A stretch of 33,817 nt of DNA, from positions 1-33,817 of the forward strand of contig JANXTM010000319.1 of the NCBI GenBank assembly GCA_025352405.1. Reading direction: 5' to 3'. This document shows, piece after piece, positions 1 to 33,817 of this stretch; within the stretch, counting starts at the first letter, position 1, and each line of letters begins with the position of its first letter. The DNA comes from Polaromonas sp. (lineage in GTDB: Bacteria > Pseudomonadota > Gammaproteobacteria > Burkholderiales > Burkholderiaceae_C). Both the position numbers and the translations under genes were made by a program. The notes under the pieces were generated by a model that was given only the letters and a program-made list of their open reading frames with translations, ran no database searches and had not been told where the DNA came from.

Positions 1-1
1 C

Positions 2-1036
2 CTGCCGCGCGTCAGCGACACCAAAGTGTCCGAGGGCTACACCACGCTACGCGGCCTGATCAGCCATGAGTATTTCCATACCTGGAATGTCAAACGCCTG
101 CGCCCTGCAGAGTTCCAGGTCTACCAATACGACCGTGAAAACTACACCCAGCTGCTGTGGTTTTTTGAAGGTTTTACCAGCTATTACGATGACTTGCTGC
201 TGCGCCGCGCCGGTCTGCTCGACAACGCAGGCTATGTAAAGCTGCTCAATAAAACCATCAACCAGGTCATGCAGACGCCGGGTCGGCTGGTGCAGTCTGT
301 GGCTGAGGCCAGCTTTGATGCCTGGGTCAAATACTACCGACAGGACGAAAACACGCCCAACGCCACGGTGAGCTACTACACCAAAGGCTCGCTTGTGGCC
401 TTGTGCCTTGACCTGACCTTGCGTGCCGAGGGCCACAGCTCGCTGGACGAAGTGATGCGTGCGCTGTGGTCACGCTGTTTTCAGCACGGCGGCGGGTCCC
501 TGCGCGAGGTCGACATCGCCGAGGTGCTGCAAACATTGGGCAAGCGTTCATTTGCGCCGGAACTGGCGCGTTGGGTGCATGGCACGGGCGAGTTGCCGCT
601 GCAAGAGTTGCTGACGCACCAGGGCGTAGCGGTGCATGAAGAACCCGCCCAGTTGGCGCACCGCCTGGGCCTGCGCGTCAGTGAGGCGCAGGGCTTGCTG
701 GTTAAAACCGTGTTGCGCGGCGGCGCGGCCGAGCGCGCTGGGTTTGCGCCAGGCGATGAATGGCTGGGACTGGAGCCAGCTGAAAAAACAAAAAACAAAA
801 TCCCCGCACCGGCCGCCAATGGCTGGCGCATGAGCCGCCTGGACGACCTGCTGCTGTATGCGGGTAACGCCCAAAAAGTAACTGCTTTGGTGTCACGCGA
901 CAAACGCCTGCTGCGAATCGAACTCAAACTGCCACCGGCCCTGACAACCTGGCGGCTGGCCGTGCAAGATGCGGTAAAAATAGAGCGGTGGCTGACACCA
1001 GAAAAATCTACCAAGCCCGCCACCCAAGTCCCATGA
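2..1036 (+). CDS. M61 family metallopeptidase (glycyl aminopeptidase type), 5' end cut by the window
   Basis: The reading frame is open from base 2 and has no start codon in view, so the N-terminal half lies outside the window; M61 proteins usually have about 600 residues and 344 are visible. The HEXXH zinc site (HEYFH) is encoded at 65-79 and is followed by TWNVKRLRP, which is characteristic of M61. The likely third zinc ligand is the Glu in WFFEGFTSYY about 30 residues later. The C-terminal third looks like a PDZ domain (AQGLLVKTVLRGGAAERAGFAPGDE), the usual M61 arrangement. The family removes N-terminal residues, often Gly or Ala, from peptides. The stop is 30 bp before the enoyl-CoA hydratase start on the same strand, so co-transcription is possible. 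The substrate is not known. Confidence 0.9.
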   Translation: MPRVSDTKVSEGYTTLRGLISHEYFHTWNVKRLRPAEFQVYQYDRENYTQLLWFFEGFTSYYDDLLLRRAGLLDNAGYVKLLNKTINQVMQTPGRLVQSVAEASFDAWVKYYRQDENTPNATVSYYTKGSLVALCLDLTLRAEGHSSLDEVMRALWSRCFQHGGGSLREVDIAEVLQTLGKRSFAPELARWVHGTGELPLQELLTHQGVAVHEEPAQLAHRLGLRVSEAQGLLVKTVLRGGAAERAGFAPGDEWLGLEPAEKTKNKIPAPAANGWRMSRLDDLLLYAGNAQKVTALVSRDKRLLRIELKLPPALTTWRLAVQDAVKIERWLTPEKSTKPATQVP

Positions 1037-1066
1037 CTTCACGCCACTCACCACTAGGACCAAACG

Positions 1067-1855
1067 ATGACTTACGAAACCATTTTGACGCGCACTGAAG
1101 GCCCAGACAGCCGCAAAGTCGGCATCATCACGCTGAACCGGCCCAAGCAGCTCAACGCTCTCAACGACCAGTTGATGAACGAGCTGGCCGCGGCGTTGAA
1201 AGCTTTTGAGCAAGATGCCGGCGTCGGCTGCATGATTTTGACGGGCAGCGAAAAGGCCTTTGCCGCCGGTGCAGACATCAGCGCTATGGCGCAGTACAGC
1301 TTTGCCGACGTTTACAACAACGACTTCATTACCCGCAACTGGGAGCAGATCCGCAGCATCCGCAAGCCGGTGATTGCAGCTGTCAGTGGCTTTGCGCTGG
1401 GCGGCGGCTGCGAGCTGGCCATGATGTGCGACTTCATCATTGCCGCTGACAACGCCAAGTTTGGCCAGCCCGAAATCAAACTCGGCATCATCCCCGGTGC
1501 CGGCGGCACCCAGCGCCTGCCGCGTGCCGTCGGCAAGTCCAAAGCCATGGACCTGGCGCTGACTGGCCGCATGATGGACGCGGCAGAGGCTGAGCGCGCC
1601 GGGCTGGTGAGCCGCGTCGTGCCGGTAGACCAATTGATGGACGAAGCACTCGGGGCCGCCCTGATGATCTGCGACCACGGGCAGATCTGCGTGATGGCCG
1701 CCAAGGAAGCCGTGAACCGCGCGTTCGAAAGTGGTTTGAGCGACGGTGTGATGTTTGAACGCCGACTATTTCACGCCATGTTTGCGACCGAAGACCAAAA
1801 AGAAGGCATGGACGCGTTTTTGAACAAACGCAAGGCCGTCTTCAAGCACCTTTGA
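1067..1855 (+). CDS. Enoyl-CoA hydratase (crotonase superfamily)
   Basis: A 262-residue crotonase-fold protein of normal length, expected to add water across the double bond of 2-enoyl-CoA in fatty-acid or phenylacetate-type beta-oxidation. The oxyanion-hole segments AAGADISAM (about 66-74) and [12 protein letters not shown] (about 108-119) are present. Both acid/base glutamates of true hydratases are kept: E116 in GGGCELAM and E136 in [13 protein letters not shown]. This supports hydratase activity over the isomerase or dehalogenase subfamilies. The ATG at 1067 is preceded by a weak AGGAC. The closest named relatives would be PaaF/EchA-type short-chain hydratases, but the sequence alone does not settle the substrate. 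Its stop codon lies inside the -35 hexamer of the downstream tRNA promoter. Confidence 0.93.
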
Positions 1856-1881
1856 TAAACACAGCCGTAAGTCGCTATAAT
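1852..1881 (+). promoter_or_regulatory. Sigma-70 promoter of the tRNA gene
   Basis: TTGATA (1852-1857), an 18-nt spacer, then a consensus TATAAT (1876-1881). The tRNA begins 12 nt after the -10, so the 5' leader would be only about 5 nt. The -35 hexamer contains the stop codon of the upstream hydratase gene. Confidence 0.7.
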
Positions 1882-1892
1882 CTTGGGTTGAT

Positions 1893-1969
1893 GGTGATAT
1901 AGCTCAGTTGGTTAGAGCGCAGCATTCATAATGCTGATGTCGGTGGTTCAAGTCCACCTATCACCACCA
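1893..1969 (+). tRNA. tRNA-Met (anticodon CAT)
   Basis: A 77-nt cloverleaf with encoded CCA. The acceptor stem GGTGATA (1893-1899) pairs fully with TATCACC (1959-1965). The D-arm has AGCTCAGTTGGTTAGAGC. The anticodon stem CAGCA/TGCTG encloses TTCATAA with CAT at 1927-1929. The T-arm has GTGG-TTCAAGT-CCAC. The first acceptor pair is a normal G-C, so it is not initiator tRNA. Elongator tRNA-Met is the likely identity. A CAT anticodon is also used by tRNA-Ile2, whose C34 is changed to lysidine, and that cannot be excluded by eye. Confidence 0.93.
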
Positions 1970-1981
1970 AAGTTTCATGAC

Positions 1982-2017
1982 AAGCCCCGTAGGCTCGCTT
2001 ACGGGGCTTTGTTTTTT
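1982..2017 (+). terminator. Rho-independent terminator after the tRNA
   Basis: A perfect 10-bp stem AAGCCCCGTA (1982-1991) / TACGGGGCTT (2000-2009) with an 8-nt loop, followed by G and a T6 tract. It ends the tRNA transcript 13 nt after the CCA end. Confidence 0.9.
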
Positions 2018-2061
2018 AAATTGATGTTTATTTGACATCTCTCAGCCTCTGGACAAACACC

Positions 2062-2466
2062 ATGAACCGCTGCACCCCTCGCATAGCCGCCTTGATGATC
2101 GCCTTCTGCGCTGGCATGCTTAGCCCGACGACCCATGCCCAGACCAGCGACGTCAAACCCTCCGTCAGGGAGTTCCCCAAAGCGGCTCTGCGCGGCGAGA
2201 TGGTGGTCAAAAACCATCCTGAGATCGTCCTCAATGGCAAGGCCGAGCGGCTTTCACCGGGGGCCCGCATCTGGGACAAGAATGGCGCGCTGGTGATGTC
2301 TGCCCGACTGGCCGGCCAGGTCGTGACCGTGAATTACCTGCGTGAGGGCAGCGGCCTGATCCATCAGGTGTGGATTCTCAACAGCGAAGAGCTGAAGGAA
2401 AAGCGGGCGGGCGGCAACGCCACCATTTTCAATTTCATCACAGGCAGCACACCGGCAACGCCCTGA
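2062..2466 (+). CDS. Small exported protein of unknown function
   Basis: Starting at ATG 2062 the product has 134 residues and begins with a good Sec signal peptide: MNRCTPR, a hydrophobic stretch, then TTHAQ with cleavage probably after HA. A longer reading from a TTG at 2032 would put extra polar residues in front of the signal and is less likely. The mature part is about 110 residues with no cysteine or recognisable catalytic motif. It contains a basic/hydrophobic patch (REFPKAALRGEMVV) and a beta-rich core. I do not recognise a named family; it looks like the short conserved periplasmic proteins often found before miaB in Comamonadaceae (inference from context). It stands alone between the tRNA terminator and miaB. 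Confidence 0.75.
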   Translation: MNRCTPRIAALMIAFCAGMLSPTTHAQTSDVKPSVREFPKAALRGEMVVKNHPEIVLNGKAERLSPGARIWDKNGALVMSARLAGQVVTVNYLREGSGLIHQVWILNSEELKEKRAGGNATIFNFITGSTPATP

Positions 2467-2549
2467 GCAGTGCCAGTCGCCTGATGACAGGTCGTTGCCC
2501 CCGACCCGGCAACACCCTGTTTTTGAGTATGAAAATGACTCCTGCGGCA

Positions 2550-2589
2550 GCAAATACGGGCGCTAGTCGCTATATTTTTAGTAGCAAAT
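2550..2589 (+). repeat. Dispersed intergenic element, copy A (before miaB)
   Basis: This 40-bp stretch matches the reverse complement of 3979-4018 at 29 of 40 positions without gaps, including identical blocks AGTAGCAAAT and CGCTAT. It ends one base before the miaB start codon. Similarity may extend left to about 2531. Similar short degenerate elements seem common between genes of Comamonadaceae (recollection, not tested here). Confidence 0.5.
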
Positions 2590-2590
2590 C

Positions 2591-3931
2591 ATGAGTAAAA
2601 AAGTCTTTATCAAAACTTTCGGCTGCCAGATGAACGAGTACGACTCGGACAAAATGTCAGATGTGCTGCATGCCGCTGAGGGCTATGAGCCGACACAGGA
2701 CATGGAACAGGCCGACCTGATCTTGTTCAACACCTGCTCGGTGCGTGAAAAAGCCCAGGAAAAAGTCTTCAGCGACCTGGGCCGCGTCAAACACCTCAAA
2801 GCCAAAGGTGTGTTGATCGGCGTGGGTGGCTGCGTCGCCAGCCAGGAAGGCGCAGCCATCATTGCGCGCGCGCCCTATGTGGACGTCGTGTTTGGCCCGC
2901 AAACCCTGCACCGCCTGCCTGATCTGCTGGCCAAACGCGCCAGGCTGGGCAAGCCGCAGGTCGACATCAGCTTTCCGGAAATCGAAAAATTTGACCACCT
3001 GCCACCTGCCCGAGTTGAAGGCGCTAGCGCTTTTGTCTCCATCATGGAAGGCTGCTCCAAATACTGCAGCTATTGCGTCGTGCCTTACACACGCGGTGAA
3101 GAAGTCTCGCGCCCGTTTGAAGATGTGCTGGTTGAAGTCGCCGGCCTGGCGGACCAGGGCGTCAAGGAGATCACGCTGCTGGGCCAGAACGTCAACGCGT
3201 ACCGGGGCAAGATGGGCGCGTCGACAGACATTGCCGATTTCGCCACGCTGCTTGACTACGTGCACGACATCCCCGGCATTGAACGCATCCGCTACGTCAC
3301 CAGCCACCCCAACGAGTTCACGCAAAGCCTGATCGACGCCTATGCCAAGCTGCCCAAGCTGGTCAACCACCTGCACCTGCCGGTACAACACGGCTCTGAC
3401 CGTATTTTGATGGCCATGAAGCGCGGCTACACCGCGATGGAATACAAAAGCACGATTCGAAAACTGCGAGCGATCCGGCCCGACCTCGCCATGAGCAGCG
3501 ACTTTATTGTTGGCTTTCCGGGCGAGACCGAAGACGACTTCAACAAGATGATGAAGCTGATTGACGACGTGGGTTACGACACCTCCTTCAGCTTTATTTA
3601 CAGCCCGCGCCCCGGCACGCCAGCCGCCAATATCAAGGACGACACACCGCACAGCGTCAAACTGGCGCGTCTGCAGCGCCTGCAAGCGGCGATTGACCAG
3701 AGCGTAGAAGCCATCAGCGCCAGCCGCCTGGGAACCGTGCAACGCGTGCTGGTGGAAGGCCCGGCGCGTAAAACACCGAATGCCTTGTTTGGCCGCACTG
3801 AATGCAATCGGCCTGTGGTGTTTACCGGGCCTGATCGCCTGATTGGGCAGCTGGTGGATATCAGGATCACCGAGGCACCTATGCGGTCGCTGCGCGGTGA
3901 GGTGGTGACACAGGAAATTGTTGCAGCTTAG
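2591..3931 (+). CDS. miaB: tRNA-2-methylthio-N6-dimethylallyladenosine synthase MiaB
   Basis: A 446-residue radical-SAM methylthiotransferase that adds the 2-methylthio group to i6A37 of tRNAs reading UNN codons. The N-terminal UPF0004 domain carries the three auxiliary-cluster cysteines C12 ([13 protein letters not shown]), C49 ([12 protein letters not shown]) and C81 (GGCVASQEG). The radical-SAM triad is C155, C159 and C162 in [22 protein letters not shown] domain occupies about 380-440. Length and the full set of cysteines separate it from RimO and MtaB. The ATG at 2591 has no good Shine-Dalgarno sequence; the bases before it belong to a repeated element. It converges with ffh. The upstream tRNA-Met is not an expected MiaB substrate, so the adjacency is probably incidental. 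Confidence 0.97.
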
Positions 3932-3978
3932 GTGCACACTTGGCGCGTCCGCAGATCTGGCGCCCAAAATTATTTGCT

Positions 3979-4018
3979 ATTTGCTACTTTCTTCATAGCG
4001 CCTAGGACACGTATTGGC
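3979..4018 (-). repeat. Dispersed intergenic element, copy B (after miaB, inverted)
   Basis: Reverse complement matches 2550-2589 at 29 of 40 positions. It lies in the 132-bp spacer between the convergent genes miaB and ffh. No stem followed by a T-run is obvious in that spacer apart from a weak GGCGC/GCGCC pairing at 3942-3964. Confidence 0.5.
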
Positions 4019-4063
4019 TTCGGCAAACCCTTATTTCATCATTCAAAATGACGGCAGGTGTGA

Positions 4064-5422
4064 TCAGAATTTGGGCATGCCCTTCATGCCGCCCATCTTC
4101 TTCATCATCTTCATCATCCCGCTGCCTTTCATCTTCTTCATCATGCCTTGCATCTGCTCGAATTCATTGAGCAAGCGGTTGACTTCCTGAACATGCACGC
4201 CGGATCCGGCGGCGATGCGGCGCTTGCGGGTGGCCTTGATGAGTTCAGGCTTGCGGCGCTCCAGCGGCGTCATGCTTTGAATGATGCCTTCCTTACGCTT
4301 GATGTCTTTTTCAGCCTTATCCATGTCCACCTGGCCGGCCTTGGCGGCCATTTGTGCGGGCAGTTTATCGAGCAGGCTGCTCAAACCACCCATGTTTTTC
4401 ATCTGCTGCAGCTGGCTCAAAAAATCTTCGAGATCAAAACCGCTGCCTGACTTGAGCTTGGCGGCGAGCTTTTGCGCTGCAGCGATGTCCACATTGGCGG
4501 TGACCTGTTCGACCAGCGCCACGATGTCGCCCATGCCCAGAATTCGTCCGGCGTGGCGTTCGGCGTCAAACACTTCCAGGCCATCGAGCTTTTCGCTGGT
4601 ACCTGCAAACTTGATTGGCGCGCCGGTAATTTGCCGCACGCTCAGCGCTGCGCCACCACGCGAGTCGCCATCGAGTTTGGTCAGGATAATGCCGGTCAGC
4701 GGCAGCGCATCTTTAAAAGCTTTGGCGGTGTTGACCGCGTCCTGGCCTTGCATGGCGTCGACTACAAACAATGTCTCGACGGGGTTCAGCACCGCATGCA
4801 GCGCCTTGATCTCGGCCATCAGGGCTTCGTCGATGGCCAGGCGACCTGCGGTGTCTACCAGCAGCACGTCAAAAAAGTGACGCCGGGCGTAATCGATAGC
4901 GGCTCGGGCAATGTCAACCGGCTTTTGATCCGCTGTGCTTGGAAACCACTCTGCGCCGGCTTGGGCGGTGACGGTTTTGAGCTGTTCAATGGCCGCCGGG
5001 CGGTACACGTCACCTGAGACCGTCAGCACTTTTTTCTTACGCTTTTCAATCAGGTGCTTGGCCAGCTTGGCCGTGGTGGTGGTCTTGCCCGCGCCCTGCA
5101 GGCCAGCCATCAAAATCACGGCCGGGGGTTGCGCGGCCAGGTTGATGTCACTCACTCCTTCGCCCATGGTGGCGGCCAGCTCCTTGCTGACGATGCTGAC
5201 CAGCACCTGGCCCGGCTGCAATGAACCCATCACGTCGGCTCCCAGCGCTTTTTCCTTGACGCGGGCAATAAAGTCGCGCACCACGGGCAGGGCCACGTCG
5301 GCCTCCAGCAGAGCCATGCGCACCTCGCGCAACATGTCCTGTACGTTGGATTCGGTGATGCGGGCCTGGCCACGCATTTCCTTGACGAGGCGGGAGAGTT
5401 TGTCGGTAAGGGCTGAGGCCAT
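4064..5422 (-). CDS. ffh: Signal recognition particle GTPase Ffh (SRP54)
   Basis: A 452-residue protein that binds 4.5S RNA and signal peptides of nascent membrane proteins and hands them to FtsY. It has a helical N domain, then the G domain with P-loop GLQGAGKTT (about 107-115), DTAGR (190-194) and TKLDGDSRGG (248-257). A methionine-rich M domain ends in a run of Met, Lys and Gly that forms the signal-peptide groove and RNA contact. I place the start at 5422 (MASALTDKLSRL): it has GGAG at a proper distance, and the nine extra residues of the longer reading are not typical of the family. It diverges from the CcsA-like gene; E. coli also has such a gene (ypjD) beside ffh. Confidence 0.97.
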   Translation of the reverse strand: MASALTDKLSRLVKEMRGQARITESNVQDMLREVRMALLEADVALPVVRDFIARVKEKALGADVMGSLQPGQVLVSIVSKELAATMGEGVSDINLAAQPPAVILMAGLQGAGKTTTTAKLAKHLIEKRKKKVLTVSGDVYRPAAIEQLKTVTAQAGAEWFPSTADQKPVDIARAAIDYARRHFFDVLLVDTAGRLAIDEALMAEIKALHAVLNPVETLFVVDAMQGQDAVNTAKAFKDALPLTGIILTKLDGDSRGGAALSVRQITGAPIKFAGTSEKLDGLEVFDAERHAGRILGMGDIVALVEQVTANVDIAAAQKLAAKLKSGSGFDLEDFLSQLQQMKNMGGLSSLLDKLPAQMAAKAGQVDMDKAEKDIKRKEGIIQSMTPLERRKPELIKATRKRRIAAGSGVHVQEVNRLLNEFEQMQGMMKKMKGSGMMKMMKKMGGMKGMPKF

Positions 5423-5507
5423 GAGATGGCTCCACGGGAAATGGAGCAATTAGGTGAGCAAAGAGGGTGTCAGCAATGACGCCAGATCGGGCAGTAAAGG
5501 CTAAACT

Positions 5508-6314
5508 GTGGCCATGATTTTAGCTTTGAGTGCCGGGTGGGGGTTTGCAGTTGCAGCGGGCGCGTTTGTCAGCTACGCCGTTCTCGCGCTTGCCAAGCGT
5601 CATCTGAGCCCGCGTGCGATGCGCATGATGCTGTTCGCGGCCTGGGTTTTACATGGCCTGATGCTGGCTGAAGGCCTGCTCGGCGAACCGCCACGCTTCG
5701 GATTTGCGCCCGCGCTATCCATGACGGTCTGGTTGGCGTTGACCGTTTATGCCATCGAAAGTCGTCTGTTTCCCCACTTGCAAGCCCACTGGGCACTCGC
5801 CGGGCTAGGCAGTGCGGCCGTGGCGTTAACCGTTATTTTTCCGGGTACCAGCTACCACATGGTTTCGTCACCGTGGCTGCCATTGCATTGGGCGCTGGGC
5901 ATCGCTTCCTACGGTTTGTTTGCAGCGGCGGTGGTACACGGCTGGCTGATGACACGGTCTGAGCGCGCCATTCGGCTGGCGGCCCAAAACGATGCCGGCG
6001 TGCCCCTTCTGACCCTTGAGCGTCTGACCTTCCGCTTTGTTGAAGCCGGTTTTGTGCTGCTGTCCGCGACCTTGCTGGTAGGCTGGCTGTTTGCAGAGCA
6101 ACTGTATGGGCCTGGTCTGGCCTGGAAATGGAACCACAAAACCATATTTTCGGTGCTTGCGTGGTTGACGTTTGCAGGATTACTTGTCGGCCGTGCAAAG
6201 CTCGGCTGGCGCGGATTCAAGGCGGTGCGCGTGCTGTATCTGGGCTCTGGCTTACTGCTTCTGGGTTATGCGGGCTCACGTTTTGTACTTGAAGTGATTC
6301 TCAAACGCGTATGA
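5508..6314 (+). CDS. CcsA/YpjD-type cytochrome c assembly membrane protein
   Basis: About 268 residues with seven to eight predicted membrane segments and little soluble sequence. The family (cytochrome c assembly protein domain, shared by CcsA, CcmC and E. coli YpjD/CorE) binds or moves haem in the inner membrane. Candidate haem-ligand histidines are H127 (LPLHWALG), H144 (VVHGW) and H210 (WKWNHKTIFSVLAW), the last in the conserved W-x(n)-K-x-x-(F/W)-S signature. The GTG at 5508 is chosen because AAGG sits about 7 nt upstream; an ATG two codons on is the alternative. Position next to ffh argues for the YpjD branch, whose exact role is unsettled, rather than a dedicated system II cytochrome c gene. 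It overlaps the next gene by 4 nt. Confidence 0.88.
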   Translation: MAMILALSAGWGFAVAAGAFVSYAVLALAKRHLSPRAMRMMLFAAWVLHGLMLAEGLLGEPPRFGFAPALSMTVWLALTVYAIESRLFPHLQAHWALAGLGSAAVALTVIFPGTSYHMVSSPWLPLHWALGIASYGLFAAAVVHGWLMTRSERAIRLAAQNDAGVPLLTLERLTFRFVEAGFVLLSATLLVGWLFAEQLYGPGLAWKWNHKTIFSVLAWLTFAGLLVGRAKLGWRGFKAVRVLYLGSGLLLLGYAGSRFVLEVILKRV

Positions 6315-6553
6315 AATACCTTTTTGTCTTTGTGCTGGTGCTGGTCGGTTTGTGGCTGTGGCGAAACAGCCGCCGTGCGGATTCGCCTCCTGCAAGCAAA
6401 CAATCAGCCAGACGGCCAATGTCCCCACCGGGTTTGCCCACTGAAATCGTGGCTTGTGATGTGTGCCATGTGCATCTGCCACGCTCCGAGGCCCTGACAG
6501 GCCCCGGCGGCGTGTACTGCTCGACCGCGCACCAGCAGCAAGCGGGCGGCTAG
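6311..6553 (+). CDS. PP0621-family small membrane-anchored zinc-ribbon-like protein
   Basis: An 80-residue protein with an N-terminal membrane helix (about 3-17, VFVLVLVGLWLW), a basic proline-rich linker, and a C-terminal metal-site pattern CDVC (C49, C52) and YCSTAH (C70, H74). The phrase C-x-x-C-x-V-H-L-P-R-S-E-A is the hallmark of the PP0621 family, which commonly lies just before pilS in beta- and gammaproteobacteria. Function is not known; a small cytoplasmic metal-binding domain tethered to the membrane is inferred. Its ATG overlaps the stop of the CcsA-like gene (ATGA), and its TAG is followed at once by the GTG proposed for pilS, so the three genes look translationally linked. Confidence 0.85.
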   Translation: MKYLFVFVLVLVGLWLWRNSRRADSPPASKQSARRPMSPPGLPTEIVACDVCHVHLPRSEALTGPGGVYCSTAHQQQAGG

Positions 6554-8314
6554 GTGAAAACAGTGTCGAATTCATGGTTCGACCCGGTTAAAGGTAAGTT
6601 GGGGGCCTGGCGAACCCGGGAAAACTGGGATTCAAGCCTCGACCCAGGCTCGTTTAGCCGCTTGTGGCGCGCATTCATGACAGCACGGGTCACCATTGCC
6701 AGTGTGCTGGTGGTGTTGCAGGCCTTTATTTACGCACTCGGAAATGTCAGCAACAGCTGGTCGATTGCAGTGTGCGCGGTTTATCTGGGTGCCACACTGG
6801 GCGTGCGGCTGTGGGCACGGCCGAAACCGCCTGGCAGCACGTTTGACGCGCAGTGGGCGTCAACCATCGGTGTGGACGTGGTGGTGTTTTCAGCGCTTAA
6901 TTTTCTGCAATCAAACGGTGTCAACTACACCCCTTTGTTCGCCTTGCCGATGTTGCTGGCGTCTCTTTTGGGGCCAATCCTGCTCGCATTGGGTACAGCC
7001 GCCAGCGTGACCTTGCTGCTGCTGGCAGATGCCTGGTGGTTTTCAATTCAATCCACCGGGGAACATGCGTCACGGTTCCTGCAGTCTGGCTTGAGCGGGT
7101 CAGGTTTTTTTGCGGTTGCGTTGCTGGCCAACCAGCTGGCATTGCGCTTGGTGCGCGAGGAGCAACTCTCAAAAACCGGCCAGGCGATGGCGCGCATGCA
7201 GACACAAGTTAACGAACTGGTGGTTGAAACCCTGGTTGATGGCGTTCTGGTGATTGACGCCAACGGCATTGTGCGTTCGGCCAATCCGGCATCCAGACGC
7301 CTGCTGGCCACAGAAGATTCGACCGGCATGGCGCCCTTTGTCTTGGCAACAGAGGCGATCTGGCGGCCGCTCGTTGAGATGATGCACATGACGTTCATGC
7401 TCAGGGCGCCGCAAGAAGCGGATGTCAGCCTGGAGCACCTTGGGCGTATTGCCAGGCGGTTGCGCGTGCGGACTCGTCTGGCGGCGTCGCGCGACAACAC
7501 CAACGAAAGCCTGTGCGTCATGTTTTTGGAAGACCTCCGGGAAATGGAGGCCCGGATCCGTACGGAAAAAATGGCAGCCATGGGCCGCATGTCTGCCGCT
7601 GTTGCACACGAAATCAGAAACCCGCTGGCGGCCATTTCCCAGGCCAATGCCCTGCTTGAAGAAGATCTGCATGACCCCGCACAGCGCCAGCTGACGAGAA
7701 TGGTGAGCCAGAACGCCCAGCGTTTGGCAAACATTGTGGATGAAATATTGAATATTTCATGCGCCCAGGTAATCAGTCCGGAACAGCACGGCAATGCCTT
7801 GATGCTGGACGACACCGTGACTCGCATTGCCGCTGACTGGACCCGCCAGACTGCATCAGCGCACCTGATACACATGGCAACCGGGGCGGGGCAGGCTACT
7901 GTATCGTTTGATCCGGAGCATTTACGCCGGGTGATGATCAATCTGCTGGACAACGCGCTGCGCTACGCCAGTCAGACTGCTGCCGCCATTGAAGTGTCTA
8001 CTGAGCTATCCGTGCATGGACAGGCGCAGTTTTGCGTGTGGAGCGATGGTCAACCGCTTGAAAAAACTGTTCAAACCCACTTGTTTGAGCCATTTTTCTC
8101 ATCTGAGAGTCGCTCCAGTGGCCTGGGTCTGTACATTTGTAGGGAACTCTGCGAACGCTATGGGGCCCTGATCGGCTACCAACGCGCCATGCGTCATGGT
8201 GTGGAAGGCAATGAATTTTTTGTACTTTTCAAGTCTGCAGATCAACCCATCCAGGCCGGGCCCGCGACCCACTGGATGGCAAGGCCCCTGCCCTTTGACA
8301 CCTTGTCTATGTAA
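6554..8314 (+). CDS. pilS: Two-component sensor histidine kinase PilS
   Basis: A 586-residue membrane kinase. The N-terminal part (about 45-200) has six hydrophobic segments, as in PilS, which senses pilin levels within the membrane. A PAS domain follows (about 218-330), then HisKA with H352 in AVAHEIRNPLAAISQ, and HATPase with the N-box NLLDNALRYA and G-box SSGLGLYICRELCERYG. Together with PilR it controls sigma-54-dependent transcription of type IV pilin genes. The GTG start at 6554 directly after the previous stop has only a weak GGCGG upstream, so a slightly later start is possible. No pilin or pilus assembly gene lies in this window, so its targets are elsewhere. The stop is 4 bp before the pilR ATG. 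Confidence 0.93.
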   Translation: MKTVSNSWFDPVKGKLGAWRTRENWDSSLDPGSFSRLWRAFMTARVTIASVLVVLQAFIYALGNVSNSWSIAVCAVYLGATLGVRLWARPKPPGSTFDAQWASTIGVDVVVFSALNFLQSNGVNYTPLFALPMLLASLLGPILLALGTAASVTLLLLADAWWFSIQSTGEHASRFLQSGLSGSGFFAVALLANQLALRLVREEQLSKTGQAMARMQTQVNELVVETLVDGVLVIDANGIVRSANPASRRLLATEDSTGMAPFVLATEAIWRPLVEMMHMTFMLRAPQEADVSLEHLGRIARRLRVRTRLAASRDNTNESLCVMFLEDLREMEARIRTEKMAAMGRMSAAVAHEIRNPLAAISQANALLEEDLHDPAQRQLTRMVSQNAQRLANIVDEILNISCAQVISPEQHGNALMLDDTVTRIAADWTRQTASAHLIHMATGAGQATVSFDPEHLRRVMINLLDNALRYASQTAAAIEVSTELSVHGQAQFCVWSDGQPLEKTVQTHLFEPFFSSESRSSGLGLYICRELCERYGALIGYQRAMRHGVEGNEFFVLFKSADQPIQAGPATHWMARPLPFDTLSM

Positions 8315-8318
8315 CCTC

Positions 8319-9830
8319 ATGCAAACACCCGTCAGCAACCCACACACACAGCCTTCGCACATTTTGGTCATAGACGACGAACCGGACCTGCGCACCCTTT
8401 ACGAGCTCACCCTGGTGCGGGAAGGCTACCGGGTTGAGGCTGCGGGAGACCTGGCACAAGCGCGCCGGCACCTGAAGGACAAACGCTTTGACGCAGTCAT
8501 CACAGACATGCGTCTGCCAGATGGCCTGGGTCTGGAATTGCTACACGACATGGTGCTGCAGCAACGGCCCGAGCGCTGCGTGGTGATTACCGCGCACGGG
8601 TCTGCCGAAAACGCGGTTGAAGCGCTCAAAGCAGGTGCGTTTGACTACCTTACAAAGCCGGTTGATCTGAAGCAATTCAGAAGCGTGGTGGCATCGGCGA
8701 TACAAGGTGCCAGGGCGGCAACAGTCGTGCCTGTCGAGGAACTTCAGTCGATCAAAAATGAAATAATCAAGTTGCGCGTGCACCCAAGCGCAGGCAAGAT
8801 GGGCGTTGCGGCCACCGCACTGGAACGACTGATCGGCCAGTCGGCAGTCATGCAAGCCGTGAAATCGCGTACCGCCAAAGTGGCCGCCAGCATGGCGCCG
8901 GTGCTCATTCAGGGTGAGTCAGGGACGGGCAAGGAATTGGTTGCAAGAGCCGTGCATGGCTGTAGCCATCGCGCTAGCGGCCCGTTTGTTGCCGTCAATT
9001 GCGGTGCCATTCCTGAAAATCTGCTGGAAGCCGAATTTTTTGGGGCACGTAAGGGTGCTTACACTGGCTCGACGCAAGATCGGCTCGGGTATTTTCAGGC
9101 GGCCAAAGGGGGCACGCTGTTTCTGGACGAGATCGGCGATTTACCATTGGCGATGCAGTCAAAACTGCTGCGGGCCATTCAGGAGCGGGTGGTCAGGCCC
9201 TTGGGTTCCTCCCAGGAAGATGCTGTAGATGTGCGTATTGTGAGCGCCACACACAGGGAGCTTGAGGCCGAGGTCGGATCCGGTCGTTTTCGTCAGGATT
9301 TGTTTTACCGCCTCAACGTCATTGTGATTAACGTGCCCCCCCTGCGTGAGCGCCAGGAAGACCTGCCAGCACTTTGCAATGAATTGTTGGCCAGGATTTG
9401 TCGCGAGTCAGGCTTTAGTGTGCCGGTGCTGACACAGCGGGTGTTAGAACAACTTCAAACCCACCAATTTAACGGAAATGTGCGGGAACTGGAAAACATT
9501 CTTCATCGCGCCGTGGCGCTGAGCGAAGGCGGTGAACTGCATCTGGACGTACCGGTAGTTCAAGCTGTGAAATTATCCATTGCACCAGCACCGCCTGCGC
9601 TTGTGCCTGAAAATCTGCAGAATTACCTGGATGCGCAAGAGCGTGACATTCTCTCCAAGGTGCTGCGCGATACCCGCTTTAACCGCACCGCAGCGGCCAG
9701 CCGACTGGGCTTGAGTCTGCGTCAGATCCGTTACCGCATCGCCCGCCTGAATATCACCATGCCCGACGGCGACGCCGCTGAAAACAGCGATGGCTCCGAC
9801 CGCGCCCATCCTGCCGATGACCGCAACTAA
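8319..9830 (+). CDS. pilR: Sigma-54-dependent response regulator PilR
   Basis: 503 residues from ATG 8319; the frame is open upstream inside pilS, but the receiver domain begins here (ILVIDDEPDLR). The receiver has D63 as phosphoacceptor (ITDMRLPDG) with T91 and K113. The AAA+ domain has Walker A GESGTGKE (199-206), Walker B TLFLDEIGDL (266-275) and an arginine-rich sensor region. The sigma-54 contact loop reads GAYTGS (246-251) instead of the usual GAFTGA. A Fis-type helix-turn-helix closes the protein (FNRTAAASRLGLSLRQIRYRI). It is expected to activate pilA transcription after phosphorylation by PilS. Its 3' end overlaps the start of ampD. Confidence 0.94.
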   Translation: MQTPVSNPHTQPSHILVIDDEPDLRTLYELTLVREGYRVEAAGDLAQARRHLKDKRFDAVITDMRLPDGLGLELLHDMVLQQRPERCVVITAHGSAENAVEALKAGAFDYLTKPVDLKQFRSVVASAIQGARAATVVPVEELQSIKNEIIKLRVHPSAGKMGVAATALERLIGQSAVMQAVKSRTAKVAASMAPVLIQGESGTGKELVARAVHGCSHRASGPFVAVNCGAIPENLLEAEFFGARKGAYTGSTQDRLGYFQAAKGGTLFLDEIGDLPLAMQSKLLRAIQERVVRPLGSSQEDAVDVRIVSATHRELEAEVGSGRFRQDLFYRLNVIVINVPPLRERQEDLPALCNELLARICRESGFSVPVLTQRVLEQLQTHQFNGNVRELENILHRAVALSEGGELHLDVPVVQAVKLSIAPAPPALVPENLQNYLDAQERDILSKVLRDTRFNRTAAASRLGLSLRQIRYRIARLNITMPDGDAAENSDGSDRAHPADDRN

Positions 9831-10428
9831 ATCCGAAAGCGGCCCGGCACCAGCGCTGTGGCGAGGGGGCTGGTACCGCTACGCCAGAGCGCTCAAGTCG
9901 CCCAACAAAGGGTTGCGCCCCGCCAATGCCCGGGTTGATCTGATTGTTGTTCATTCCATCAGTCTGCCGCCCGGGGAATTTGGCACTCAAAACGTGCAAC
10001 GCCTGTTCACCAACCAATTGGACTGGGATGCACACCCCTACTTCAAGGGCCTACGCGGACTTCAAGTCTCGGCGCACTTTTTTATCGCCCGGTCCGGCGA
10101 ACTTTGGCAATTCGTCAGCTGCGATGAGCGTGCATGGCATGCAGGGCAGTCAAGCTATCGGGGCCGCGACAACTGCAATGACGACTCGATTGGCATTGAA
10201 CTTGAAGGTCTCGAAGGCGGCATCTTTGAGACGCTTCAGTACGAGACCCTGGCTGGGCTGTGCGCCGCTGTCATGGCGCGCTACCCGATCGAACATCTGG
10301 CAGGCCATGAGCACATTGCGGCAGGTCGAAAGCAAGACCCGGGACCCGGCTTTGATTGGCCTTTTTTACAACGTTGTTTGGCCGCGCCAGATCGGTATTT
10401 TCCAGAGCCCGGCCGAGGCAGGCGCTGA
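9790..10428 (+). CDS. ampD: 1,6-anhydro-N-acetylmuramyl-L-alanine amidase AmpD
   Basis: An amidase_2-fold zinc enzyme that cuts the peptide from anhydro-muropeptides during cell-wall recycling in the cytoplasm; its loss derepresses ampC in many species. From ATG 9790 the expected zinc ligands are H55 (VVHSISLPPGEFG), H173 (AGHEHIAAGRK) and D183 (KQDPGPGFDW), with E137 (SIGIELEG) and K181 as catalytic residues, matching the E. coli pattern. There is no signal peptide, which fits AmpD rather than AmiD or a periplasmic amidase. A second ATG at 9817 would give 203 residues and shorten the overlap with pilR to 14 nt. Neither start has a clear Shine-Dalgarno sequence, so translational coupling to pilR is likely. 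Confidence 0.93.
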   Translation: MAPTAPILPMTATKSESGPAPALWRGGWYRYARALKSPNKGLRPANARVDLIVVHSISLPPGEFGTQNVQRLFTNQLDWDAHPYFKGLRGLQVSAHFFIARSGELWQFVSCDERAWHAGQSSYRGRDNCNDDSIGIELEGLEGGIFETLQYETLAGLCAAVMARYPIEHLAGHEHIAAGRKQDPGPGFDWPFLQRCLAAPDRYFPEPGRGRR

Positions 10429-10676
10429 CAAGCTTCGTGTCGTCACCTGCACGTTAGACAAAGCTCCGCAACACTTTGGTAGGCAAAGTGAGACTGCGCA
10501 CGCCGCTACAAGGAAAACTGCCCGAAAAGGCGCATGAATACGCTTTTTACAGGCCGCGTATCTGATGGAACAAGGCTTCCCGGCATATCTGGATATATTT
10601 CAAATATGTTTTTCAATACGAACAAAAAAACAAGCTCGCGCAGCAGCAAACATTTTCGGCGACAATACAAGTTAAA

Positions 10677-10692
10677 ACACTACCTGTAGTGC
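10677..10692 (+). promoter_or_regulatory. NrdR box 1 (operator)
   Basis: A 16-bp palindrome with half-sites ACACTA and TAGTGC around CCTG. It fits the NrdR box pattern (ACAC-A...T-GTGT type). NrdR is the zinc-finger/ATP-cone repressor of ribonucleotide reductase genes. It lies just upstream of the -35 hexamer. Confidence 0.85.
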
Positions 10693-10721
10693 TTGAATTC
10701 GCTTCAGACACTAGGTATAGT
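10693..10721 (+). promoter_or_regulatory. Promoter of nrdA
   Basis: TTGAAT (10693-10698), a 17-nt spacer, then TATAGT (10716-10721). The -35 abuts NrdR box 1 and the -10 lies within NrdR box 2, so repressor bound to both would block RNA polymerase. The start of transcription would be near 10728, leaving a leader of about 209 nt. Confidence 0.75.
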
Positions 10722-10723
10722 GT
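10708..10723 (+). promoter_or_regulatory. NrdR box 2 (operator)
   Basis: A 16-bp palindrome with perfect half-sites ACACTA and TAGTGT around GGTA. Its centre is 31 bp from the centre of box 1, three turns of the helix, which is the usual NrdR arrangement. It contains the -10 hexamer TATAGT. Confidence 0.9.
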
Positions 10724-10936
10724 ACAGATTGATACGATCTCGAGGTCATTTAGTCATTTTTGAACATCCAATTGGGCAACAAAACCCATTGAAATAGCAC
10801 CATGATGTGCCGTAACAAATTCATTGCAAAAACATTCTGCTCTTGCGACACAGGTCCAAACAACCCAACGCGTCATGCGAGCAACGTCTGCAGAACATAT
10901 TAACCAGACAAATTCAAAAAATTTAAGAGAAAGTCC

Positions 10937-13873
10937 ATGCAAACAACCCATAACACCCTACCCGCCGCCAGCAGCGTATCGCCCGTCACCCCACAGGGCA
11001 ACGAAAGCCGTGCGCAAACCAACTCGTTCAGCAACTACCAGATCATCAGGCGCAATGGCGGGGTAGTTCCGTTCGAGCCGAACAAAATTGCGGTCGCCAT
11101 GATGAAGGCCTTTTTGGCTGTACACGGCACGCAGGGTGCTGCGTCCGCGAGCGTTCGCGAGACCGTCGACAGCCTGACCCAGACGGTCATGCGTGCCATG
11201 ATGCGCTCGCGTCCCGGTGGCGGCACCTTTCACATTGAAGATGTGCAAGACCAGGTTGAACTTGGCTTGATGCGCGGTGGTCACCACGAAATCGCCAGAG
11301 CCTATGTGCTTTACCGTGAAAAACGCACGCAAGAGCGTGCCCGCCAACCCCAGGCACAAACATCGGCAGTCACCTTGCTGCACGTCGTTGACGGCGGCAA
11401 ACGGGTTGCGCTGGACATTCGTAACCTCCAGGCTCTGATCGAAGCCTCGTGCGCCAACCTTGGCGCCGGCGTCAAGCCCGACCCCATCGTTGCAGAGACC
11501 ATGCGCAACCTGTACGACGGCGTACCGATTGACGAGGTTTACAAAGCGTCCATTTTGGCAGCCCGCACGCTGATTGAAAAAGACCCCGACTACACCTACG
11601 CCACCGCGCGCCTGTTGATGCATACCATTCGCCGTGAAGTGCTGGGAGAAGAAGTTGCACATGAAGAAATGCAGACCCGCTATGCCGAGTATTTCCCAAA
11701 GTTCATCGCCAAGGGCGTGCAGAACGAACTGCTCGACGAAAAACTCCAGCAGTTTGACCTGGCCCGCCTGGGCGCAGCCCTCAAGCCTGAGCGCGATCTG
11801 AAATTTGATTACCTTGGCCTGCAAACATTGTTTGATCGCTATTTTTTGCATGTACGCAAGCAACGCATCGAATTGCCACAGGCATTTTTTATGCGTGTCG
11901 CCATGGGCCTGTCGCTCAATGAAATAAACCGCGAAGAACGGGCGATCGAGTTCTACGAAATCCTGTCGTCATTTGATTTCATGTCCAGCACGCCAACGCT
12001 GTTTAACTCTGGCACGCTGCGCTCGCAGCTGTCATCGTGCTACCTGACCACGGTCGCTGATGACCTGGGCGGTATTTATGACGCGATCAAAGAAAACGCG
12101 CTGCTTTCAAAGTTTGCTGGCGGTCTGGGCAACGACTGGACGCCAGTGCGTGCACTCGGCGCCCACATCAAGGGTACCAATGGCGAATCACAAGGCGTCG
12201 TGCCTTTCCTGAAGGTTGTGAACGATACGGCTGTTGCGGTTAACCAGGGCGGCAAGCGCAAGGGTGCGGTCTGCGCCTACCTCGAAACATGGCATCTCGA
12301 CATTGAAGAGTTCTTGGAGCTGCGCAAAAATACTGGTGATGACCGCCGGCGCACACACGACATGAACACTGCCAACTGGATTCCTGACCTTTTCATGCGT
12401 CGTGTCATGGAAAAAGGCACCTGGACCCTGTTTTCTCCCAACGACACGCCCGATCTGCATGACAAATTCGGCAAGGATTTCGAGAAAATATATGTCGCCT
12501 ACGAAGCCAGAGCCGAGCGCGGGGAGCTCAAACCTTCACGCACGCTGCAAGCCTCCGACATGTGGCGCAAGATGCTGTCGATGCTGTTTGAAACGGGCCA
12601 CCCTTGGATTACGTTCAAGGACGCCTGCAACATCCGCTCACCCCAGCAGCATGTTGGTGTTGTGCACTCGTCCAACCTGTGTACAGAGATCACGCTCAAC
12701 ACCAGCGAAACTGAAACTGCTGTGTGCAATCTCGGCTCGGTCAATCTGGTACAGCACTTGAAGGACGGTGCAGATGGTGCCAAGGTTCTTGATCACGCGA
12801 AGTTGCAAAAGACCATCACCACCGCCATGCGCATGCTGGACAACGTGATCGACATCAACTACTACGCCGTTAAAAAGGCCCGTGACTCCAATATGCGCCA
12901 TCGTCCTGTGGGTCTGGGCATCATGGGCTTTCAGGACTGCCTGTATGAGCTGCGCGTACCTTACGCATCTGACGCTGCAGTAGAGTTTGCAGACAAGTCG
13001 ATGGAAGCCGTCTGCTACCACGCCTATTGGGCCTCTACCGAGCTGGCAAAAGAGCGCGGCAAGTACGCCAGCTACAAAGGCTCGCTGTGGGACCAAGGCA
13101 TCCTGCCACTCGATACGCTGAACATGCTGGCCGAAGAACGTGGTGGTTACGTGGAAGTTGACCGTTCAGCCACACTGGACTGGGACGCACTGCGCGGGAA
13201 AATCGCACAGGACGGCATGCGTAATTCCAACTGCGTGGCCATTGCGCCAACAGCCACCATCTCGAACATCATTGGTGTGGACGCCTGTATCGAACCCTGC
13301 TTTGGCAACCTGTCCGTCAAGTCCAACCTGTCGGGTGAGTTCACTGTCATCAACCATTACCTGGTACGCGACCTGAAAAGCCTGGGCCTATGGGACGATG
13401 TGATGGTGGTTGATCTCAAACACTTTGATGGTTCACTGCGTCCAATTGATCGCGTGCCTCAAGACATCAAGGCGCTGTATGCCACGGCCTTCGAAGTCGA
13501 GACTTCGTGGATTGTCGAAGCTGCCGCGCGTCGCCAGAAATGGATTGACCAAGCACAGTCACTGAACATTTACATGGCTGGTGCATCGGGCAAAAAACTT
13601 GACGAGACCTACAAACTGGCCTGGATTCGTGGCTTGAAAACAACCTACTATCTCCGGACGCAAAGCGCTACACACGCCGAAAAATCAACCGTTCAGGCGG
13701 GCAAAATGAATTCGGTGTCGGCAGGCGGCATGCTTAAAAATAATGCCCTCAGCAGCAGCCTGAGTACGCTCGACGCAGCGGTGCTTGCAGCCCAGGCACA
13801 GATGAGTGCGCCACCTGCAACCGATGTTAAATTTTGCGCCATCGACGATCCTGGTTGCGAGGCGTGTCAATAA
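10937..13873 (+). CDS. nrdA: Class I ribonucleoside-diphosphate reductase, alpha subunit NrdA
   Basis: A 978-residue catalytic subunit that reduces NDPs to dNDPs. Residues about 33-127 form an ATP-cone (IIRRNGG-VVPFEPNKI). Residues about 145-237 align with the single ATP-cone of E. coli NrdA (DPDYTYATARLLMHTIRREV), so this protein has two in tandem, as in Pseudomonas aeruginosa NrdA. Active-site residues are N580, C582 and E584 in SNLCTEI, with the redox pair C368 (LSSCYL) and C597 (AVCNLGS). The C-terminal shuttle cysteines are C974 and C977 in GCEACQ. The large size relative to E. coli (761 residues) is due mainly to the extra cone and inserts. It is expressed from an NrdR-controlled promoter and followed 169 bp later by nrdB. 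Confidence 0.97.
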   Translation: MQTTHNTLPAASSVSPVTPQGNESRAQTNSFSNYQIIRRNGGVVPFEPNKIAVAMMKAFLAVHGTQGAASASVRETVDSLTQTVMRAMMRSRPGGGTFHIEDVQDQVELGLMRGGHHEIARAYVLYREKRTQERARQPQAQTSAVTLLHVVDGGKRVALDIRNLQALIEASCANLGAGVKPDPIVAETMRNLYDGVPIDEVYKASILAARTLIEKDPDYTYATARLLMHTIRREVLGEEVAHEEMQTRYAEYFPKFIAKGVQNELLDEKLQQFDLARLGAALKPERDLKFDYLGLQTLFDRYFLHVRKQRIELPQAFFMRVAMGLSLNEINREERAIEFYEILSSFDFMSSTPTLFNSGTLRSQLSSCYLTTVADDLGGIYDAIKENALLSKFAGGLGNDWTPVRALGAHIKGTNGESQGVVPFLKVVNDTAVAVNQGGKRKGAVCAYLETWHLDIEEFLELRKNTGDDRRRTHDMNTANWIPDLFMRRVMEKGTWTLFSPNDTPDLHDKFGKDFEKIYVAYEARAERGELKPSRTLQASDMWRKMLSMLFETGHPWITFKDACNIRSPQQHVGVVHSSNLCTEITLNTSETETAVCNLGSVNLVQHLKDGADGAKVLDHAKLQKTITTAMRMLDNVIDINYYAVKKARDSNMRHRPVGLGIMGFQDCLYELRVPYASDAAVEFADKSMEAVCYHAYWASTELAKERGKYASYKGSLWDQGILPLDTLNMLAEERGGYVEVDRSATLDWDALRGKIAQDGMRNSNCVAIAPTATISNIIGVDACIEPCFGNLSVKSNLSGEFTVINHYLVRDLKSLGLWDDVMVVDLKHFDGSLRPIDRVPQDIKALYATAFEVETSWIVEAAARRQKWIDQAQSLNIYMAGASGKKLDETYKLAWIRGLKTTYYLRTQSATHAEKSTVQAGKMNSVSAGGMLKNNALSSSLSTLDAAVLAAQAQMSAPPATDVKFCAIDDPGCEACQ

Positions 13874-14042
13874 ACATGCCGGCTCTTGTGTTGCACAGTA
13901 CGATGAAATTATTCACGCCAGCTGGCAGCTTGATTTAATGCGCCAATTCGATGTAATAGAGCAACACAAATTACGGCGATGTGAATGAACACTTTTCATT
14001 TTGTACCGCTGCTTTCATAATCAAAAAATATTGGAAATTTCT
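13874..14042 (+). other. nrdA-nrdB spacer with inverted repeats
   Basis: A 169-bp spacer with a perfect 9-bp inverted repeat, TTGTGTTGC (13886-13894) and GCAACACAA (13961-13969). Between the arms lies the 10-bp palindrome GCCAGCTGGC (13917-13926). A possible weak promoter, TTGATT (13930-13935) - 16 nt - TGTAAT (13952-13957), sits inside the same segment. GGAAA about 9 nt before the nrdB ATG is the likely ribosome site. No T-run follows the stem, so it does not look like a simple terminator. Confidence 0.5.
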
Positions 14043-15284
14043 ATGTTGACCTGGGACGAAGAAGTCAAACCGACATCGCAACAAACTTTTACCAGCGACC
14101 TGTCAGACAGCCGCTCGATGGAACTTCCGCCTTTCTCTTTTGCAGCTGCTTCCACGCATTCTTCTGCACTGCCAGAAGCACAAAGACGCACACTGGATGA
14201 TGGTGCACTCACATCTGCAACCGCGACATCAACGACCCCATCAGGCGCAGCTGAGCCTGCAGTCATGAAGCGCGTCAAGGCCTCAGACAAACGCATCATC
14301 AATGGTCAGACCGACGTGAACCAGCTGGTACCTTTCAAATACAAATGGGCGTGGGAAAAGTACCTGGCGAGTTGCGCTAACCACTGGATGCCACAAGAGG
14401 TCAATATGACCCGTGATATTGCGTTGTGGAAGGATCCGAACGGCTTGACCGAAGACGAGCGCCGTCTGGTCAAACGCAACCTCGGCTTTTTTGTCACGGC
14501 GGACTCACTGGCCGCGAACAACATCGTGCTGGGCACTTACCGCCACATCACGGCCCCGGAATGCCGCCAGTTCCTGCTGCGTCAGGCTTTCGAAGAAGCC
14601 ATTCATACCCACGCTTACCAGTACATCACCGAATCCCTAGGGTTGGACGAAGCCGAAATTTTTAACGCTTACAACGAAGTGCAGTCGATCAAGGACAAGG
14701 ACCAGTTCCTGATTCCGTTCATTGAAGTGATCTCTAACCCACATTTCAAGACCGGCACACCCGAAGCTGACCAAACCCTGCTTAAGTCGCTGATTGTGTT
14801 CGCCTGTTTGATGGAAGGCCTGTTCTTCTACGTTGGCTTCACCCAAATTCTTGCGCTTGGCCGCCAGAACAAGATGACAGGCGCTGCCGAGCAGTACCAG
14901 TACATTTTGCGCGACGAGTCCATGCACTGCAACTTTGGAATCGACCTGATCAACCAGCTCAAGCTTGAGAATCCGCATTTGTGGACAGCCGAATTCAAGG
15001 CTGAAATCAAGGCCTTGTTCATGCAGGCCGTAGAGCTGGAGTACCGCTACGCTGAAGACACCATGCCGCGGGGCGTGCTGGGGCTCAACGCCTCCATGTT
15101 CAAGGGCTATCTGCGCTATATCGCCAACCGTCGTGCCACCCAGATTGGCCTTGAGACGCTGTTTCCAAATGAAGAAAATCCATTTCCATGGATGAGCGAA
15201 ATGATTGACCTCAAAAAGGAACGTAACTTTTTCGAAACCCGAGTGATTGAATACCAGTCTGGCGGCGCCCTTTCCTGGGACTGA
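14043..15284 (+). CDS. nrdB: Class I ribonucleoside-diphosphate reductase, beta subunit NrdB
   Basis: A 413-residue diiron radical subunit paired with NrdA. Metal ligands and the radical tyrosine follow the class Ia pattern: D154 ([11 protein letters not shown]), then E185, H188 and Y192 in [12 protein letters not shown], where Y192 is at the position of E. coli Tyr122. The presence of this Tyr argues against class Ic. The C-terminal tail that contacts the alpha subunit ends [10 protein letters not shown]. The first 80 or so residues are a Ser/Thr/Ala-rich, low-complexity extension not found in E. coli NrdB. The start at 14043 (MLTWDEEV) is preferred to 14001 because it has GGAAA just upstream. 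Confidence 0.97.
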
Positions 15285-15305
15285 GACAAAGCAAATCAAA
15301 ACAAC

Positions 15306-15458
15306 ATGCTTTTCAAAATTGCAATGACCAACGACGACGCCAGAGAGTGTGCGTTGGGCAATGCTTCCATGTTCGCGGCGCTGGGCCAGGTTATCCGCTG
15401 GCCCAACGCTGTGAATCGCTTTGCGTACTCCAAACGTGAAGTGCTATTTGCAACGTGA
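15306..15458 (+). CDS. Possible 50-residue ORF between nrdB and the H1-like gene
   Basis: An ATG-initiated frame of 50 codons ending in TGA at 15456-15458. The predicted peptide contains [19 protein letters not shown] near its C-terminus and has no signal peptide or membrane helix. No Shine-Dalgarno sequence is visible. The frame contains an inverted repeat TGGGCCA (15382-15388) / TGGCCCA (15399-15405). I do not recognise the protein; it may be a chance frame in a 188-bp spacer. Confidence 0.25.
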
Positions 15459-15472
15459 TCAAGGAGAAAACT

Positions 15473-15961
15473 ATGGCAACTGCGAAAAAACCTGCGGCAA
15501 AAAAAGCTGCTCCAGCAAAAGTACCGGCAAAAGCACCGGCAAAAGCACAGGCAAAAAAAGTAGCGGCGAAGAAAGTAGCGGCGAAGAAAGCCCCTGCGAA
15601 AAAAGTTGTCGCCAAGAAGGTACCTGCAAAAAAAGCTGTCGCTAAAAAAGTAGTCGCAAAAAAGGCACCAGCTAAAAAAGTGGCTGCAAAGAAAGCCCCT
15701 GCGAAAAAGGCTCCAGCAAAAAAGGTAGTCGCCAAGAAGGCACCAGCTAAAAAAGCCGCTGCAAAGAAAGCCCCAGCTAAAAAAGCTGCAGCAAAGAAAG
15801 TAGCTAAAAAGCCTGCGGCTAAGAAAGCCGCGAAAAAACCCGCTGTGAAAGCCGCGAAAACACCTGCTGCCAAAGCGCCTTCGGCACTAACGGGCTCTGC
15901 AGCTCAGACTACCCTGAACCCGCAAGCTGCCTGGCCGTTTCCTACAGCCAGCAAGCCTTAA
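15473..15961 (+). CDS. Histone H1-like Lys/Ala-rich DNA-binding protein
   Basis: A 162-residue, very basic protein composed almost wholly of Lys, Ala, Pro and Val, resembling the C-terminal domain of eukaryotic H1 and bacterial AlgP/HctB/BpH1-type proteins. Residues 27-106 are 16 successive AKKxx pentapeptides (xx = AP, VV, VA, AA, VP or AV). The C-terminal 25 residues are non-repetitive ([15 protein letters not shown]). The family binds DNA non-specifically and compacts the nucleoid. The start at 15473 has a strong AAGGAG (15461-15466), better than any other gene nearby, which suggests high expression. A strong terminator follows 21 bp after the stop. Confidence 0.9.
15551..15790 (+). repeat. 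16 x 15-bp coding repeat (AKKxx pentapeptides)
   Basis: Sixteen consecutive 15-bp units without interruption, each encoding Ala-Lys-Lys plus two variable residues. Units differ at third positions and in the last two codons, so the repeat is degenerate at the DNA level (AAA/AAG, GCA/GCC/GCT alternate). Confidence 0.85.
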
Positions 15962-15982
15962 GCATTAAGGTGCTTTCTACTT

Positions 15983-16018
15983 AAAAAGCCCAGTGTCCTA
16001 GATGCTGGGCTTTTTTTT
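15983..16018 (+). terminator. Rho-independent terminator after the H1-like gene
   Basis: GCCCAG (15988-15993) pairs with CTGGGC (16005-16010), extended by A5 upstream against a T8 tract downstream. The flanking A-run would also let it work for transcripts from the opposite strand. Confidence 0.9.
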
Positions 16019-16168
16019 GCAGCTCAAAAGTCAATCGGCACCTCATGCCCATGTCAGATACCACGGCACCCTGGCAGCATTCCTTCATGCGGAAAAACAT
16101 CGCAGCACCAGCAGTTCACACTACCAGCTGAGGCTACCGCCAGGGCGGACTGGCAGAGATTGGCGCCG

Positions 16169-16195
16169 TATACGCTATGCAATGTATAGCGCATA
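16169..16195 (-). other. Hairpin downstream of the PfkB kinase gene
   Basis: CGCTAT (16173-16178) and ATAGCG (16186-16191) form a perfect stem with a 7-nt loop, extended by TAT/ATA across one mismatch. It lies 19 nt beyond the kinase stop on the minus strand. It has no T-run, so it may stabilise the 3' end rather than terminate. Confidence 0.35.
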
Positions 16196-16213
16196 ACTCC
16201 CGCAGCTAAAGCC

Positions 16214-17116
16214 CTACAAGCCTTTTTTAATAGTTTCCAGGGTGTAGTTCTGGCCACCCCGATAGGCGATTTTGTGCGCACCTACCTGGTTACCCAGCTC
16301 GGCACAGCGCACTAAGGGCCAGCCTTTTTCCAACCCGAACAGCAGCGCGCCACGGAAGGCATCACCGCAACCGGTGGGGTCAACAACTTCCCGCGCAGGC
16401 ACTGGCGATACCAGCGTTTTTTCGCCATTGATCCATACTTCACAGCCCTCTGCACCGAGTGTGACGATCAACCCCTCGACCCGGCACGACAACTCTGCAA
16501 TTGACAAACCGGTACGGTCACATAGCAGCTTGGCCTCGTAATCGTTGACAGTGACCCAACTGGCAAGTTCTACAAAATATATCAAATCTTTGCCATCGAA
16601 CATCGGCAAGCCCTGGCCCGGATCGAACACAAAAGGGATACCTGCGGCCTTGAACTGTGCTGCATGCTGCAGCATGGCGTCGCGGCCATCTGGCGAAATG
16701 ATGCCGAGTTTGATGTCGCTGCGTGCGGCAATTTGCGTTGTGTGGGCCTGCATCATGGCGCCCGGATGAAACGCGGTGATCTGGTTGTTGTCGCGGTCCG
16801 TCATGATCATGGCCTGTGCGGTATAGGCGTCATTGACCTCCCGAACAAATTCTGTACTGATACCTATGGCTTTCATGCGCGCCGCGTACTCTGCGCCATC
16901 ACTGCCCACCGTGGCCATCGGTAGTGGTGAGCCCCCCAGTTGCAGCAGACTGTAGGCAATGTTGCCGGCACAACCACCAAACTCTCGCCGCAAGGCTGGC
17001 ACCAGAAAAGACACATTCAGGATATGCAGTTGATCAGGCAGTATTTGCTCTGAAAACCGGCCCTCAAAAGTCATGATGGTGTCAAAAGCAAGCGAGCCAC
17101 AAATTACAACAGACAT
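16214..17116 (-). CDS. PfkB-family carbohydrate/nucleoside kinase (adenosine kinase-like)
   Basis: A 300-residue ribokinase-fold kinase. The N-terminal signature GGCAGNIAYSLLQLGG (about 47-62) and the C-terminal PfkB signature with catalytic D252 (DPTGCGDAFRGAL, about 246-258) are intact. Families of this size and motif set include adenosine kinase and ribokinase, and the order within the sequence is closest to bacterial adenosine-kinase-like proteins. I cannot fix the substrate by eye. It is the last gene of the accB-accC-prmA-DUF3426 run, 16 bp after the DUF3426 stop, so it is probably co-transcribed. Confidence 0.88.
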   Translation of the reverse strand: MSVVICGSLAFDTIMTFEGRFSEQILPDQLHILNVSFLVPALRREFGGCAGNIAYSLLQLGGSPLPMATVGSDGAEYAARMKAIGISTEFVREVNDAYTAQAMIMTDRDNNQITAFHPGAMMQAHTTQIAARSDIKLGIISPDGRDAMLQHAAQFKAAGIPFVFDPGQGLPMFDGKDLIYFVELASWVTVNDYEAKLLCDRTGLSIAELSCRVEGLIVTLGAEGCEVWINGEKTLVSPVPAREVVDPTGCGDAFRGALLFGLEKGWPLVRCAELGNQVGAHKIAYRGGQNYTLETIKKGL

Positions 17117-17132
17117 ATTATTTTCAATTCAA

Positions 17133-18074
17133 TCAGGGATAAAAAGCCAGAATCCGGTAACCCGCTACACGCAGTGGACCAGCAACAGGCGATGTCAAGC
17201 CCGCGGTACTCTGAGCGTCAGTGCCCAAGACCTGCATAACGACCACGCCTGAGAAGTCAGAGCCCGCACCCAACAGACCAGTACCGTCTGCAACGCCAAA
17301 CTGGGTTGGCGTCACGACGCGGCGCACCAGTGCCTGCTCCTGGGTATCTGTGAGCGTCACTTCCAATGACGGCATCGCCAAAGGACTGGTTCCGGTATTT
17401 TTGAGGGAAAAACTCAGCCGGTAGGAGTCACCGTTGATTTTATTGAACGCGGAACTGTCTATCACGACAGCTTCTATGTGTCGCAACGGTGCAATTTCGC
17501 ACTGCAAAGGCTCACACAGCATCTGCAGCCAAGGTTTGAGCCGGGGTTCCAGAACAGCCAGGCTGTCTTTTTGTTGAACCAAAAACTGCAATAGCAACAC
17601 AGCAGCCAACAGCAAACCGGACAAACCCAACGCAAAACGCACTGCAGGTTTGCGCCAAAATGCTTGTCGCCGTGCATCGCGAACAAAGGACACATCGTCA
17701 TCAGGCAACGCATCAGGCGAATCGCTGAGTGGGTCTGGATCTGTACGGCCAGCTTCGCCGGACTCAAGTAATGCAGCTTCTGCAGTCACCAGAGCACCGC
17801 CGGCGTCGGCATAAAGAGGAGGCATCGGCGGAGCTGGCTTTGCCACAAACGGCACCTGTTGCTCCATGTTCGCCTCAATGCCTGCGTCTACTTGGCTGGA
17901 AGGCGGCGTGCCCGGCCAGGGCATCACCGGACTTTGTGCCACCTGAAGATGCAGCGATGCGTCGAACACTTCAGTACACTGCCCGCATCCCACCCAGCCC
18001 TGTGAGACTTTGAGTTGATCGGTCACGACTTTAAACATCGTGCCGCAGGCGGGGCAGCGCGTAATCAGGCTCAT
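17133..18074 (-). CDS. Zinc-ribbon and DUF3426 domain membrane protein
   Basis: 313 residues. The N-terminus is an MJ0042-type zinc finger with C7, C10, C30 and C33 (CPACGTMF...GWVGCGQCTEVFDA). A long acidic, proline-rich linker follows (about 45-135), then one membrane helix (about 145-167), then a DUF3426 domain predicted outside the membrane (about 175-313). This layout is standard for proteins encoded right after prmA in betaproteobacteria. No function is established. The gene is 66 bp after prmA and 16 bp before the PfkB kinase on the same strand. Confidence 0.88.
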   Translation of the reverse strand: MSLITRCPACGTMFKVVTDQLKVSQGWVGCGQCTEVFDASLHLQVAQSPVMPWPGTPPSSQVDAGIEANMEQQVPFVAKPAPPMPPLYADAGGALVTAEAALLESGEAGRTDPDPLSDSPDALPDDDVSFVRDARRQAFWRKPAVRFALGLSGLLLAAVLLLQFLVQQKDSLAVLEPRLKPWLQMLCEPLQCEIAPLRHIEAVVIDSSAFNKINGDSYRLSFSLKNTGTSPLAMPSLEVTLTDTQEQALVRRVVTPTQFGVADGTGLLGAGSDFSGVVVMQVLGTDAQSTAGLTSPVAGPLRVAGYRILAFYP

Positions 18075-18140
18075 CTAGCGCTGTATTGTAGAGGTTGCGA
18101 TCCCGAAAATAATGGGTGAAACCGCATGCTCAGGCTGGGT

Positions 18141-19037
18141 TCAGAGCCGTGCCGTCATTAAAATCCAGCCGTCTTCCTGATCAGTTACCTCAAGCGCGCA
18201 CCAGGGTGCATAGGCATCCTTGAGTTCATCGGCCTGCCGGTCAAGAATGCCCGCAAGCACCAAATGGCCGCCTCTTTCAACGTAAGCGCATAACAGGGGT
18301 GCAAGTACCTTCAGCGGCGTGGCCAGAATATTGGCCAGCACTGTTTGGTAGATGCCCGTCGCCTTATCTGGCAGCCCAGCGTTGAGGGTCACATGGTTGG
18401 CATCGGCATTGGCGCGCGTTGACTGGACGGCGGCTTCGTCGATATCAACGGCATCAATGCGCACTGCGCCGAACTTGGCGGCGCCTATGGCGAGAATCCC
18501 GGAACCACAGCCGTAGTCGAGTACTCGCCCCAATGCGTTGCCTGCAAGACCTCGGCCCGCCGTCCAGCGCAGGCACATGCGCGTGGTGGGGTGCGTGCCC
18601 GTGCCGAAAGCCAGTCCTGGATCAAGACGTATGACCTGCCGCGCTTGTGCAGGCGGCTCATGCCAAGTGGGCACAATCCAAAATTCGGGCGTGATCTCAA
18701 CCGGCGCGAACTGCGACTGCGTCAGTCGAACCCAGTCCTGTTCAACTACGGCCTGAATTGCCACCAGCGCGCACGACGCAAAAAAATCTTGAATGCGCAG
18801 CAAGGCGGCTGCTTCCCGAGCCAGTGCCTCGGTCGAAAAGTGAGACACCACACGTGAACGATTCCACCCGGCTTTGGGTGGCGGCATACCCGGTTCGCCA
18901 AACATGGCCGATTCAGACGACGTCTGCGCGTCGGCATCTTCCACCGAAACGCTGAGCGCATCCAGTGCCTCAAGCGCATCGCTGAGGGTTTCGACCGTCT
19001 CAGCGGGCGCCAGCAAAATCAGCTCGAACATGCTCAT
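18141..19037 (-). CDS. prmA: Ribosomal protein L11 methyltransferase PrmA
   Basis: 298 residues, the usual length. An N-terminal substrate-recognition domain is followed by the linker GLAFGTGTHPTTRMCL (about 141-156), which is diagnostic for PrmA, and the SAM-binding motif VLDYGCGSGILAIGAAKFG (about 172-190). A later post-I acidic motif, VDIDEAAV, is also present. The enzyme trimethylates amino groups of L11. It lies 18 bp after accC on the same strand, the order found in many proteobacteria. Confidence 0.96.
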   Translation of the reverse strand: MSMFELILLAPAETVETLSDALEALDALSVSVEDADAQTSSESAMFGEPGMPPPKAGWNRSRVVSHFSTEALAREAAALLRIQDFFASCALVAIQAVVEQDWVRLTQSQFAPVEITPEFWIVPTWHEPPAQARQVIRLDPGLAFGTGTHPTTRMCLRWTAGRGLAGNALGRVLDYGCGSGILAIGAAKFGAVRIDAVDIDEAAVQSTRANADANHVTLNAGLPDKATGIYQTVLANILATPLKVLAPLLCAYVERGGHLVLAGILDRQADELKDAYAPWCALEVTDQEDGWILMTARL

Positions 19038-19055
19038 TCCAATGGCCTTTGTAAA

Positions 19056-20405
19056 TCAGCGAACACGCTTGGACAACCACTCTTCGAGATAATGAATGTT
19101 GGTACCACCGTCCATGAACTTGGCGTCCACCATGAGCTCGCGGTGCAGTGCAATATTGGTATTGATACCTTCCACCACAGTCTCGGCCAGGGCCGTACGC
19201 ATACGGGCCAGGGCCTGCTCGCGCGTATCACCGTGCACAATGATTTTGCCAATCATCGAGTCGTAGTTGGGCGGCACAAAGTAGTTGGCATAAATATGCG
19301 AATCAACCCTGACACCCGGTCCACCCGGCGTGTGCCAGGTCGTGATGCGGCCTGGCGACGGCGTGAATTTGTAGGGGTCTTCTGCGTTGATGCGGCATTC
19401 AATGGAATGGCCCTTGAGCTGGATATCGCGCTGCACAAATGGCAGCCTTTCACCCGCAGCCACCATGATCTGCGTACGAACGATATCCACGCCCGTGATC
19501 CACTCGGTCACCGGATGCTCGACCTGCACGCGCGTATTCATCTCAATGAAGTAAAACTCGCCATTCTCAAAAAGAAACTCAAAAGTTCCAGCACCGCGGT
19601 AGCCTATCTTTTTGACAGCGGCAACGCAACGCTCACCAATCCGCTCGATGAGTTTGCGCGGAATACCTGGGGCCGGCGCTTCTTCAATGACTTTCTGGTG
19701 ACGACGCTGCATGGAGCAGTCACGCTCGCCCAGCCAGACCGCATTTTTATGCTGATCTGCCAAAATCTGGATTTCAATATGCCGGGGGTTCTGCAGGAAT
19801 TTTTCCATGTAGACCTCCGGATTGCCAAAGGCCGCACCGGCTTCAGCCTTGGTGGTTTGAACTGCATGGATCAGGGCCGCTTCTGTGTGCACCACCCGCA
19901 TGCCACGTCCGCCGCCACCGCCTGCCGCCTTGATGATGACTGGATAACCCACCTGCTTGGCGGTACGCTTGATGACAACTGGATCATCTGGCAAAGTGCC
20001 CTCGGAGCCGGGCACACACGGCACACCCGCCTTGATCATGGTTTGCTTGGCTGAGACCTTGTCGCCCATAATGCGGATAGATTCAGGACTTGGTCCAATG
20101 AATTTGAAGCCGCTTTTTTCAACCCGCTCCGCAAAATCGGCGTTTTCACTCAAAAACCCATAGCCGGGATGGATCGCTTCGGCATCGGTCACCTCGGCAG
20201 CCGAAATGATGGCAGGCATGTTCAGATAGCTGTGGCTGGATGCCGCTGGACCGATACACACCGATTCATCAGCCAGTTTGATGTATTTGGCGTCTCGATC
20301 GGCTTCCGAATACACCATCACGGCCTTCACGCCCAGCTCCCGGCAGGCGCGCTGAATTCGCAAGGCGATTTCACCGCGGTTGGCAATCAGTATCTTTTTA
20401 AACAT
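19056..20405 (-). CDS. accC: Acetyl-CoA carboxylase, biotin carboxylase subunit AccC
   Basis: 449 residues, same length as E. coli AccC. It carboxylates biotin on AccB using ATP and bicarbonate in the first step of fatty-acid synthesis. The glycine-rich ATP-grasp loop is GGGGGRGMR (about 162-170). E288, N290 and R292 in [16 protein letters not shown] fall at the E. coli active-site numbers. K238, in [11 protein letters not shown], is also kept. The gene is 45 bp after accB and 18 bp before prmA. Confidence 0.98.
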
Positions 20406-20450
20406 GCGTCTTTTAGATCCATCTGTTGGAGAACGGCAGGTGTAGCTCTA

Positions 20451-20897
20451 TCACTCAATCATGAACATGGGTTGGCCGTATTCCACAGCCTGGCCGTTAT
20501 CGCACAGTATTTTGGTCACTGTCCCGGACTTGTCGGCCTCAATTTCGTTGAGAATTTTCATGGCCTCAATGATGCAGATGGTCTCGCCCTCCCTGACGAC
20601 GCTGCCGATTTCGACGTAGGTCTTGGCCCCGGGGCTGGCAGACCTGTAAAAAGTGCCTACCATAGGAGATTTCACGGCATGCCCTGCAGGGCCAGCGTCC
20701 GCCGCATCAACAACCGGCAGGTTGGTCACTGGCACCAATGGCGTTGTCGCCATGGTCGGCACAAGTTGCTGCATGACAAGAGGGGCACCGCTGGATTTGA
20801 CGATTCGTACTTTGCCTTCGGCTTCAGTGATCTCAAGTTCGGACACATTGGACTCTGATACGAGGTCAATCAGGGTCTTGAGTTTTCTTAAATCCAT
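20451..20897 (-). CDS. accB: Acetyl-CoA carboxylase biotin carboxyl carrier protein AccB
   Basis: 148 residues with the conserved N-terminal segment MDLRKLKTLIDLVSESNVSELEI, a Pro/Ala-rich mobile linker (about 40-75), and a biotinyl domain. Biotin would be attached to K114 in EAMKILNEIEAD; the residue pair after Lys is IL rather than the more frequent LM or MM, which is a mild change. A thumb-like insertion typical of AccB is present (SASPGAKTYVEIG). GGAGAG lies just before the ATG. It heads the accB-accC-prmA-DUF3426-PfkB run. Confidence 0.97.
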   Translation of the reverse strand: MDLRKLKTLIDLVSESNVSELEITEAEGKVRIVKSSGAPLVMQQLVPTMATTPLVPVTNLPVVDAADAGPAGHAVKSPMVGTFYRSASPGAKTYVEIGSVVREGETICIIEAMKILNEIEADKSGTVTKILCDNGQAVEYGQPMFMIE

Positions 20898-21235
20898 GGG
20901 GTCTCTCCAACAATGGTGGATGCTGGCGCGAAGATTTCAGCGCGCAGCTTTTAAATTGATCCGGAAGCTAATTTTGACAAATTTCAAAGTCAAGCGCCTT
21001 TTCTTGGGTTACTCCCTGCTTTTACGCTCTATAGCACCTATCAGCCAGCTACTACGCGGGATAACACGCATGCCAGCCGCGGAAAGCGCAGAGTGTACTC
21101 CAAGCCGAAACCCTTTCAGGCAAAAACATAGCCGGCCAAAATATTTTAGAAAATTAAATATAGATGAATTTAACTGCAAATAACTGCTTTTAAATTCAGT
21201 TAGCACCTTAATAATCACTACCAAAAAATTCACCA
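20898..21235. other. AT-rich spacer between tlpA-like gene and accB
   Basis: A 338-bp interval without a convincing gene. The accB end carries a promoter (separate entry). From about 21130 to 21235 the sequence is strongly AT-rich compared with everything around it. TAACTG (21181-21186) and CAGTTA (21197-21202) could form a weak hairpin after the tlpA-like gene. An 81-codon minus-strand frame at 21009-21254 runs into the tlpA-like gene and has no recognisable homologue or ribosome site. Confidence 0.5.
20965..20993 (-). promoter_or_regulatory. Probable promoter of the accB operon
   Basis: Read on the minus strand: TTGACT (20993-20988), a 17-nt spacer, then TAGCTT (20970-20965). The spacer region is symmetric: TTGAC (20974-20978) and GTCAA (20989-20993) are inverted around a 10-nt AT centre. 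The accB start is about 70 bp downstream. Confidence 0.5.
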
Positions 21236-21793
21236 CTACTTGAGTTGCACCCAAAGCGCCAGATCTCCAGGCGTCAATTTTCCCACCTTGCGCTGCAACA
21301 AGGCACCTGTTGCGGAAAAGACGGCAGAAAAAGGCAGACTTCCGGCCAGATTACCGAGTGACTTGCTCAACTCGGTGCCGCCAAACCCGGCCATACCCAC
21401 CGGAAAACTCAAAGGTTTGGCTTGCAGCCATTTACTGACCGCGCTGGGCTGGTCTACTGCCAGACCCAAAACCTGCCAGTTTTTGTCTTTGTTCTCCTGG
21501 TAAAAGTAGTCGATTAGGGGTAACTCTTCTACACATGGTGGGCACCAGGTTGCCCAAAAATTCACTAGTAAGGGCTTGCCGCGCAAGGTGCTCATGGCAA
21601 GCGTTTTGCCGTCGGGCGTATCAAAACTCAGACGCCACAAGGCTTCACTTGCAGCATCCAACCTTGCATCACTATCGGCATTTGCAGATTCGGTACGCGA
21701 TCGAGATGTCCACCACGCCGTACCAACGCCCGCCACTCCTGCAGCAGCCACAAGGCCACCCATTGCCAGTTTTCGTCTATTAATTAAAGCCAT
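21236..21793 (-). CDS. TlpA/ResA-like membrane-anchored thiol-disulfide oxidoreductase
   Basis: 185 residues from ATG 21793. The N-terminus has two arginines (NRRKLAMGG) and a hydrophobic segment (about 9-29), which would export or anchor the protein with its thioredoxin domain in the periplasm. The redox site is WCPPC (C84, C87) in NFWATWCPPCVEELP. Proteins of this type keep cysteines reduced for cytochrome c or oxidase assembly. The specific partner is not shown by the sequence. The ATG shares one base with the ispB stop (TGATG), so translation is coupled to ispB. A TTG one codon upstream is a less likely start. Confidence 0.9.
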   Translation of the reverse strand: MALINRRKLAMGGLVAAAGVAGVGTAWWTSRSRTESANADSDARLDAASEALWRLSFDTPDGKTLAMSTLRGKPLLVNFWATWCPPCVEELPLIDYFYQENKDKNWQVLGLAVDQPSAVSKWLQAKPLSFPVGMAGFGGTELSKSLGNLAGSLPFSAVFSATGALLQRKVGKLTPGDLALWVQLK

Positions 21794-22776
21794 CAAGACC
21801 GCCGCACCAACAACTGCGACGCCAATTCCAGCAGCGCGACGCTGTAGGGGTTGGCTGGCAATCCCACAAGAGCATCTACCGCGCGTTGCGCCTCCAGCGC
21901 TGCCGCATCGCGGGTGGCCTGCAACGCGCCGGTCTTGTGCACGATGGCAATTATTTGCTGCATGTGTTCGGTACCGCCGGTCTTTATCGCCTGCTCAATG
22001 GTGGTGCGCTCCGCGTCCGTCCCGCGCTGCATAGCAATAATCAGAGGCAACGTCGCCTTGCCTTCGCGCAGATCATCTCCTAGATTTTTCCCCATCTCCG
22101 AAACTTCACCACCGTAATCCAACACGTCGTCGATAACCTGGAAAGCGGTGCCCAGCGCCTGGCCATAGTCTGCGCAACTTTTTTCGACAGCGGGCGAAGA
22201 CTGCGCTAGTAAGGCCGCCAGGCGGGCACTAGCCTCAAACAGTTTGGCCGTCTTGGAGCGAATCACACGGAGGTATCCCTCTTCTGACAGCGCCGCATCG
22301 TGCATATTCATAAGCTGCAGCACTTCACCCTCCGCAATAACATTGGTCGCCTCGGCAAGCGTCTGCATGACGCGCATGTCGCCAGCGTCGACCATCATCT
22401 GGAACGCGCGGGAATACAAAAAGTCACCCACCAGCACACTGGCCGGATTACCGAAGGCCTCATTGGCGGTTGCCCGACCACGACGCAAAGTGGATTCATC
22501 AACCACATCGTCATGCAGCAGAGTGGCGGTGTGGATAAACTCCACAACTGCAGCCAGGTTGTAACGCTGATCACCGTGGTAGCCGAGCGCGCCGCACATC
22601 AGCAGCAGCAAAGCCGGGCGCAGGCGCTTGCCACCAGCCGCCACAATGTATCGCGACACTTGGCTGACCAGCGGGACTTCGGATTTGAGTCGGCGTTCAA
22701 TAACTGCATCCATTTCACGCATGTCATCGGCAATCAGGGCGAGGGCGGCGGCGGTGCTTGAAGAGTTGGCAGACAA
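21793..22776 (-). CDS. ispB: Polyprenyl (octaprenyl) diphosphate synthase IspB
   Basis: A trans-isoprenyl diphosphate synthase making the ubiquinone side chain. The two aspartate-rich motifs are DDVVD (89-93, in [10 protein letters not shown]) and DDVLD (216-220, in [10 protein letters not shown]). The lysine and arginine motif [12 protein letters not shown] is also present. I propose a TTG start at 22776, preceded by AAGGA at 8 nt, giving 327 residues, close to E. coli IspB (323). The open frame continues to an ATG at 22851, but those 25 residues would be translated across the region between ispB and the divergent rplU promoter and do not look like the family. Chain length (C40 or other) cannot be read by eye. 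Confidence 0.94.
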
Positions 22777-22880
22777 GAGGGCAATCCTTAAGTTTATGCA
22801 GATTATAGGAACGCCAGCCTGCCCCACTGACCGTCGACTTTGGCGGAACATGCGCCGCTATGGCCTTTATAAACCGTCCA

Positions 22881-22889
22881 TGCTAGAAT
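22881..22889 (+). promoter_or_regulatory. Extended -10 promoter of rplU
   Basis: TGC followed by TAGAAT (22884-22889) is an extended -10 element. No good -35 lies 16-18 nt upstream, which is compatible with an extended -10. Transcription would begin near 22896, about 44 nt before rplU. Confidence 0.5.
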
Positions 22890-22939
22890 ATTGGGCTCTG
22901 CGGAAATCCGTCTGCGGAACTCAATTTAAGAGGTCTTAC

Positions 22940-23251
22940 ATGTACGCGGTCATAAAAACCGGTGGCAAACAATACAAAGTTGCTACTGGTGAAAAAATTA
23001 AAGTAGAACAGATTACTGCGGACGTAGGCCAAGAGATTGTTATTGACCAAGTATTGGCTGTCGGGACCGGCAGCACAATCACGGTTGGTACGCCCTTGGT
23101 GCTAGGTGCCACTGTTACTGTTACTGTCATCTCTCACGGCAGAGGCGACAAGGTTCGCATTTTCAAAATGCGTCGTCGCAAGCACTATCAAAAACGTCAG
23201 GGTCACCGGCAGAACTTCACTGAACTGCAAATCGGCGTGATCGCTGGTTAA
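22940..23251 (+). CDS. rplU: 50S ribosomal protein L21
   Basis: 103 residues, the same size as E. coli L21. It begins [14 protein letters not shown], the invariant L21 start, and keeps the basic C-terminal segment [16 protein letters not shown] that contacts 23S rRNA. AAGAGG precedes the ATG at 22940. It is followed 29 bp later by rpmA, the universal partner. Confidence 0.98.
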
Positions 23252-23280
23252 GCATCAGTAAGCAATTGGAGTAAGCAAAA

Positions 23281-23550
23281 ATGGCACAGAAAAAAGGCGG
23301 CGGCTCTACGCGAAACGGGCGTGATTCACAGCCCAAAATGCTCGGCGTCAAGAAGTTTGGCGGCGAAGTCATCAACGCTGGCAGCATCATCGTGCGCCAG
23401 CGCGGCACCCGGTTTCATCCAGGCGTCAATGTCGGCATCGGCAAAGATCACACCCTGTTTGCACTGGTCGGTGGCAAAGTCTCGTTTGCAATCAAAGGTG
23501 CGCTAAACAAGCACACCGTGAATGTGACGCCTGCTGCGATTGCAGCGTAA
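23281..23550 (+). CDS. rpmA: 50S ribosomal protein L27
   Basis: 89 residues. The start [24 protein letters not shown] is the universal L27 N-terminus that reaches toward the peptidyl transferase centre. There is no N-terminal cleavage extension of the Firmicutes kind. GGAG lies just before the ATG. A strong terminator follows 35 bp after the stop. Confidence 0.98.
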
Positions 23551-23585
23551 GTCAGCCACTTCGACAAGTCACTTCGACTGAAGCG

Positions 23586-23611
23586 AAGCCCCGACCCGTC
23601 GGGGCTTTTTT
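23586..23611 (+). terminator. Rho-independent terminator after rpmA
   Basis: A perfect 10-bp stem AAGCCCCGAC (23586-23595) / GTCGGGGCTT (23598-23607) with a 2-nt gap (in practice a 4-nt loop) and T6. It separates rplU-rpmA from obgE. Confidence 0.92.
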
Positions 23612-23668
23612 GTTTGTAAACTGCTTTCCAGAGCAGCGCCCATCGTCCCCACCGTACCTGAGCTCATC

Positions 23669-24745
23669 ATGAAATTTGTAGACGAAGCCTTTATTGACAT
23701 TGCAGCTGGCGATGGCGGGGCTGGCTGCGTCTCGTTCAGCCATGAAAAATACAAGGAATTTGGTGGCCCTAACGGTGGCGATGGCGGCCGTGGCGGCCAC
23801 GTATACGCTGTGGCGGACATAAACCTGAACACACTGGTGGACTTCCGGTTTTCGCGCCGCCACGACGCCAGAAATGGTGGGCACGGCATGGGCTCAGACA
23901 TGTTTGGCGCCAAGGGCGACGATGTGATCCTGAAAATGCCGGTTGGCACCATTCTCACGGACTCCGAAACTGGTGAAACGTTGTTTGAACTACTGGTGCC
24001 CGGCGAGCAAATCCTGATTGCCAAAGGTGGCGATGGCGGCTTTGGCAACCTGCGCTTTAAAAGTTCGACCAACCGCGCACCGCGCAGTAAAACACCCGGC
24101 TGGCCGGGTGAGCGCAAGGGCCTGAAACTCGAGCTGAAAGTGCTGGCCGACGTAGGCTTGCTTGGCATGCCCAATGCGGGTAAATCCACGTTTATATCGG
24201 CTGTCTCAAACGCCCGCCCACGCATTGCAGACTACCCCTTCACCACCTTGCACCCCAATTTGGGCGTGGTCCGCGTCGGTCCCGAGCAAAGCTTTGTGGT
24301 GGCAGACTTGCCCGGCCTGATTGAAGGCGCCTCGGAAGGTGCGGGCCTGGGGCATTTATTCCTGCGCCATCTGCAGCGAACCCGCCTGCTGCTGCATATT
24401 GTGGACCTCGCACCCTTCGATGAAAACGTCGATCCGGTTGCCCAGGCCAAAGCGATTGTGGGCGAGCTTAAAAAATACGATGAAGCGTTGTATAAAAAAC
24501 CGCGCTGGCTGGTGCTTAACAAGCTCGACATGGTCGACGGCGATAAGCGTGCGGCCATCGTCAAGGATTTCGTCAAGCGCTTCAAGTTCAAAGGCCCGGT
24601 GTTTGAAATATCAGCACTGACACGCGAAGGTTGTGAGCTCCTGATCAAGACGATTTACAAGCACGTCAAGGAAGTGCAAAAAAGCGAGCAGCCTGAAGAA
24701 GACATTGATCCACGATTTGTGGTGTTGCCGCCAGAAACACCTTGA
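23669..24745 (+). CDS. obgE: GTPase Obg/CgtA
   Basis: 358 residues. The N-terminal glycine-rich Obg domain ([19 protein letters not shown]... through about 158) is followed by the GTPase domain with G1 GMPNAGKST (166-174), G3 DLPG (213-216) and G4 NKLD (about 286-289). It works in late 50S assembly and the stringent response. The C-terminal tail is short and acidic (EEDIDPRFV). The gene is separated from rpmA by a strong terminator, so it needs read-through or its own promoter. proB follows after 108 bp on the same strand. Confidence 0.97.
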
Positions 24746-24789
24746 ACACGTCCCGCCTGCTGGAAGCCCCTCTTCTGCTTCGCATGCAT

Positions 24790-24853
24790 GCTATTTGAAG
24801 CGCAGCATTTCGCCCGCGTATTTGTTAGCCCATAGCTCTTTAGTCTATAAAAA
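24790..24853 (+). repeat. Possible degenerate relative of the dispersed element (before proB)
   Basis: The 19-mer at 24826-24844 matches 2564-2582 of copy A at 13 of 19 positions, and both lie directly before a start codon. Similarity outside this core is weak, so the assignment is tentative. A promoter-like TTGTTA (24822-24827) - 18 nt - TATAAA (24846-24851) occurs in the same stretch. Confidence 0.3.
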
Positions 24854-25990
24854 ATGCAAGAAAAAACAGGCTCTGAAGTGCTTCGCAATGCCCGGCGCAT
24901 TGTGGTCAAGGTGGGTTCAAGTCTGGTCACCAACGAGGGCCGGGGGCTGGACGCAGACGCCATAGGCCACTGGTGCGGGCAACTGGCTGCACTGGTCAAG
25001 GATGGGCGCGAGGTCATCATGGTCAGCAGCGGCGCCATTGCCGAGGGCATGAAACGCCTCGGCTGGGCGACCCGCCCCAAGGGCATTCATGAGTTGCAGG
25101 CTGCTGCTGCAGTTGGCCAGATGGGTTTGGCACAGGTCTATGAAACCAAACTGCGCGAGAGCGGCATTGGCAGCGCTCAAGTGCTGCTGACCCACGCCGA
25201 CCTGGCAGACCGGGAGCGTTACCTCAATGCCCGCTCGACCCTGCTAACGCTCCTGGGCCTCGGTGTTGTGCCCGTTATCAACGAGAACGACACGGTCGTC
25301 AACGATGAAATCAAGTTTGGCGACAACGACACCCTGGGCGCGCTGGTTGCCAATCTGGTGGAAGCCGATGCATTAATCATCCTGACAGACCAGAAGGGTT
25401 TGTACACAGCAGACCCGCGCAAAGACCCTGCTGCGCAATTTGTACACCAAGCCAACGCAGGTGACGCCGCGCTTGAAGCCATGGCGGGTGGTGCAGGCTC
25501 CAGCATTGGCAAAGGCGGCATGATCACCAAAATTTTGGCGGCCAAGCGCGCGGCCGGTTCAGGCGCTTCGACCGTGATTGCCTGGGGCCGTGAGCCACAA
25601 GCGCTGATCCGTTTAAGCCAGGGTGAGGCCATTGGCACGCTGCTGGTCGCGCAAACCCAGAAAAAACAGGCCCGCAAACAATGGATGGCCGACCATCTGC
25701 AGATGCGCGGTTCGGTCACGGTCGATGCCGGCGCTGCTGGCAAAGTACGTGATGAAGGCAAGAGTCTTCTACCCATCGGCATGACCGCTGTGCAGGGCGA
25801 ATTTTCACGCGGCGATGTGATTGCCGTGCTGGATGCAGACGGGGCAGAAATTGCACGCGGTCTGGCCAACTACTCCAGTTCAGAAGCCCGGCTTATTTGC
25901 CGCAAATCATCTTCAGAATTTGAAAAACTGCTGGGTTATACCGGCGAGCCTGAAATGCTGCACCGTACTAACCTGGTATTGACTCGTTAG
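24854..25990 (+). CDS. proB: Glutamate 5-kinase ProB
   Basis: Up to 378 residues. It phosphorylates glutamate in the first step of proline synthesis. The amino-acid-kinase domain begins [18 protein letters not shown] and contains [14 protein letters not shown] and the substrate segment [14 protein letters not shown] domain fills about 285-370 ([13 protein letters not shown]...). The ATG at 24854 has no Shine-Dalgarno sequence. A GTG at 24878 has ACAGG about 7 nt upstream, lies about 20 nt after the expected start point of the TATAAA promoter, and would give 370 residues, nearer the family length; I cannot decide between them. Gene order obgE-proB-(CNP1)-rppH-proS is typical of betaproteobacteria. 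Confidence 0.95.
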
Positions 25991-26030
25991 TAGCGTTCTA
26001 CGTCTTACCGCAGCATAGCGAATAGTTGTT

Positions 26031-26579
26031 TTATTGCAAGTATTTCAGATTTGGGTTCTTCAGCCGATAAACCAGCGCATTGACAGAGCTTGGTGTTGCA
26101 GCGTTGTCACAAGCACCTGCGCGGGCAAAGTAGAGCGCGTGTTTGGACGGCAAAGTGCCAAAAAGGGAACGCCAGCCCGCGTCGCTCGCCGGGCTCCAGC
26201 GACCGTCGGATGAATAACGGGCATAAGTTTTGAACTCACCCGTCGAGCAGCGAATGGCCTCGTACATTACATTTTTTGCACCGCTGGCACTGCTAGCCAC
26301 CAGAACATAACGTATCAGGTTGTCACTGCTGGAAATCCGTATGGACGCCGGATCAACGCCATACACCAGTGAGGAATTGACAGACCCATCAAAAATGACC
26401 AGCTTTCCCATATCGAATGCTGGCGGCGGCGGCACGTCAGACTCTTTCCAGTCCGGATCCTCAGGTGCGAGCTGGGCCAAGGCAGCCCCACCCGTGCCAA
26501 GCGCAAGCACCAGACACACGGCGCAAACCCGCACAGCTTCAAAAGCCAGGAGTAGCCGGGGAAAATTTCTCGACGTCAT
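26031..26579 (-). CDS. CNP1-like family exported protein
   Basis: 182 residues with a signal peptide (basic start, hydrophobic 15-33, cleavage near ALA-Q at 35/36). The mature part has the features of the CNP1-like family: [16 protein letters not shown] soon after the signal, a single pair of cysteines (IRCSTGEFK and AGACDN), and a C-terminus [11 protein letters not shown]. The family was named for a Neisseria protein and its function is not established. The ATG overlaps the rppH stop by 4 nt (ATGA), so it is translated with rppH. It converges with proB across 40 bp. Confidence 0.88.
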
Positions 26580-27259
26580 GTTTTCGCAATACGGATGTCC
26601 GCAGCCAAGCTGGTCTGCGGATCAGGGTCAAAAGTAGCACCAGGCGGCAGCTCAAAAGCGGCACCGAATCTGTTCAGGGGCAGATGTCCAGTGTTATCGC
26701 CGTGCCCACCGTCCTGATCACGCAAATGCGAGCCACCGCGCAAAAAGCGGTTCCTGATGTCCGGCCGTGTATCAGACCGGCAATCAAGATAGGGCACAAA
26801 GCGCGCAAGTTCTATCAGCGCCATTTCGTACACACCGCGCTTGAACTCGACCACCACATCGAGTGGCACCCAGTAGTCGTTCCAGCGCCAGGCATCAAAC
26901 TCTGGATGGTCTGTCGCGCGCAGGTTCAGGTCCCAGTCGTGGCCAACCAGCTGCAGTAAAAACCAGATTTGTTTCTGGCCTTTGTAATGTCCACGCGCAT
27001 CACGGCGAATGAACCGGTCAGGCACCTCATAGCGCAACCAGTCTCTGGTTCTGGCCAGCACATGAACATGCTGCGGAAACAAACCAACTTCCTCATGCAA
27101 CTCGCGGAACATGGCTTGCTTGGGGTTTTCGCCCCGGTCAATGCCGCCCTGCGGGAATTGCCACGAGTGGGTGCGGATGCGTTTCCCCCAAAATACCTGA
27201 CTTCTCTGGTTGAGCAAGATGATGCCGACGTTGGGCCTAAAGCCGTCCCGGTCAAGCAT
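26576..27259 (-). CDS. rppH: RNA pyrophosphohydrolase RppH (Nudix)
   Basis: 227 residues from ATG 27259, which has GAGG 7 nt upstream; a TTG two codons earlier is less likely. It removes pyrophosphate from the 5' end of mRNAs, starting decay. The start [17 protein letters not shown] and the Nudix box [23 protein letters not shown] (split over about 38-60) are as in RppH and include the catalytic REXXEE glutamates. KQIWFLLQL and the aspartate-rich D-x-W-R-W-x-x-Y region follow. It is about 50 residues longer than the E. coli enzyme (176) at the C-terminus, ending in a low-complexity Gly/Asp/Pro tail. Confidence 0.95.
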
Positions 27260-27289
27260 AATCAAACCTCAGATTTTTAAACTGAGTCC

Positions 27290-27318
27290 ATTATGCACAG
27301 CGCAGGCCCACCAGCCAA
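27290..27318 (-). promoter_or_regulatory. Promoter of rppH
   Basis: On the minus strand: TTGGCT (27318-27313), 17 nt, CATAAT (27295-27290). The start of transcription would be near 27283, about 24 nt before the rppH ATG. It lies in the 113-bp interval shared with divergent proS. Confidence 0.5.
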
Positions 27319-27372
27319 GTATGCAGCACGCCTGCAGCGCCCTGCCAACCCAGAAATCCAGAAAAATAGTCC

Positions 27373-29130
27373 ATGAAAGCCTCGCAGTTCTTCATTTCCA
27401 CCCTTAAGGAAGCCCCGGCTGACGCAGAAATCGTCAGTCACCAGCTGATGATGCGTGCTGGCCTGATTAAAAAACTGGGCGCCGGCATTTACAACTACAT
27501 GCCCATGGGTTTGCGCGTGATCCGCAAGGTTGAAGCAATCGTGCGCGAAGAGATGAACCGCGCCGGGGCCATAGAAATGTCCATGCCGGTGATTCAGCCT
27601 GCCGAGTTCTGGCAAGAGACCGGCCGCTTTGAAAAAATGGGCCCCGAACTGCTGCGCATCAAGGACCGCCATGGCCGTGACTTTGTGGTGCAACCCACCA
27701 GCGAAGAAGTGGTGACCGATGTCATGCGCCAGGACATCAAAAGCTACAAGCAGTTACCCAAGAACCTGTACCAGATTCAAACCAAATTTCGCGACGAGCG
27801 TCGTCCGCGTTTTGGTCTGATGCGCGGACGCGAGTTCATCATGAAGGACGCTTACAGCTTTGACCGCGACGAGACCGCGGCCAAAGTCAGCTACCAGAAC
27901 ATGGCTGCGGCCTACCGCAGAATTTTTGACCGTTTTGGCTTGAGCTACCGCGCGGTCGCCGCCGACAGCGGCGCGATTGGCGGCGACTTGAGCGAAGAGT
28001 TTCAGGTGATTGCTGCCACCGGCGAAGACGCCATCGTCTATTGCCCGACCAGCAACTACGCGGCGAATATGGAAAAAGCTGAGGCACTGGCGCCGCAAGT
28101 CGAGCGCAAAACTGCAATGCAGGCCATGACTAAAACCGCTACGCCGGACAGAGCGACCTGCTCAGATGTGGCAGAGTTGCTCGGCATAGCGCTGCAATCC
28201 ACGGTTAAGTCCTTGGTGATGGCTACCGACGACACCAACGACAAGGGGGAAGTCATCAAATCGCAGGTTTGGTTGCTGCTGCTGCGCGGCGACCACGACA
28301 TGAACGAGGTCAAAGCCGGGAAAGTACCTGGTCTGGATGCCAGCTTTCGTTTTGCCACCATCCCCGAGATTGAAGACCACTTCGGCTGCAAGCCGGGCTA
28401 CCTCGGCCCAATGGGCCTGAAAAAGCCCGTCAAGCTGGTGGTGGACCGTGACGTCGCAATAATGGCCGACTGGGTCTGCGGTGCGAACGAGCCTGACTTT
28501 CACTTCACAGGCGTCAACTGGGGGCGCGACCTGCCCGAGCCCGACCTGATTGCAGATATTCGCAACGTGGTTGCAGGAGACGCTTCCCCCGACGGCAAAG
28601 GCTTGCTGGCGATTGAGCGCGGCATCGAAGTTGGCCACGTTTTTTACCTCGGCACCAAGTACAGCCGCGCCATGAACGCGACCTTTCTGGGCGATAACGG
28701 CAAGCCGCAGTTTCTGGAAATGGGTTGTTACGGTATTGGCATCACGCGCCTGCCCGCTGCTGCGATTGAGCAAAACCACGATGCCAAAGGCATCATCTGG
28801 CCAGACGCGATTGCACCGTTCACCGTGGTGCTGTGCCCCATCAGCCCGGACCGTTTTGCAGACGTCAAGCTGGCAGCAGACCAGCTTTACGGGGAGCTGA
28901 TCGCCGCTGGGGTAGACGTGATTCTGGACGACCGCAACGAGCGTCCCGGCGCCATGTTTGCCGACTGGGAGCTGATAGGCGTGCCGCACCGCGTCACCAT
29001 CGGCGACCGTGGTTTGAAAGACGGCCACCTGGAGTACCAGCACCGCCGCGATGCCGAATCCACAAAAATTGAGGCCGCCAGTGCACTGCATTTCCTGAAG
29101 GCGAAGCTGGCCCTGGCAGTCGCCCGATGA
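27373..29130 (+). CDS. proS: Prolyl-tRNA synthetase (bacterial type)
   Basis: 585 residues, class II synthetase of the long bacterial form. It starts [26 protein letters not shown], typical for ProS. Motif 2 is [25 protein letters not shown] (split, about 136-160). The editing INS domain, YbaK-like, occupies about 225-400 and would hydrolyse Ala-tRNA-Pro. Motif 3 is [17 protein letters not shown], and the anticodon-binding domain closes the protein. It diverges from rppH and is followed 24 bp later by a lytic transglycosylase gene. Confidence 0.97.
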
Positions 29131-29154
29131 CGGCTCCAAGGTAGCCATTCAGGT

Positions 29155-29808
29155 ATGCGACTTGCGACTAAAAATTCCCTGATTGAAAGCCATTTTTCAA
29201 GACGAAAGTGCCTCAAGGCCATATTAGTCGGCGGCCAGTCGCTATTGTTTTCGGAGCTATCGAGCGCTGGAGCACAGATTGAAGAGCCGCTCATGGACTC
29301 GGTGCGGACGGCGCTGACATCTGCCATTGCCAACCACGCTCCTCCTGTCCCTGAGTTCAAGGACACCGAAAGCCGCATCAAGTACCTGCGCTGGCTGGGC
29401 GCCATGAGTGACCGCCTAAAAAAGAAAACCCCCGAGTCGCAGATTCGCAAGGAATTTTTGCAGACCGTCTGGTACGAAAGTAAACGCGCCGGGCTGGACG
29501 TGATGCTGGTGCTGGGCCTTATTCAGGTTGAAAGCAACTTCCGAAAATTTGCGGTCAGCAGCGTGGGGGCGCGCGGTTACATGCAAGTCATGCCGTTTTG
29601 GACCCGTTTGATCGGCGATGGCGATGCCAGCAAGCTGTTTCACATGCAGACCAACCTGCGCTTTGGCTGCGTGATCTTGCGCCACTATCTGGACCGCGAA
29701 AAAGGCGATGTGTTCATGGGACTTGGCAGGTACAACGGTTCGCGCGGAAAAGCACCCTACCCCGACGCCGTACTGGGCGCTGCGAGGAACTGGGAGTTCA
29801 GTGTATGA
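29155..29808 (+). CDS. Lytic transglycosylase (SLT domain)
   Basis: 217 residues. The SLT domain covers about 105-215; the catalytic Glu is E126 in LIQVESNFRKFAVSSVGARGYMQVMP, followed by the GYMQVMP motif and, later, GLGRYNGSRG. It would cleave peptidoglycan between MurNAc and GlcNAc with formation of the 1,6-anhydro product, the kind of product that AmpD (9790-10428) handles after uptake. The N-terminus has SRRKCLK (15-21) before a hydrophobic stretch and SSAGAQ, so export is likely and may use the Tat route. It lies 24 bp after proS and is probably co-transcribed. Confidence 0.9.
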   Translation: MRLATKNSLIESHFSRRKCLKAILVGGQSLLFSELSSAGAQIEEPLMDSVRTALTSAIANHAPPVPEFKDTESRIKYLRWLGAMSDRLKKKTPESQIRKEFLQTVWYESKRAGLDVMLVLGLIQVESNFRKFAVSSVGARGYMQVMPFWTRLIGDGDASKLFHMQTNLRFGCVILRHYLDREKGDVFMGLGRYNGSRGKAPYPDAVLGAARNWEFSV

Positions 29809-29850
29809 GGCTGGTGAAACGTCGCTCTTTTACGAGAGTTTGACCACCCG

Positions 29851-29906
29851 TACTATAAATTTGATAGCTGGAAGTTCCGAATATATCTGCCGCTGCGGCT
29901 GTTTTC
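29851..29906 (-). repeat. Possible relative of the dispersed element (copy D)
   Basis: The reverse complement begins GAAAA and has GCGGCAG at offset 14, exactly as in 2531-2550 beside copy A, and ends in AAATTTATAGTA. It fills most of the 116-bp spacer between two convergent genes. Confidence 0.3.
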
Positions 29907-29924
29907 CTCAAGTGAACCGTAACA

Positions 29925-31130
29925 TCACGAACCCAGAAACTCACCCACAGGCTTGAGGTCGTCGACCCGGTCGCACACTGATTTGACAATCATCAAAATG
30001 GGCATCCCCAGCAGCAAACCCCAAACACCCCATAGCCAACCCCAGGCCAGCAGGCCGACAAACACCGCAACCGGGTTCATGCGGCTGGCTCGGCTGGTGA
30101 GCCAAGGGGTAATCAGGTTGCCGATGAAAGTGTGAATGAACAACGATGTGCCGCCCACCACGAACGCCATATTGAGCGAGCCAAACTGCAAAAAACCCAC
30201 CAGTGCAGAGGCCACGGCAGTCATCAGTGACCCGACGTAGGGCACCAAATTGAGTACGCCGGCGGCAATACCCCAAACAGCGGCGTTTTCCAGCCCGACG
30301 ATCCACAATGCCACCCCGGTCAGCAACCCGACCACCGCACTGGTAAAAAGCTGCACCTGCAGGTAGCGCTGGATTTGCCCGGTGACCTCATCAAGCGCCT
30401 GCAAAGTGATTTTCTTGGTGCTCAACGAAGGTCCGGCAATCTTGACTAGCTTACGCCGGAAGGTGTCACCCGAAACCATTAAAAAGTAGGTCAAAAATAC
30501 CACCACGGTGACTTGCCCTACCAGCGTCATTAAACCTATGGTGCCAGTCCATAAATAGTCCGCCACATTGAACCGGGGCGACTCCACCACCACCCGGAGC
30601 GCACCCCTGCTGGTGGTTACCGGATCTGGCGGAGCGCCTTCGCGTGCGGCTTGCTCTATCTGGGTCGCGGCTTTTTGCACACTCTGAAGTGTGCTGTCGG
30701 ATTTGGCGGGACGCCCCTTGATGGTTTGTCTGAATTTCTGGGCCGCCGCAGGCAGCGAATCGACCATTTTAAGAGCCTCATCCCTGAGCGAGTAAGTAGC
30801 GCCTGCAATCGCGCCGATGATAGCCAGCAAAAGAACAGCGGCACCCAGCCAGCGCGGCACGCGTTTGCCTTCCATCCAGTTCACCAGCGGTGACAGTGCA
30901 TAGCTGAAAATCACGCCCAGCATCAGCGGAATAAAAACAGCTTTGGCCCACTGCAGCACGAACAGGCTGGCAAACAAGGCCAGCAACACCAGCGACAAGC
31001 TGCGTATGCTGATGGGCATGTGAAGCAACTGGGGCGCCGGCTCGGTGGGCGGCGTTGCAACTATGGGGGTGGCTTCGGGGCTTGGGGCAAGGGAAACCTC
31101 AACAATGGAAGCAGGATGGTCGGGCGTCAT
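29925..31130 (-). CDS. AI-2E/PerM family membrane transporter
   Basis: 401 residues with about eight hydrophobic segments arranged as in the AI-2E transporter (PerM/TqsA/YdiK) superfamily: two pairs near the N-terminus, a large soluble loop (about 120-205), then four to five helices. The conserved PYVGSLMTAVASALVGF and ...NLITPWLTSRASRMNPVAVFVGLLAWGWLWGVWGLLLGMPI regions are present. Members export autoinducer-2 or act as Na+/H+ exchangers or have unknown cargo, so the substrate is open. The first 35 residues are a cytoplasmic Pro/Ala-rich extension. GGAGA lies upstream of the ATG. Confidence 0.9.
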   Translation of the reverse strand: MTPDHPASIVEVSLAPSPEATPIVATPPTEPAPQLLHMPISIRSLSLVLLALFASLFVLQWAKAVFIPLMLGVIFSYALSPLVNWMEGKRVPRWLGAAVLLLAIIGAIAGATYSLRDEALKMVDSLPAAAQKFRQTIKGRPAKSDSTLQSVQKAATQIEQAAREGAPPDPVTTSRGALRVVVESPRFNVADYLWTGTIGLMTLVGQVTVVVFLTYFLMVSGDTFRRKLVKIAGPSLSTKKITLQALDEVTGQIQRYLQVQLFTSAVVGLLTGVALWIVGLENAAVWGIAAGVLNLVPYVGSLMTAVASALVGFLQFGSLNMAFVVGGTSLFIHTFIGNLITPWLTSRASRMNPVAVFVGLLAWGWLWGVWGLLLGMPILMIVKSVCDRVDDLKPVGEFLGS

Positions 31131-31163
31131 GCAGCTTCTGTCTCCGATAGGTCAGGCGTTTTT

Positions 31164-31892
31164 TTAAATCTGCCCCGGCGCCCGCGAGTAGCGAAATTTT
31201 CGCAATGGCAGGCCAAGATAGTACTTTCTATAGTATTCGAACCGGGCAGCCAGGGAACGCGTGTAGGACAACTCCTCTGGAATGTACCAGCTGTTTAACC
31301 CGGTTCGCATCAAAAGCTGGTAGGCGCTGCGCCGCATCAACTGGTGTTTTTGCAGATGGGTAACGTGGTCTTCAATCAGCACCAGTTGCGGACGCCATAC
31401 GGAGAAACTAAAGCCTGACAGCGCCACCAGTTCGTGGCCCTCAATGTCGATGGACAACAGATCAAACCGGGGAGGTGCCGCATGGCTGCGCAGAATCGTG
31501 TCCAGTGTTTCGCACTGCACAGACACCGTGGAGCGGACCACTGCACCGAGCGCAATCGGGCGCTCTTCCAGGGTGGAGTGTGGTCCGGCGCGATTGAGCA
31601 GCAACTGCTTACCCGCATTTTCGGGGCTGGAGCAGGCAATTTCAACCACGGTGCCGGTACGCGTTTTTCGCAGGAGTTCGCAACAGTCGGGGTCAGGCTC
31701 GACCAGCAGGCCCGTCCAGCCCAGCGCTTCAAGGTGCTGGGACTGGGAATCAAGCACCGGATCGTTGGCACCTACATCCACATAAAACCCCTTGCGGCCC
31801 CCAAAAAAAGCTTGTACCAGCTGCTTCTCAACGGCTGGTTCGTTGTTGAATTGCTGAATATGGCGGGTGTCGAAATTGGCGCGGCTTGGCAT
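31164..31892 (-). CDS. FkbM-family SAM-dependent methyltransferase
   Basis: 242 residues. The FkbM features are GFYVDVGANDPVLDS (SAM-binding loop, about 36-50), GLLVEPDPDCCELL (about 61-74), and the core FDLLSIDIEGHELVAL (about 143-158) with IDIEGHE as the family signature. FkbM enzymes methylate hydroxyls in sugars, polyketides or lipids. No sugar or polyketide genes are nearby, so its substrate is unknown. It lies 33 bp upstream of the AI-2E-type gene on the same strand and may be co-transcribed with it. Confidence 0.88.
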   Translation of the reverse strand: MPSRANFDTRHIQQFNNEPAVEKQLVQAFFGGRKGFYVDVGANDPVLDSQSQHLEALGWTGLLVEPDPDCCELLRKTRTGTVVEIACSSPENAGKQLLLNRAGPHSTLEERPIALGAVVRSTVSVQCETLDTILRSHAAPPRFDLLSIDIEGHELVALSGFSFSVWRPQLVLIEDHVTHLQKHQLMRRSAYQLLMRTGLNSWYIPEELSYTRSLAARFEYYRKYYLGLPLRKFRYSRAPGQI

Positions 31893-31984
31893 GGGTGGGG
31901 CATCAGGTCAAATAACAAAAACCGATTATCGGTGCACCCTTTGAGAAACCTCTGCGTCAGCTTATCAATCCGCATCACGCCACA

Positions 31985-32737
31985 TCAGCCGGAAATAGCC
32001 TCTCGCACCGCGCTGAGCTGGCGGCGCGATACGGCCAGTAGCTCGTTAATACCGTTCAGCCGCACGGCCCAGCCCTCGCCTTCTTCGGGGTCAAAGTGTT
32101 TTTCAAGGGCCCGCACGGCTCGCCGGGAGATCAGCGCATTGCGGTGAATACGCATGAACTGCTGCGCGTATTTTTCTTCCAGCTCCCCGAGTGAGCCGTC
32201 CAGAACATAGCTGCGGGTAGCCGTGCGCACAGTGATGTATTTGAGTTCAGCCTTTAAATACAACACCTCGCCAAGCGGCACCCGTTCGGTTCTGCCACGG
32301 TCTTGAATGATCAGGGATTCCTCAATAAAATCGGGCTGTGAGGCATGTTTTACGGGGACCAGGCGCTCTACTTTTTGTAGCGCCTGCTGCAAGCGTTCAA
32401 GCCGTACCGGTTTGGTCAGGTAGTCAATCGCGCTGAGCTCAAAGGCCTGCACGGCATGCTCTGCGTGCGCCGTGACAAACACCACTGCAGGCGCGGCGGG
32501 CAGCGCGGTGATGCTTCGCGCCAGCGTCACGCCATCGGCGCCTGGCATGTGGATGTCGAGCAATACCAAATCAAAAGCCTCGCGCTGCAAGGCCACCATG
32601 GCCTGCACGGCATTGGCGGCCTCGGCCCGCACATCAGCGCCCGGGGCGGCACAGTCGGCCAGCAGCGTACGCAGCCTCAACCTGGCCAGAGCCTCATCAT
32701 CCACAAGCAACACACGGAGCCGTCTGGGCGGCATCAT
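31985..32737 (-). CDS. LytTR-family response regulator (AlgR/LytR type)
   Basis: 250 residues: a receiver domain with D61 (VLLDIHMPGADGV), preceded by acidic VDDE, and K at about 107 in DYLTKPVRL, then a C-terminal LytTR DNA-binding domain (ERVPLGEVLYLKAELKYITVRT...FMRIHRNALISRRAVRALE). The ATG at 32737 overlaps the kinase stop (ATGA), so the pair is translated together. It is the classic AlgZ/AlgR arrangement, but the target genes cannot be read from this window. A second ATG lies one codon downstream. Confidence 0.92.
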   Translation of the reverse strand: MMPPRRLRVLLVDDEALARLRLRTLLADCAAPGADVRAEAANAVQAMVALQREAFDLVLLDIHMPGADGVTLARSITALPAAPAVVFVTAHAEHAVQAFELSAIDYLTKPVRLERLQQALQKVERLVPVKHASQPDFIEESLIIQDRGRTERVPLGEVLYLKAELKYITVRTATRSYVLDGSLGELEEKYAQQFMRIHRNALISRRAVRALEKHFDPEEGEGWAVRLNGINELLAVSRRQLSAVREAISG

Positions 32738-33789
32738 GCCGGTATCTCCAGCCGCACCTGAAACACGCCCCCCTCAAACACCGTTTGAAAGCGCGCCTGT
32801 ACATCGTGCAGCAGCAGCAGGCGCTCGCGCACATTGGCCAACGCTAGGCCGTGGCCGCGCGTACCCACACCGGCTGGCGTGGTGTTGGTCACCTTGACCA
32901 CCACCGTGCTGCCCCGCCGCGTGGTCGATATTTTGAGCTGCGCCCCGGTGGCACTGGGCTCCACGCCATGGCGAATGGCGTTTTCAACCAGCGGCTGCAA
33001 CAGCAAGGGCGGCAGCTTGGCCTGGCTGGCGTGCGGGTCCAGGCTCCAGGTGACCTGCAAGCGCTCTCCAAAGCGGATTTCTTCAATCGCCAGGTAGCGT
33101 TGAGCCAGCGCTATTTCCTGCCCCAGCGTGACGGACTCCGCCGGGTCCGCCAGCGCGCTGCGAAACAGCTCACTCAGGTCTTCCAGCATGGCCTCGGCTT
33201 TGAGCGGCTCGGCGCGCACCAGTGCGATGGCGCTGTTGAGCGTATTGAACAAAAAATGGGGCCGTATCCGCGACTGCAACTCGGCCAGCCGCGCTGCAGT
33301 GGCTGCCGGTGTGCGCGCCTTGGCACGCCAGTACAAACCGGCCAGCAACATGCTGGACAGCAGCAATCCGGCCGCAGCGCTAGCGACCCAGGGCATGGGC
33401 TCTGCCAAACCCATCAGCGCCAGCAGACCACAGCCGTAGAGCCCAGCGGCCGCTCCAAGCGCAATGCCAGCCAGCCATTGCAACCGCGGCGTCAGCCGGT
33501 GCAACCGGGCTTTGAGCCCGCAAGCGGCAATCAGCCAGGCCAGGGTAGCGGGTAATGCGCCGCCCGTGAGCAAGGAAAAGCGCAGCAGCCAATCCATGGG
33601 CTGCGCCGCACCAAACATAACCCCCACCCCCACCACGGCCTCCACAAACATCACGGCGCGCAGCACCACACCGACATGGCAAGCGTCAAACATGCTGACG
33701 CGGACCGACGACGCGGACAGTCGGTCGTCTGCGGGCATCAGGCCGCCCTGCAGGGTAGATTCGCCGAAGGCGGTGGGATCAGGTGACAT
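32734..33789 (-). CDS. LytS/AlgZ-type sensor histidine kinase
   Basis: 351 residues from ATG 33789. Four hydrophobic helices (about 40-62, 72-92, 105-127 and 135-153) are followed by a His_kinase domain with H178 in QSRIRPHFLFNTLNSAI, which is the LytS-type H-box, and an HATPase with PLVENAIRHGVEP and GHGLALANVRERL. The kinase partner of the LytTR regulator, with which it overlaps by 4 nt. No ligand-binding domain other than the membrane part is seen, as in AlgZ. A TTG one codon upstream is an alternative start. The 28 bases beyond the start show nothing clear. Confidence 0.92.
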   Translation of the reverse strand: MSPDPTAFGESTLQGGLMPADDRLSASSVRVSMFDACHVGVVLRAVMFVEAVVGVGVMFGAAQPMDWLLRFSLLTGGALPATLAWLIAACGLKARLHRLTPRLQWLAGIALGAAAGLYGCGLLALMGLAEPMPWVASAAAGLLLSSMLLAGLYWRAKARTPAATAARLAELQSRIRPHFLFNTLNSAIALVRAEPLKAEAMLEDLSELFRSALADPAESVTLGQEIALAQRYLAIEEIRFGERLQVTWSLDPHASQAKLPPLLLQPLVENAIRHGVEPSATGAQLKISTTRRGSTVVVKVTNTTPAGVGTRGHGLALANVRERLLLLHDVQARFQTVFEGGVFQVRLEIPA

Positions 33790-33817
33790 CAAGTGACGGC
33801 TTCATGTTCAGATACAG

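Follow-up and report, generated by a model that had tools for sequence, protein, structure and literature searches.

NrdR operators in described systems

As described for other bacteria, the repressor NrdR acts as a dATP/ATP-loaded tetramer that blocks a promoter from two boxes about three helical turns apart (PMC9110341, PMC12051234), and binding is best at spacers of 15-17 bp between the boxes (PMC12051234). According to the structural work on NrdR from Streptomyces coelicolor, the DNA is kinked near 90 degrees at each box, the kink being placed at AT bases, which stack weakly, while D15 and R17 confer DNA specificity and a D15A variant binds even mutant boxes strongly (PMC9110341). The locus considered here is the nrdAB region in a stretch of 33,817 nucleotides (hereafter the window; contig C95 of a 3.78-Mb draft genome with 346 contigs and 96.8% completeness), which carries two such boxes upstream of nrdA.

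Among the closest counterparts are the nrdHIEF and nrdDG operators of Escherichia coli that, like the window, have two boxes with a 15-bp spacer upstream of a ribonucleotide reductase operon (PMC12176259). The E. coli boxes are described with a central AT, whereas those of the window have CT and GT. Yet one AG-centred E. coli box is part of a high-affinity pair (PMC12176259), and the requirement for an AT centre is hence not absolute. E. coli nrdAB shares with the window a box in the -10 region with a partner roughly three turns away; there, however, the -10 box (box 0) is poor and the genuine pair is formed by boxes 1 and 2 further downstream (PMC12176259). As NrdR binding to boxes 0 and 1, the pair over the promoter that had originally been proposed, is reported to be 40-50 times weaker than to the nrdDG and nrdHIEF sites (PMC12176259), overlap with a -10 element alone is no proof of an operator.

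Salmonella Typhimurium nrdAB and nrdHIEF likewise have two tandem boxes 31-32 bp apart. The NrdR2 box of nrdHIEF overlaps the -10 in the same arrangement as in the window, and mutation data suggest that this box is not used, while in nrdAB, the operon of homologous function, it is the first bases of box 1 that overlap the -10, unlike in the window (PMC2892513). The nrd promoters of Pseudomonas aeruginosa also combine two NrdR boxes, one of them overlapping the -10, but this is box 1, whereas in the window it is box 2, with box 1 just upstream of the -35 (PMC4409342). In Listeria monocytogenes, the nrdDG pair and the proximal nrdAB pair overlap the RNA polymerase site as here, albeit in a different phylum and with a 16-bp spacer instead of the 15 bp of the window (PMC12051234). 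Finally, the S. coelicolor NrdR–DNA structure shares R17, the RRRR motif and the GC pairs of the boxes with the present system, but residue 15 is Asp in the studied NrdR proteins and Glu in the one encoded here (PMC9110341).

Box pairs, their three-turn distance and their overlap with promoters are already known, and an arrangement like that of the window is also in print. What the present comparison adds is that homologous nrdAB promoters appear to occupy either of two registers on the same conserved operator, and that residue 15 of NrdR differs between Asp and Glu. Neither a promoter-register difference nor residue 15 in Burkholderiales was found by title or opening of the abstract in the literature searched, most of it non-subscription.

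The nrdAB locus and its box pair

The boxes are housed in the 508-bp gap between ampD (end at 10428) and nrdA (start at 10937). The relevant features, all on the + strand of the window, are as follows.

10677..10692, +: NrdR box 1, ACACTACCTGTAGTGC (sequence, genome match, counterpart in relatives)
10693..10698, +: predicted -35 TTGAAT, directly 3' of box 1 (sigma-70-like scan; TTG offset in relatives)
10708..10723, +: NrdR box 2, ACACTAGGTATAGTGT, holding the predicted -10 (sequence, genome match, counterpart in relatives)
10716..10721, +: predicted -10 TATAGT inside box 2 (sigma-70-like scan; TATAGT placement in relatives)
10728..10936, +: putative nrdA leader, about 209 nt with a start near 10728 (from the -10 position)
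10937..13873, +: nrdA, class I ribonucleotide reductase alpha subunit, 978 aa (NF005544, 1791.9 bits)
14044..15284, +: nrdB, beta subunit (NF005550, 693.3 bits, scanned from 14001)

An earlier note on this DNA had described two 16-bp boxes with centres 31 bp apart, a -35 that touches the first and a -10 within the second, and all of these were recovered at the coordinates above. The distance from box 1 to box 2 is 31 bp, or three helical turns, start to start and centre to centre, leaving a spacer of 15 bp. In their outer six-base arms, 5/6 positions of box 1 and 6/6 of box 2 are complementary; palindromy is incomplete in the inner bases, and the whole dyad thus reaches 6/8 in each box. Compared with the NrdR core ACACTA-N4-TAGTGT, the boxes match at 11/12 and 12/12 positions, respectively. 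Both contain the conserved GC pairs, which are mapped here to positions 4 and 13 of the box, while the centres (CT in box 1, GT in box 2) are not of the AT type. The latter is a point against the assignment, since the published kink sits at AT bases. Core match, 15-bp spacer, a position upstream of nrdA and nrdB and an nrdR gene in the same genome are nevertheless all found together. In summary, the pair is very probably the canonical NrdR operator of nrdAB, on which an NrdR tetramer would cover the region from -35 to -10 and exclude RNA polymerase.

The -35 and -10 hexamers are 17 bp apart and constitute the only sigma-70-like site in a scan of 10429-10940. With a 9/12 match and 0.7 such sites expected by chance, this promoter call is weak when taken alone. 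From the position of the -10, transcription would start near 10728. No known RNA element was detected in the nrdA leader, as Rfam gave no match up to E = 5 in 9500-14200.

NrdAB is the sole ribonucleotide reductase operon detected in the draft genome. One NrdA was found and no NrdD; the NrdJ model had no match above its cut-off, its only match below being the same nrdA locus. The best named matches of the window's NrdA are MAGs of Polaromonas (88%) and Rhodoferax (85%), and as these nest among the window's genus relatives in the NrdA tree, the window belongs to the Comamonadaceae lineage. As a side observation, the most likely start of nrdB is the ATG at 14044 (MLTWDEEV) rather than the mechanically called TTG at 14001; this ATG and the residues after it are aligned and largely conserved across 18 genus loci.

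Chance expectation and uniqueness in the genome

Palindromy itself was rejected as sufficient evidence. Of 200 shuffles of the window, 21 contain two similar palindromes, whatever their sequence, at a distance of 20-45 bp, which makes the symmetry by itself not striking. A different picture arises when the pair is scored against the NrdR core at 30-32 bp: it reaches 23/24, compared to a top score of 18 among 150 shuffles, with the reservation that the core ACACTA-N4-TAGTGT was chosen with the window sequence known. A looser first pattern, whose inner spacing was wrong, had shown no excess (20 matches vs 23 expected).

Throughout the 3.78-Mb genome, exact matches to ACACTANNTNTAGTG are confined to these two boxes, and with up to two mismatches there are 50 matches vs 246 for the reversed control. 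A whole-genome pair search at 31 bp with up to three mismatches returned the nrdA pair only, and the same search at 32 bp returned none (control 0 in both cases). Hence, within three mismatches and at 31 or 32 bp, no second operator was found in this genome.

Conservation of the pair among relatives

From 25 genomes of the genus, 19 nrdA loci were fetched, of which one (L042) is cut. With pair distances from 20 to 45 bp all allowed, the best pair lies at 31 (14 loci) or 32 bp (4 loci) in each of the 18 loci, among them that of the window, whose upstream sequence is long enough. Sixteen genomes from other families of the order yielded 11 loci, with best pairs at 30 (1), 31 (6) or 32 bp (4) and lower scores of 16-20; the pairs of L052, L053, L054 and L062 score 16-18 and thus lie within the shuffle range of the named loci (up to 18). 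These named loci are a set of 80, the best of 588 candidates, reduced to 79 as one was too short. In 78 of the 79, the best pair is at 30 (4), 31 (35) or 32 bp (39), and in none of these 78 did any of 30 shuffles each match the pair score. The 79th, L104, has a pair of 18/24 at 31 bp about 600 bp upstream, a score that shuffles can reach. Two more sets of 20 promoters each contain 19 with a pair scoring at least 19, the exceptions being those of genomes G112 and G040. All these counts include loci that are not independent, since each of the pairs L043/L063, L083/L205 and L069/L230 seems to come from one genome or from two almost identical ones, and G040 is counted twice (as L053 and L243). The recurrence of a pair at 30-32 bp upstream of nrdA across the order supports the interpretation of the earlier note, which had read the palindromes as paired NrdR boxes at nrdA.

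Genomes in which nrdR was not found offer a further comparison. They amount to 4/41 genomes and 3/120 family genomes, and a repeat search with the NrdR protein of the window's genome again detected none in G112, G083, G135 and G040. Box status was assessed for G112, G040, G083, G135, G006 and G016, the nrdA of G011 being absent from the set of fetched loci. G112 is a single contig scored as 100% complete; no box pair was detected within the roughly 2.5 kb ahead of its nrdA (best score 13, own shuffles 13-16). In G040, which is 99% complete, the pair is weak, or eroded, with a score of 16. G083, G135, G006 and G016 have good boxes with scores of 19-22 despite the missing nrdR and thus speak against a strict co-occurrence; the lack of nrdR in them likely reflects assembly gaps (82-95% complete, 130-620 contigs). 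Apart from its promoter, G112 (locus L246) stands out by its NrdA, which at 68% is the least identical of the listed family matches.

Two promoter registers on one operator

The position of the promoter on the operator was compared in 107 loci, in which two registers were distinguished: register A, with the -10 at box 2 positions 9-14 as in the window, and register B, with the -10 at box 1 positions 5-10. By a simple consensus score, 75 loci belong to A and 27 to B, and 5 are tied. In an NrdA FastTree of 106 rows, a single branch with a local support of 99 splits the registers; the tree has local support values only and no outgroup root, and L051 was dropped, as its translated stretch has 8 aa. 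On one side of this branch are 72 A loci and one tie (Comamonadaceae, Sphaerotilaceae and relatives; the comamonad side), on the other side 27 B loci, four ties and two A loci (Burkholderiaceae, Oxalobacteraceae, Rhodocyclaceae and others). The two A loci, L061 and L118, break the split by score, and L118 sits on a very short branch beside the drawn root. In the side counts given below, sides are taken from the tree and L051 is placed on the comamonad side by its genus.

The -35 element follows the same division. On the comamonad side, a TTG is present at the A place only in 59/74 loci, at both places in one and at neither in 14, while on the other side it is at the B place only in 27/33, at the A place only in one and at neither in five. 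Counted by register instead of side, 58/75 A loci have a TTG 15 bp upstream of box 2. Two extra sets have TTG at the A place in 14/19 and 18/19 loci with good pairs, 3/32 of which also have it at B. As for the -10, the B place is filled by TATACT, TAGAAT or TACAAT in 26/33 loci of the other side and in 0/74 of the comamonad side. The A place reads TATAGT in 62/74 comamonad-side loci, but also in 12/33 loci of the other side, and is weak evidence alone because TATAGT is part of the NrdR box consensus itself.

Among register-A loci, the tree implies at least 15 switches of the box distance from 31 to 32 bp or back. Yet, the spacer between -35 and -10 remains 17 bp in 58/60 TTG-bearing comamonad-side loci, no matter whether the boxes are 31 or 32 bp apart. 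The extra base therefore usually lies between box 1 and the -35, and promoter and operator both appear to be constrained.

Judged from these placements, the promoter in the clade of the window appears to be displaced by about 35 bp on an operator that is itself conserved. The resemblance of the P. aeruginosa and S. Typhimurium nrdAB promoters to register B suggests by analogy that register A is the derived state here. The fuller reading, in which the nrdAB promoter of comamonads and Sphaerotilaceae was re-registered on a conserved operator, with the -10 moving downstream from box 1 to box 2, and repressor and operator perhaps co-evolved, has about even chances of being correct. In such a re-registered promoter, the operator would cover the region from -35 to -10, compared to the region from -10 to beyond the start in the other register.

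The repressor and its residue 15

The earlier note had proposed to look for nrdR elsewhere in the genome, its absence being taken to speak against the whole reading. One gene was found on contig C22, well above the family cut-off, so that this objection falls away.

C22:26630-27061: nrdR, single copy (TIGR00244, 178.7 bits vs cut-off 124.65)
L001 1501-1932 (nrdR) and family loci L174-L203: NrdR residue 15 observation

The protein has the CxxC pairs of a Zn-ribbon, R17 and the RRRR motif, combines Zn-ribbon and ATP-cone, and aligns with chains of the E. coli NrdR structure over residues 2-142 (E 1.8e-41). R17 is retained, but residue 15 is Glu, not Asp. This exchange is conservative and common in the family, and the protein still scores far above the family cut-off. 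Autoregulation of nrdR was rejected, as the best pair in the 300 bp upstream of the gene scores only 13/24. Upstream of nrdR in the 28/30 loci that could be evaluated, the best pair does not exceed 14/24 either. These low scores accord with a survey of NrdR regulons in 186 proteobacterial genomes, in which NrdR is reported as never autoregulated in Proteobacteria (PMC5343134).

Glu15 was found in 30/30 family loci (the best-scoring 30 of 117) and in 15/16 genus loci, where L157 has Asp. In the other families of the order, 13/14 loci have Asp and L155 has Glu. Box 1 differs between the two sides of the tree: at its positions 7-10, the mean number of G/C is 3.15 on the comamonad side vs 1.15 on the other side. 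Register-A loci have C at position 7 of box 1 in 61/75 cases and G at position 10 in 60/75, and a central AT is present in just 8/74 comamonad-side loci, whereas most NrdR boxes are described with AT in the middle. From these patterns, the E15 repressor and the G+C-rich box 1 may have evolved together. The link between register, E15 and the centre of box 1 is only a correlation, because the traits follow one clade with few exceptions. G037, from which L155 derives, has E15 together with a promoter that resembles register B (L054, a tie in the scoring), and thereby speaks against a close coupling of register and residue 15.

Proposed repression and alternative explanations

By analogy to the systems described in other species, from which NrdR binding, its nucleotide dependence and steric blocking are inferred for this locus, NrdR loaded with ATP plus dATP would form a tetramer when dATP is plentiful. 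This tetramer would grip both boxes from the same face of the helix, kink the DNA at each of them and cover the promoter from -35 to -10, such that RNA polymerase would be shut out. At low dATP, NrdR with ATP alone would adopt other oligomers and release the DNA.

Conceivably, the boxes bind NrdR while the main nrdAB start lies elsewhere, with repression achieved by looping or by a roadblock. The modest promoter match set against its chance expectation leaves room for such a mechanism, as do the long implied leader, the occurrence of TATAGT within box 2 of loci in the other register and the comamonad-side loci that lack a TTG at both places. Against it stand the TTG at a fixed distance before box 2 in most register-A loci and the 17-bp promoter spacer that persists at either box spacing. 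On balance, a start elsewhere is improbable, and direct occlusion of the promoter by NrdR on its operator is preferred.

It is more improbable still that the palindromes serve another regulator or have arisen by chance. The frequency of arbitrary palindrome pairs in shuffles of the window would permit this. The boxes, however, match the NrdR core at the appropriate spacing, and the pair is unique in the genome at the thresholds given above. Moreover, it is conserved upstream of nrdA and is absent or weak in G112 and G040, two near-complete genomes in which nrdR was not found.

As the sole operator found at these thresholds lies at the only ribonucleotide reductase operon detected, disruption of nrdR or of the boxes should read out unambiguously in this organism. 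Beyond the single genome, the order provides a natural experiment, in which the same operator geometry is combined with two promoter positions and with a repressor whose specificity residue is altered. Whether the two registers permit equally effective repression by NrdR, and what residue 15 recognizes, thereby become testable questions.

A possible conserved hairpin between nrdA and nrdB

Downstream of nrdA, the nrdA–nrdB gap contains a hairpin-forming stretch (13967-14016) that is conserved in the genus and has no Rfam match. Its inner stem is AATGAA/TTTCATT, and the outer arms, which resemble GCAGCGAT/ATCGCTGC in many relatives, are shorter in the window. The element could set the NrdA:NrdB ratio. 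The stretch was cut out and folded in 16/18 loci; the alignment-wide fold is weak (-1.6), and a single clear two-sided change was recognized by eye, namely GCGGT/ACCGC in L046.
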